From Basidiobolus meristosporus CBS 931.73 (taxonomy: Eukaryota; Basidiobolomycota; Basidiobolomycetes; Basidiobolales; Basidiobolaceae), in the NCBI GenBank assembly GCA_002104905.1, contig MCFE01000322.1, forward strand, positions 31,379 to 95,378: a DNA stretch of 64,000 nucleotides. The letters run 5' to 3'. This document shows positions 1-64,000 of the stretch, in pieces (the stretch's first letter is position 1; each line of letters opens with the position of its first letter). The notes under the pieces are model-generated. The model was not told where the DNA came from, did no database searches, and saw nothing but the letters and a program-made list of their open reading frames with translations. The translations under genes were made by a program, and so were the position numbers.

Positions 1-1064
1 GTCTCAGTGTGGTCAAAACAGAGAACTTTCACGTACCGCTGATGATGCCACCTATCACTTCTGACGATGTTTGGTGATGGAATTCTTACGCCTTTTTTGT
101 ACCTGGCTTATTCAAACGAACCTCATATAAACTTGAATACTTTTCGACATCCCAACTTGAGCGGGCCAACTGCATTTACCATTAGTTGTGGCATCTCCCA
201 GCCCACAATCCCATCAAGAGTAGTACTAGGTAATGATTGATCTAAAAATACCTCCCTTCGTCTAGGAACGGAATATCACTCATCTGCTGCTTCTTCTATA
301 TTTACTTTTGTTGGCAAATCAAGGTAAAACTATCACATGGTTTCAGTCGCCGAGGATGATACTCTATCATCGCAATCAAGGTACTACACTACTGCAGGTT
401 ATGAGGCGACTGTGCTCAGTCTGTTGAGGTCCATGTTCGACCTATATGATAAACAGGAGTAACACCGGTCAACTATCCGTCCATTGTTGCCAAATTTGGC
501 AAAGAGTTCACGTACACTATTTACTCCATCCATAGGCAGTACATTGTCAAACGCTTCATTGAAGTAAATATAGCATTCTTCAAGGATCATAAATACTGAT
601 TTTCTGATGTCCTATGTTGGGAGTGGTACAGAAACAACAAGAAAATTTTACTTCCAACCGCTCAGCAAAGCCATTTACCCCTTATGGATGCTACTATATT
701 TACGAATTGGCTTAGTGAATCCAGTGGACCAATGTGCAGGGATTTATAGCTTGTAGGGCGCACCGTATCCAGTTTATTATAGCGCCATTTCACTCGATTT
801 CCTTTGCGGCTGATTCGGCTACGTCACCAATAGCCTTAATGCTGGGAGGCAAACCTCGTCATTTGACGGAGTCAAAATTTTCAGGGCGAAGTAGCCACGG
901 CAAAACATGGAGCGAGAGTCGGCGTATTCAATATACCATTATCCACTTCATATGCTTTTGATTGTACTAATGATATTCACGATGGAATCGCCTCATATAG
1001 TCATATCACAAATGCTTGTGTCATAGGCGCAAGTAAATGATTCGATAAGCGCACCTTGGCTCAG
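1..1064. other. Intergenic, no gene seen
   Basis: Only short open frames without recognisable motifs occur here. The right end is the promoter of the secreted-protein gene that starts at 1125. Confidence 0.5.
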
Positions 1065-1072
1065 TATATAAG
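1065..1072 (+). promoter_or_regulatory. TATA box
   Basis: TATATAAG lies about 55 nt upstream of the ATG at 1125, a normal distance for a short fungal 5' leader. It supports that start codon. Confidence 0.55.
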
Positions 1073-1124
1073 TGCTGCGCATCTACTTCAACAATTCAGA
1101 TAGGATTCAACAACACCTCCTAGC

Positions 1125-1754
1125 ATGCACCTCATCAACTCTGCTCTTCTGGTCCTTGGTAGTGCTCTATTGAGCAGCGCATGCGAGATGGACTGTAGAA
1201 ACGGCATCAATAAGGCCTTCGCTGATAATTACTCCCCGATCATCGCAAATCATATGGCCGTTTTAGCTGAGGATATCAAGTCCTCATTCGCAGCAGAGGT
1301 GGAGAATACCCCAGAACTCGGAAAAGAGATTGAGAGCAGCATCTCTGCACTGCAAACCACCATTTTGAGCCGACTCCCTAAAGCCGTCGATCGTCAAGTT
1401 TTCACCAAGTATCGCGGCCCTTGCCCTCAAGACATTGAGGGATGTCCCAATTATAATTGCTCATCACTCTGTGGCTCACCTGGATCAGTAATTTACTTTA
1501 TCGATGACGCTCTTCAACTAGCCAATGCCGGTGTTGTGGGTCAAGTCCAAAAGGACACCGAGCCCGGTAGAATCTTCCACAAGTCAATCCGTAGTGCTAT
1601 CACGGCTAGAGTCGGTAACAGCCAGGTCGACGTTGAATCCAAGTTGAAGCCTATCTTGCGGGACCTGCACGATAGAGCAACCACTATGTGCGACGAATCG
1701 TGCTACAACAAATGGACCTCCCAAATCATCGAGCTGCTTAAAACTTTCGATTAG
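1125..1754 (+). CDS. Secreted cysteine-containing protein, function unknown
   Basis: This is an intronless 209-aa protein. Residues 1-19 form a typical signal peptide (hydrophobic LLVLGSALLSSA, then a Cys), so the product is probably exported. The mature part has about ten cysteines in loose pairs (for example CEMDC near the N terminus, a Cys-rich stretch around residues 100-117 with CPNYNC, and CDESC near residue 190), suggesting disulfides. Between them are amphipathic helical stretches. No transmembrane segment or GPI signal is seen. A TATA box sits about 55 nt upstream of the ATG and no other ATG intervenes. I do not recognise the family. It could be a surface or effector-like protein, but nothing in the sequence shows its role. 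It is likely a real gene because of the signal peptide, the paired cysteines and the promoter. Confidence 0.75.
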   Translation: MHLINSALLVLGSALLSSACEMDCRNGINKAFADNYSPIIANHMAVLAEDIKSSFAAEVENTPELGKEIESSISALQTTILSRLPKAVDRQVFTKYRGPCPQDIEGCPNYNCSSLCGSPGSVIYFIDDALQLANAGVVGQVQKDTEPGRIFHKSIRSAITARVGNSQVDVESKLKPILRDLHDRATTMCDESCYNKWTSQIIELLKTFD

Positions 1755-3093
1755 ACAGATATTCGATGAACCAGCCTTTTTGATCACAATGTGTAAAATT
1801 CTCCAATTGACTCATAGTAATAATAGCCTCTATGGATGCTTTCCCATTACGCCATCCATACGACACAATAAATATTTCCCATCATAATCGTAGGAGCTGG
1901 CTGATGATACATGTATATACGAGTTCATATCAGAGCTTAGTGGGGTTGAATATGGCTGGATTTGGCACGTGGCTGATTTGAGAGCACGAAAGCATCGAGT
2001 GGGGAGTGAGATTTGGTGAAATTGCATCACCCGGTGGCTTCGCCAACTACGGGGCCAGGCAAGAGCAGCTTGCTAAGAAACTGGCACTAATATGTTGCTC
2101 AGAGATGCATTGGATGGGGTATGGCGACAAATTAACCACGTGCGATGTATTCAGGTATCGTTCTCCAAGGTAACATGCTGCAAATGCTATGGTAGTAAGC
2201 ATCACATTAGTATTGACAAATCAATATCCATGAACTACTTGGCCCATTGCTGTAGTGCTACCCCCCAGTCGTGATCGGTGAGGAGGGCCTCCATGCAGCG
2301 TAGGACTTCCGTGGGTTCAATAGGATGAGACAAATTGGATTGTATTAACCAACAGCGTACCATTGGGCGGCGATCTGCATCTGCATTGTGTTTTCCTGGA
2401 GCTTTTGGATACCTGCTGTCCAGGCTATTCACATATTAATTTCGCGTTCAGAATACCATTGCTCCGTAGAGTGATGTTCACAGCTACCAAATAAAGGTAA
2501 GATCAGAAACATCCAGTCATCACCCCCGTAACGGAACCGATTGAGTAACGTTACTCTAACAAATGAATTATACCACGGACAATAGATCTCCGATTGACAG
2601 ACTGATACCATCTGTTAGGGTGCGGCCATCAATGTGATCTCCAAGATACCACTCAAACAAGAGATGCATGAATGCGATGACAAGAATTCCATTGCTAGAT
2701 TCATTTTGAAATACATTGAGTTAACTCGTAAGCCCTACCTATAACAATATACTCCACGCTGTATGATCCCCCATCGTTTGCAAATTGAGATCGTGCTACC
2801 ACACAAAAGAGTGATTGCAGCATGATGCTACTGCCGCCCACTCTGAGAAACCATCTGATACCACCCTCATATTGCTTCGTTTCAACTTGACAATTACATT
2901 TTGATGATGATCCAGGTGAGTGGGGATTGGGTGGCATCCGTCCGTCACATTATCTAGAACCAACAACCACACTATATATTCTCCTGACGTCTCTGAGAAC
3001 AACCCACCTTTACATTCTTATAAGCTCCACCCTAAACATATTCCTTCTCATCTGCTAAACGCCAATATCGACCAACGCACCACTGAGAATAAT
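1755..3093. other. Intergenic, no gene seen
   Basis: Several 60-80 codon open frames on both strands lack motifs and start context. I see no gene. Confidence 0.45.
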
Positions 3094-4039
3094 ATGGATT
3101 ACCAGAGGCGACGTACACCCTTTTCAACATGGCTTGGCCTGAACGACTTCGACTTATCTATACCTGTGACTTCGAATTTTGTACCTTCATATGTTCTAAT
3201 ATTCACCAGGGCGATTTCTCTCATATATACGCTCACGGTGGCGATTACTAACTTCGTGATTAATATTGGTGATGTATGGGAAGGGTTCTTCGTTTATTTC
3301 ACTGATCTATCGTTTCTGGGACTTATAGCATACTTCATGGTGAGCATATTATTCGCCAGTACCCTCCGTGGATCGATGGTAATCTTGGATATTATAGGTT
3401 TCGAGCTACCATTCAGTACGGTACTATCGCGGCTCAATCCAGTTCTTGCATTCATCCTGGATAGCCCACTCCAAGTTCCTCCGCTTCATATACTGGCTGC
3501 TCTACGAAACCGTAGTAGTATTCCACGTAGTAGTACCGATCATATACTGGACACTTATTTTCACCCCATCAAACCGCAGTACCCTGCTGTTGTGGGTTAA
3601 TGGCTCGATACACGGGAGCGATTTTTTCTTCATGATGGTTGAGATGATCCTTGGCAGGTGGACGTTGAAATGGAGCCACCTACCATTTGTGCTATTCTTC
3701 CCGATCTTATACATGTGTCTGGCATTCCTCAATTATGCTATGTAAGTGAGCTTGTTTGAATCTCGTACGGTTATTCTCTGTCGACGACTAACCTGCAATC
3801 CTTGTCCGGAAAGAAACGGCTATTTCGTGTATGGGTTCCTTGATTGGTACGCCAGAAAGCCAGGATACGTTGCTCTGATCTATTTGGGAGTGGCGCTGTT
3901 TTTCATCATAGTGTTTTCGGCCATGCTCTATATTCACAAGCTAAGAGATCGCATTGGAATCAAAAGAAGACCAGAACTGGCAGAGCGTGAAGGGTTGAGC
4001 TCAAACCCGCTGCAAATGATCCAAGTGGACACCGTTTAA
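3094..4039 (+). CDS. Rolling-stone / AIG1-like multi-pass membrane protein
   Basis: Three exons (3094-3339, 3398-3741, 3814-4039) join in frame to a 271-aa protein. Introns are 58 and 72 nt with GTGAGC and GTAAGT donors; the second has a CTAAC branch site. The protein has about six hydrophobic segments. The C-terminal half reads like the rolling-stone (ROST) / FAR-17a-AIG1 group of integral membrane proteins: a conserved His in IHGSDFFFMMVEMILGR, then TLKWSHLPFVLFFPILYM, then a short loop with YGFLDWYARKPG before the last helix and a basic tail. ROST proteins act in muscle cell fusion in flies, and AIG1 relatives are serine/threonine hydrolases of fatty-acid esters of hydroxy fatty acids. Whether this one is an enzyme is not known. 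It probably resides in an endomembrane or the plasma membrane. The start is the first ATG of exon 1; the open frame continues upstream without another convincing ATG. Confidence 0.75.
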
Positions 4040-4513
4040 TACACCAGCACCTTAGAATAATATACAACATAGAATCTCGTGATTAGAATTACCAACATTA
4101 CATCAATTTTTAGCATAGATATATTTTGTATATCTTGGCATGTAATAATATCGTAGCAAGGCTGCACGCTTGCTCTCATTGATAGGTAGAAAAGAATAAC
4201 AAAAACCTCGCCCACTCCACGGCCCTTACTGCTAACTGAAGCACGATACATCTGGCAGTTCATGGAGCAAAAATAATAATCCAACATATTTGAGGTTGGC
4301 TAGTTGTACTTTATAGAGGTCAATTAGGAGTCTTGAATTTACATGTGGACCCTGAACGAATGTGCAGGAAAATGAGAGAAAACCTGAATTAAATTGGTGA
4401 TTGGGCTCGCTCCGATTTTCCCACACATTCACAAATTCTCTTGCGGTATTGACTAATGCAGATTCGGTGGTCAGATAAAAATGATGATGGAACATAGATA
4501 CACTGCTGCCGAC
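4040..4513. other. Intergenic between convergent genes
   Basis: AT-rich 3' flank shared by the membrane-protein gene (+) and PDX2 (-). No gene is seen. Confidence 0.5.
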
Positions 4514-5208
4514 TTAAGCGGTGGCTTGTGATTCACGAACAACTTGGAGGAAGTAACGATGGAAACGGTCGTCAGAGGTAAGTTCGGGGTGGAAAGATGT
4601 ACCCATTAGATGGCCTTGTCTAACGGCAACAATGGTGCCATCCTCCAATTTCACAAGAGGCTCAACGGTCTCTTCATTAATGTAAGTAATAACTGGGGCA
4701 CGAATAAAAAAGCACGAGTAGGGCTTTTCTCCTATGCAAGGGGCGGTCAAGTTGGCCACGAACGAATCGATTTGAGTACCGAAGTTGTTACGATTGACGC
4801 TAACATCCAATGCGCCGAGTAACTTCTGACCACCCTTCTTGGTCTTGCTGGCTTCCTTGGCCAGGAGAATCAAACCTGCGCATGTTCCCCAGGTTGGCTT
4901 GGTCTGAACAAACTTACGGAGGGGCTCGAAAAGGCCGGAAGCCTCGGCGACCAACGCCATGGTGGTGGATTCGCCGCCAGGAATGATGAGGCCATCTAAA
5001 GTAGGGTCTTCAAGTTGTTGAACAGTGCGTACTTCGACAGTTTCGGCAACATCGGGAAGATGCTTCAACAGGTTGATATGTTCAGCGAATGCACCCTGTA
5101 AAGCTTTGAAACGAAATCCAAAGTTAATACGAAGCTGATGGAGCAACCATATGTACGAGTCGCTTTACCGAGAACACCAATACGGTATTGTTTAACTTCT
5201 TGAACCAT
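4514..5208 (-). CDS. PDX2: Pyridoxal 5'-phosphate synthase glutaminase subunit (PDX2/SNO)
   Basis: Two exons (5169-5208 and 4514-5103, 65-nt intron) give 209 aa, the usual length for the family. The join restores the N-terminal motif IGVLALQGAFAEH. Next come GLIIPGGESTTM, the oxyanion and substrate loop, and WGTCAGLILL with the nucleophile Cys. Near the C terminus is FHPELT with the His and Glu of the class-I-type glutamine amidotransferase triad. The enzyme releases ammonia from glutamine and channels it to the PDX1/SNZ lyase, which builds pyridoxal phosphate from ribose 5-phosphate and glyceraldehyde 3-phosphate in the cytosol. No PDX1 gene is present in the window, although in many yeasts SNO and SNZ are neighbours. 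All catalytic residues are present. The call is firm. Confidence 0.95.
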
Positions 5209-6473
5209 GACTTCTAACAAACCTCTTGACAGTGTGTACAAAGAAGTGTGCTCTCACTCAGCCTTATATATGTCGAAAACAACCACTGAAAAAAGGAATT
5301 TGCTGACAAGCATAATTGGTTGGAAGGGGCATGCAGTTTATTTGGGGATGATTCAAATTTCCATCGTAGATGTTAGGCTACGCCTCATTTCGGCTGGCAA
5401 TCGGAAGTGTTGCAGAGTTAAGAAAAGTCGCTATTCAGAAATAAATAATTTCGGAAGCTTGTACACTGAAAATTAAACATAGCCTATCATTGCGTATTGG
5501 GACCCATGTACTATTGGCCTGTATTCCGAGGTAGATGATCATCATTGGTGTGTGAATCTTGGATCACTGTCTACCAATAGCCTGGATTACCGGAACATAG
5601 AAAGTCGAGTTAACCTAAAAGCGTGATCATCAGGATAAAGATAATCAGAGTACGGCTTTAATAGGCATCTATCTAATCAATTGAATCAATCAGAGCCCTC
5701 ATGACTCATACTCTTTCGATGGCATGGCATTGCGGATAATCAAGGAGATGAATCAACTTGTACCTAATCCTCAACGATGCTCAACCTGTGGATATAGATC
5801 ACCCTCAGGCCATCCAAGCAAGATTGCTACTACACCACGAATCTAGGGTTCTAGATCTTAAGAGGGTCCAATCTCGGAATTTCCTTACACCAACGCACAC
5901 CAAAATTCACCTGATATGATAACTAAGCTGCTGCAGAATTTTCTAAATCCCATCGACACCACCCACTGGCTCGCTCTTAGAACAGCAATAAGTACGTTAC
6001 GGTCGATGTGTATTGACCCTGCTATGGATATTCTCTGTTGTCGTTGCACCACGCGATGTTTGGAGCTGTCGTTTTCTAAGATACAACCAGTATATAGTAT
6101 TCTGAGCCTTGAACATGTGATGTCGCAAGTACTTGGTAGATGACCAATGGACGTGATTTCGACAAATTCCTGATTCCAAGTCAACATCGACTGCCGCTAA
6201 TCTGGTTTGGATGTGGCACATGTTTAGATGCTGCGCAAATATGAGATGCTGCTTATTCAATCAAGATCCTAAGCTGATTGTTTTTGATATTTCTATTCTG
6301 TAACGTATTTAATCTGAACATGATTTCGTATTGGCACCTTCGTTCATCTACCGCAATGCGATTCAAAAATACTCATTCTAGATTGCTTATATCCATGCCC
6401 GTTGTTTATTTTCACCATAGTTTGTGTATTTCGATACTTTGAACTTCAAAGTTTATTTTACGTGGTAGCCACA
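5209..6473. other. Intergenic between divergent PDX2 and CMR1
   Basis: This holds the promoters of both genes. Short frames around 5900-6260 have no recognisable content. Confidence 0.5.
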
Positions 6474-7996
6474 ATGCCATTAACGCCCGACATACCTGAT
6501 AATGAAGCTACTGGGTTGTCTGAATATGAAAGAAAAAGGCAAGAAAATATCCGACGAAACCAAGAGATGTTGCTATCCTTGAATTTCCCTCCGGCGCCGG
6601 ACCTCACACCGACCAAAACCCCGGCTCGCAAGCGAAAGGCAGAAAATTCCTCAACAAATGGTCCTGCGACGCCGGAGCCTACAAGAAAATCCCTGAGATT
6701 GCGTGGATTACCAGCAAGAGCTGCTTTAACCGAATCCGTCGACGAGGAAAAAAAAGTAGAGGTTAAAGTAGAGGAGGAGGTATCCGACCCAGTATTGGCC
6801 CGAGAATTTATTGATCTATTGGCTTCTTTGAAAGCAGAAAACCCTTCCCCTCGAAGCACTCGCACCAATACTCGCTCTCGAACCAAAACCACCGCTATGG
6901 AGGCGCAAGACGAGAAAGAGCTACTGTCCAAATTGCAGGGTTTGCGTATTCGTCACCAAGAGCCTACAGTAAAAGTTACTCCTGAGAGGATCTATTCATC
7001 TGCTTTTCACCCTTCCAAAGAGAAGATTCTACTCTGTGCTGGCGATAAGTTCGGGACTCTGGGCATCTGGGATGTCAACTCGGAAGACACCAACGATGGG
7101 GAGCCAATAGTGCATCACTATAAAGCACATCCTTCAACAATATCTACTGTCATGTATTCAACCTCGAACAATCACCGCTTGTATTCCGCTTCTTACGATG
7201 GAACTGTAAAATACTTAGACGTTAATCAAGAGCAATTCGTAGAAGCGTACAGTGCCAAGGCTGATGATAACGCATCAACCCTCATCAACAACTGTTTAGA
7301 TATTGACCCCAATAACGATCAATTAGTGTATATATCGAATGTTGAAGGCCAGTTGATTATCTGTGATGTTAGATCGAAGAGCGGATCATCTACGGGTGTC
7401 TACCAACTTCACAACAAAAAAATCGGTGGAATCCACATCAACCCCGTAAGGTCCGACATTCTTATCACGGCCTCAAACGACCGCTCCATGCGTGTTTGGG
7501 ATCTTCGACTAATGAAAAAGACCCCGAGCGATGAATACCAATCCGTGGCAAGCTTTGAACACACGAAAGCTGTCACCGCCGCGTACTGGTCTTCTGATGG
7601 TGCACGCATCGCAAATACTTGCTTCGACGATTCAATCCGTATTTTCCAGAACGAAGGCGACAAGTTTGAAAAGCCAATCCGTATCTCACACAACAATCGA
7701 ACTGGAAGGTAATACACTCTGGCTCGACCTTTTTCATAGGATACTAATGATTCTCCAGGTGGTTGACATTGTTTAGGCCAATGTGGTGCCCGGTCACATA
7801 TCAAACCCCTCCCTTTCTTATCGTTGGGAATATGAATCGTTGGGTTGATGTTTTTTCAGGGACTACTGGCCAGCTACTTCATACCTTATCCGACACTGAC
7901 AGAATCACCGCGGTTCCCGCTGTAAACACATTTCATCCAAACATGCCTATCATTGGCTCGGCAAACGCGAGTGGTAGGATGATGGTCTGGAGTTGA
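6474..7996 (+). CDS. CMR1: WD40 DNA damage-response protein Cmr1 (WDR76 family)
   Basis: Two exons (6474-7708, 7759-7996; 50-nt intron with a TACTAAT branch site) encode 490 aa. The N-terminal 150 residues are charged and probably disordered. They open with the family signature SEYERKRQENIRRNQEML, followed by Lys/Arg-rich segments. A WD40 propeller fills the rest, with blades ending in GIWDVNSED, VRVWDLR-like (MRVWDLRL) and MMVWS at the extreme C terminus. The C-terminal blade includes GNMNRWVDVFSG, which is typical of Cmr1. In yeast Cmr1 binds damaged chromatin, enters intranuclear quality-control foci and affects histone and replication-stress responses. The start was chosen as the ATG giving MPLTPDIPDNE, because the frame upstream of it lacks another ATG. 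The splice removes one stop-containing segment and joins GR to WLTLFRPMWCPV. Confidence 0.92.
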
Positions 7997-9561
7997 AGTT
8001 TGACCGCAAGCGCCAACGAGCCTTGTGAGGTTTGTTCTTAACTATGGATAGAATCTTGGAGATATTTATACAGTTCGCTCTTTCATCTTCAATAGACTAA
8101 ATACGTAAAGGCTCACTATTTATACAGTAAAATTCTTCGATACAATATGATAAAACTCGCACCTCTATGTTGTCCAATAACATGGAACTATGGATAAATC
8201 GAAGCACTGAACATGATACAGTCGTACATAATCAGGTTATTCTATACTTGGTGGGAAAGTTTAATATTGACATCTTGGCTCCATGCCCGAGCATGAGCAA
8301 AAGCAATATAATAAATCATCAGCCGCGAAGAATTCAATCAAGTCGGGCAGTAGAGAGTATGAGCCATCGCAAATGCAAGATTTTCCGAGGAATAATGCAG
8401 TATGGACTTGGCTATTTTCAACCAGCAAAGAAAGATATTATGCAGCCTATCTGTAAAACTGTTTTCCAAGGCGAGAATCCCAGTTTACAAACGCTATTGC
8501 TCAACGTCCCTTCCTTAAACTAAACTTTAATTTCAAATGGCAAGATTATTCAAAGAATTTGAAACCTTTTTGGTTGCACGATAACTGGTTTAATACCTAT
8601 GCCAGTGCTAGCGACTTTCCATGGCAATTAAATATACCATCTAGAATGACAGAACCGCTTATAATCTACTTAAAACCGGAGATTCAAGAGCTATTTCGTT
8701 CTTTTCGCTCTAGAGCAAGCTCTAGGCAACACAGCTGACATTAGGTTCAAATGCCAGTCAACCCATCGTTCTCGCATGAGGGCTTATTGGCGTTGGTTGA
8801 CCCATTACAAGTGACGAAAACCAGCAACAGACCACAAAGATATAACCCCTCTAACCTAACGTTTCCCTAGTTCCAATGCGTAGGGACCCTGGCACCAACA
8901 AGGATGGCATCTGATAACGATAAATGCTAGCTAAGAAAGTAGGTGGTAGATGTATAAGCCATTGCAGATCAATGCCCAGATCATTCCTTGATATGCACTT
9001 CCTGGGTGTACCTTTGCATATCCCTCGAGGGCTGATGAGCTCTGCTTGTTTACAGCAAGTACGAGCACAATCCTCGACGATTTGAACTAAAAATAAATAC
9101 ATTTCAAACAGTGGACAATATACTGTCATTGGCTGTATCATGCACCTGTCCATCGTATATATCTATCTACCAATGGCTCCTGCATGGCAAGCTGTGTTGC
9201 GGAAAAAGGTAGGTTAAATAAGAAACGTAATAAAAAATGAATATTAGTATCACCTTACATGGAATCCCTACTCCTTATTCTATTCCCTCCCCTTAAAAAC
9301 AAGTCTTGTGTATCGGTTTTTAGACCAATAACTCATACTGGATTGTGAAGCTGTAATTATTCAATTGACCTATGATTAATGGTTTTACAACCCCTACCCC
9401 GCCCCTTTGCCCCTCTTTTGCTATTATACTGACGCTAACAGCCCCGAGGTTGTTTATTTTATACCTACTTCGCACTTGCCGGCCTATCCTCCTTACCTTA
9501 CGATAATCCCTATCACTTCTTAGTTGTAGAGAACCAAGCCTACTTTAGATATATCGTCGCA
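7997..9561. other. Intergenic, no gene seen
   Basis: A 118-codon frame at 8167-8523 (+) and a 100-codon frame at 8851-9153 (-) lack domains and convincing composition. A small perfect palindrome, CTAGAGC-AA-GCTCTAG, lies near 8710-8725. The right end is the septin promoter, with pyrimidine-rich and AT-rich tracts. Confidence 0.4.
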
Positions 9562-11439
9562 ATGCCTCTAGTAAGTGCTTTGTGACAACCGAAGCCTGAA
9601 ATACAAGTACTCATCGTATACTTTCTATTGCGTTTCAGGAATACGCCTTACAAAATCGGTTGGTCTTGAGCTTTTTCTGAATTTTCCTTCATCTCAGTAT
9701 TGCTAAGGTTTTTAGTGGTAAATTTGGGGATGCTGGACCTTGGAAACTTCCCACCGCACTTCAGGCCCAGCTTCGAGATGTTCTGGGCATCGAAGCACTC
9801 CCAAGACAAATATGCGACCGCGCCAAAAGAAAGCCGTTCGTTTTTAATATCATGGTGGTTGGTAAGTTCTCTTTAAGTTAGGTGTTTAAAAGTAGTATAG
9901 CAGTTCCTAGGAAGCACCCTTAGCTTGCGAATTATCCTCTTGACTGAATTCAACTTAATATCTATACTATAGGCGAAACCGGTCTTGGTAAAACTACATT
10001 CATGAACACTTTATTCAACACGGATTTGACCGAGGAGATCACCCATGAGTATCCACAGAATAACAAAACTGTTGCCATCACTCCCACCACATATGGTATG
10101 GTTCCAACCAGCGTGTTGTATTGACTCTTGGGCTTAATGTATTTGTCAATAGATCTGGTTGAGGAGGGGGTCTCTCTTCATCTCACAGTTATTGACACTC
10201 CTGGGTTCGGAGACCAGTTGAATCGAGAGGCCAAGTAAGTTTAGCAACACAAAAGCACCTTCAGGAGATAGATTGCTTAAAAGCTACCCTAGCGTATTCC
10301 CCATTGTCGAGTATATCGAGAACCAATTTGAAGCCTACCACAATGCAGAGAAGAATACCAATTTCCGTCATGCCATTCCTGATACCAGAGTTCATGCAGT
10401 ATTGTATTTCATTGCGCCCACCGGAAAATCGTAAGTGTTGTAGGGGCCATATCTAGATTGTGAGGCTCATTCCTCACATTTTTCCTGCTTAGTCTGAAGG
10501 AGCTTGATGTTACTGTACTGAAGGCCTTGAGCGATAAAGCCAACATCATCCCCGTCATTGCTAAGGCGGACACACTTACTTTCGAAGAGCGCGATGAACT
10601 CAAGCAAATCATTCTCCGTGATATAGAGGCTCATCAGATTAAAATATATCCCAAAGAATACACTGATGAGCCAGATATAACTTCTGATTTGGAGGTAATC
10701 TTGTTCTAGCTCCCGTTGCTCTGACAGATGGGACGACTGCTGACACATGGACTTCCTTGTACAGAAATATATTCCTTTCGCTGTAATTGGCAGTGATACA
10801 TTCATCGATGTGGAGGGCGAAAAGATGCGCGGTCGTACATACCGTTGGGGCTCTGTACAAGGTAGTTTCCAGTACAATCTTACGGCACTACATCACACCG
10901 TCTAACACTACAAAATATGGTGTCTATAGTTGAAAACGAAGAACATTGTGATTTTATTCATTTACGAGCACTCCTAATGGATTCTTGCTTGCAAGATTTG
11001 ATCGAGACCACCCACTCGAAGCATTATGCTTTATACCGTCGCGGACAACTTCGCACAAAGGGACGACCAGAGTCCATCCTTGAGTGCGACGAAGCGTACG
11101 AAAGCAGAATCGAGAATACCAAGAAAAACCTGGCCGAAGAAATGATGCGGAAGGAGGAGGAAATGCGACAAAACTTCGTGGCCCAAGTGCGCGAAACCGA
11201 GGCCCTATTGAGGGAGCGTGAGGAGCAACTAATCCGAAAGAAGCAAGAGTTCTTGCAAGAAATCGAGGAGAAGAGACGTCAATTACAGCAGGAGGAGCAG
11301 GAGATCAACGCGTTATTGAGTGAGCGCAGCCTCAACTACTCGTAAGTAGAATCTATCTGCGTATGTCTTGATGCATCACACTAACCGCCGACCATTGGTT
11401 TGCAGCTCCACCAAAAAGATCTTCGGGAAGAAAAATTAG
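9562..11439 (+). CDS. Septin GTPase
   Basis: Ten exons: 9562-9570, 9639-9658, 9716-9861, 9973-10095, 10153-10234, 10293-10430, 10493-10694, 10765-10861, 10930-11341 and 11406-11439. They encode 420 aa. Motifs in order are the P-loop GETGLGKTT (G1, about residue 58), the switch region with TPTTYD, DTPGFGD (G3), AKAD (G4) and the septin unique element ending near [16 protein letters not shown]. The C terminus is a long Glu/Arg/Gln-rich coiled coil (about residues 320-405) followed by a basic tail. Septins assemble into hetero-oligomeric filaments at the cell cortex, bud or hyphal septum and act as scaffolds for cytokinesis. Which paralogue (Cdc3, 10, 11 or 12 type) cannot be decided by eye, although the coiled coil excludes Cdc10-like forms. 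The first exon is only nine coding bases. Reading frames agree at every junction. Confidence 0.93.
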
Positions 11440-11721
11440 TATGGACCAGTGGTCATCCAAACTTCCTCTCCCAACTTCATTCCACTCGTTGCAGCATAAT
11501 TCCTCGATAAATTCCTCTGGCAATTTGATCAGCGCTTCTAATTGATGCTCATCACACATGCGTATTTCTTATTTTAGTTACATTCACCATTTAATATATT
11601 TAAACAATATAAAGGACTTGTGTGATTATATATTCACAAGATTGCATGTTGGATTGAATTTAATGCATGTCTGATGGTAGCAGTGGAGGACTGTTGTTCC
11701 GCGGTATAGAGGTAATTGCCC
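11440..11721. other. 3' flank of the septin gene
   Basis: AT-rich spacer including TTTAATATATTTAAACAATA around 11591. No gene is seen. Confidence 0.5.
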
Positions 11722-12027
11722 TCAAAGCGAACCTAGACGTCGCGAATTCATGGCATTCCCGTTTTCAGGGAGCACCTGTACACAGAGCTTGTGGACTTGT
11801 TTTCGGAGATCTCGGGCTAGATCAAATTGGGACACCGTTTTGGCAGGGCCAAAGCAATACTCGGCCACTTGCACGATTTCGTTGCTGTTGAGGTTTCTAA
11901 TCCAATGTTGCCGCGAAGTGCTGGACTTCCTGGCTCTGATGCTTATGACCTCGAAGAAAAATTGCGCGTCCTGCAGGATCATGCTTGTCAGGATGGGCAA
12001 TGGTGAGTTGAGCGGTGTATGGACCAT
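11722..12027 (-). CDS. Possible small protein, unrecognised (101 aa)
   Basis: An intronless frame of 101 codons starts at the ATG at 12027. A TATA-like box (TATAAAT, 12065-12071) lies about 40 nt upstream on the same strand, which is close but possible. The composition is protein-like, with a mixed hydrophobic and basic central part (for example WIRNLNSNEIVQVAEYCF) and DLARDLRKQVHKLCVQV, which could form an amphipathic helix. There is no signal peptide, transmembrane segment or domain that I recognise. It lies convergent to the septin gene. It could be a chance frame; I lean slightly toward it being real because of the promoter and residue composition. Confidence 0.4.
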   Translation of the reverse strand: MVHTPLNSPLPILTSMILQDAQFFFEVISIRARKSSTSRQHWIRNLNSNEIVQVAEYCFGPAKTVSQFDLARDLRKQVHKLCVQVLPENGNAMNSRRLGSL

Positions 12028-12071
12028 GGTGAGACTGGGCTGTGATGGAGGTCAAGGGCACGGATTTATAC

Positions 12072-13902
12072 TCTAAAGCCCTCTCGAAGGTGGCCTGTAT
12101 TGGTGTTGGTACAAATACTCGTAGATTTTAGCACCAGACTGAGAGCTTGCTTCTCATTGGCACGCCTACCCTACGTTACTAAGAATATAACTACGCCTCG
12201 AATCAGCTTGCTGTCACCGTGATTGTATGCTTCTCGTGGTGTATAATAAACAGCTGTTTCACTTTCATAAAAAGTATGCTACAAATAACTCTTCCGGTCA
12301 TGTCATTAGAGTTATTTATACCAACAGTGTATTCAAGTAAGACCCAAATGTTGGTACGGCAACACTCGGATTTATTAATAAGTTACTGGTGTCATTGATG
12401 TTGCTGTTCCTCTAGCATTTACAACCACGAACGGTATTGGCAGTAACCAGCCTCCATCACCAATGGGTTTGGTGGATTTTCTTGTCATGTACGGACATCT
12501 CAGTGGAAGATTGCTTTTATCAAATCCAAATCTTGGTCAACCAACTGGGATTCTTTCTTGACGTGATATTGGCCATTCTCCATTATTCAGGCTGAGTAAT
12601 CGCGATTTTAGCCGTTCTGATTAATTTGTGGTTCGGCCTTCCTGGTCACACTTGACTACTGATGTATCAAGAGAAACAATCCTTTCGCAGAAAACAACAA
12701 ACCGAGCAAACTCACCTAGGACGGGAATTTTTAGAGCTCTTCGGGAAATCCAATTGAGTGGGGTGGTTGGATATCCAGTCGAGTCTCAATTGGATTGGCA
12801 GTAAAATTGCAAGCAGCCCCAACACTGTAGGTTGATGCATGCTGTGTTGTGTTCGAGACTGAACAAGAGCAGTTCAATACCCTGATTGAACATCCTCAGT
12901 AAGTGGTAAGCAGCTCAGACCAAACATTTGCCAGTCATATGTGCGTTGCGTACTCAAACCCAGCTCCATGAGTATCACGCATAACATCATGCTAAAATCG
13001 TCACAAGCAAGAGAGTGTAAATCAACGCCCCCCATACATTGCATGCGTCTAATTAAAGGGTTGCAAACGGTTCAACGAACCCTAGATGGTAGTGTATGTT
13101 CTAGTTACGTCATTCAGTGAAGTATTCTTTTTCTGGCCCATGGGGTAGAATTATAGACACTTTGGATCTTGCAAAGATACTACAAGCGGCCTAATATAAG
13201 GAACTGAATGAGTTTGAATCAACTCCCCATTGAGCACCTAGTTTTCGAAATTTAGGTGATCTTGAGTCACTCACAGGAGGAGTTGCATACTTACTAAAGC
13301 AAAGCCATCGTGGCCGATATGACATCCCCTGAGGTTTGCACGTTTCATCCAGCTATAGCTTAATATCATCAGAGGTTTTACTCACCTTCATGATTACTCA
13401 ACAACTGCCTTGAGGCGTCATAGGTAGTATGTTGTCAACATATTTCACCACATCCTATATCTAACCAAAAACTGGGCGGGGAAGCATTGGTGACCTCTAA
13501 TGCCCCAGTTGATTTGGATGCTCTATTAACAATCGGACGATCCAATTAATTACTACAAGGGAGTAATGTGAAGGTTGAATTGGTAATAGAAGTTTACGCG
13601 AGCATAGAGCCTAAAATATCCGATCTTTGGGGTTGATTCAGTACTTTCCATGCATCGATGCACATGCACATATGCACACCACTCGGATTTAGAGACTTCC
13701 AACATCCCTGCTTTGCAATTAAGTTGCCAACCAACTCAATGTCGTGTTCTTCCTTTCCCTCATTCCCTGACATTCGATTCAGTGCTAACCTTGTCTTCTA
13801 CCAATAGACTAGCCAACAACCTCTTCCTTAAAAGCTACGACCTGCATTCTGATAGAGTTCCTTCATAGACTTGGTGTAGAACTGTCTTTATGGCCGTCTA
13901 AA
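12072..13902. other. Long intergenic region, no gene seen
   Basis: About 1.8 kb with no frame worth calling. The right end is the promoter and 5' leader of the CSC1-like gene, including a three-codon upstream ORF at 13890-13901. Confidence 0.45.
13890..13901 (+). promoter_or_regulatory. Minimal upstream ORF before the CSC1-like start
   Basis: ATG GCC GTC TAA ends one base before the main ATG at 13903. If it lies in the mature leader, ribosomes would have to leak past it or reinitiate almost at once, so it could damp translation. This is inference from position only. Confidence 0.4.
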
Positions 13903-16900
13903 ATGGCAACTCTGGATACCGCCAAAAATTATTCACCCACCCTGGTTGGAATTGCTACCCAATTTGGTTTGACAACTGCGCTTTCTTGTGCGAGTTTTGT
14001 AGCCTTTGAAATACACCGTCGCTGGGGACTAACACAGCACCTCTACAACACTCGGTGTCGATTAAAGAGGTAATTGTTTGATCATAGGCGAGATATCAAA
14101 ATGATGTCGGTTTCTAAACTCCATCATAGAAACGCCACACCACAGCCACCGCGGACACCATTCGCCTGGATAGGAACGGTCCTTTCGTTCAAGGAATCCT
14201 TCTACTTGACTCATGTGGGACTCGACTGCGTGATATACCTGCGCTTTCTGAAGATGTCCTTTCAGTTGCTGCTTTTTAGCACGCTCACTATAGCAGCTAT
14301 TCTTATGCCGCTTAATTTCTTTGCCCAGGAGGCCGTTTTAATAGATGTGGAGAAAGTCTCCATAGGAAACATCCCGGATGGATCCAACATGCTTTGGATT
14401 CATTGGTTGCTTATATACTTCTTCTCTCTTTCAGTGTTGTACCTGCTGTATAGGAACACTAACGATTACGTCAAGTTGCGGATGAAGTATATCCAAAAAT
14501 TGGCATCCAAAGGAGCCATCCGGGCGAGAACAGTCATGGTCACCCACGTTCCTGACACGCTCAAACACGAGGAGAGGCTAAGGGCCTATTTTGGAGGTTT
14601 GGGCATCGGGGAAGTCGAGTCGGTTACCCTGATTAGGTTAACGACCAAGATCTCCCGGAAACTCAAAAGACGGGAGGCCATCCTTCGAGACTTGGAGCTG
14701 GCTCACATCGAGTTGATGCTAAACCTGCTATCCGATGTTAAGAAGAATGGGATCAAAGCGCTTTACCCCGAGGCTAACGAAAGGAATCTACCCAAGCATA
14801 TTTCCCACGCCTGGCAATTACTAGTGGGATACACTCAAAGCAATCGTCATGTGGATAGTGGTTCCGACCTCCCCATAAGCGATCTGCGGCCAATCTGGGA
14901 CATATTGAATGGAATTGATCGTCGAATACTGGACAAATACCAACCTGTTCGTAAAACCGGCTTGTTACGAACCGGTGAGAGCGTTATCACGATAGACTAC
15001 TTGCTGGGAAAGTTCAACAAACTGGACAGGCGGATAGCAGAGTTGAGACAAGTTGCCGAGAACGCGCATTATTACAAGCCAACTGGAACTGCCTTTATTA
15101 CCTTCAGAGAACAATCAGCTGCACAATTATGTGCACAAAGTATAGCTAGCTCGAGCCCTCACCAGTGTGTTACTAAACTCGCCCCTGAGCCTCGGGATAT
15201 CCTATGGGAAAACCATACCCGAAGTAACAATAACAAATTTATACGTCGGGTGATAGTCAACATCAGCATATGGTACACCTTTGCCTCACTATTGATTGAC
15301 TACTGCAACGTTGATGCCTAACTTCACCTGTTCCTTAGGGCTCTCACCATCTTGTGGCTCTTCCCCTCTACCTACTTCCTAAGCCTAGCTTCGTATGAAA
15401 AGCTATCGGAAAAGGTGCCCTATCTGGCCATCGTTGTTAGTAATACCCCCTGGGTCAAGTCATTAATCCAAACCGTATTGCCGTCGATTCTGATGTCAAC
15501 CTTTATGGTCGCTATGCCAAACATCTTCCTCGGTAACTGCTTTGTACGCAACTGATGTCCTCCGCATCCAAGCTAACCAGTGGATCTACAAACATAGGGG
15601 TATCCTATCAGCAGTGTTATTCATCATACTCCGAGTTGGAGATTTCAACCATCAATCGGTACTATCGATTTATAATTTTCAACGTCCTCTTCGTGTTCCT
15701 TCTGGGTTACGCATTTGTGGATGTCATCATCGAAGTCATCCAATCCCCCACCCACATAACGAATGTCCTGGCCGATAACCTACCGAAGGTAAGTGGTCTG
15801 GGCACGTCTTCGCTTGGGCGTGATGTGGCGCTAAGATCACCTTTGCATCTTACAGGGAGCGGCATTCTTTATCAATTATGTGATCCTGCAGACCTCCTCG
15901 CACGGATTCGAGATTTTGCAGATTGGTGTTCCTCTCTTCTACACGTATCTATTCGGAAATAGGTTCGTGGCCAAAACCCCGCGAGACTTGCAGAAGTGCC
16001 AGAAGCCGTACCCGTTCCCATACTATTACTACCTCCCAACCCATATCCTTATACTTGTCATATGTATCACCTACTCTATCATCAATCCCCTAATCTTGGT
16101 GTTTGGGGTGATCTACTACGGGATCGCAATCGTGGTGTATCGCTACCAGTTCGCGTATGCTTATACGAAGCAGTACGAGGCGAATGGTCGTTATTGGAGA
16201 TACATGTTTAGATATGTGTCGGACGGGTTGATCATATTTCAACTTGCGATGATCGGTTTGCTGGCTCTGAAGAAGGCGGTAACTGCCAGTCTGGCCCTCC
16301 TACCACTTCTGGGTGGCACGATCTACTTCAAATTTTACCATCGGAATACGTTCCGCGCATTAATGAAGTATGTTCCACTCGAGTCCCTGAAGGATCGAAC
16401 GAAGCCGGCCTACATTTCAGGACAACTTCAGCTGGAACTGGACGAATCTTCGCACATCGATATCGACAGCGATAACTCTATGAATAAGAGCACACCATGT
16501 TGTGATGTCTCTTATCGGGAAAACTATGAGATTGACCCACCTAGATTGCAGCCTAACGTTGTAAGAGAGGAGTCTGAGATACCGCCAGCGATAGCCATCT
16601 CACCCACATTCAAGGCATGCTCGGATACGGATAGTTTGACAATTCCAGACGGCTCTGATATACCAAGTCCAACGATCGGTCCAATCCAGAGAGCCCAACG
16701 GATAAGCCGAAGAGGCACCTCCGAAGCAAGGGGAAAGCGGGCCTCCACGACACTACACTCATCACCGTCCAAACGCCGATTCCAGAGGATTCAAAGCCAA
16801 ATCCTCTCCAACCCACTTCTCACACTCTTTCTCAGCCCGTTTGCCCACACTTCGAATATTCTTTCCGACCCGGATCGCCTATCCCCAAATCCGGTTCAGC

Positions 16901-17424
16901 CCAGCCGTGAGATATACCAGGACGAAACGAGCGTGTTCGAAACTTACTTGCATCCGGATTTTATCCGGTCTTTGCCGGGTAGAGTGTGGCTTCCGATAGA
17001 TCCCATGGCAAGACATTTCGATTTGGACGAAGGTGTAATCGAACGTGAAGAATGTCTCACCTCCTCCCATTACCCCGAAAATCACACTTCCATAATCTGC
17101 TACAGAGGGAACTCAAGTGACATGCCACCAATACCGGAGAATGGTGAGGCCGCCAAACTCGAAGCCCATGGGGATACGGTCTTTAATACGATCCATCATC
17201 TGGCCTATGCTCCTGACCCCAGTACCCCTGGGAGTGACTCTGGCTCAACGTTCCGCCAACCGGTCACAACACGTGGTACTGGAAGCTCGATTATGGAGCT
17301 AATAGGAGGAGCCATTCATGGATTCAATAGTTTTGACCACGAACCCATCAGCCCAACCTTGTCGGCTCAAGTGAAAAAGCAACATACGCGCAGATCATCC
17401 ATCTCCAGTGGATTAAGCACGTAA
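13903..17424 (+). CDS. CSC1/OSCA/TMEM63-type osmosensitive cation channel
   Basis: Five exons (13903-14069, 14130-15272, 15339-15532, 15598-15788, 15856-17424) encode 1087 aa. The N-terminal helix lies in exon 1. It is followed by the late-exocytosis-associated region, with FAWIGTVLSFKES and VGLDCVIYLRFLKMSFQL, typical of this family. A cytosolic loop holds an RRM-like fold (TVMVTHVP...) with a helical insertion. The pore region follows, with IWALTILWLFPSTYF, a RYYRFIIFNVLFVFLLGY helix, INYVILQTSSHGF and QFAYAYTKQYE. The last 380 residues are a Ser/Thr/Pro-rich cytosolic tail. CSC1 and OSCA proteins are mechanically or hyperosmotically gated cation channels of the plasma membrane or endomembranes. 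Introns are 60-67 nt with CTAAC-type branch sites. The tail is longer than in yeast Csc1 and may carry regulation. Confidence 0.92.
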
Positions 17425-17797
17425 GAGTACAAAAGCAAGAGGTATGAACATTGATTTATGTATTTTATTGGCTGTATTAGTGTTTTCATAGCTGCCTCTG
17501 CTGAAGAACCCCATTCTCCTCCGGATTCTTTAGTTGTCGGGCTCGCTTTGCAACTGTAAATAAATGTGTGCAAAATAAATATTTAACGTAGAGCTCACTG
17601 CACGCCTTGCCTTCGCATCATGGGAGAATAGATGGTAAAAGAATATATTGCTAGATTTCAATGAAATATTGGAACGGCGAATAGATGTATAGTTTTTTGT
17701 GGGAACGAATCAGAAGAATTATTTCTACCATAGCGGTAACTGTTATGTCTTAAGCTCTATGAATCTAACATCGATCTCGAAGCATTGTTTATGACAA
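17425..17797. other. Intergenic between convergent genes
   Basis: AT-rich shared 3' flank of the CSC1-like gene (+) and the Mio gene (-). No gene is seen. Confidence 0.5.
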
Positions 17798-20700
17798 TTA
17801 ATTCCATTGGCAATTGCAATGACAGTCAGATACTGGACATTCACTGTGTCTTGAGAACCATTCTAGGATATGGGAGGCATGGCCTCCATGTCGGCATTTT
17901 TGACACCAAGTAAACCACATGCCAAAGTTTGTTGGTGAGTTTCCTGCATCACGAGATCAATAGGCGCTCAATTTGTACACAAACGAAGCACATGTTACCT
18001 TGGTTTCCATCCGGTTGCCCCCCAAACGACGACTTCTTGGTGGAATCCATGGGGGTGCCCAGATTCAGCAAGCATAGTGAGCATCTTGGTAGCGGCTTTC
18101 GGCAACTAGGGCAGCATGTAGACTAAGAGATCCATGATGGTGAGCGCATTAGATCATTGGATATCAGCATGCTGGCCAAATCACTTACCCCCACTCGTTT
18201 GTTCGAGTCTCCACTAATCCCACCTACGCCCATCCGCCTACCATCTCTACCTCTGTTACCAGGGGCGATGGATGAATGCGCAACGCTCTGACTGCAGAAA
18301 TTACACCTAACATAGACCTGAGGAGGAGTAATATCTGCCGATCTGGTACCCATCTTCTTGCCTCTCGCGATGTCGAAATGCGCACGAATGTGGTAGAGTT
18401 GCCAACGATCCAATAACAGACGATAGCTTCGGTTTTAAATAACAGTTAGACGACAATCATGATTTGCACGAGATTTCAGAGATCTATACTTTTCTGTCCA
18501 TTCATGAACCCGTTGATCTTTGAATCGCCGAGGTACACAATAACTCATCACCAAGCTTGCCGTTTGGATGTCTCCAGTATTATTTACATATTGCTCCATT
18601 AAATCTGCGCCTTGGCTAGTAAGTCCGGTTAGGATAAGGCCTTCAACATCTCCGGTGACAAGCATTTTGGAAACAGTCGAATCTACATAGCCAACGAGCT
18701 TCACAGACGCTTAATGCAAAGAACTATCGGACGAAACAAACAAACCATATATTACCTCATCGTCATTCAAAAATCGGATGGCCACACCAAGGCGGTCTCG
18801 CAATGGCAACTCTTCATGCTCTAGCACCACCTTCCAGTCGCCAGATGAGATGTATCCAAATATAGCTCTTAAATAAGGATCGGATAATTCTAGGCTTAGA
18901 GTTCTACAGAGATCCTGCCAGATTGTAGAGCTGCGGCCTTCCTTGTTAGAATGGCCAGCAAGTGCAGTAGAAATTAACTTGAGTCTTTCATCTAAAGTGA
19001 CATTAGTGGATCAGTATTGATGCTTAAGGTGCTGGAGCGAACAGGATACTTACCTTTGCTGTTGCTCAGGATTCTTATAGCCTTTGTGAAATCCGCATGG
19101 AATAAAGCCCAACCGGCAGCCTTTTCAAATTCCCCGTTGAGCTCCAGGCTATTCCGACAAAGATTAGCACCTTACTGCAAAAACCAAGCCATCAGAGAAC
19201 CCGCACTTACTTTGAGAGCACTTTATCAAGCTCGGATCTCGTGAATCCCCAACCACACATAACGAGTGCTAACTTGCGTTGTAAAGTTCGGGAACTTGAG
19301 GCCATGTAGATTTCGTCGCTTTCAGTACTTGTACTGGCTGGCAGGTAGTTGTTGGCTGAGTTTGTGCTGGCGGTAGAGCTGCGTGCAGTAAGTTGGGATC
19401 TTCGTTTAGGTGAAAGCGCTAAACATTTGGCGGACCATGTTAAACTTCACAAATTGTATTCATGCAAAGTATTCCAGCTTACCCCGTATATCTTCAAGCA
19501 CAGTTTGGATTCCCTGGAAACTAAAATCGTAATTCCCGATCTTGGCTTTACCAGCAGCGGTTAGCTCTTCCGCTTCTGTTTTTGAAATTTGGTTAAAGGT
19601 CAAATAGTATTGCAATTAGCGAAAGTACATTCGGCAAATCAAAAAAGATACGAAGCAGCCACTCCCACAGTTCCTTCAAAGGCCGTGATTCTGTGATGAT
19701 AGGCAGGTTATCGGAGGTCTAATAGCACATTGTTAATGGACATCAGAAAATGGCTGATATTAGGAAGAAGTCTTACATTCATGGAGTAGCCTTTGATAGC
19801 ACGATTTTTCATAATAACCGATATATCAAATTGAAGATCGGAAGTGCCGCTGGATTCTGATGAAATCTGCAATGTTGACTTTGCACTTTTGAACAGCTTT
19901 TTCCCACCGATGTTGCTATCAAGAGCCAGCTGAGCCATAAACCTCCCGAGGGCATCACTGCTCTTCATCTCCTTTCCGTTATCCATATTTGGTGTTTCTT
20001 TGTGCGAATTATCCATCGTATTTTCAACCTCGGTTTCGACCTGGGAGATGTTTTTGTTGCCAGCAATTAGAAGGTTTCCGCTTGGCTTCCACGCAATCTT
20101 GAATGATTCTTGGATTGTTACGTTTTCAATCAACGAATCTTTGTTGACTGAAAGCAGATGATACGTTGAGGAATTCGAGGAGTACGGAACCCAGGTAAAT
20201 GAAGCAAGCGGTCTAGAAAACAGTTTTGCTGATAATAGTTCAGTATACGAAGCATCTGGTAGAACAAGAAACATTCTTACTTTGTCTGCATTTCCAAAGT
20301 ACAGGCACATCGCACTCATCTTCTGGATTACTATACCCAATTGAGGCAGAGCTGGATTGAACACTGGCCAGTTTATCCGAGACGTTACCAATGCCGCCTA
20401 CGCCAACTGTAGTTCCCGAACCCATAACATTCGAGGTACCACCCACCGCAGCTGACTTTATAACGTTGCCAGTATTGATCATATCTCCGGGCAACGGCAC
20501 CCTAGAAGTATTCAAGGCATTGCCAGTCATATAGCTGCTACCACCGCTCAAGAGCATGCTATTTGTGTCAGCAAAGTTTCCGTTAACTCCGTAGCCAGCT
20601 GAGCTTCTGTTGGGATATAGCGTGGAGGAAGTATAAACTTTGGTCGTTCCTTCTTGAATATCCCATATGCGAACGTAATTCGATTCCTTCCCAAGTGTAG

Positions 20701-22200
20701 CTAATAGACCGGATCTACGTGGGGAAAAGGCCATATTCGACAGGCCCGCCGACCTGGTTGACCCATTGATTGTTAATACTTGGAAAATATCGTCAAGGAC
20801 ACTACAAAGCAAAGCAATGGTATCTGAAATGGCATTGTCAAAAAGGATATTGCTTCAGTGGGCTTTCGGATATCCCAGATCTTTACTATTCCATCTTCCG
20901 TGTGTGATGCAAATCTATAAGGATGAAATGGATCCACACTAATCCCATATATTGCTTTGGTAGCAAAAATTACACCTGGGGGGCTGCTGGAATCCGCTAC
21001 AAAATAAAAGCTGGCATCAGTCAAGTGCCCAATGGTAGTTCAGTTGTTTTGTTGGCTTGCCTCGAACGTCGTACACACGCAGCCATTTTAATCCCATGCC
21101 AGCCACTAACTGGGATGGTGAGTCTGGAAACCATGCGCATGATGTGATTGCCTCCGAAGAGCCATACTGTTGAATAGGCCTGACATCTTCATTACGGGTG
21201 TAGCTGAAAAAGGGTAAGAATGTGCAAGGAGACTCGCAATAAATTATCATATATACTCACGCGGATGAGACCATCTGTTTAAGTGGGTTCGTATCTGACG
21301 GCAGTGGATTCATTCCCATTCGAGCTGGTTCTATTTTGCGTTAGTAATAAAATCAGAAAACTTCCCGGAATATATATAATTACCAAAAGTAGGCTCGTTC
21401 CCGTTGGTACGAATGGAAACAACTTTCTTGGGTGTCGCGTGAACTCCGTCATTATGAAAGAATGGACTTTTCTCGGCTGGAACACTCTTTCCGACGCTGC
21501 CACTGAAGCTGTCTTCCCGGGTAAGTGTTGGTCTGAAGGTGTTGGATCCGACATTCGTTGGAGCACCACGCGCTTGCTGCACGTCCCATATCATTAAACA
21601 ATAATCATTTCGTACTTTATCCAACCCAGTGGCTAGAAGTTTCGGCTCCGCGTCAGAAAACGCCACCACATTACAAGCTCTAGAGTGCCGTATGTTAAAG
21701 GAAGGGTACGTTTGCTGCTGTGCAAATGACAAAGGTCTATTGAAACTTTTATTAGTCGGAGAAGTAATATATGGTGAGGAATCGACGGGCGCGCTGTTGC
21801 TCAAACGGACTAGTAAGGTTCGTCCTGTGGTCAGACCAACGGCTATCAAATCAGGATATGAAGGGTCTGGTGACCAGGCAAAACACTTCACATATTAATA
21901 AGCTCTATTTAGCACCAAATCACCGGCTAACGTCAGCAAGAAAGTTACCTTCATCAACGGGACGTCCGAATTCACCGCAATCATGGAAATTTCAGGACTG
22001 TCTCCAGCCATCTATGAGGAAGGAACACAAACCGAAGGTTGTTTAGCAGAGGCTACAATGTGCATTATAAGGTTAATAGGTTTCCTACGTACTCTAGGTG
22101 CTACCCATTCATAAAGTCTTAAATCTGTAGAACCGATAATAAATTGGTTCTGATCTGGGTGTGGAGACCACACCACTCTCTGGTTTCGAATGGTATTCAT
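17798..22200 (-). CDS. SEA4: Mio/SEA4 homologue, GATOR2 (SEACAT) WD40 subunit
   Basis: Seventeen exons: 22093-22200, 21949-22011, 21384-21885, 21261-21330, 21061-21203, 20851-20996, 20281-20779, 19777-20228, 19652-19718, 19483-19575, 19211-19418, 19054-19148, 18756-18991, 18490-18698, 18189-18426, 17999-18122 and 17798-17943. They give 1132 aa. An N-terminal WD40 propeller starts [13 protein letters not shown] and includes [40 protein letters not shown] and [10 protein letters not shown]. An alpha-solenoid follows ([24 protein letters not shown]). The C-terminal zinc module has [25 protein letters not shown] and [16 protein letters not shown]. Mio/Sea4 belongs to the vacuolar-lysosomal SEACAT/GATOR2 complex, which relieves GATOR1 inhibition of TORC1 when amino acids are present. 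Intron 5 is a GC-AG intron. Intron 6 has U12 signals and apparent AT-AA ends. All phases agree. Confidence 0.93.
20780..20850 (-). other. U12-type (minor spliceosome) intron, AT-AA ends
   Basis: This 71-nt intron starts ATATCCTTT, an exact U12 5' splice site. It contains GTCCTTGAC, an 8/9 match to the U12 branch consensus TTCCTTRAY, with the branch A at 20793 and 13 nt before the end. No GT donor gives the right frame. Removal up to CCAA joins RKPTEA to VLTING in frame and as expected for Mio. Stopping at the AG one base later would shift the frame into a stop. Confidence 0.7.
20997..21060 (-). other. GC-AG intron in the Mio gene
   Basis: The donor reads CGAG|GCAAGC and the acceptor TTTTGTAG. 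No GT donor exists between the last conserved residue of exon 5 and the acceptor, and the phases agree, joining RVYDVR to ADSSSPP. Confidence 0.75.
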
Positions 22201-22582
22201 TTCTTCGCTACCACTAATCTAAGAAGCAACACTACGCTAATCGCCAATAAATGCTCACAAATATTCTCACATTACCCATCTATTTGATTAATGTTCATAT
22301 GATCGTTCACCCCAGCACTAAGGCTCCGATTTTCGAAATATCAAGTATCGGATTTATGATGGCACATGATAATCGGTATTCTAGTCTTCGAATGATGAAA
22401 GTCAGGCCACGTCTCATGCAATACAATAAGGGAACACGTTAACAAGCTGCATAACATACACCAAAGTTAGACCAGATTCATTCAACCACTGTTGATAAAT
22501 ATTTTGATTGGGCAAATATTTTTTCTTTAATGGTTTCAAAAGAAGGTGGAGTTCGTTTACTACTTGTTTCTTGAATATAAGA
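22201..22582. promoter_or_regulatory. Shared divergent promoter, Mio gene and Mog1
   Basis: The 382 bp between two outward-facing start codons must hold both promoters. No clear TATA box is seen on either side. Confidence 0.5.
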
Positions 22583-23336
22583 ATGACGGTTGCCTTGGCA
22601 AATAAAGAATTATTCGGCGGTGCGATCACCACCTATGTCCCAACCACTTTTATTGACATAAGGTAATCCCATATGGAATTGGACTTGGAGCTGTCTGTAC
22701 TGATGTATCCTGTTGTATTCACAATAGTCAGTTGCGCGAAGTTCCAGACAACCAGGAGGTCTATGTAGATACTAATACGGACCAGAGTGTTATTGTGGAA
22801 TTATTAGAATTGGCTGAAGAAGCAGCAGATGCCGATTGTGCTAGGTATTACTTTCAGACTGTTCTTTAAAAGCAAGTTCCTCACACCATATACTTAGCTA
22901 TCACTTCAAACAAATTGCTGAGCATAACGATGCTTCGGCAGAGAACCAAATACTCAAGGTAGTTCAGCTAGAAGACTCTGAAGTGCCCAACCTACCGTAA
23001 GGAAAAAGTGATATATTCTCAGGAGGTTTATACTAACTACATATTGTGCTCTAATGTAGTAAGGACGCCAAAAAATATTTACTTGTTGGAAGACAAACTA
23101 TTTCCAAATATAACGAATCAGATCCCAACGCTCGGAATGTTGTGAACATATACTTGGCCGTCTTCCGAATTCCTAAGATCACTACAGATATCATTGTGAG
23201 CTACAATCATCCAGTTGTAATTGGACCTACAAGCAGCAGCCGAGATACTCAAGCAGGTTCAGTAGACGAAGTCGAGAATAACTTCAAGAAGATTCTTGCT
23301 TCATTCAATATTAATGACTGGTCACTCTTTTGCTGA
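22583..23336 (+). CDS. MOG1: Ran-binding nuclear import factor Mog1
   Basis: Four exons (22583-22662, 22728-22844, 22898-22996, 23060-23336) encode 190 aa, the normal Mog1 length. The N terminus KELFGGAITTYVPTTFIDIS leads into the hallmark QLREVPDNQEVYVD. After that come QSVIVELLELAEEA, YHFKQIAEHNDA, a KYLLVGRQTISKYNE strand turn and NIYLAVFRIPKITTDIIVSYN. Mog1 binds Ran (Gsp1), helps release its nucleotide and supports nuclear protein import. Phase is 2 at all three introns (50-68 nt). It shares a 382-bp promoter region with the Mio gene on the other strand. The last 40 residues (FKKILASFNINDWSLF) are the usual C-terminal helix and strand. Confidence 0.93.
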
Positions 23337-24142
23337 AATAAACATTGAGCTTGACTTTATTGTGTCACGTTGAAACAGATCCCAGGAGATTTGAGTATCT
23401 TTGGGTTTCAAGGTGCGTTTGCTGATGAGAGGTCTGGATAGGATGCTGGACTTTCAAATAAGGGCCTGCGCTGAAGTCGGCTCTATCTTATGACGAGATA
23501 TAACGTATGATCGATGCTGCTAATTAGCTCGAATATTTATCCTGAAAGAATTTCCTGGATGGAGAGCAAAAGGTGCATATGACACAACATTAAAGTAGCA
23601 TTTGTAGTAGGGATTCCTTTTCGAGAACAATTGATTTGCTGTGTTGTAATCCGTATTTTATGCATTCCTCTAAGCAGTATGCAACACGTGGCAAAGCTGA
23701 TTCAAACATAAGCCAGTCTCCATTCGACATTCATGCAACTGGTGGGCTCTTACTGTAATAGCACAGGATGCTAACGGTGAAATCTAGCATTCGTTCAATC
23801 ATTTGCGATCTCCATCAGTCATGCATGAAAGCTCCTAGAAAGCGGTGAGCTACAAATTGTGGCACTCAGGCATATCAGATAGCTGCAAAAGAGTATTCAC
23901 CTAATCAGGCATCTTGGTTAGTATGCAGCAATTTATAGACACATCAAGCTCGAAGAATAGTATCGAATCTACTCCTGCAATAGTTGTTTACAAATACACG
24001 TGTATTGCTTAATCCCAGTAGATCACTGGAGGAGGTATTGTGGAACAAATATTGTTACTATAATCCTTTAAATCTTAGCAGGGAGCCCCTTCAGAACCTA
24101 TGCTCCCATTTCTAAATTAGCTCTAACACTAACTTAACCACC
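23337..24142. other. Intergenic, no gene seen
   Basis: 3' flank of MOG1 and promoter of the SPT small-subunit gene. No motif-bearing frame is seen. Confidence 0.5.
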
Positions 24143-24396
24143 ATGACTTCCAATCCTTTAATCCGGAGAGTCATCCAGAAGCACTATCAATACGAGCTTG
24201 TAACCGCTCTGTATATGTTAGAGCCATGGGAAAAAGCCATTTTTCGTATCCTTTTTACACATTGATGTTGGTCGTAGATTCTTTAGCTTGATTCCTTGAT
24301 TTTCTGAATTCAGATACCGTGACGCTTCTCATCCTCCTGGTACCGGTGTACTCTGCCTATCTTTACCTCTCCAAGAGCCTGTTCGGGACCTTGTAG
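24143..24396 (+). CDS. Small subunit of serine palmitoyltransferase (ssSPT family)
   Basis: Two short exons (24143-24245 and 24314-24396) give 61 aa. Residues 17-29 read YELVTALYMLEPW, which is nearly the diagnostic core of animal SPTSSA/B. A single transmembrane helix (TVTLLILLVPVYSAYLYL) follows. Small subunits bind the LCB1-LCB2 heterodimer in the ER and raise the activity of serine palmitoyltransferase, the first step of sphingolipid synthesis, and set acyl-CoA preference. The length suits the family. The two exons make sense only after removal of an intron with textbook U12 splice signals. The exons are too short for usual gene finders, so this gene could easily be missed. Confidence 0.88.
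24246..24313 (+). other. U12-type (minor spliceosome) intron, GT-AG ends
   Basis: This 68-nt intron starts GTATCCTTT, a 9/9 match to the U12 5' splice site. It has TTCCTTGAT at 24292-24300, a 9/9 match to the U12 branch consensus TTCCTTRAY, with the branch A 14 nt before the AG. There is no polypyrimidine tract. Phase 1 joins AIF to HTVTLL. Confidence 0.85.
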
Positions 24397-24975
24397 CACT
24401 TCCACCTGGATTGAAAAGCGACTGCTATGACGTCAATGGGTAAAGTAGCGTTCAATCCAATATTTCACGTACCAATCAATTCACCAATGTGGCAAGATTG
24501 CACCTGATATAAATTCCGGAACAGACCCGGTGCTGACTCAAATGTTGTAAAAGCGGTAACACAATATCTATGGCTTCGGTTGGCGTTAGTGCAGTAAAAG
24601 TTATTGTTATTCAAATTGCAGCAAACTTCACCAAGCACGCAATGCAATGCCTCGCAAACAAGAATCTTGAAAAGATTTATTTACATGAGGGATGGCTTCA
24701 TTCTGGATGTTAATAAATGTCTAAGGATAAAGAAATAGCAACTGCTACAACGCACAAGGGTAACTCGCCGGAATGTCCAAATCCAAAGTTAACAGAATCA
24801 CTGCTTTGAATTGGGTATGGCTCAAGAGGATAGGAAATTAATGTTTCAAAAGGATTGAATGATGATTTGAGCAATTCATTCGTTTAGAGTTACATAAAGC
24901 TTTGGTAAACATATTAAAATCATTAGCAATAGATAAACGGATGGGTTGGTATTACCTAGTATGGTAGTGGCATCG
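24397..24975. other. Intergenic between convergent genes
   Basis: AT-rich spacer with no supported gene. Confidence 0.5.
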
Positions 24976-26474
24976 CTAAACCTTTGCAACACAATCCTTT
25001 GGAAATACCCCTTTGAACTGTGAGTTACGGCTTCGATTGTATCCGTAGAGCATCCCTGCGACCTCATCTAAAACCACAAGCTCGTCTCCCTTGTAAACAA
25101 AGATCTCCTCGTCGGTTTGTGGCACATGTGTTTCTACAGCCCGGATGACCAAATTTTGATCTCCGGTACTGCTTAACTTGGTTCGCGATGAAGGACTGTG
25201 TGACGCTTTCATTGGGCCTATCCAAGCTTGTCAACATAACATTCGAGCGTCTTGGAATGATTAAATAGTTTATCATACCAATTGTAGTAGTTCTTGATTT
25301 GAAGCGGAATACCAAGAATCCCGCAACACAAAGGACTGCTAAAACGCCAACCACTATGCCGATAATCGCCCCTATAGAAAGCATTTTGGTGGGAGTGGAC
25401 TTTTGTGACCCAGTGGCTGCGGTCCCGTTCACTATATTCTCATTCATCGTTCCTAGCAAACCATTAGTCAGAGCCACATTGATGGGGATATGACAGTTCA
25501 CATACCTTGGCACTGTGGGAGGTACTGAACTCCCTCACAACGAGTGTTGAATCCAGGCGGACGGCACGAGAAGTTGTTATCTTTGAGTTCACACTTGAAG
25601 CCACTCATTGTTTGTGTGTCTCCTGCAAGCTCGAGGTTAATTGCTGGGAGGGGCCCCGAAAGCATATTCCCCTGAAGTCCCCTAATAACGAGCTGCTTAA
25701 GAAATGTCTGTCGCCTTCATATAGTTTACAAAGAATCCTTACAAGTAATTCATGGTTGTCTTCTTAACAATTGATGTTGGGATGCTTCCAATCAAGCGAT
25801 TCTGATTCAGGTTTCTAAATACATATTGAACCATTATGAATCTATTGCATCGGCTGCAGCAATGAAACTCACTTACACATGAACAAGGGGAGCATCGAAG
25901 AGCTCTGATGGAATTTCTCCTTGTAGTTGGCATTCAGAGCAACGGCTATGATAGGAGGTAAATACGCATTTGAGGTGGTGTAATCACCATCAGTACTTAC
26001 AAAACACTAAGTCGTTGAAGTCTTCCCAATCCTGGAGGGATCTGACCTCTGATAGTCGATACTGATAGATGGCTGGATTACCATTAGCAATAGGAAGTGA
26101 GCACAATTATATGAGCATGATACTCACAGCTCTGCAAGGTACGATAATTTGAAGATATCATCAGGAATCCTGCCTCCAAGGTTGTTTCGCTCCAGCACAC
26201 TGAAACAGAGTTGAGTTTAAAAGAGGATTGGCTCAGCAATGGTCTGTACATACATAGCCGAGACTCGGGTGCCAGCCTGGCAACTCACACCACTCCAAGA
26301 GCAGCAGTTTCCATTGTTGAAATCGTTCCAGCCGGTTTGGTTTAACCAGCCGGGCCCGGAAAGCGAGGGATAGAGTACGTTGCGAAGATAGTTGCAATCG
26401 TCAGATAGGAACTGGGCTCTAAAGCCCGGTAAGGTCAACAAAGTTGCTGTTATCCAGAATAATAGCCAGCTCAT
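24976..26474 (-). CDS. LRR receptor-like membrane protein with SH3-like tail
   Basis: Eight exons (26254-26474, 26128-26199, 26001-26072, 25877-25945, 25743-25814, 25506-25681, 25279-25452, 24976-25226) give 368 aa. A signal peptide (MSWLLFWITATLLTLPGFRA) is followed by a plant-type N-terminal LRR cap with WNDFNNGNCCSWSGVSC. Five leucine-rich repeats come next, four of them in exons of 69-72 nt in phase 2, with LxxNxLxGxIP cores such as LERNNLGGRIP and LNQNRLIGSIP. A Cys-containing C-terminal cap leads to one transmembrane helix (about residues 252-274, GAIIGIVVGVLAVLCVAGFL). The cytosolic part ends in an SH3-like domain (IFVYKGDELVVLDE, FKGVFPKDCVAKV). The usual SH3 Trp pair is replaced by MLYGYN. 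It has no kinase. A cell-surface sensor or adaptor is likely, but the ligand is unknown. Confidence 0.85.
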
Positions 26475-27417
26475 ATCTAGTTATGATGAAGTGAATGAAA
26501 CCGTTGCGTCTGAGAGAGCTGAACATACCTTAAATAAGCGACCAAACTCATCGCATCGAAATTCATGTAAGGAATCGGGAAGCGATGTATCGATCTTCCA
26601 CCGCTTTTTCGATATAGGTCAATGACTTCCATACGCTTGGATTTACCAGACTTTCAGCCCCGCTTCTAATTACAGCGCATAATATGATATGTCTTTCAAT
26701 TCCATTCTGCTCTTAATATTCCTGGTACATAACTGTACCTGTGGTAAACAAATGTCATCCTTCTAACTATGTCAAATTGATGGATCCAGATACTGCATTG
26801 ATTTCCGTTTAGTCATCACCAACAGACATCGTGTACTTGGACCACTGGTACGCACATGCATAAGACCAGATTTTCCTGATGGGAAAACGGCTACTATGGT
26901 AACGGTAGTATACACTTTGTACACTACTGATATCAACCCTGAGCATCCCTTCAGCCCCCAACCGTCGAGCCTCCTTTTCAACCCTTGCATGTATCTACAA
27001 ACTCCCTCAATTCAAGCTGTCGGATCACTTTATGTACTGCAACAACGTAGCCTAACTATTACCCAACAAAAAGGGGAAATCCTGTAGCCTGCACAGCCAG
27101 CCTTAACTATATGCCCCTATTGTACACAATTACTTGTTCAAGCATGCCAACTATTCTATGAAACAAGCCAGGGCCACACAGCCTCGCATCTTGTTTACTA
27201 CGATCGCAGTAGATTCTTACAATCCACTCGCCCATACGTGCGCACAGGGCGCCAACGTCATCTAGAAGCCGAGGGATATTGCTCTCTCATCCCAAGATCC
27301 CAATACAATATAACCAATTTTCGACGGATGACATTGATTCGACTCTAATTGGCTGAATTTTATTTATACATTTCATTATTAAAATTTGCAATTATACAGT
27401 AGGCTGACTCTAGTAGA
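26475..27417. other. Intergenic, no gene seen
   Basis: Promoter of the LRR gene on the left and 3' flank of the GPD gene on the right. No supported frame. Confidence 0.5.
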
Positions 27418-28440
27418 TTAAATATTTTTAATAATAGTGTCTGCTGGAGCACCGTTGTAGGTAATCTGATAAACGGCGTTGATGAAGGGGAATTCTTGGA
27501 TTTTCTCCTTGGTCAACAAATAGTCGTGAACCTTCTGAATTGTAATAGGTCCCTGAAGCTTTTGTCCGTTCAACATCTCGTTCTCAAGCACATCGAACGG
27601 TTTGCCGGTTCTGACAAACGCCTCACCGAGCATACGATTGCGTCCAGCATAATAGAGGGTGATCATCTCCGCAACACCACAGCTTTCGTAGAAAGTTTCC
27701 TTCTGCACCTCGGGATAGAACGTTTTGGCGAACTTGATGATCTCCATCAGTCCAATACGCACAACAGCAGCCTTGGTGTTGCCGCCTAGGTCGAGTCCGT
27801 CCACGATACCGGCGGCAATACCCAGAATATGCTTCAAGGCACCACAAATCTCCACACCGATGATATCGTTGACGATGGTTACTTTCAGGTAGGACGTGCT
27901 GAAGAGCTTCTTGAAAAGCTTCCCGTGCTTCTTCACCAGCGTGCCGATGGTGGTTTCGCAGAAGTTTTCCGAAGCTACCTCAGAGGCCACGTTAGCGCCG
28001 GACATGACGCTGACTTCAATATCCAAAAGCTCGTGGATAATCTCCGAGAAAAAGCGAATGCTGCTGTGAGAAGAGTCGAGGCCCTTGATCAGCGAAATAG
28101 CTCTAGCGTCAGGACGAATCTGACCGACCATTCGGCGGAGAACTTCCTTCAGAAATTGAGGCGGAATAACGAACACAAACACAGTGGCATCTTTGATGCA
28201 TTCAGTGAGGTTGGAGTTGGCAACAATATTCTCGGGAAGCTTCACGCCTGGAAGATACTTCACGTTCTCATGCTTGGTGTTGATGATGTCGGTCAGACTC
28301 TCGCCGTTGATGAACTCTTCATGGACCCACATGTTTACTTTGTCATCGAATTCGTCATACTTGGTAACATTGGTACCAATGATCTTGGCTGCGGTGGAAC
28401 CCCAATTTCCAGAACCGATTATACAAACTTTCTCAGTCAT
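27418..28440 (-). CDS. GPD1: NAD-dependent glycerol-3-phosphate dehydrogenase
   Basis: A single exon encodes 340 aa. The Rossmann motif GSGNWGS lies at about residues 8-14. KYLPGVKLPENIVA and SLIKGLD contain conserved family residues. The catalytic and substrate region reads ICGALKHILGIAAGIVDGL followed by GGNTKAAVVRIGLMEI. The enzyme reduces dihydroxyacetone phosphate to glycerol 3-phosphate with NADH in the cytosol. It feeds glycerol osmolyte and phospholipid synthesis and reoxidises NADH. There is no mitochondrial presequence or obvious N-terminal peroxisome signal. The frame extends three codons upstream without an ATG; MTEKV at 28440 is the natural start. A TATA box lies about 65-75 nt upstream. 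Synonymous codon use is strongly biased to C-ending codons, as expected for a highly expressed gene. Confidence 0.96.
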   Translation of the reverse strand: MTEKVCIIGSGNWGSTAAKIIGTNVTKYDEFDDKVNMWVHEEFINGESLTDIINTKHENVKYLPGVKLPENIVANSNLTECIKDATVFVFVIPPQFLKEVLRRMVGQIRPDARAISLIKGLDSSHSSIRFFSEIIHELLDIEVSVMSGANVASEVASENFCETTIGTLVKKHGKLFKKLFSTSYLKVTIVNDIIGVEICGALKHILGIAAGIVDGLDLGGNTKAAVVRIGLMEIIKFAKTFYPEVQKETFYESCGVAEMITLYYAGRNRMLGEAFVRTGKPFDVLENEMLNGQKLQGPITIQKVHDYLLTKEKIQEFPFINAVYQITYNGAPADTIIKNI

Positions 28441-28504
28441 GAACAAAAATCAAGAGATTAATAAGAAATATAACGAGAGTGTAGAGGCGAGGTCGTGGAA
28501 GCAT

Positions 28505-28515
28505 CCTTTATATAG
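28505..28515 (-). promoter_or_regulatory. TATA box of the GPD gene
   Basis: CTATATAAAGG on the minus strand, 65-75 nt upstream of the ATG, is a consensus TATA element, fitting a strongly regulated stress gene. Confidence 0.6.
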
Positions 28516-30013
28516 CCACAGTAATCTTGGTAAATTGGCATTTTTTAAAACATCCCTATCCACTCTAGAACATCGATGAGATAGCACCAGGTGCATCAAA
28601 TCGGGAATCATGTATACTATTCGCCTTCTCTACGTCATCATCATCACCAACGAGGTTGTTCAATCCCAATCACAATCATTAAGGCTGGAGAATTGGGCAA
28701 ATATAAGGGCCTTTTGGGTGAGAAAACATCGATTATTCAGGGATTCTGGCTGACACCAGACGTCCCAAAACGTCAGACAGACAATTAGAAGATATCGCAT
28801 TTGAGGGTCGATCATTGGCCAGGGCTACTTTGTCTAGGCATGAGGATGGAAATCACCTGCGAGAAGCCTCTAGACTGTCAACTTAGCACTAGCTGGGCCT
28901 TGATTATCTAGGAAATCAATATCCTTATACCAAGTCTGAAAAACCTTAATAGCAAGGAGCTGGATGGACTCGTTCGTGCTTCCAATGGTTATTGTGAACA
29001 TAAAACAATCACTGCTGCAAGCGCGATGGAAAGTCCACCGGCCTATCGGTAGGACCTAGATCTCCAATACAAATTACTACTGATGACAGGTGATTATTCT
29101 ATCGACCTTCTGATTACGAATGACTGCATTCAGAGTCTAAAATCGTTAAGCAATCGCCAATCGCAATCATGAAGCTATTGGTCCCCACCAATCGAGGCAT
29201 CACGGTTTTTGACTAAAGATCAGTAAACAGAGCGCACTGTATCAAACATTGGCCAAGGCCCACTCGGCAATACTGGTTTCTGTAGCAGACATGAGATTAT
29301 CAGCATGTCTTGACAATATTCGAGCGCGTAAGCGGGAACGGCGCCATCCACGCATGGTTCGGTCAAACAAGCTTCCATAAAGGCTTGCAATCTTGGAAGG
29401 ATCCAAGGGGCATACGAAACCATGTGAGTGCTTTTCTAGCTGAGCGATGGCAAGAGATAGCAAAAATCCACCATTTAGACCAGAGATTGAGCGCTATCGA
29501 ACTTCGGTAAATTCGTGATTGCTACAATTCGACCGATCCCATAAATGGCTACCCGTCCAGCATTGCACTGTGTGATTACATTCCGTGATGCCATTGCGTA
29601 AGGCCATGTAATATCCCACGTATCGATCACTTCCTAACCGTTCAAGTGGTATTCATGCAAATCGACAGAATCAATCCATTTCCAAAACTACGCGGAATCT
29701 TGTTTCTACCTCAGCTGCCCTACCTTTCAAGACCCCAATTATAGATACACTAGCCTCGGATATTTGGAACCCCAGATCACACGACCTACCTGATGGGTGG
29801 CGGCTATGGCGTAATTTGGAAGTCAGTTTACATTTATTTAGAATCTTAACGATGATACATTTGAAGTCAGAGAGGTACAGATTAAAACGAAGCGTTTAAA
29901 ATTCTCTTATGAACATAGTGATTCTTGCGGATGAATCAGCAAGACATTGATCAGGCTGTAGTATTAAAAGTTCGGGCCGCGTGTAGAAGACTCTGGAGAC
30001 GTGAGTTAGGGAG
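28516..30013. other. Intergenic, no gene seen
   Basis: Overlapping 67-73 codon frames at 29220-29463 (-) show no motif. I see no gene. Confidence 0.45.
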
Positions 30014-30802
30014 CTATTTAGTATTAGACATACAGGATGTTGCTTCCCACTCTCTAGGCTCGTCATCAACGATGGCGGTTGAAGTGGGGTTTTCTCTATA
30101 GCGATCCTTGCCACACTCCCAGTACCAGTCGTTGCCCCGGAGAATGGCGTATTTGTATTGGATACTAGTCAACTCCCTCTGAGCGACTTCATTGACCCCA
30201 ACGGAAGCCTCATACACAGAATCTACAGCAGTAAGCTCTAGAGCCGAAGCAAGAGTCCAATCCCCTAGTAAAACGTGTCCACCGCAAATAAAGACTCTAT
30301 CCCCGCTTTCTAAAGATACGCCCTTCAACCTGAAAGTCAAAACTTTCATGTTACGAACGGCCGATCGAACAATGTATTCTATGGTGCGAGAATAATCCAA
30401 GCCATCGCTGTTTTTCAAGTCAGACAGGCGTTCGCCAATAACCTCGAGGAACTGCTTGTTTTCATCGAGCTGACGCTTATACGAAGCTATCAATACTTCG
30501 CTGTCTTCGAGGCGTTGCTTGTTGGCGGCAATCGAGGATTCGCTTTCTTCTAGGCGACCTTTAAAGGAGGCGACCGAGGTTTTGAGGTTGCTGATTTCTT
30601 GCGCTTGCTCGCGAATACTCTTTTGGTAATCGTGCTCAACGGTTTTAAGTCGGTTGTTTTCTGCTTTGAGCTGCTGCAACTCCTTCTTAATTTGATCGAT
30701 TTCGGTTCGAGTCTCGGTTAGTTGGGACACATCTGGCGGAAGGTGCAGAGTTTTGAGACCGTTCCAAGCGTTTGTGAAGAGATAGTAGATTCCGTTAAGC
30801 AT
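30014..30802 (-). CDS. Coiled-coil protein with C-terminal CBM20 starch/glycogen-binding domain
   Basis: An intronless 262-aa protein. Residues 1-25 contain a short hydrophobic or amphipathic start (LNGIYYLFTNAWNGL) but no clear cleavable signal. Residues 30-130 form a long coiled coil with heptad-like ELQQLKAENNRLK and repeated KQRLEDSE units. From about 155 the chain matches CBM20: LTFRLKGVSLESGDRVFICG, then HVLLGDWTLASALEL, then IQYKYAILRGNDWYWECGKDR. The two carbohydrate-contact Trp positions (LGDW and WYWE) and the EYKY-like strand are present. CBM20 binds starch or glycogen chains. No catalytic domain is attached and no secretion is evident, so an intracellular glycogen-binding adaptor is likely, in layout like animal STBD1. 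That comparison is by architecture only, and other scaffold roles are possible. Confidence 0.8.
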   Translation of the reverse strand: MLNGIYYLFTNAWNGLKTLHLPPDVSQLTETRTEIDQIKKELQQLKAENNRLKTVEHDYQKSIREQAQEISNLKTSVASFKGRLEESESSIAANKQRLEDSEVLIASYKRQLDENKQFLEVIGERLSDLKNSDGLDYSRTIEYIVRSAVRNMKVLTFRLKGVSLESGDRVFICGGHVLLGDWTLASALELTAVDSVYEASVGVNEVAQRELTSIQYKYAILRGNDWYWECGKDRYRENPTSTAIVDDEPREWEATSCMSNTK

Positions 30803-33800
30803 TAGAGTGTTTTAAGGTGATATATCCTTATATCATTCTCGCCGTAGAGCTGCAAAGTTTGAATTCGAAACGCTCACAGTGGTTAATATATGGATTTTGC
30901 TACACTCGGCATTCTTTATAAATTAATATATCACCCGCATTGCTGCAACGAATCTGGATCCGGTCCTTTGTAACTTGAAAGGCATAGGTGTAAGGAATGG
31001 GAAAGCGGCCAAAAAAGGAAACGCCACCCCACTGATCCTGCCTCCTAGTGATGTGGGTCATTGTTGTTCTGTTTTGGAGGGGATGATGAAAGGGAAATTC
31101 ACACAAAGAAATGAAGCCATTAACGATCTACGAAGTGCTCCTGAAATTAATAATGCTTGTGAATATTCCATTTCATTGCTATCTACATCATCACGTCTAA
31201 ATCTGCCTTGACGCGTATCCAAACCGAAGTCCGCATACCATCTGCTATCGATATCATCGTCACACATCATTTCTTGATGGATTTGGGATGAGCCGATATA
31301 TGAGATACTGAAATTACATTTACCCACCGCTTCCCAGAGGACAGCAATGGCTCTGCTGCTTCCAATAGCCATTTTTGAATGGCGAAATAAGCCCACACTC
31401 TGATTCAGCGGAGGGAATGGCGGATCTGTCAGATGCTTAGATAAGTGGCTAAAACCTAATATATCGATTAAGTGATGCTCAGGTATGCCGCACAATGCTC
31501 CAGGTTGCAAGCATCAGCCTCCCATTGATGATATCTCAGTATGATTGAACAAGAAACCCTCGTTTCAATTACTGATGGTCTTGGTGCCACACATTTAGCA
31601 ATTGCTGAGTTCCAGTGGAATCCCCGATTTGAAGATGATTTATGCAATAGTCCAGTTTCATCCAGTACAGGGCACAGTTAAGATTCCAAGGGATGGAGGT
31701 TGGCTATTGGATGGACTCTCTTCCTTGCCACGCGTAGGTCGGGTTTATACGTCGCATGATAGATGTAAGGATGGAGTGTTTGCTGAATAGAGTAAAATGC
31801 TGTTGTCGATCTTTGCGGCCGAGTGCGCCTTCTAATTGGCCCCTAGAATAGCAGTGATTGGATATTGGTTGATGGAAGTCATGCAGTTCATCGCAGACGT
31901 GACTTGGGGTATTTCCAAATGTCAAAGTTAGATTGCGTCCTTTTTTTGGTCGAGTGGGTGGTTCAGATGAATGTGTATATATCAATGTAGATGTGATGTC
32001 GAGTTACGCAGATCAATATCTAGTAGGCTGGATACAGAGCACAGGGTAGGATGGTGCTTGATGTTGCGGGATACCAATGGGTGTTGTCAATCGCCATATC
32101 AATCACCGGGTTGAGCGCTCGTAAGGTCCCTCTTTGGTATTTCAATGCGCTTCCGGTAATCAATCGGATGCTCGAAATCCACCCAATTGCTTCTTGAAAT
32201 GGGGGATACAGAGATCAGATACTGAAAGAGAGATATCGTTACGTCAGTATATGATCTTTATGCTACACCGGACCTCAAATAAACGTGCACTCAATCTGTG
32301 TTGGCAAGGTGATATGTGGCAAGCGCTTTGGCATCACTTGGCAAGTCAAGTCACTGGTTTACCTCTATCACATTTCATGGGGGGTACTATCACCCTTGGT
32401 GTGGAGAAAGCCGGATAGGAGATCGCAGCAACATTGCAGCACTTGCAGCTAATTTGGTTCATCATGGGGGTTTGACACCCCTTCATCGAGGACTGGTTGA
32501 GGTGAATCGTCAGATGAGACATGCATTGATGCAGGTCATCCGTGCTGACAGTTGACTGATTGAACGCACCAATGCAATGCAATACCAGTAGCCAAGCCAG
32601 GCTCAGGTGTGGTCACTCGACCCTATTAGCATACGTTTCGACCAATCGCGTTGTAGGACATGAAGTTTGAGCGAAGTGGCCGCCAGTGACTACCAAGGAG
32701 AGGCGAACAGGTTCCTACCCATATTTAACGGATCAAGGGCAATCCGGAATAAGGTACATGAAGCCCTCAATGGCTGGTGTTTTGATTAGACAGGGCATAA
32801 GCTTGATGGAATTCGATATAATTAGCTGGAGTGGTCTTCATGCACCATATCCTGAAATGTCACCTGGAGAAACAGGAATGGTTATGTATATGTAATGGAA
32901 CCCCCAACCGCGATAACACATCGGCGCCATTGCGTTGCAAAGTGTTCTTGATCTATTGAGTGTTTGAATTATTCCAATTCAAGAAAAATGCACAGTACAC
33001 CCCATGTTCGGTGTTGACTGGAGTGAAAGAGTATCGTACCAGATTGGGCAGATTTATTTTATTTGTGTATTAACCTTATCCTGAGAGATCTATGACCAAC
33101 AGTTGTCTGATTCCAGGTAGGGGGATTCCAGAACATTGTTCCTATTATCAGCAATCATCGGCATAAAACATATTGGTTTAAGTTTCCTTACCACCAGGCT
33201 TTTATTGGATATAGGTATTTCCTACGCTCTCGACTCTTGCACCGATATGATTGACCACTATACTAGTGGTAAGAGTCATATTCGGATCTAGTCAAGTGTT
33301 CCTTGTAACCAGTATTTCTAGAAGAGTGATCCAAAACCCCGATACCACTGTGAACCTAGCCACTGCTGCATTTTAATGGATTTTTCGAACGAGAACTGCA
33401 GTAGTCCATCATGACCCTAATCTTGCTGAGTGCAACACGAGGATCATGCTTATCGACTTTCAACCCTTTCACCTAAATACCACCGAGACTTGAACAAGCT
33501 TATTCCATCTTCGAGCAACTACTTTTGGTTCGTTTCGGTGCATGATATGGGTATCAAGGTTTGTTTCTTGGGCGAGATATGTGGTTCAGCCACACTAAGC
33601 CCACAAGAGCATGCGCATGGAACTTGGAGTGGCAGATACCACAAATGTATGCATTAGCCGTATTTCAGTATACTATTCAAGCCACTACGCAATCTAGTCA
33701 ATCGATAGCGGGTGCACTTCATATCGCTGGGACGTAACTCTGCCGATAAGGCTAGCAAGCTATCGTTTCCAGCAAGAACGCAACTCATGATCTAGTCTCT

Positions 33801-34851
33801 GTAACATGTAGATCAGATGGCCGTGTTGAACAAGCCAAAAATCCATGGCTCAATCTAGGCTCAGTGAGGGAAATATTTGTCTGGACTGGGCATATTAATT
33901 TGTATATACTATATCAGGCCTAGTTGACTAAGCATACTCCCAGATTTTCCGCCGAGTGAAAGTGCATTGGCGACTGTCCTAAAAATAAGGTCTAGTATGC
34001 CGCTATGATTCTGGATAGGGATCGCCCGTTTATTAGTTGCTAATACGTAAGCCTAGCCTGAAGAGCTGCACCAGGTTCTAGGCTTGGCTATTCACTCTTA
34101 GTTGGTAGACAGACGACTCAAAAACGAGTGTCCTATATCTCACTTTGGGCTGTACTATTGTAGTGTTTTTTCGATGCAGTAGGCGCGCGATATTAATTGT
34201 GAGATGCAGATATGCATATATGTCTTAGTTACTCACTTGGTGTTATAACCGAATTCGACACTAAGAGACCCACCTTCAAGGGGTGGTTTAACACATTGCC
34301 CTCACAGGGCTGAAACCTAACTGCTCTCCATGTGGGGGGCACGCTATCGAATTCTTGCGATTTACAACATGTTGGGTGCTTATCCGTAGGTTATCTTAGC
34401 GCTCAACACCAGAACTTCAGCATCTCGCAGTTCTTTGGGGCCACCATTTAATAGCTAATGCTGAATAAAACAGATCGAAACGAGCAGATCCAGTCTCCTG
34501 AGCCAGATTAAAAAGGTCAAGTTTAACCCATGAAGACATTCATCAGTCTCCTGAGACGTTCTCCGTAAGTGGCCAACTATTGTACTCAACCGAATCATGG
34601 GGGTATGGAGGTTTGATACAAGCGAAAACAAATCTGTCTAATGATAGTAGTTGCCTTACGTCCATATACCTGATCTAAATCAAAATCGACGACTACTCCG
34701 TGGATTGGCACTGCCGTGGTTTTAGTTTTATTCGGGCAAACGGATTTCAGCTCGCCCTCCCTCGAATTTTAGACAATTTGAGAAATCCGCCCTAGGAGAG
34801 CACCGGTACCTGCGCATCATAGGCTATGGTGCAATCTCTTACCGGAAATAA
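30803..34851. other. Four-kilobase intergenic region, no supported gene
   Basis: The longest frame is 150 codons at 31058-31510 on the minus strand. It has ordinary composition and no motif I can name. Small inverted repeats occur near 34270-34320 (for example GCCCT-CAC-AGGGC). I see no gene family. Confidence 0.4.
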
Positions 34852-34858
34852 TATATAA
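34852..34858 (+). promoter_or_regulatory. TATA box
   Basis: TATATAA lies about 40 nt upstream of the ATG at 34896 and supports that start. Confidence 0.55.
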
Positions 34859-34895
34859 CTGCGCTACCATTCGAAGAACTCCCTCGATTTTTACA

Positions 34896-36299
34896 ATGCT
34901 CCTTCGATCGGCAGCTGGGATTCCTGCAGTTGTCTTTACTACATATGCCATCTACCTGCTGTCAGTGTTGAGCACCTCGTACTATTTTTGGAATTACCGT
35001 AATCATCCCGGCATTAGATCACGAAGTATTCAGTTGACATTTATTGGTGTGGTGGCCAGTTTCTTTCTCTCCAGTGTCTACCTTGTTGGTCCCCTCACAC
35101 AATTCCTACCATGCTTTATCACACTATGGTGTGGATCCGTCCTGACCCCAATTGTTTTGCTTACGACGGTCGGCAAGTTTCTGAGGGTTGCCTTTCTTTA
35201 CCGGACCTCTCTAAGCAAGCTCAAAGCCGAACGACAACGGCTTGAAGAGCAAAAGGAGAGACACAAGGTTTCCTCCGTTTCCTCGCAAAGGGACGAAATT
35301 TTCGAACCGTCCGACATTTTGCTTGATATCGACTCTTTCACGAACACGAAAGAAGCCATCCCCACCGAGGTTAACAATTCATGGTTACACCAGAACTCGT
35401 ATATCTTTGAGGACCGATTCTTGATTCGAATCCTTGGTGGCTTCACGATATTCCATATACTTGTGACGGTTGTGATTCAATGCCTGACCCAAGACTACAG
35501 TTTCTCGGCTCCCTTGAGAGATGACTGCCTCTCCGGTTGGGAATACTTCCCAGTTTACGTGGCTGGATCCTGTGAGATCTTCGTTCTGGGTCCCATCGTG
35601 ATCCAGTATATTCGCGGGGTTACAGACGCCTATAACATTGTGAAAGAATTGGTTGCTCTGGTTTTAACAACAGGAGTTGGGATGTGTATATATCTTATTT
35701 TCGCATACATACCGCCAGTCTATGACGTTCGGTTCACTGTTCCGGTGGGGGTTTGGGGATTTGTTACCCTATGGAACATCCATTTGTTGAACTGTGGGCT
35801 TCCGCTGATGGAAATCTACATCACTAATCGGCGCTCGAAGAACCTTCCTCGTGATCGGAAACATCCGTCTTTTGAAGAGGTTCTTGATCATCCGGTTTTG
35901 TTCGAGAAATTCAAAGCCTTCTCGGTAAAGGACTTCAGTGTGGAGAATACCCTATTCTATGAGCGCTATGTGCGCTTAAAGACCACTCCCTCTTTTCTAG
36001 TCAAAAATTTCCTTACCAGAGGGCTACCAAATGAAATTCAAAACGAACTCCTGACCATCTACAACACATTTATTCGGGAAGACTCGGAGTACCAAGTGAA
36101 CCTTAGGGGGGAAACTTTACGTGAACTAGACAACCGCATACAAGAAAAAGACCTATCAATCTGTATGTTCGAAACAGCCTTAACGGAGGTGAAGCTGTTA
36201 ATGTACCAACATACATTCAAGCGATACCTGCAACAAGAATTCCAAACCATTGGAGGATTGGGTAATCATGGATACGCTTCCCACGAAATCATTCCATAA
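34896..36299 (+). CDS. Seven-transmembrane-type protein with RGS domain
   Basis: A single exon encodes 467 aa. About seven hydrophobic segments occupy residues 1-315: three near the N terminus, then a charged cytosolic stretch (residues 107-160), then four more, including a VVIQCLTQDYSF loop with a Cys and GVGMCIYLIFAYIPPVY. Residues 330-455 form an RGS box. It opens SFEEVLDHPVLFEKFKAF, continues SVENTLFYERYVRLK, contains LPNEIQNELLTIYNTFI and ends with FETALTEVKLLMYQHTFKRYL. RGS domains speed GTP hydrolysis by G-protein alpha subunits. Coupling to a receptor-like membrane body suggests a ligand-controlled brake on G-protein signalling, as in Arabidopsis RGS1 and some fungal RGS proteins. The ligand is unknown. 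The 3' end lies close to the minus-strand gene at 36346. Confidence 0.88.
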   Translation: MLLRSAAGIPAVVFTTYAIYLLSVLSTSYYFWNYRNHPGIRSRSIQLTFIGVVASFFLSSVYLVGPLTQFLPCFITLWCGSVLTPIVLLTTVGKFLRVAFLYRTSLSKLKAERQRLEEQKERHKVSSVSSQRDEIFEPSDILLDIDSFTNTKEAIPTEVNNSWLHQNSYIFEDRFLIRILGGFTIFHILVTVVIQCLTQDYSFSAPLRDDCLSGWEYFPVYVAGSCEIFVLGPIVIQYIRGVTDAYNIVKELVALVLTTGVGMCIYLIFAYIPPVYDVRFTVPVGVWGFVTLWNIHLLNCGLPLMEIYITNRRSKNLPRDRKHPSFEEVLDHPVLFEKFKAFSVKDFSVENTLFYERYVRLKTTPSFLVKNFLTRGLPNEIQNELLTIYNTFIREDSEYQVNLRGETLRELDNRIQEKDLSICMFETALTEVKLLMYQHTFKRYLQQEFQTIGGLGNHGYASHEIIP

Positions 36300-36345
36300 G
36301 CTCCAAGCACATACTTCAGACAATGCCCGAAAAGACTTGGCCGAG

Positions 36346-36657
36346 TTATCTAACGGCTTGGTATTCAGGTAGTTGTTGATCCAGGATTCTTGCAGAGCAA
36401 TATTAACGGCCATTTTACTTGCGTCTGATCAGCACCTGCGTGCCGCTAAACTCTGGATCAACTTTCGCCTACGTTTATACTCAAGGATATTCATTCATTT
36501 TGATACCATTCTTCATGCCATCTTGCAACCTACGGTGTAGCGTTTTGAACTCATCCATAATAATCAGCGATATCAGCAACTCGGGGGATTGTTGGCTGAT
36601 CTCGTAGCGAGCCAACCTTCGATATTTGATATCACCACCAAAGCCCTTCAGGCTCAT
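36346..36657 (-). CDS. Unrecognised small protein with candidate U12 intron
   Basis: The ATG at 36657 opens a frame that reads as convincing protein: KYRRLARYEISQQSPELL, then SLIIMDEFKTLHRRL. It stops soon after KMNEYP. No GT donor near the end of the frame joins cleanly. An AT-type donor does: exon 1 36491-36657 and exon 2 36346-36388, removing 102 nt, give 69 aa ending NEILDQQLPEYQAVR. I do not recognise the product. It appears soluble and helical. Alternative joins using weak GT donors and introns of 30-47 nt also give open frames, so the exact structure is uncertain. It is convergent with the RGS gene, 46 bp away. Confidence 0.45.
36389..36490 (-). other. Candidate U12-type intron, AT-AG ends
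   Basis: The 5' end reads ATATCCTTGA, an 8/9 match to the U12 donor. A weaker branch-like GCCGTTAAT has its A 14 nt before the AG. Phases match (2/2). The branch match is only about 6/9, so this is less certain than the other two. Confidence 0.4.
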
Positions 36658-36769
36658 AGTATGCGTAAAAAGCTAAGGACCCATGTAAATATCATTTATT
36701 TCGAACTCATGTCCCGGCTACCATTATGTAGCCCGGTTAGCTTAGTAAAGTTACGTTAGAGACGGATCT

Positions 36770-37570
36770 TCATTCCGTGTACAATTGCTCATCAATCAGG
36801 AATTGTGCAATCCTTGGTATAACTATTGTCTCTAATGCAGCTCGATCAGCCTTTTCCTTGACTAAAAGCCGTACCTTGGTTGATGACATATCTGCTATTT
36901 CCTCCTTCAGCTTGATGTGATAAATGTGATCGCTAAAATGCTTCACCGTCCCTGAGGCATAGAATTCCTCAATAGCCTTCTGATCGAATCCAGATCGGTT
37001 AGCACACACGATTCCTCCAGCATCAAAGATTGGCGTAAGTGCTTCAGTAAGCGGAGCTTTATAATACTTCTGATTGAAGATACGGATTACCGTGTCAAAC
37101 CCGGTGATGAAGTAGAATCGGCTATTGAGTGTAGGAAAGGCCTCTTGCAAGGCTGAAATTTTTTCCGCAAAGAGTCCTCTATTGACCACACCAACTGCGA
37201 CATTGCTTGAGCCAGGACTCTGGCCGGTCTCTTGCAGATGTGTCGCTAATATATGCATCATTTCGAGTCTTTGCTCAAGCGTAGCACCGCTAAGCGTCTT
37301 ATCTGCATTGCTCGTAGCGATCAAGAGTAAACAAGCGTCAAATCCTGGCCTCAAATTTAAAGATTCATAAATAAGCTGAAGATGTGCTCTCGTAGGTGGA
37401 TTGAATGACGAATCGAAAACTACGATTCGTCCTTCTTCCTCTGGTAACCAATTGTTCCTGCTCCTGTAGGTTAGTTTGAAGCGAGAGGCACTCTCCTTTG
37501 AGAGCTCTTTCAAGATCTCAGCTACTTTGTTGCGGGTGGTATAAAGTGCCATCTGTTTATTGATATCCAT
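36770..37570 (-). CDS. POF1: Pof1/NMNAT-like nucleotidyltransferase
   Basis: A single exon encodes 266 aa. The adenylyltransferase fold is marked by IVVFDSSFNPPTRAHLQL (about residues 48-65), where the classical HxGH is replaced by TRAH as in fungal Pof1. The second signature is SSTKVRLLV near residue 230. Between them FYFITGFDTVIRIFN matches the nucleotide-binding middle of this group. Yeast Pof1 has nicotinamide mononucleotide adenylyltransferase activity, making NAD from NMN and ATP, and also binds ubiquitin-pathway partners. The substrate here is inferred from family membership. There are two nearby Met codons (1 and 7); I use the first. It runs in the same direction as the next gene upstream. 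Confidence 0.85.
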   Translation of the reverse strand: MDINKQMALYTTRNKVAEILKELSKESASRFKLTYRSRNNWLPEEEGRIVVFDSSFNPPTRAHLQLIYESLNLRPGFDACLLLIATSNADKTLSGATLEQRLEMMHILATHLQETGQSPGSSNVAVGVVNRGLFAEKISALQEAFPTLNSRFYFITGFDTVIRIFNQKYYKAPLTEALTPIFDAGGIVCANRSGFDQKAIEEFYASGTVKHFSDHIYHIKLKEEIADMSSTKVRLLVKEKADRAALETIVIPRIAQFLIDEQLYTE

Positions 37571-37943
37571 CCAAGCATGACAAGTATTCCAGGCGTATCA
37601 CATGACTTGGATCGTGGCATTACCAACCGACCTACGAAATATCACCTAGGTTAATCAAGAGCTACCACAATTTAGATAAAACGTGACCAGGTGCTTCTTG
37701 ACATCAAGTTGACCTAGGGGGAATACCAATCCGAGAGAACTCGGCAAACAGTACAGAGATGCTGCGTAGTGATGATAGTAAAATTTATCTGGCTCAGCTA
37801 ATGCACGAAGTAGTGCAAATGGAAAGCTCACAACACTCTCATTCTGGATCTATACATATCTCTTCTATGTCTATTTGTATGAGCAGGGGATATAGTGTAT
37901 GTGCATGAGTGCCAAGACTGGTGTTCTAAAAGCAGCCAAGAAA
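37571..37943. other. Intergenic spacer
   Basis: Promoter of the Pof1-like gene and 3' flank of the next minus-strand gene. No gene seen. Confidence 0.5.
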
Positions 37944-38534
37944 TCATTTGATAAAGGCAGTGGTCGAGGCAGCCGAAGTGTCGGAATACGAGGTTCTAAT
38001 GGAGTAGGCGGTCAGATCTTTGTCACATCTACTTCTTGGATCATCCAGCTTGGTTTTGTACAGCAACCGGTCTAGTATTTTCAATGTAATCATCACAAGA
38101 AGCCCACGATCTAATGAGTTGTCGCAGAAGTCAATGGTAAATGACTTGCGGCCACAGGACATTAGAGTGTTTACTTCGGCAACTAAGGAGCCGTCATGGA
38201 CGTAACATTGAGCAGTTGATTCATTCAGCACCCAGTAGTATTCCTGCTCATCAACAGAGAATTCACAACGCTCATTACTAGAAGCCCATTCCATCAATAC
38301 TGGACTTTGATCTCCAAGAGAATCTTCTAATCTAGTACAGGCTACGTTACTGGTGCTGCGCCAGGTGGTCACTTTCCCCTCAACCTTGACAAGGAGGTCC
38401 CTCCCAGTGTTGTCCATGTAGCGATGTTTGGTGTACAGTAACTCCTCGGTCGAAAAATCACGAATATCATAAGAGCCTCTGAACACCCCTTGTTTGACCA
38501 GAAGTACATTACAGGAGTTGGAAACGCTAGGCAT
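37944..38534 (-). CDS. Hypothetical protein, possible tubby-C/LURP-one-like fold
   Basis: An intronless 196-aa protein starts at the ATG giving MPSVSNSCNVLLVKQG; the frame continues upstream but without another ATG. It has alternating short beta-strand-like segments: SYDIRDFSTEELLYTKHRYM, LLVKVEGKVTTWR, CEFSVDEQEYYWVL and SLVAEVNTLMSCGRKSFTIDF, then a hydrophobic helix (LLVMITLKILDRLLY). That pattern resembles the twelve-strand barrel around a helix of tubby-C / phospholipid-scramblase-like proteins (LURP-one-related and fungal relatives). The resemblance is by pattern, not by a diagnostic motif. No signal peptide is present. The gene is probably real; the function is not known. Confidence 0.6.
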   Translation of the reverse strand: MPSVSNSCNVLLVKQGVFRGSYDIRDFSTEELLYTKHRYMDNTGRDLLVKVEGKVTTWRSTSNVACTRLEDSLGDQSPVLMEWASSNERCEFSVDEQEYYWVLNESTAQCYVHDGSLVAEVNTLMSCGRKSFTIDFCDNSLDRGLLVMITLKILDRLLYKTKLDDPRSRCDKDLTAYSIRTSYSDTSAASTTAFIK

Positions 38535-41490
38535 GATATTGATATATTGAACAGCGACGCAGGAAAGACGACAGTTTTTCGCATTATCTTGTTGCACGAG
38601 CCCTTTAAGTAGACAAAAAATCTCAAATCCGTGATAACTGGTTTCGACTTGTTTCTCTTTTTTTTGTCCCTGTGTTCACTCCCTTCATTCACTTTCACTC
38701 CACAGCTCCTGATTTTATGTACGGGGCGTCATCATTATAGCCAAATTCTGAGTCAGATCCATTGCTGCATTTACAGCGCCTCTCAACGAAAACAAGTCCG
38801 AAGCAAGCAGGCTGTGGAATACAGATTGAATTGATTTCGAATAACCTTTCGCTTGTTGATGAGCATGACAACACGAGAATAGACACTTAATTGGCCTCCA
38901 GCAGTTGGCCAACGTTGGCCGACCCATAACCTGGGATCAGAGGAGTTGTCAGGATCTAGAAACTAGTTATCTACCCCAACCCTGCATTGCATTCCGTACC
39001 TCAAACCAAAGACTAACAGGTTTCCCGTCCGGTGCTGTTTATCATCAAGCCCATGTGGCAGCCACCGTGCTCTCGTAGCGTGCATGGTATATGAATGATT
39101 TCTTAATCTAGGTGAGTGCATATTGTTGCCCATTCAACAATGAGCAGCCTCATTGGATACCGAATGTTATGATTTGACATGTCCAAAGTGAAGGTGCCAG
39201 CGTTTTATGAAACCTCAATAAACAATGGTTCTATGTTGGATGATTATTGATTAGATGTTACCAAAAAGCCTTACTCGAGAACTCATCGCTGTCATGCCTA
39301 CGATAATTGATAGCTTTCATCTACTTGGCTTCCAGCCAACGGGGGAAGGCTGAGCTGTAGCCCAAATATCCTGAATCTCGATGTTGATGAGTCGGGCAGT
39401 ACATGCTTTGATGATGCACGAACCCTGCTTTGGTACCAATATCTCAAGCATTTGAAATCCAGAATATATATTACGGAAGCTATTCTGCATTATCATTGTA
39501 TCTTTGGGATCTATTGGATGATCAGAGTCATCCAAAAGCTTGTTGCATTTACTGTTTTGAAAGCACATCATTCGCTCATATGATCTCACCCCATATTTTC
39601 TATTATATGTAAATTTGCCTCGCTCCTCCACGTCCAGGCTAAACAATCAGCGTGATGTACGCGGTAAGGATAGAGGTGTATCGCGCCGCAGAATATCCAT
39701 GCGTCTTTTGTGGCCTGTAGCAGTAGAAATGATTGCATTTGGATTCCAATGAAAACTTCCATCCAGGGATTATGCAGATTCCAATCCACAATCTACATAG
39801 TCCATCAGTTTTATATTGATTGTATTGACAAGTTGCCATAGTTGTTTGGATATGGGTTGGCTCCTCACTCAACCTTTGCATAGTTCCAACTAGCTAGTCC
39901 CCAGGATCATCATAGCTATACCGTGGTTTGAGAGATGCGCTAGGCGGGACGCGAATCAACCATGAAAGTAACCCAGTAGTAGGATGTTTGTCAGGCTTCA
40001 GTGAGATTGTGAACTGTAGCTTGAAACCATGGAATGATCAACAAGGTGCCTTGATTAAGTTTAAATGAATCTATTTATTACACTACCGCCTGTCTGATGT
40101 GCTATTGTACAGATACTAGAAATGAAATCTAGATCATCTAGCCCATCCTAAGGAGCTCGTCTTGCAATCCTGTATACATCACCATCCTTCCATGGCGGAG
40201 TCTCTGTGGTGCGGAAAACCCCGTGAATACTCACAGCCAACTTTCCCACCTCACGTGTATCCATCGCCCTTTTATATGCTAACATCAAACCATCGCCTGT
40301 GTAACCACGAGTTTGACACTTGTCACTACCTATTTTGAGAATGACCTCTCTTCTTGGTGTGTGGGACACTCTCCTTCAGTAACGCTAGGTCACAAATCTA
40401 GCATCGAGTACTTTGGCCCAGCCTTTTCTAGATCCATCGAAGGAAAATCTTAAACTGCAAGATCTTCGCCCGTTAAAAGACAATTGCTGCATTTATACTC
40501 ATTGCCCAAATACCCAATGCAGCGCATCGTACTTGGTACTGGACATACGCTAATCCATGGGCACATCCAATTTCTTTTTCGCTCCCCGTTTAATTTGGTT
40601 TCTCACCAGTAATTGGTTCGTTGCTTTATTTGGCAACGGTATTTTTGGATTATCGGGGGTGAGTAATGCAACCTCATTTAAAAATAGCGGCCTGTTTCAC
40701 CACAGCCCGATATAGAGAAGGGTATTTTCTCAATTTACCCTGATTTGCACGGTGGTAAATGGTAGGATGGGTATTGCTCAGTCTTCTGAAAACGTTTGAC
40801 TGTTCAATCTAGGATTCCGAGATCTTGGCCCCCTGAGGACCAGCAAGGAGTGAGCAGGCAGAAACTGCATTGCAGAAGGATGGATATGAAGCTGCGTGGT
40901 CGTTGCTTCTCTATTTGCTTCACATCCATATGCCCTCTTGCCCCCTCAATCGGAGATCCTTGCATGTTTTCAAGAATCTCACTAGAGTGCTACCAAGTGG
41001 CACAAGAATAAAATTGGGATTCGGCAGCACTTCATATGGGGATCAAACAGTGTATCACTTTCCTAATTGCCTCCGTGAACCTCGGACGAGTCTGTCCCTT
41101 TTGGTTGGCTCGCTTTGCAAAGAACAACAAGTTTGATGTTGTTAGTCTATTGAGGTCTCAATTAAAGCTCAGCTGATATTACATGTTTACCAGATCAGGC
41201 TCAAAGTCGAATACAATGGGTTGAGAGGTTATTATCCTTTTCTGGCCCAGTGAATCCCTTCGACTGCTGAAGTAGCTTGTTTCAATTGGATCAGAATATT
41301 TCATGACTACGGAAGATTAGTAATAAGCAGCTGAGTCAATTGTGGTCATTAGTTACCTGATTTGATCAAAAATATTTTCCCATTCCGATATTTTTATCGT
41401 GGCTTAAAAGCAATATTCCCTCCGATTAACCCTGGTCCATCTCCAGCGTTCTCTACCAACAACCTACTAGATTTGGTAGAATTGGCTTAG
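38535..41490. other. Three-kilobase intergenic region, possibly with decayed coding DNA
   Basis: Overlapping minus-strand frames at 39317-39881 (including SGFQMLEILVPKQGSC and ATKDAWIFCGAIHLYPYR) look partly protein-like but need several frame changes, as in an old pseudogene. A 73-codon frame at 40148-40369 (-) and a 52-codon frame from 40554 (+) have no recognisable motif. None is secure. Confidence 0.3.
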
Positions 41491-41498
41491 TATAAAAG
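41491..41498 (+). promoter_or_regulatory. TATA box
   Basis: TATAAAAG lies about 104 nt upstream of the arrestin ATG at 41602. Confidence 0.55.
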
Positions 41499-41601
41499 AA
41501 ACCAATCTGTCATCCGATTTTCGTAACCAACAATATTTTGTATATTCCCCGGTACCAACTAGTAACAATCGCTCAAGGGCTTTGTAAAATACCTTCCGTC
41601 C

Positions 41602-42576
41602 ATGACTGATAAAAAGATTCGCCTTGACATCTTCCCCTCACAAGACCCTTTTATCCTTCCAGATAGCTCGGTGCCAGGATCCACTACTCTACGCGGAAAA
41701 GTCGCCCTCCAGCTCGAGAAGCCGACCAAGCTATGCTCCCTTTCTCTTCACCTTAAGGGTCACGCCGAGCTCGTTAATGCCAACTGGAAGCCGCAATCAT
41801 TCAAACATTTGAGCCGACAAAAATTAACCGAAGTGTGTGTAAACTTCTTCAAATCCAACAAGGATTCATACATGTTAACCGCCGGTACGCACATGTTCGA
41901 TTTTGAGCTTCCTATCAGCAACCATCTTCCGGAAAGCGTGCACTCAAACTATTTCGATATCAAGTACAAGCTTGTTGTCATGGCCAAGAGGCATCTGTCC
42001 ACCAACGTCATTGCTACCAAGCCTCTCACCATTTCCAGAGTTTCGGAGGATTCGGACGAAGTGGAGCCGTCGATCTCCATCTCTAAAATATGGGATCATG
42101 TAATGGGATATGATATCTTTATGAAGAAACAAGTGAGTCTTGGGGAGATCGTCCCCATAGAATACACATTTCGGCCAGTCAGATGCGGCATTAAAATCGA
42201 CAAGTACTCGCATACTCTTTGCGAAACCGTCCGGTATGTCGATCCGAAAACCAATCACACTAAGGTTGAACACAAACGTATACCGCTTGCATGTAACCCC
42301 TCCAATGGACACTCTAACACCAAACTGGTACACCTGAATATGCCAATGAATTTGCAGCCAGACGTCAATAGCGATATGATTTGTGCCAAGCACAAGCTAG
42401 AGGTAAAAATCTATGTGGAGTGCCGTGGCCAGAAGAAATCCATCACTGTAAGCTTTCCTGTCAGCTTCATGAACGAGCACGAACTACTTTTAGCAGAGCC
42501 ACTGCCAAGATACGAGGAGACGGAATACTCGCGCTCACTGCCACCCTCCTATCAGAATACACAATCCACTGCTTGA
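41602..42576 (+). CDS. Alpha-arrestin-like trafficking adaptor
   Basis: A single exon encodes 324 aa. It holds an N-terminal arrestin beta-sandwich (LDIFPSQDPFILPDSSVPG, then LRGKVALQLEKPTKLCSLSL, then the family strand LSLHLKGHAELV and FDFELPISNHLPES) and a C-terminal arrestin domain (SLGEIVPIEYTFRPVRCGIKI, then LEVKIYVECRGQKKSITVSFPV). The tail ends LPRYEETEYSRSLPPSYQ. This carries PPSY and a related LPRY, PY-type motifs that bind WW domains of Nedd4/Rsp5 ubiquitin ligases. Fungal alpha-arrestins recruit Rsp5 to plasma-membrane transporters for ubiquitination and endocytosis. The protein is short compared with yeast ARTs and lacks long insertions. A TATA box precedes it. Confidence 0.88.
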   Translation: MTDKKIRLDIFPSQDPFILPDSSVPGSTTLRGKVALQLEKPTKLCSLSLHLKGHAELVNANWKPQSFKHLSRQKLTEVCVNFFKSNKDSYMLTAGTHMFDFELPISNHLPESVHSNYFDIKYKLVVMAKRHLSTNVIATKPLTISRVSEDSDEVEPSISISKIWDHVMGYDIFMKKQVSLGEIVPIEYTFRPVRCGIKIDKYSHTLCETVRYVDPKTNHTKVEHKRIPLACNPSNGHSNTKLVHLNMPMNLQPDVNSDMICAKHKLEVKIYVECRGQKKSITVSFPVSFMNEHELLLAEPLPRYEETEYSRSLPPSYQNTQSTA

Positions 42577-44300
42577 TTCAAGCCAATCGGGAAGCCAACT
42601 ATTGTTTATATTTAACTCACATGTATATCCCTCTGTATATAAGATATATTGAATATATTAGCACGACTATATATAACATTGTATATTGAAGTTACCAACC
42701 AGTCAAATGAATAAAGACAATGTTGGCAGGATCAAGAGTCAATCCAACTGCTCTGTTAATCAGACACTGACAGTTCGTTCAGCATAAAGGCATGCTGGTC
42801 GGATTCGGATGTACAACCTGATCTCACGTGCCCATGAGTTTTTTATAGGGCGGCTGCTTCCCATGGTTCATAAATAGCATCAAGCGCATTCCCTTTAAGA
42901 AGCGTGGCTATCCCAATCAGAGTCAACCTACCAAATGATATACAAACAGCTTAAAGAAGGAACCAATAGATACCGCATATAAATGGGCACTTTGGCATTT
43001 ATGATTTAATCAGGTCACTCACAGCAAATCGGTGGTGAAGGATGTCTACATCACTTGAGGATGTAAACTCGGCTCCCGATGGACCTTTTGCCAAGGACGG
43101 GGTATGCGCCGTGCCCTTATCACCGCGCCTCAGATCTGTAGACAATGAGTAATGCATGGAATATGAGGTATGTGGCAAGGTACTTACGTGGTTCCTTACT
43201 AATTGACTCATAGCAACACAATTTAGGGATTGATTGGGAGAAACACACAGCTGACGCAGAGGGAGGCGATTTTCCTTGCTTTGTGATTCAGAGGAATCTT
43301 AGATTGATCATGATCCACACAGGATGATACATCCAAGATGAGTCAATCTACAACATCAAGTGCCAGGCCAAAGGAAAACCAGGTTCCTCTAAACACATTA
43401 ATAATCAATCGCACCTGGAATCAAATCTGATGCCAAACTTGCAGAGTCCGGTTCATAGTGTTATGCTGTTTACTCTAAATAAACCTGCACAGCTAACACA
43501 CATCAACACCAGCAGGACAGTTTCACGTCAAAAATCCTGAATATCTTCCATAGATGCCACCTTTTGGGTATCGGTTGATCTAGACATGGCTTGCCTACCT
43601 TCGGAAGATGAATGGTAACGAGTCCAAATATGGATGCTGGATGGATTCTTGTTTCCGCCTAGCATCAACCTTTCTAAGCATTTTCCGACTAGCCCTTGAT
43701 TTAGACATCACAATATTCCCCAACCAATTATATAGTATTTTGGCACACGTACTACACTACTCGGCTACATCAAGCGGCTGGAAAATCTCCTAGAACCTTC
43801 TGAATAGTGCTCTTTCAAATAAGCTTATCCTAACCATAAGGAGAGTTCCATGATTCCCGAATTAGATATCCTAAAACATCAATATAGTAGATACGTTGCG
43901 GCAATGTGGAGGATGCATTGGCTTGTGCGCCACCATTCTGTGTGTGTGTGTGTGACGCACGTTGTTGGGGAGAGGAGGTGCTCCAGAATATAGAATGTCG
44001 CTAGGCCGTAAAATCAGGCCTCATGAAATTTATCTGGATCTGTATAACAACTTCATGGATTCGTGTCTAGATACCAACTGATCCGCAATGCACATGCTAC
44101 ATACTAAAGAACATTGGGGCACTAGAGAAATCAACAGGGAATCGGATAGGGCTTGCGATATTTCTTAGTTTCCGTTCAGGAGAGCACCATAACACATCTC
44201 AAGTCAGAATTCTGGTTTCTTTGGCCAACCAGTAGAGCCGGATTTCGGTTTCTAGCTCACACAACTAAATGATTTTGGATGGAGTGTTGACCTAAAACCA
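42577..44300. other. Intergenic with a (TG)n microsatellite
   Basis: No supported gene. A 70-codon frame at 42999-43211 (-) lacks motifs. An uninterrupted TG dinucleotide run of about eight units lies near 43939-43954. Confidence 0.45.
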
Positions 44301-45069
44301 ACAAACATTCTCGTACATATAATGAGAATCTACTTTGCAGTGAGTTGGTTTTGAAATTTTGCCTTGGTTTACATGATCCACTCTAAGTCTTTGAATTAGG
44401 AAGACCTTGGGATTATTGGAGTTTATTACAAATTCAGGTACCATCAAGCTCTGTAAATACCTTAATTAGCCCACTCCAGGAATATTGTAAGACTTACAAA
44501 ATCCAACCAACTTTTCTACTATTGTACTCAATAGAGCAACTGGTATCTGTCATGTAAGTTATCTGGTACTTTGGATCAAATGCAACATATGCTGGACTGG
44601 CTTTCTAAGTATTCTGTAGTATACTCATGTAACATACTCTGATGTGAAAGAACACTTCTTCTTGTCTGCTAAATGGCTAGAACCCAAGACACTGAAAGTT
44701 ATAAGTTCAGTGAGATATTGTATTAAGCTAGCCTTTTCTTTGCATTTTTTGATAAGTATATATTCTCTGCCAGCAAGGATTGTACTATAGAGCTAAAGAG
44801 TTTCCTCAGAAAATATAAAAGTGGGATTCCCATTGAAACTACATAGCAATAGGCTTGCATTCCCTATATGTGTGCAAAGATTTGGGCTGTTGGGACAACT
44901 TACAATATCTTCACCAAAATATCAGGTACCCAGAACATAAAAGTTCTCAAAGCAAATCCCAACAAGGAGTTTGGTTTGATTTTTATGACATTTGTAGGCA
45001 ATCATCCAAGTGACAAAGTTAGGCTAACTTTATGGTCAAATTAAAAATCTTTGCAACACTCCCACTCAA

Positions 45070-45303
45070 CTAAATGCTCATATTAACTAGTCCTAATTGT
45101 GACCTCAGATACTGAAATTTGTCTCCAGCTAATGGTTTGGTATATTTGTTGGAAATCATTTCATCTGTAGGACAGTAAGCTAAATGACCTAAATTATACT
45201 CTATAGCTTCAGGTATGAAATGATGTCTAATTTCTATTTGCTTAGTACTAACCTGAGAGGCTGGATTTCTATCTGATTTTATACTTAATAGATTATCTTG
45301 AAA
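45070..45303 (-). pseudogene. Copia-type RNase H fragment (3' end of pol)
   Basis: Minus-strand translation gives the typical Copia C terminus: STKQIEIRHHFIPEAIE, then LAYCPTDEMISNKYTKPLAG, then YLRSQLGLVNM and a stop. It is followed by GGGAGTGTTG, a polypurine tract and the start of the 3' LTR (TGTTG...). Only about 78 codons remain. The right end is cut by an LTR beginning at 45305. Confidence 0.8.
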
Positions 45304-45304
45304 T

Positions 45305-46359
45305 TGTTGTAAAAATTTGGGATTCCATCTAATTATTCACCTTAGTCACCTAGATCATTACCTACAAATCTTAGAGAATACTGATTAAGTTCCCTGTTGA
45401 AATTAACTTAGAATACTTTCACCAAAAAACCAGGCACCCAAAACATGAAAATTCTCAAAGTCAGCCAAGCTGTTGTAATTATTGAGTTGTCACCTACATA
45501 TTCATGCTAGCTTAGTCACACAGATCTTATTCTGTGATTAGCATTCTGTCTTGACCAAGTTTCTTGTTGGAATTTACTTGGAATATTTTTATCAAACCAT
45601 CATGTGTTGTAAAAATTTGTATTTCCACCTAAATATTCACCTAACTTAGTCACTTTGATCATTACCTTCAAATCCTAGAGAATACTGACCAAATTCCTTG
45701 CCGGGATTTACTTAGAATATTTCACCAAAATACCAGGTACCCAGAACATCAAAATTCTCAAAGTTGTCAAAACAGCCCCAAACTTGGCACACATGTCCTT
45801 GGGACCTTCCTTAACCTATTCTACGTGTTTGTTATGCCAAGACCAGGTAAGAGTATAAATACTACTTTTACATTCAATATATCATCAAGTGAAAACCACA
45901 TAATCTACTTGTTCTCCTAATCACTTCCAATATCTCCAAGACTCTTACAACATCATGTACCTATATTATGACCTTTCTCAAAGTTGCCTAAAAGACCCCA
46001 AACCTTGTGCATGTATTCTTAGGACCTTCCTTAACAAACTGTACCTGTTTACCTACTTTACCCTATCAGAAGTATAAATACCATACTTTTGATCAATAAA
46101 TGCACAAGTGAACAACATGTAAATCTGCTAGTTCTCTACATCCATTCCAATACTCTTCAGAATATTGCAGCACAAACAGCCCCAAATGCTGCATACATGC
46201 TACTGGAATCTTCTTATATTTATTCTATGTGCTTGTTATGACAAAACCATGTAATAGTATATATACTTCTTTTGCATTCATTAAATCATTTGGTGAAAAC
46301 CACATAATCTACTGGCTCTGCCAATCACTTCCAATATCTCCAAGACTCTTACAGCAGGT
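45305..46359 (+). repeat. Three nested LTRs
   Basis: The oldest LTR starts TGTTGTAAAAATTTG at 45305, is interrupted at 45471 and resumes near 46168 to end CTTACAGCA at 46359. A second LTR fills 45471 to about 46167. A third, 45605-45952, sits inside it. The third begins TGTTGTAA, ends TTACAACA and is flanked by the 5-bp duplication TCATG (45600-45604 and 45953-45957). A primer-binding-site-like segment (GGTTATGAGCCCC) follows the outer LTR, so it is the 5' LTR of the plus-strand element. Confidence 0.75.
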
Positions 46360-46387
46360 TATGAGCCCCAAGCTGTCACTCTTTGCA

Positions 46388-47345
46388 ATGTCTACCACCA
46401 CTATTATTGGAATTTTTCCCTCTGTTGAAAATTTGGATGGATCTAACTACAAAGTGTGGAAGGTGAAGATGATGATGCTGCTACAGGAAAGAGGCCTTTG
46501 GATATTGTCATGGGAGAAGTATGCCCTTCTAAAAATGTGGGAGAGGATCCTTAAAGTACCAGAAGAAAGAAGGTGCCTTCAACTGTATTTGCTCTAAAGT
46601 CAAAAAAAATTTCTAATTCAGTGCTCAAGAGTAAAAATGGCAAAGAATGCCTGGAAGGCTTCAGAAGACATATACTGGTCATGTTCAGCTGCAAAGAAAA
46701 TGTATCTTAGACAAAAATTCTTCACTACTAGGATGCTACCAGGAGAAGAAATGAGAAATCTAAATACCAGAACTACCCTGCTGGTGGGTGAGTTGGAATA
46801 TGTGGGTACACTAATTACTCATGAGGATGTGATAGTTACAATCCTAGATAGCATGACAAACACGTTTCAGGGCCTTGTGTTAGCCCTAGAGTCCAGATCT
46901 GAATATTTGACCATAAATTACATACATGGAAGGCACCTGGATGAAGAATTAAGAAAATCAAGTGCCAATATGAAGGAAGAAGTAAATGCTTTGATAAGCA
47001 ATGCTAAACAATAAAGGAGGTACTCAAAACCCTTTTAAGGCAATACCAACCTGTTTTGCAACTACTGCAATATGAAAGGACACACATCAGACTGGTGCCT
47101 TAAGAAGAGAGATAATCAGTTTAAAGCCTGATTATGAAAATGTTGCAACAACTGAAGATAGACTATTCATATCTGCCCTAAATATGATCATAAACAAGGA
47201 TTCTCAGACAAGGCATATTGACTCTGGAGCATCTCAACACTTTACATACTAAAAAGAACTATTTGCCCAATATGAAGAAATTTCAATCAAGAAGGTTTTT
47301 GTGGCTAACAATAGAGCACTTGATGCAGTTGGCAAAGGAACTAGC
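46388..47345 (+). pseudogene. Copia gag-protease remnant, plus strand
   Basis: Gag starts MSTTTIIGIFPSVENLDGSN, then YKVWKVKMMMLLQERGLW, typical of Copia Gag. The frame is broken near 46597 and resumes around 46637 with a UBN2-type Gag domain (LRQKFFTTRMLPGEEM). Next come a CCHC zinc knuckle (CNYCNMKGHTSDWC) and the aspartic protease motif DSGASQHFT. Frameshifts and stops make it inactive. Pol is missing after the protease. Confidence 0.85.
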
Positions 47346-47360
47346 CAAGTAAACCTTGGG

Positions 47361-48380
47361 CTAACTTAGGGTGAGAGTCAAGGTACTTCTATTAATAGAG
47401 AACTTTATTCCTAAGTTGTATCTAAGCTCTTCTAGAGTGGACATTTGAACTCCTTGGATATGCTGGACTTTATATATAGGATCACACACACATGGTGCTA
47501 ATAGAACTAGATTTGCTCTATCTGACTTAATGTAGAGACTATAGGTAGCAGTTCTACTTTGGAGACCCAGGGACTCCAAATAAGAATCTATCTTGCAATT
47601 CCAGACTTGTAAAGGTTCTTTCTGGTGTGTAAAGTGTGAGATGCTCCAGAGCCAATGTACCATGGCAGAGGATCCCTGTAGGTGGTTATATTTAGTGCAG
47701 ATATAAGTAGTATATGTTCTGTTGTTGCAACATTTCCATTTCCAGGCTTGCTTTGATGATTACCTCTCTTTTTGAGCCACTGATCAGATGTAGATGCTTT
47801 CCTTTTGCAGTAGCTGCCTAAGCACTTTTCACTTCCTTCTTATTGCCTTTGATTTCCAAGTTCCTCATCCAGGAGCCTTCCATATATTGCTGATACAAGG
47901 CACTGAAGCTCTTCTGTCAGGCTATTCAGGAAGGCTACTGTCATATGTTCATCAACAGTTTGTATGTCCACAGATTCCATCTCATCACCCAACACAGTAA
48001 TACTGTCAATTAGAGTTTTCATTTCTATTCCTGAGAGCATATTTGCAGTAAAGAGCTTTGTCTACAATGCATTTTCTTAGCAGCTTAGCATAACTATTAG
48101 GTGTCTTCTAATGCTTGTAAGGCATTCTTTGCTATTGTGGCTCATGTGCAGTGAGTCAGAACTTATCTGTAACATTAAGATATGAGCAGTAGAAGACACC
48201 TTGTTCTTTTTCAAGTACTTCAAGGCTTTGTCTCCTACACATTGAGGAGTACCCTCTTCTTCCATAACCTGATCCAAAGGCCTCTTTCCTGTAGCAGCAT
48301 CTCATCCTCACCTTTCAGACTCAGTAGTTGGTTCCTTTCAGCTTTTCAGCAGAGGGCAAAGCTCCAGTAATAGCAGTAGT
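47361..48380 (-). pseudogene. Copia gag-protease remnant, minus strand
   Basis: This is a mirror-image partner of the plus-strand remnant. Gag pieces include LDEELGNQRQ and VDIQTVDEHMTVAFLNSL; the protease region includes ISHFTHQKEPL. A minus-strand LTR of about 345 bp lies at 48419-48763. The two remnants meet tail to tail near 47345-47361, both ending in the protease. Confidence 0.75.
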
Positions 48381-48418
48381 AGATACTCCACAGAGTAGCA
48401 GCTTGGTGCACATAACCT

Positions 48419-48763
48419 ATTGTGAGAGTTAAGGAGATATCAGGGTGATTGGGAGATCAAGCAGATTACATAGTTTTCACTTAGTGATATATTATAGGTA
48501 AAGTAGTGTTGATGCTTTTGCATGGCCTTAGCAAAACAAGCATGAGGTGTATATTTAGGAAGGCCCCAAGAATGCATGTCCAAAGTTTGAGCCTATTTGG
48601 GTAACTTTAAAAGAAATCACATTCTGAGTACCTGATACTTTTGTGAAATGTTTAAGGTATATCTTGACAAGGAATTTGGCCAGAGTTCTCTGAGATTTGT
48701 AGGTAATACTCTAAGTGACCAGGCTAGGTGAGAATTTAGGTGCAATCACAAATTTTACAATAA
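48419..48763 (-). repeat. LTR of the minus-strand Copia remnant
   Basis: Read on the minus strand it contains the same modules as the LTR at 45605-45952, ending CTCTCACA next to a primer-binding-site-like AGGTTATGTGCACC. It is strongly diverged. Confidence 0.6.
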
Positions 48764-49179
48764 ATATAGTACAAGGCACTTAGTTGCATCTTTTAGTACT
48801 TTAAATAGCGCTTATACCAAATTTGGCAAGGAGCTAATCACTACTTTCACAATGGCTGCAATTAATACTTTGAAAGCAACATAGCCACTGAATGCTAACC
48901 AAATGCCATTTGAGCAGAAGTAAAGTGCATGCAGCTTATCAGAAAGGTTCCAAGTGTAGGATGCCTCATTGGGATTATGAGTAGTTTCCACAAGTGATAT
49001 GACCAGAATTCTCTGAAAATGTAGGCCATGATCTAAGTGACCTAGCTGCAATAGATCTTGGTGTTTTACAAGACTTGCAGCATTTTAGACTACAAGCTGC
49101 ATTTAAATAAGCTGAAAAGAATGCAGAAGGTGATGTCTGTTGCAGACAATTGCTTAGCAGTACTCAGAGACTAAAACCC

Positions 49180-49214
49180 TTCCAAGCCTTTACTATAATA
49201 CTGAAGGCTTGGAA
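49180..49214. repeat. Perfect 11-bp inverted repeat
   Basis: TTCCAAGCCTT and AAGGCTTGGAA are separated by 13 nt. It lies inside the transposon graveyard. Confidence 0.6.
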
Positions 49215-49632
49215 TATTGAAATTTTAAGTATATACCATATTGACATTTTCTATCAATGGCTAATTTGTCTGATGTCAATGTGTCAGCCATTTAAGTATA
49301 GTTGCTAGTTAATTGAGCAGAGAAAAGTCTTGAAGAATGTATATGCCATTTTTGCCTTGCATTACCACCAGAGAGTACAAGTCATTTATCCAACTAATTC
49401 AAGTTAATATGAGCCAACATTGTGGCTGGAATCTCAAATGTAGTTTTGAGCACAACAGTCTTAGGTTTTGACAAAGTACCAAATCTGACCATATATGTAG
49501 TAAAAAGCACATGCCTGCCAATGCTGATAATTTCTAGCTACTGCTTACCAGCCTCAAGTGTATTTGTAAAAGTAACAAAAAGCTGATGAAGTGCCTTATG
49601 CATGTGTTGTATCAAGACAAAAGTATGCTAAA

Positions 49633-50213
49633 AACTCTTGAATGGTTTGACAGAGCCAAAGCAACAATCAAGTGAAGAACCTTAGGATTGTCAAGGTGTA
49701 GTAGAAATATTAGCAGAAAGGTTCTAATCTAATATTGAACTTGAATATAGCGGGGTTTAGCCATATAGGCAACAGAGTTGGCTTACTCTGCAGGCTAGGA
49801 TTGGTATTCTTGGAAATGCTAGATATGCTAGGCTTGGGTAGAGGATAAAAGGAAATTGCATAGTTCTTAATTTTGCTGAGATGCAGTCTTGATTTTGTTG
49901 AGACAGACACTGTTGTATCCAAGAGAAAAGTGTATAAACTCTTGAATGAGTTAACTGAACCCAAGTGACAACTAAGTGCAGAATCTTAGAATTGTCAAGG
50001 GTGACAGAAATATTAGCAGAGAAGTTCTAGTCTAATATTGGTTTTGTATATAGTTGAGTTAAGCTATAAAGGCAACAGAGCTGGTTTGCTTTACAGGCTA
50101 GGCTTGGTGTTCTTGGGAATGCTAGATATGCTAGGCTTGGGTGGAAACTAGAATGGAATTGTTGAATTCTTAATTTTGCTGAGGCACAATCTTAATTTTG
50201 ATGAGACACACAC
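49633..50213. repeat. Tandem pair of about 300-bp repeats (A, A')
   Basis: The segment starting AAACTCTTGAATG occurs at 49633 and again at 49936, with shared internal modules such as GCTAGATATGCTAGGCTTGG. The copies are clearly diverged. They are probably LTR-derived. Confidence 0.6.
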
Positions 50214-51010
50214 TAAACAAAAAGGCTCAGTAAACTTTATTTATATTTTTCTGATCAAGTTGAACTAGTAAGTGCCAAGCATCTAGACTAATTGAAATCT
50301 GCTGGGGTATTGATAGGTGTATAAGATAAAAGAGAAGTTGCATCATTCATCAGCTGATGTTTTGGCAACTGCTAAGTGGTTGGATAGATCTCAGATGACT
50401 ATTCACTTGGAAAGGCTTAACAGATCAGTTGAGGATGTAATGACCACATGAAAATAGATCAGGTGTGACAGCTAAAAGTAGATTCCAGGAGGTGATAAAA
50501 TAAACCATAACTGGGATTAGTTATGTTTGGGTTAGGGGAGAATCAGTTAGGGTACTAGATTCTCTAACAGATTAAAATAGGCTAAGTTTTAAATGTTGAT
50601 GCACAACACACACTAATCCAAAAGAATTGGCAAGCTATATTTATACTTTTCTGGTCAACATGAACTAGTAAGCACTGGAAACAGGATTACTGATTGAAAT
50701 TGATTCAGGTATTTATAGGCAGGCAAGATAAATGAAAATGGCATCATCATTCAGCTGCTATCTTGTTCACTTCTAAGAGATTGATAGATCTCAGATGACT
50801 AATCCCCTGGAAAGGCTTGACAGATTAGATGGTATTGTAATGATAATATGAAAATGGATTAGGTGTGATTGCTAAAATAGATTCTGAGATGGGATAAAAG
50901 AAATAATGACTGAGATTAGTTATACTTAAATTAGGGAAAGTCAGTTAGGGTACTAGATTTTTTAACTTAGTAAGATTGGATAAGTTTTGAGTGTTGATGC
51001 ACAACAGTGT
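50206..51010. repeat. Tandem pair of about 400-bp repeats (B, B')
   Basis: Two copies, roughly 50206-50607 and 50608-51010, both end in TGTTGATGCACAACA and share CAGTTAGGGTACTAGATT and AACTAGTAAG. They have the length and palindromic ends of LTRs. Confidence 0.6.
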
Positions 51011-52379
51011 GCAACTAAGTAAAAATATCATATAAAATGCAACTGCTATTATTTATGCCTTCTTATACTTCCTGAGTAGCATAAAGCTTGGATATCAATT
51101 TTATCAGATATTGATACAGAGCACCCCAGAATCTGGGAAAATGGAAAAAATTTGCAGACAATAATCAATAAGTCATGATCAAGTTACCACTGGGGGAAAC
51201 CAGCTAGCTTTATCACGTATAGAGGTTGGAGGTTCCAAGGAAATCCATGAAAGATGATACTATTTCTACCATCCCAATTGCAATGCTTGATAGACATCTC
51301 ATTATCCAATCTGCGGATCAACGGTGAGTATCATTGACAGGTTTATTTAATAGGATATCCAATCATAAACTAGAGTTGCTGAGGTCTCCAGTATTCAAGG
51401 GAAATCAATAATAAGTGATTATACTTGAATCTTGTAGTGCCAAGGCTAGAGGCTAATACTTATCGTTTATTTAAAGCAACAAGATAGTTACACAACGGTT
51501 CACTTGTGCACACGGTGACTATAGATTCATACTCAAGGGAATAGGCACACTGAACTATGGGTATTTGTGTTTACCTGCAGGACCCCAAGTGTAGAGTGCT
51601 TTACTCATGGACGAAATGATATGACGATAGAAGGGCATGGGGGAGCTATAATGGGGCATGCAGCCGTAGAAGAGCTTCCAAGCTCAAGAATGCCACTCTT
51701 CATCACGCGTATTTCGCATTCTCAAGTCGGCATTGATTGACATTGACCGAAAACAAGATTTTCTGTTATCAATGAGTCATCCGAGTTGGATCTGTATCGG
51801 GAAGCTGAACATCATCTTCAGTTGCTCACAGGCTCTCACGCCAAATAGTAAGCAGAGCCAGGTCCCAGTGTAGTGTCCAAGTAGCAAATTGGCGTTGTGT
51901 AATGGGAATCAATGATTTCCATATCTCCCACGGAAAATCTAACTAGCAAAAATCGCAACATCCTGCTTCATTGTCATCCGCATCCCTAAAACGTCGATAT
52001 ATTGGTCTAAGGCAAGTTACAAGTCTCCGATTTTCACTTGCCCAAAGCTATTGTGTGGTCCTAATGTGCAAGATCTCCTATGGTGCTCTCTGTACACATC
52101 TCTGCTTCATATCAATAGATTGGGTGGCGATATAATCAATGGTGTTGGGAGATCCTCCCGGATCTCGCAAGCCCGAACAATGTTTCAACAAGGAAAAGAC
52201 CACAATGTGTTCATTTGTCCAATGGAACATTTGTGCAATTCCTACTGAAATGAAACGGTAACACCTTCACAACCAGGGTTCGCAATTTAGCAATGCCGAT
52301 CAACAGACTAAATACCATCTATTATTTAAAGTGTGGAAGGTACTTCAACTACGGAGAAGACGGAGTAACCAAGCATCCG
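51011..52379. other. Intergenic, no gene seen
   Basis: Composition returns to that of the gene-rich part. No supported frame. Confidence 0.45.
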
Positions 52380-52830
52380 ACTTAAGTCTACTTCCTCGGT
52401 AGAGAGAAGGTAGATTCCCAAGTATTCCCTTGGAATTTTTCAATCGGTTGCCTTGCTACTTTGGGGATGCCCCACTGGCAATGGCATTATATAAGATAAT
52501 GATATTCTGGCCCGACCTAAGGGCATCATCAATCTTCTCGAAAGTATTTGGGACATATTCATTTTTGTAAGTAACTTGTATATTAGACCCATCAAGCCTG
52601 CATGCTTTAAGGATGGGTACCCATGGCACCCCCAGACGGAGAGCTAATAATGGCCGAAGTAGGAAGCCGCGAGCATTAAGTTCAAATACACCAGACACCT
52701 TCGCCTGGTGTGCGGCATTGATACGTAGAGCTCGATAACATTCGTTGTGGGATCACGGAATAGTGGGAAGACAGTTTGGACGGGTATTCATTTCAAAGGA
52801 AAGCCGCAGGCGTTGGAGGAATAGCCAATG
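52380..52830 (-). pseudogene. Decayed adenine phosphoribosyltransferase
   Basis: The minus strand holds pieces in APRT order. FPLFRDPTTNVI appears first, then after a one-base frame change INAAHQAKVSGVFELNARGF and LLALRLGVPWVP. The PRPP loop region follows, with SGQNIIILYNAIASGASPK where intact enzymes have a DD-ATGGS motif, so both catalytic Asp residues are gone. A stop follows. A TGA lies in the N-terminal FP-KGI region. APRT makes AMP from adenine and PRPP. With the frameshift, stops and lost PRPP-binding acids, this copy cannot work. A functional copy presumably exists elsewhere. Confidence 0.75.
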
Positions 52831-53547
52831 ACCTTCTCAATATCTTGGACCTAGTTGGTCATTCCGCTGGGAAGAAGTTTGGTGAACATCAAGATTTGAA
52901 AGTGAAATACACAAAGCTGAGGAAGAGAGCGAAAATATCCTGTCCTACTCCAGTGGCATAGCGTTGGGGATAGAAGGACACGAATCACAATCGGTGGCTC
53001 AACCTGAGTGACATGAACGTTTCAGAGGATTGAGTATTGGAGCATTGGGATTTTGTCTTCTGATAGGAAATGTAGGCGATACTCTACGGCTATGTCGCAC
53101 TGTTCCTTATTAGGCCGATGGCAATTTGTGGTTACTGGGTGGAATCTCACGTGGTTTCTAGCATAGGACGCGGCCAATATCCAGTGGATTCCATTAAAAA
53201 TAGTAAGCATGTCGAACAAATCAGCACTCTAGATCTCTGGCTATTCTGGTACGCGCTGCCATACCAATGAAAAATAGTCAATCCCTCAGTAATACCTACA
53301 ACGTCCTCTTTCAAGGAATCAAGTTTATGTGGAAATTTATGCTAAATATACATAGGGCAAGTGATTATGCTCCTGATGTGGGCATCACTTGGAATTATAT
53401 GGAATTGCAAGGTTGTAACGATGTGGCAATTTCTAGAGTATGATAAGCGAAGACAGTGTATTTCATATTAAGTATAGAGGGGTGGTAAAGTAACACGGAT
53501 TAGAGTTAGGTTTTCTATGTTAAAAATTCACTCTCCAGGCAACTCCG
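52831..53547. other. Intergenic, no gene seen
   Basis: The 61-65 codon frames here carry no motif. Confidence 0.45.
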
Positions 53548-54690
53548 TCAGGAAGATAGCTGGCAAAAGCAACTAGAAGAGTGGGGGGATGCTTCGCAGT
53601 TACATGCCAGTGCAGTCTTGGATTCAACTGTTCTCAACATATGGGCCTCATGATGTCCGTTTTCCATGTTGTGATACAAATCGTGTCTTCTACCCTGGCC
53701 CGAGGAGCTCCCGCGAGTATTGGAATGTTTTGATATGTCGTCGGTCAAGAAACTAGCGCTGACTTGCACGCTTCTACTAGTAGACATCCACAACTGACTA
53801 GTCATTAGGCAGGAACCAATAACGGCTATTGAAAGAGTTAGTAATCGCCATCAACAGGAAAGATTCCATGCCATTGGCTTACCGGCAACTGCAAAAAGGA
53901 GAACGCCTGTCTTGGCTGGGCCATTTATGATGGATATTGCCACCAATGTAGTGGTGGATAGAGTAATGGCAAACATGTAGATTAGGCCATCCTTAATGAG
54001 AGCCGCCCAATGAGTTCCTTTGGTGCGTTTTTGTTGAATACGCAGGACCCAAAGGAAGATTCCGGAGTAGAAAAGATTAAAGACGATGTCGAGAACCAAT
54101 TCTACCAGTAGCCAATCTTCAGGTAATATACTCAGACATATCCTCTCGACTTCAAGACGCACGTGCGTTTCTTTAATAGCTGCCATGAGCACCGAAGTTA
54201 CAAATGCCAGCTCGAGAATGACATGAATCACCAGCAACCAAAGCGGCTTTTGGACCGCAAAGTATGCCTTGACAAACAGCAGAGAATGAAGCCCTATCAG
54301 CACCGCTATTACTAGTGACTCGATAATGCGACCTTGCACCAGACAACTAGACATGGGATAGATAAAGGAAAATAGGGCAATTGCCATGAGCACCAAAGCA
54401 CACAAAGACTGAACGAAGCACATCACCGGCGCGATAGTCGAATATCCTCGTCTGAGTATCAAACGGGTGGCATAGATGAAGTTGGGAATCATCACCGTAA
54501 ACATTGCAGCATATATGAATGTGAAAAGCTTGGCCTGCCTGAATTGCTCAAACGCAAGCCCCGAAGCTTCTGGCGGAGGTTGCTCCAGTCCCACCGATGG
54601 CATGCTGTTGTGGAAAGTACAAGTAGGCCAGAATGAGTTTGAGTTCAAGTAAGAGACAAGAATCCTAGGCTTTGTAGATGAGTGGAGCAT
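53548..54690 (-). CDS. Multi-pass (about 7TM) membrane protein with Cys/His-rich tail
   Basis: Two exons (53883-54690 and 53548-53825; 57-nt intron with a TTACTAAC branch site) give up to 361 aa. Starting instead at the ATG at 54603 (MPSVGLEQPPPEA) would give 332 aa and is equally plausible. Seven hydrophobic segments follow, for example FTFIYAAMFTVMIPNFIYA, MCFVQSLCALVLMAIALFSF, SLVIAVLIGLHSLLFVKAYF and LIYMFAITLSTTTLVAI. Short basic inner loops such as RIQQKRTKGTH suggest an extracellular N terminus. The last 80 residues are cytosolic, Ser/His-rich and end in clustered Cys (CNCEASPHSSSCFCQ), possibly palmitoylated. The layout is receptor-like, but no receptor family motif is clear. Confidence 0.7.
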
Positions 54691-56229
54691 CTCAAGGATT
54701 TATGTAGTGATCGTACTACAATGGATTTTACAATTTTATTCGGTGTTGGATTTGGTTTGACGAGGTTGCGTCGGTGTATCCATCATCGCTGTAAGTGGAA
54801 TTTATGGTATGAGTTAGGTAGAAAAACTGGCCTGAGACCCTAAGAATAAGTAGAGATGTTCAGGTTTTTTGGGGGGGGGGCTACAACTTGGAAACAAACT
54901 AGTTTTTGGGTGAATTATTGAGGGGTAAATACCGACTGAGATTGTTCGGAGCATTCACCAATCTTATTAAAAGCTATGGATCATGTAGCGAGGTCTCATA
55001 GCGGTGTGCCACGGAAACAATTGGAAAGCCCTTGCACTTTAGACAGCAGCAGAACAATGAGAGCAGAGCCTGGCCACCAGAGCCGCCACACAAAACAAGG
55101 CTCTCCAAACAAATCTGTCCTGAATTGCATCTTCACGTGCCTTGGGAATCGATTCGAAACCAACAGCGGCAATGAACAGCTAAGCACAACGAGGACCCTA
55201 GTCCGACATTAGCACCGATGATGGCATTTTCCAACGGAATCCTACTAGTAAATAAAGTTACAAACATTTATGCTGTGCACTATTTCGACCTTTCAGAGAG
55301 GGCGGCTCGTAGCTACATCCCCGAAATCATCCAGAATAGGTAGTATTTCAGGTGCACCAAGGTCCGTTCTAGCATCAGAAAAGCCGATCCAAATTTTGCA
55401 TATTCCCAGTAAACAGCTTGCCTGGTAATCCTACTTACAATGGTACAAAATTCTCGTTTTGGACTGATTAAGTATTCTGGATTGCGTTACATGTTGGATT
55501 GAGCCTGGCCAGCAATTTGCCATGACTTCAATTTCGTAGGAAGAATTGCGTAATAATGTTTGTTGCGTCTAAGATGAGTCCATTTGTGCTACATCAGTTC
55601 CACCAATTTGCATAAATGAATATTGAATCAGCATATGCGTTCACTACTATGTGGAGTGGAATCTCAGATAGGCAAGATCCTTGATGATCGATTCTTTAGG
55701 AGTTTAATATTGCTTTATCATCAGCGTGAGTAACTTGAAGACATTCAAAAATCAACGGTCAATTTATATAAGACTAGTGATCACCATCTATTGTAACCAG
55801 CGTAACCGATGATACACTTTTTATCATATTGGTGGCGTTGCGTTGCAATCAGCGATCCATATCAGTAATTAACCTCTCATTTTGGTAAAGCCCATGCCGA
55901 TTCCATCAAATGTACTGGTAAAACCCAATATACAAGTATTCATATTGCCTGCAAATAGCCATCCTGTGGTCCTCAGCGCTATTTCAAACTGAAAGGCCGT
56001 TTATTCTGATTTAGATCACAAAAATAGCTTACTGGGGAATTTGAATAGAATATTCCTTTCCAAGTAAAAGCATCTCAACGACTAAGAAGCTGGAAACAAA
56101 AGTGTGGCAATAAACCATCAATATCTATCAAGCACACACAAAGACTATGTAAAAAGCACCTTACAATATCATTATTGTTATTAAGAGAATTCTTGCTTCT
56201 ATGTAGGGTAACTGAATCTAAACTTCAAC
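54691..56229. other. Intergenic, no gene seen
   Basis: A run of ten G residues lies at 54871-54880 after six T. Nothing else is recognisable before the subtelomeric array. Confidence 0.45.
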
Positions 56230-56671
56230 CCACACCAAGGGCAAGGAAAGTACACAGTATGGTGAGATCACTGTTTTTACACCAACAAGTGGTTATAAAA
56301 GGGTTAGATTGTGGCTATTATAGTAAGGGCTAGAAAAGGCTAGAAGAGCAGGGGGCTAGGGGGGATGAAAGTTGCAATATAGTGAAATCTCTATTTATTT
56401 ATCATCAGTATTCAAGTAAGCTAAGCAAATTTAAGGTTATTCTTAGGGTTGGGGGATGATAATCAGCAAAGGGTGAAATACTTATTCAAATTATATTCAA
56501 TGAAGCCAAGTTGGAATAAGGATATTCAGAATGCAGAAAGCCTTCAAGATAAACTTAGACCTTACTAATTCCCAAATATCCTCAATTTCAAAGTCTAGAG
56601 GAGAATGTAGTAAGACAGCCAGTTACTGTAGTATTTCAGGGGGAAGTCTGTGATTTGAAGGGGAGGAGAGT
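56230..56671 (-). mobile_element. Oldest, heavily decayed retroelement tails
   Basis: At least three degenerate copies of the shared element 3' end are visible: near 56236-56275, at 56356 (CTAGGGGGGATGAAAGTTG... GTGAAATCTCTATTTAT) and at 56443 (TTAGGGTTGGGGGATGATAA... GGTGAAATACTTATT). Stem-loop and polyadenylation-like parts are recognisable but mutated. Confidence 0.55.
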
Positions 56672-57198
56672 TTAGGCGGAGGAAAGTCACCTAGTGGTGA
56701 AATCTTTATTTACTTATGACAAGTATCTAAAGAAGCCAAGTTAATCTGAAGTTATTCCTAGAAAGCTAGGTCTGAGAGATATCTTCCTGGTAAGCCAGAT
56801 CTGAGAGTTGAGAAGCTGAGTGGTACTATATTTCCTAGTGAGCTAGGTCTGAGAGAGGTTTCCTGGAAAGCCAGGCCTGAGAAGTGAGAATCTGAATATA
56901 TCTGAGCTAAGTTATACTGGTTAGCAGTAGCTGAATTGTGGCTGGAATGGCCAGTAGACTGGGGGAAATGATAGGAATTTCTGGGCAATCACTGGACAAA
57001 TTTACTAGGCAAATTTGGCCAATTAGCATTTCAAGGATCTCAGCCAATCAGAGCCGTTACTTTGCCCAATGGTTGATCAAACCATCTCCCAATGAGTACA
57101 CACCAACTTATTGATCAAATTCTGCTGGATGCAGGATTTGAACCCACAACCATTGGTATGGAAGGGTTAGGGATAACCACAAGGCTAAGTGTTCTTGG
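56672..57198 (-). mobile_element. Telomere-associated SINE, apparently full length
   Basis: About 527 bp. The 3' end (low coordinates) carries the shared tail: TTAGGCGGAGGAAAGTCACC, then GGTGAAATCTTTATTTAC. The body has several AGCTAGGTCTGAGAG-type repeats. The 5' end, read on the minus strand, holds tRNA-like pol III boxes: box A TAGCCTTGTGG (57177-57187) and box B GGTTCAAATCC (57134-57144). No ORF is present. A 5'-truncated second copy lies at 61170-61544. It probably relies on the enzyme of the neighbouring ORF2 element, because the tails match. Confidence 0.75.
57134..57187 (-). promoter_or_regulatory. tRNA-like RNA polymerase III promoter (boxes A and B)
   Basis: Box B GGTTCAAATCC differs from the consensus GGTTCGAATCC at one position, and box A TAGCCTTGTGG differs from TRGCNNAGTGG at one position. 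They are 32 nt apart, within the tRNA range. No acceptor-stem pairing is evident, so this is a tRNA-derived head rather than a tRNA gene. Confidence 0.7.
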
Positions 57199-57246
57199 TT
57201 AGGGGAGGGAAAGTCACTGAGGTGGTGAAATCTGTATTTGGGTTAG
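57199..57246 (-). mobile_element. Very short truncated element copy plus telomere-like spacer
   Basis: Only about 42 bp of the shared 3' tail (TTAGGGGAGGGAAAGTCACT...) remain. They are followed by GGGTTAG, after which the next element begins. Confidence 0.6.
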
Positions 57247-57309
57247 TTAGGGGGGAGACAGTCACCAACAGGTGAAATCTTTATTTCAGTTGAAACAAAG
57301 AAGCCAGCG

Positions 57310-60078
57310 CTACTGTTGTAGCTTTGATACAAGAGTGTGTAGCTGAGGGGAATTTGTAGGTAAGTTAATAAGAAGTGATGATAGCTCTTCAGTGCTCAAG
57401 ACACTGTTCAGTGGGAAGGGGGGTAGCAAGAGAGGTAAGAATGACTTGTGAACAACATTAATGAGGGGAATGTGATAAGGATTGATATTCATCATAAATG
57501 GAGTGTGCTGCTGCAGATATTGCTGCCAAAGGTCTGTCAAGTACTTCAGGTAGGCCAGCTTGGGTTTTTCTGACTGCAGAATAAATTGAGCAAACTTCTT
57601 GACTTCAGGATCTCCAAGTATAGTTCTCCAGCAGGAGCCAGGTGTAGTGAGGTGTGTTCTCCTTTATGCCTTAATTAGTGGGTTGTGGCAGTTGTGAAGT
57701 CTGAGGTATAATCTGGTTCTAAGGTAGAGAAGTCTGATCTTATAGGGCATAAACCCAAAAGCACCAAGAATAGCATGTCTGTAGGGGCATTCAGGCAGAT
57801 GAGGCACCAAGGAGGTAATGCACCATACTGCAAACTTGTCAAGCTTAGTGCAGTCTCTAGAAGTAAGAGAGAGAAGTGGTAAGCCAAATTCCAGGACAGG
57901 GAAGACAAACTGCTTGAGTAGAAGCAGGCAGCTGGGAGCTGAAGTTGTAGGAGGAGTAACTGCCAGTAGTTTGTGGAGTGCCTGTCTTGCCAGGATAATT
58001 CTCTTCTTCAGGTGTGCTCCAGAGTCTAGTCCAGTAGGAAGGAAAGGAAAGCCAAGATATGTAGCAGAAACCTGAGCAGGTAGAGTGGAGTTCTCCAAGT
58101 TGATGGGAGAGCCCAAAGGTACTGTCTTTGCAATGGAAAGCTGGAGATTATTCTTCTGCAGATACAGGTGGATGGTCTGGGAGTCTTGTTGCACATTGGA
58201 GGAGGATATTCTGATGTCATCAGCAAAGAGAGTAACCAGGCAGTCAGCTGAGAGTCTTGGGAAATCATTCAGGAAGATGGCAAACAGTATAGGACCAAGC
58301 ACAGAGCCTTGAACCACTCCATTAGGAACTGAGAACACAGCTGATTGCTCACTTGGGTGCAGAATTCTTGCTTGTGGATCCAGAAACAGAGACCTGAAAA
58401 GGAGGGTGAGAGAGGTACTGGAGAAGCATTGCAACTTGGACCAAAGCAGATTTCTGTCAACTGAATCAAAGGCCTTAGTAATATCAAACAGAACTGAGGG
58501 ATACTTGCACTGGAGAGAGTGATCTTGGCTAAGTATGACTGCATATTCCAAGGAGAGGCCAGGAACAAAGCCAAACTGTGCAGGATGAAACTTGAGGGAG
58601 TCAGAGTAGAGCTCCTGAGCAAGCAGAAGCTCAAACACCTTTCTGCAGGTGGGCAGCAGAGATATTGGCCTGTAGGAGCTAGGATCCAGGTGATTTCCTT
58701 TACCCTTGTACAGTGGCAGAACATTTGCAAAGGACCATTCCTCAGGAGTAGAAAGCTGGGCTGAGCAATGCTGAAACAGTGGAAGCAGAAGTGCAGACAT
58801 GGCCTTGGTACTAGTCTTCAGAAGCTCATAGGAGATTGTGTCCACACCTGGAGCAGTAGAGTTGGGAAGCCTCTTGAGCACATTATGGATTCTCCTTTGA
58901 TCAAGTGCAAGTGGGATGGGCAGAGTCTTGAAGTCAGGATGAAAGCCAGGAGTTGAGTACTGCTTTGTAGAGAAGAAGATGTTAGTCAGCTGTTCTGTTG
59001 AAGGTAACTTCCTGGAAGAGGGCCTCATTGCCCTGTAGAGTCTTGATACTGTTCTTGTTATAGAGTTGGAAGATTGCAGAGGCAAAGAACTCATAATATG
59101 ATCCCAGAGCTGAGTATGCAGAGTGTGGTGAAATGCCTTGGAGTGGTGTATTGCTGTCAGGAGGAGTTTCTCTGTTTTTGGGTTAGGGAAACTCAGGTAG
59201 CTTTGTTGCAGGGCTGAAACAATGGATTCCCATTTTCTTGAGGTAACAGCAGTAGTCTTGCATGGCAGTGAGAGGGAGGCAGACACCAGAATCAGATGCT
59301 TCACAAAGAGCCAGGCATAGTTGAGATCATCTGGCAGAGAAAGTAGCAAACTGGCAAGCTTCAAGTAGTTCCCAAAGTCTTTCTTCTGATTCTTGGTAGC
59401 TTTGTGGGTGAGCACAGTAAGTTTTGGCAGCTTCTTCTTCACAACTGGTTGCATAGAAAGGGACCAGGCTGGGTGGTCAGAGGCTCTGAAGGATCCTAGC
59501 TCAGCTCCAGAGAATTGCTTAACTTCATTCACAAAGTAGAGGGCAGCAGCAGAAGGGCAGATCCAGTCAACACATCTTTTCTCAGATTGAGCACCTAGTG
59601 CTAGCAGATGGCTTTCTCTCAGGAAGTTCAGTAGGAATGTAGACCTTGGCTTCATTCTTGCAGTCAGAGTAGTCTTGTTCTCAGTATGGGGAATGTTGAG
59701 ATCTCCAAGCAAGATAATAGGTGTTGATATAGATTGCTGGTATTGCTGAACATTCTGGCATATAACTTGCACTTCCTGAAGGGCAAGACTTGGAGGCAGA
59801 TAGCAGAGCACCAGACTGATAGTTGGCAACTGGAGTGCAGCACAGTAAGGGGAGTAAAGAGGAACACAGAGCTGAGGAGTATTGATGGTAGAAGAGATGA
59901 AGCAGATAGAGGAGGTATTCTTTGTTCTAGGAGTAGAAAAGCAATATAGATTAGTCAAAAGTATAGAGGGTAGCTGGACATCAATCAAACACAGGAGGGA
60001 GAATCTTGAAAGAAGTCTCTCTAGAGTTGGTCTTGATGGCTGTATGCTGTTGCAGTTAAGCAACAGAACTTCAGGTAG
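57310..60078 (-). pseudogene. ORF2: endonuclease-like and reverse transcriptase, one premature stop
   Basis: About 920 codons. The N-terminal region resembles the AP-type endonuclease of LINEs (LNCNSI, GDLNIP, CVDWICPS, RASDHPAW), but where a catalytic QE is usual the chain reads LIDVQ. The reverse transcriptase contains STAPGVDTISYELLK, YKGKGNHLDPSSYRPISLL, FDITKAFDSVDR, PNGVVQGSVLGPILF and the active site LFADDI. The C-terminal part is a helical region without RNase H. There is no ATG at the 5' end: the frame opens right after the ORF1 TGA, with the first internal Met beyond GDLNIP. A single in-frame TAA at 57664-57666 separates the last 118 codons (TDLWQQYLQQ region), so this copy is probably inactive. 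The protein would copy element RNA at the chromosome end. Confidence 0.85.
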
Positions 60079-61169
60079 TCAGGCAGAGGTTGTAGCTTCT
60101 TCAGAGGCAGCATTGACAATGTGACCTGCAGAGTCCCAGAGCTCTTCAAATGGTGCATCACTTAAGTCAGCAAGGAGGGAAATGGCATGGTTCTTGAGGA
60201 AGTATGCCACATCATAGGAGGGGGCTTGTCTCTTGATGGCAGCAAAGAAAGACAGAATGGCAACATGGGCTGGAGGCTTGTTGAACAGTAGAGAGTCAGA
60301 GGATTCAGATTCTTCAGGCACTATCTTGAAGTCAGTTTTCAGCCAGTTAAGGTTCTTCTCCACAAAGGCAACAAATGGGTCAGCAATGTTTTGGTCTAGG
60401 ATAACCTCCAGAATCTTCCCTTTTCTCCAGGCCAGGTTGACAATTCTTGAGAGCTGAATATTGCATGCCTTGAGTGCTTTCCTGATGTTGGAAATGGGAG
60501 TCCAGGGAACTTGCTTCAAGTACACCACAGTCCAGGTAGAAGCTGGTGGTAGGTTTGCTGGGGGCTTGTAAGTCCTTCTGTGTGGCAATGGAGCTGCAGT
60601 AGTCAGATTGGAGTCCACATTCTCAGTAGAGGGTTTTCTTGATGTGTCTTGCAGAATGGTACTGGAGCAGGATGTGCTGATAATTCTTGCTAGAACCTTG
60701 CCTGCATAAGTCTGAGGTATAGCTGAGGTGACTGTAGAGGTGGTGGCAGCTGGTGCAGGTGGAGAGGCAGAAACTGAAGCAGGAACTGAGGTCACCTGGG
60801 AGAAGGCAGTGGAAGCAGGTTTTCTGGGAGGATCAGAGTTCACTATCCAGTTGTTCTGTAAAACACTGGAGTAGCTTTTCTGTGGAACAGGATCTTGCTC
60901 TTGAACAGGAACAGAAGCAGCAGGCTGGGGCTGAGCAGTAGTGGTAAGGCAGTGGCACTCCAAGGAAGCTTTTTGCAAGGCATCTCTGGCAGTTTTCAGG
61001 GCAGTATTGGCTTCATTCTTGAGCTTCTTGCATTGGGCATCCAGTCTCTTGTTTTCAATAGTCAGGGCAGTATTGGCAGCCTCTAAATCTGCAATTCTCT
61101 TCTCAATTGCAAGGAATCTCTGAAGAAATGCATCAGTAGAAGTGCTGGCATCTGGGAGAGCAGTGGCAC
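60079..61169 (-). pseudogene. ORF1 (Gag-like, coiled coil), 5'-truncated
   Basis: The frame is open from the junction at 61169 to TGA at 60079 (about 360 codons) with no start ATG at its left edge, so the N terminus is missing. It begins with a coiled coil (AIEKRIADLEAANTALTIEN) and continues with a long Ser/Thr/Pro/Gln-rich linker. It ends with a conserved domain (TYKPPANLPPASTWTVVYL, then GKILEVILDQNIADPF) that is also found in the ORF1 at 61851-62579. It is probably the RNA-binding Gag-like partner. Its stop codon context is TGA CTA, and ORF2 continues in the same frame. Confidence 0.75.
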
Positions 61170-61544
61170 TTAGGGGGGAGGACAGTCACCAAGTGGTGAA
61201 ATCTTTATTTACTTATGACAAGTATCTAAAGAAGCCAAGTTAATCTGATGTAATTCCTAGAAAGCTAGGTCTGAGAGATATCTTCCTGGTAAGCCAGGTC
61301 TGAGAGTTGAGAAGCTGAGTGGTACTGTATTTCCTAGTTAGCTAGGTCTTAGAGAGGTTTCCTGGAAAGCCAGGCCTGAGAAGTGAGAATCTGAATATAT
61401 CTGAGCTAAGTTATACTGGTTTGCGGTAGCTGAATTGTGGCCGGAATGGCCAGTAGACTGGGGGAACTGAGATGAATTTCTGGGCGATCACTGGCCAAGT
61501 TTACTAGGCAAATCTGGCCAATTAGCATTTCAAGGATTTCAGCC
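61170..61544 (-). mobile_element. Telomere-associated SINE, 5'-truncated copy
   Basis: About 375 bp closely matching the SINE at 56672-57198, starting TTAGGGGGGAGGACAGTCACC. It stops after AGCATTTCAAGGATTTCAG, before the tRNA-like head. It abuts ORF1 of the neighbouring element on the left and another element tail on the right. Confidence 0.75.
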
Positions 61545-61724
61545 TTAGGGGAGGGAAAGTCACCAAGGTAGGTGAAATCTTTATTTGAATGCAGACAAGT
61601 CTAACTACAAATAAAGAAGCCAGCTGGGAATAGAAGATTCCCAAAGTAAACACTAAGTTGAATATGAATAAATCTAAGCTAAAGTTAAGGCAGTATCCCA
61701 GAGTACACTGGAGTTCAGGTTCAT
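61545..61724 (-). mobile_element. ORF1-only family element, short 5'-truncated copy
   Basis: About 180 bp. It has the same tail (TTAGGGGAGGGAAAGTCACC, then GGTGAAATCTTTATTTG) and the same 3' UTR as the next element, reaching a few codons into the ORF1 C terminus before truncation. It shows independently that this 3' UTR belongs directly to ORF1 in this family. Confidence 0.7.
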
Positions 61725-61850
61725 GGGGAGGGAAAGTCACCAAAGTAGGTGAAATCTTTATTTGATTTCAGACAAGTCTAACAACAAATAAAGAAGCCAG
61801 CTGGGAATAGAAAATTCCCAAAGTAAACACTAAGTTGAATATGAATAAAT

Positions 61851-62579
61851 CTAAGCTAAAGTTAAGGCAGTATCCCAAAGTACACTGGAGTTCAGGTTCA
61901 TGGGGGAGTGAAGTAGATAAGCTTGAGAGATATAATAGTCTTTGAGGAAGTGGGTAACAGCAGGTGAAGGGGAGTTTTTGATAAGTGAAGTGAATCTTGA
62001 GAGCAGAGATTCCTCTAATGAGAAGGTCTTGTAAACTGGAGAATCAGGAAACTCTTGAAAGGCATGGTCAGTAGGTTCCCAGTAAAACTGGTCAGAGACA
62101 TTTTGAGAGAACTCTTTAGCAATACTTTTGTCAAGTACTACCTCCAGAGTGTGATGGTTGATAAATCTCATGTTAACAATCTTGGATAAATTGTAACCTT
62201 GTTGCTTGAGATACATCCTATGCTCAGATATAGGAATAAACTCCACATTGGCAAAGTAGCAGACAGCCCAGTCAGTAGCAGGAGGTAAATCAGAAGTGGC
62301 AGGAAACTTTCTTTTAGTCTTGGGAGGAGCAGCAGGATGTCTTGAGGAAGCAGGAACAGGCTTTTTGACAGCTTCAGAGTAGGAAGAGTGAGCAAGAGCA
62401 GATGATTCTTGGGGAGTCTTGTTGACAGGAAGAGTTGGCACAGGGACAATAGATTCTTGCAGATCAGAGAAGGCAGAAAACAGCTTTTGAACTTGTTTCT
62501 TGAGTAAAGCATTTTCAGCTTCAACAAGTGCAAGCCTTTCCTCAAGGAAGGAAATCTGAAGGGAATGGAGTGAAGGCAT
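61851..62579 (-). CDS. ORF1 protein of the ORF1-only element
   Basis: 242 aa, uninterrupted, with an ATG start (MPSLHSLQISFLEERLALVE). Residues 8-45 form a coiled coil rich in Glu, Leu and Ala. A Pro/Ser/Lys-rich basic linker follows (KTKRKFPATSDLPPATDW). The C-terminal domain (YNLSKIVNMRFINHHTLEVV, then LDKSIAKEF) aligns by eye with the ORF1 C-terminal domain at 60079-60600. Both share a W-x-V/C-Y-F/L opening, the S-[KR]-IVN motif, LEV-[VI]-LD and an LWD near the end. There is no zinc knuckle or RRM that I can see. It is probably RNA-binding or multimerising. As an intact frame it may still be expressed. Confidence 0.8.
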   Translation of the reverse strand: MPSLHSLQISFLEERLALVEAENALLKKQVQKLFSAFSDLQESIVPVPTLPVNKTPQESSALAHSSYSEAVKKPVPASSRHPAAPPKTKRKFPATSDLPPATDWAVCYFANVEFIPISEHRMYLKQQGYNLSKIVNMRFINHHTLEVVLDKSIAKEFSQNVSDQFYWEPTDHAFQEFPDSPVYKTFSLEESLLSRFTSLIKNSPSPAVTHFLKDYYISQAYLLHSPMNLNSSVLWDTALTLA

Positions 62580-62620
62580 AAGAAATAAGAAGAAGAGGGT
62601 AGGATGGGGTGGGTGGGTGG

Positions 62621-63524
62621 GAAAATTAGCAGGGAGAAGAGAAGGAAGGAGCAAAAATTCCAGAAGTCAGAATTTATAGATGGATGGACAAGGGTAGATG
62701 GATGGATTATTCCTGGGTTAGGAAAATTAGCAGGGAGAAGAGAAGGAAGGAGCAAAAATTCCAGAAGTCAGAATTTATAGATGGATGGACAAGGGTAGAT
62801 GGATGGATTATTCCTGGGTTAGGAAAATTAGCAGGGAGAAGAGAAGGAAGGAGCAAAAATTCCAGAAGTCAGAATTTATAGATGGATGGACAAGGGTAGA
62901 TGGATGGATTATTCCTGGGTTAGGAAAATTAGCAGGGAGAAGAGAAGGAAGGAGCAAAAATTCCAGAAGTCAGAATTTATAGATGGATGGACAAGGGTAG
63001 ATGGATGGATTATTCCTGGGTTAGGAAAATTAGCAGGGAGAAGAGAAGGAAGGAGCAAAAATTCCAGAAGTCAGAATTTATAGATGGATGGACAAGGGTA
63101 GATGGATGGATTATTCCTGGGTTAGGAAAATTAGCAGGGAGAAGAGAAGGAAGGAGCAAAAATTCCAGAAGTCAGAATTTATAGATGGATGGACAAGGGT
63201 AGATGGATGGATTATTCCTGGGTTAGGAAAATTAGCAGGGAGAAGAGAAGGAAGGAGCAAAAATTCCAGAAGTCAGAATTTATAGATGGATGGACAAGGG
63301 TAGATGGATGGATTATTCCTGGGTTAGGAAAATTAGCAGGGAGAAGAGAAGGAAGGAGCAAAAATTCCAGAAGTCAGAATTTATAGATGGATGGATTATT
63401 CCTGGGTTAGGAAAATTAGCAGGGAGAAGAGGAGGAAGGAGCAAAAATTCCAGAAGTCAGAATTTATAGATGGATGGACAAGGGTAGATGGATGGATTAT
63501 TCCTGGGTTAGGAAAATTAGCAGG
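62621..63524 (+). repeat. 101-bp tandem repeat array, about nine units
   Basis: Units begin GAAAATTAGCAGGGAGAAGAG at 62621, 62722, 62823, 62924, 63025, 63126, 63227 and 63328, then 63411 (an 18-bp deletion shortens one unit) and 63512 (partial). Units are almost identical, indicating recent expansion or homogenisation. Each unit contains GGGTTAGG, a partial telomere motif, plus GATGGATGG. It lies in the 5' region of the ORF1-only element and could supply a promoter in each unit. Confidence 0.9.
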
Positions 63525-63778
63525 GTTAGGGGGGGAGACAGTCACCAACAGGTGAATCTTTATTTCAGTTGAAACAAAGAAGCCAGCGCTACTGTTGTAG
63601 CTTTGATACAAGAGTGTGTAGCTGAGGAGAATTTGTAGGTAAGCTAATAAGAAGTGATGATAGTTCTTCAGTGCTCAAGACACTGTTCAGTGGGAAGGGG
63701 GGTAGCAAGAGAGGTAAGAATGACTTGTGAACAACATTAATGAGGGGAATGTGATAAGGATTGATATTCATCATAAAT
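63525..63778 (-). mobile_element. Terminal 5'-truncated element copy, telomere-capped
   Basis: 254 bp almost identical to 57247-57501, the 3' end of the ORF1+ORF2 element, with one base lost in GGTGAAATC. It begins after CAGG at GTTAGGGGGGGAGACAG and is interrupted at CATAAATGG, where (GGGTTA)n starts. It still encodes the last part of ORF2 as a fragment. Confidence 0.85.
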
Positions 63779-64000
63779 GGGTTAGGGTTAGGGTTAGGGT
63801 TAGGGTTAGGGTTAGGGTTAGGGTTAGGGTTAGGGTTAGGGTTAGGGTTAGGGTTAGGGTTAGGGTTAGGGTTAGGGTTAGGGTTAGGGTTAGGTTAGGG
63901 TTAGGGTTAGGGTTAGGGTTAGGGTTAGGGTTAGGGTTAGGGTTAGGGTTAGGGTTAGGGTTAGGGTTAGGGTTAGGGTTAGGGTTAGGGTTAGGGTTAG
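63779..64000 (+). repeat. Telomere repeat (TTAGGG)n
   Basis: About 37 uninterrupted TTAGGG units run to the window edge on the G-rich strand, as expected at a right-hand chromosome end. One variant unit (GGTTAG, a G missing) lies near 63890. This is the telomerase-type repeat used by most fungi and animals. Confidence 0.97.

What the first reader, a model, noticed from the sequence alone, without database searches (positions are those of the whole stretch)
56230..64000. Head-to-tail retroelement array built onto a TTAGGG chromosome end
Sequence shows eight or more element copies between 56.2 kb and the telomere, all on the minus strand. In each the 3' end is centromere-proximal and the 5' end telomere-proximal, and most start at TTAGGGG on the plus strand. 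That polarity is expected if the 3' OH of the G-rich telomere strand primes reverse transcription of an RNA whose 3' end is ...CCCCUAA. Drosophila HeT-A/TART/TAHRE have this polarity but replace telomerase. Bombyx TRAS/SART and Magnaporthe MoTeR sit in telomere repeats. Here a telomerase-type cap is still present outside, and three element types share the site. The priming mechanism is inference.
Basis: partly seen in the sequence, partly recalled or inferred. Interest (0 to 1): 0.92.

Follow-up and report, generated by a model that had tools for sequence, protein, structure and literature searches.

The report
Telomere-building retroelement family in Basidiobolus
Chromosome ends of the fungus Basidiobolus carry stacked copies of a LINE-type retroelement and its short dependants, all pointing the same way under an ordinary TTAGGG cap, as if self-copying elements and telomerase take turns extending the same ends.

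Summary
Nine same-orientation element copies fill window 56.38-63.78 kb under a TTAGGG cap. The genome is Basidiobolus meristosporus CBS 931.73, or a strain with the identical marker protein. Of the matches listed on contigs over 40 kb, 293 of 296 lie within 30 kb of the contig end that their 5' end faces (most lengths interpolated). In 198 kb read near the ends of 32 contigs, 102 of 102 3' tails share one orientation. The driver is a LINE with an APE-fold endonuclease; a second LINE, ORF1-only elements and a SINE with Pol III-type boxes share its 3' tail. Perfect-phase telomeric tracts between elements are 0-26 nt, terminal caps 152-238 nt. Truncated 5' ends join telomeric DNA with excess microhomology. 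Most likely the RNA's ...CCCCUAA end is copied onto a short TTAGGG end and telomerase then re-caps. Priming by the chromosome end is inferred; nicking plus tract contraction is not excluded. Polarity and an outer telomerase cap are already known from MoTeR and FoTeR. New here: APE-type driver, SINE, shared tail, early-diverging fungus.

The parts
56382..56446 (-). decayed 3'-tail remnant of an old copy
   Evidence: 75% over 65 bp to a SINE 3' end, E 8e-6
56451..56673 (-). E-type element, 5'-truncated, old
   Evidence: 81-82% to copies on C518 and C45
56680..57198 (-). SINE-like element, full length (type B)
   Evidence: 95% over all 520 bp of the natural copy on C897; in that copy a B box lies at +55 and an A-box-like motif at +12
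57204..57245 (-). 42-bp 3'-tail fragment of a C/D-type element
   Evidence: 90% to the D-type LINE tail
57256..61168 (-). LINE copy (type A), 5'-truncated inside ORF1
   Evidence: 98.7% to nt 1-3914 of a 4,658-bp natural copy on C897, counted from its 3' end
57664..60078 (-). ORF2: APE-fold endonuclease plus reverse transcriptase; this copy stops after 804 codons, 50 of 56 copies scored have 922
   Evidence: RVT_1 E 1.6e-24; fold matches to LINE-1, R1Bm EN and TRAS1 EN; copy comparison
60079..61168 (-). ORF1, C-terminal part only (N-terminus lost by truncation)
   Evidence: open frame; 35% identity over 161 columns to the ORF1-only protein
61179..61544 (-). SINE-like element, 5'-truncated
   Evidence: 97.5% to 367 of 520 bp
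61550..61728 (-). C-type element, truncated to 179 bp
   Evidence: 99%
61727..63525 (-). ORF1-only element (type C)
   Evidence: 97.5% over 1,020 bp to a copy on C466, then its tandem repeats
61851..62666 (-). 271-codon ORF1-type frame: coiled coil plus RRM-like domain (modest model)
   Evidence: 146 matching stretches in the genome
62620..63525 (-). 101-bp tandem repeats in the 5' part of the ORF1-only element
   Evidence: TRF
63536..63780 (-). LINE copy (type A), truncated to 246 bp, directly under the telomere
   Evidence: 98.4%
63779..64000 (+). terminal (TTAGGG)n cap
   Evidence: TRF period 6, 37.2 copies

Best explanation
This is a telomere-restricted non-LTR retrotransposon system. Autonomous LINEs (A, and a second line D) make ORF1 and an APE-endonuclease/RT protein; ORF1-only elements (C, E) and a Pol III-type SINE (B) ride on it through a shared 3' tail: TCACC-loop-GGTGA motif, AATAAA, and a 3' terminus ...CCCC(n)UAA complementary to TTAGGGG. 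The RNA's C-rich 3' end anneals to a short TTAGGG 3' end at an eroded or just-healed chromosome end, and cDNA synthesis adds the element with its 3' end inward and its 5' end outward, often truncated. Telomerase then seeds TTAGGG repeats on the new end from 1-3 nt of homology, and the cycle repeats. Shown: anatomy, copy number, confinement of the listed matches to contig ends, polarity, junctions, short tracts, microhomology, no nesting in the stretches read, and a telomerase RNA-binding-domain gene. Inferred: use of the chromosome's 3' end as primer, mobilisation in trans, telomerase as the healer, and the RNA's exact 3' end.
Against: No reads, transcripts or biochemistry. The EN domain keeps the other motifs and may well nick DNA. 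Short interstitial tracts could be the contracted remains of longer ones; MoTeR tracts of over 3 repeats are prone to breakage (PMC7367193). 10 of 53 truncated ends have extra non-telomeric bases at the joint, both window LINE copies among them. Some neighbours are tandem duplicates (L061: about 120-bp copies cut at nearly the same base), so recombination also builds arrays. Three listed matches do not fit: an ORF2 on C726 in the opposite sense, an ORF1-only match about 98 kb inside C558, and one about 34 kb from the end of C757. 13 of 31 contig ends reached carry no cap. Divergence does not rise significantly with distance from the end (A: rho 0.19, p 0.20; B: rho 0.12, p 0.46).
Confidence: 0.62

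Rival explanations
1. Endonuclease-dependent insertion inside the telomere tract, as in TRAS/SART or as proposed for MoTeR and FoTeR: the APE domain nicks TTAGGG DNA, the nick primes reverse transcription, and the distal repeats stay outside. Interstitial tracts later contract.
For: An APE/R1/TRAS1-like EN fold; telomeric phase on both sides of elements.
Against: The EN catalytic Glu is replaced by Asp. SART1 needs at least three repeats (PMC7265360, passages); 96 of 99 junctions here hold fewer than three in perfect phase.
Confidence: 0.27
2. The arrays grow mainly by recombination (break-induced replication, unequal exchange) of a few founders, with little new retrotransposition.
For: Near-identical copies (98-99%) and local tandem duplicates (L061).
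Against: Varied truncation points (53 distinct truncated junctions) and different proximal sequence next to most A-type 3' ends; recombination alone does not recreate an exact 3' end next to many unrelated sequences.
Confidence: 0.08
3. Assembly artefact.
For: Only one assembly could be searched; telomeric runs are almost all on one strand of the contigs (345 to 6 by pattern), which is odd; no reads were seen.
Against: Same architecture on dozens of contigs with different neighbours; a partial B. ranarum protein 49% identical to the ORF1 exists.
Confidence: 0.02

Closest known systems
MoTeR1/MoTeR2 (Magnaporthe) and FoTeR (Fusarium)
   Same: fungal telomere-restricted non-LTR elements, TTAGGG tracts at the element borders; for MoTeR also head-to-tail arrays, 5' ends toward the chromosome end, a non-autonomous partner (MoTeR2) and 5' truncations with seeded de novo telomeres (PMC7367193, passages; PMC12857005, sections 3, 16, 18, 19)
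   Different: CRE/SLACS-related RT with a restriction-enzyme-like endonuclease; MoTeR2 shares MoTeR1's 5' 860 bp and 3' 77 bp rather than being SINE-like; MoTeR tracts run from half a repeat to more than 20; here an N-terminal APE endonuclease, and a SINE and ORF1-only elements that share the tail
Drosophila HeT-A/TART/TAHRE
   Same: polarity expected of end addition; Gag-only plus RT-bearing partners; truncated copies stacked at ends (recalled; PMC5537684 seen only in a search listing)
   Different: Drosophila lacks telomerase; here TTAGGG caps and a TERT domain are present; no SINE partner is recalled there
Bombyx TRAS/SART
   Same: APE endonuclease fold; telomere-repeat target (1wdu match; PMC4700185 and PMC7265360, passages)
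   Different: they insert inside (TTAGG)n, SART with poly(A) tails, and are reported as full length at telomeres; here truncated, no poly(A) seen at the junctions read, short tracts
Athena Penelope-like elements of bdelloid rotifers
   Same: telomere-associated retroelements (PMC10088271, passages); telomere-like RNA ends are recalled
   Different: Penelope-type RT; not compared here

Membership tests
non-LTR retrotransposon (LINE), APE-endonuclease type | reverse transcriptase of LINE type | tested here: met
non-LTR retrotransposon (LINE), APE-endonuclease type | N-terminal APE-like endonuclease fold | tested here: met
non-LTR retrotransposon (LINE), APE-endonuclease type | 5' truncation and a fixed 3' end | tested here: met
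MoTeR/FoTeR/CRE clade | C-terminal restriction-enzyme-like endonuclease | tested here: not met
   CCHC and RHD/N motifs of the published pattern (PMC12857005 section 16): 0 of 6 proteins P0001, P0004-P0008 hold either; CCHC also absent from 3 of 3 full 922-aa frames; endonuclease is N-terminal and APE-like
MoTeR/FoTeR/CRE clade | 5' ends toward the chromosome end, TTAGGG between copies (MoTeR) | tested here: met
Drosophila HeT-A/TART/TAHRE | replaces telomerase | tested here: not met
   TTAGGG caps and a telomerase RNA-binding domain
Drosophila HeT-A/TART/TAHRE | direct addition to the chromosome's 3' end | tested here: inconclusive
   consistent tracts, polarity and no nesting; mechanism not shown
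TRAS/SART (R1 clade) | R1-clade RT phylogeny | not tested
   no labelled reference set was at hand
TRAS/SART (R1 clade) | insertion inside long telomere tracts | tested here: not met
   96 of 99 junctions have 14 or fewer perfect-phase nt before the GGG; later contraction not excluded
SINE | short, non-coding, 3' tail shared with a LINE | tested here: met
   520-bp copy, tail motif shared
SINE | internal Pol III A and B boxes | tested here: met
   B box GGTTCAAATCC at +55, A-box-like at +12; 2 of 3,000 shuffles have any B box, 0 at +46 to +76
SINE | tRNA or 5S/7SL-derived head | tested here: inconclusive
   no Rfam tRNA match up to E 10, ARAGORN none
SINE | Pol III transcription | not testable with these tools
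   no expression data

The most novel reading that the evidence does not exclude
Two reverse transcriptases share one chromosome end: a LINE enzyme that copies LINE, ORF1-only and SINE RNAs ending in CCCCUAA straight onto short TTAGGG 3' ends, as telomerase copies its own template, and telomerase that re-caps the product. The SINE would be a Pol III transcript whose only landing site seen here is the telomere, and the LINE endonuclease, with its catalytic Glu changed to Asp, would be partly dispensable.
Probability: 0.45. Interest if true: 0.8.

Novelty: new variant of a known kind. Interest (0 to 1): 0.64.

Why it matters
The fungal telomere-restricted retroelements in the papers read here (MoTeR, FoTeR, Cnl1) are placed with CRE-type enzymes. 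An independent APE-type lineage in an early-diverging fungus, with ORF1-only and SINE partners, looks like a convergent version of the Drosophila HeT-A/TART arrangement in a genome that still has telomeric repeats and a telomerase domain. It offers a setting in which end addition by a LINE and by telomerase can be compared on the same chromosome ends, and a test of how a chromosome could pass from telomerase to retroelement maintenance.

Full report
Identity of the sequence. The window is the right end of contig C561 in an 89.0-Mb, 1,311-contig assembly. A glycerol-3-phosphate dehydrogenase in the window is 84% identical to a Basidiobolus ranarum protein and 80% to one of B. meristosporus CBS 931.73. 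The latter protein occurs at 100% on contig C443 of the same assembly. So the genome is B. meristosporus CBS 931.73 or a strain with the same protein.

What is in the window. A TTAGGG cap occupies 63779-64000. Inside it lie nine adjoining element copies, all with the 3' end toward the centromere, starting at 56382; no hit is found before 56 kb. Two are LINE type A (3.9 kb and 246 bp), two are a SINE-like element (one full length), one is an ORF1-only element with 101-bp tandem repeats in its 5' part, one is a truncated copy of the same type, and three are older or shorter pieces. The two innermost copies are the most diverged (75-82%); the others are 90-99% identical to copies elsewhere. The window's LINE copy is not complete: ORF1 lacks its N-terminus and ORF2 stops at codon 804, while 50 of 56 copies scored have a 922-codon frame. 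A natural copy on C897 is 4,658 bp long; its ORF1 region lies in two overlapping frames there. Whether that is biology or an assembly error was not tested.

Enzyme. ORF2 (model pLDDT 78.4) has an N-terminal domain that superposes on R1Bm endonuclease, TRAS1 endonuclease and APE1, and an RT that superposes on LINE-1 and R2. In an alignment of 13 proteins, the GDxN, DW/LD and DH residues are invariant, but the catalytic Glu of the QET-type motif is Asp in the three family members; it is Glu in the ten other LINEs, which I picked from the 86 hits. That this Glu is catalytic is recalled from LINE-1 and APE1. Whether the domain cuts DNA is unknown. REL motifs are absent.

Where copies lie. Contig numbers follow the text order of size ranks: 34 known lengths fall monotonically with rank, so lengths of other contigs were interpolated. 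On contigs over 40 kb, 46 of 47 ORF2 matches, 81 of 81 D-tail matches, 118 of 120 ORF1-only matches and 48 of 48 SINE matches lie within 30 kb of the contig end that their 5' end faces. These are listed matches only: 56 scored ORF2 candidates of 1,183, the first 100 of 168 D tails, 146 ORF1-only rows and 66 SINE rows, from 40 of 406 candidates. The rest of each list lies on contigs under 40 kb, where distance says little. The exceptions are C726 (opposite sense), C558 (about 98 kb inside) and C757 (about 34 kb from the end). C424 and C979 carry copies at both ends in mirrored orientation.

Junctions. In stretches from 32 contigs, 198 kb, 102 of 102 tails have one sense, and none of 41 truncated neighbours resumes beyond the next element. 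Before the element's own GGG, 96 of 99 measured junctions have 14 or fewer perfect-phase telomeric nucleotides, median 5, maximum 26. Allowing degenerate units and counting the GGG the median is 10 and the maximum 48. Of 125 junctions, 80 mapped to references A, B or C and gave 21 distinct intact 5' ends and 53 distinct truncated ones. 43 of the 53 pass straight into telomeric sequence with a mean of 1.91 shared bases against 0.84 for random joins, 0 of 5,000 resamples as high; 10 of 53 have other bases at the joint. Of the 12 junctions with fewer than three telomeric nucleotides before the GGG, 10 keep an A or TA there.

How it probably works. The element ends in a C run followed by TAA on its sense strand, so its RNA could pair with a TTAGGGG 3' end; extension of that end gives the observed polarity. 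The short tracts argue that the acceptor is a short or freshly seeded telomere rather than a random place in a long one. The microhomology resembles the 1-4-nt seeds of de novo telomeres in Magnaporthe (19 of 24 events there; PMC7367193, passages), and a telomerase RNA-binding domain is present (one of its two stretches spans a stop, perhaps an intron). I therefore favour alternating LINE addition and telomerase capping. Nicking inside the tract followed by contraction remains possible.

Against known systems. MoTeR already shows telomere-restricted elements with this polarity under a telomerase cap, MoTeR2 is a non-autonomous partner, and FoTeR is a close parallel (PMC7367193, passages; PMC12857005, four sections). 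They use CRE-type enzymes. TRAS and SART share the endonuclease fold but insert in long tracts (PMC4700185, PMC7265360, passages). HeT-A/TART offer the Gag-only/RT-bearing partnership but without telomerase. The search listings on Basidiobolus showed nothing on its telomere elements by title: 1 paper, the first 15 of 4,295, 7 listed of 9. One paper, on frogs, holds any of six phrases for a telomeric or subtelomeric SINE. That library lacks most subscription papers.

Noticed in passing
G000:C880:173109-173423 and 190657-191352: The telomerase RNA-binding-domain gene lies about 17 kb inside an ORF1-only match of the same contig: the TERT gene itself appears to be subtelomeric.
   Followed up: no
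whole assembly: Telomeric runs are almost all on the forward strand of the contigs (345 to 6 by pattern), so contigs seem to have been oriented telomere-right; the reason is unknown.
   Followed up: no
G000:C726:56456-58867: Sole listed ORF2 copy on a contig over 40 kb that faces away from its nearer contig end, with one internal stop; flanks could not be fetched.
   Followed up: partly
window 46400-48400: By eye, decayed gag-like coding remnants of a copia-type element in both orientations within the low-GC stretch 44-51 kb. Recalled resemblance, not tested.
   Followed up: no
window 50520-50960: Two isolated TTAGGG-like spots in a degenerate repeat about 6 kb inside the array; none of the element references matched there.
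   Followed up: partly
C897 natural LINE copy, 5' end; SINE +27: The LINE 5' region holds a tandemly doubled unit of roughly 100 bp and an internal CCCTAACCCTAA; the SINE head holds CCCTAACCC at +27. Telomere-complement motifs also occur inside the elements.
   Followed up: no
P0004-P0008: Five unnamed relatives of ORF2 at 49-83% identity on short contigs, suggesting kin in other Basidiobolus or environmental samples.
   Followed up: partly
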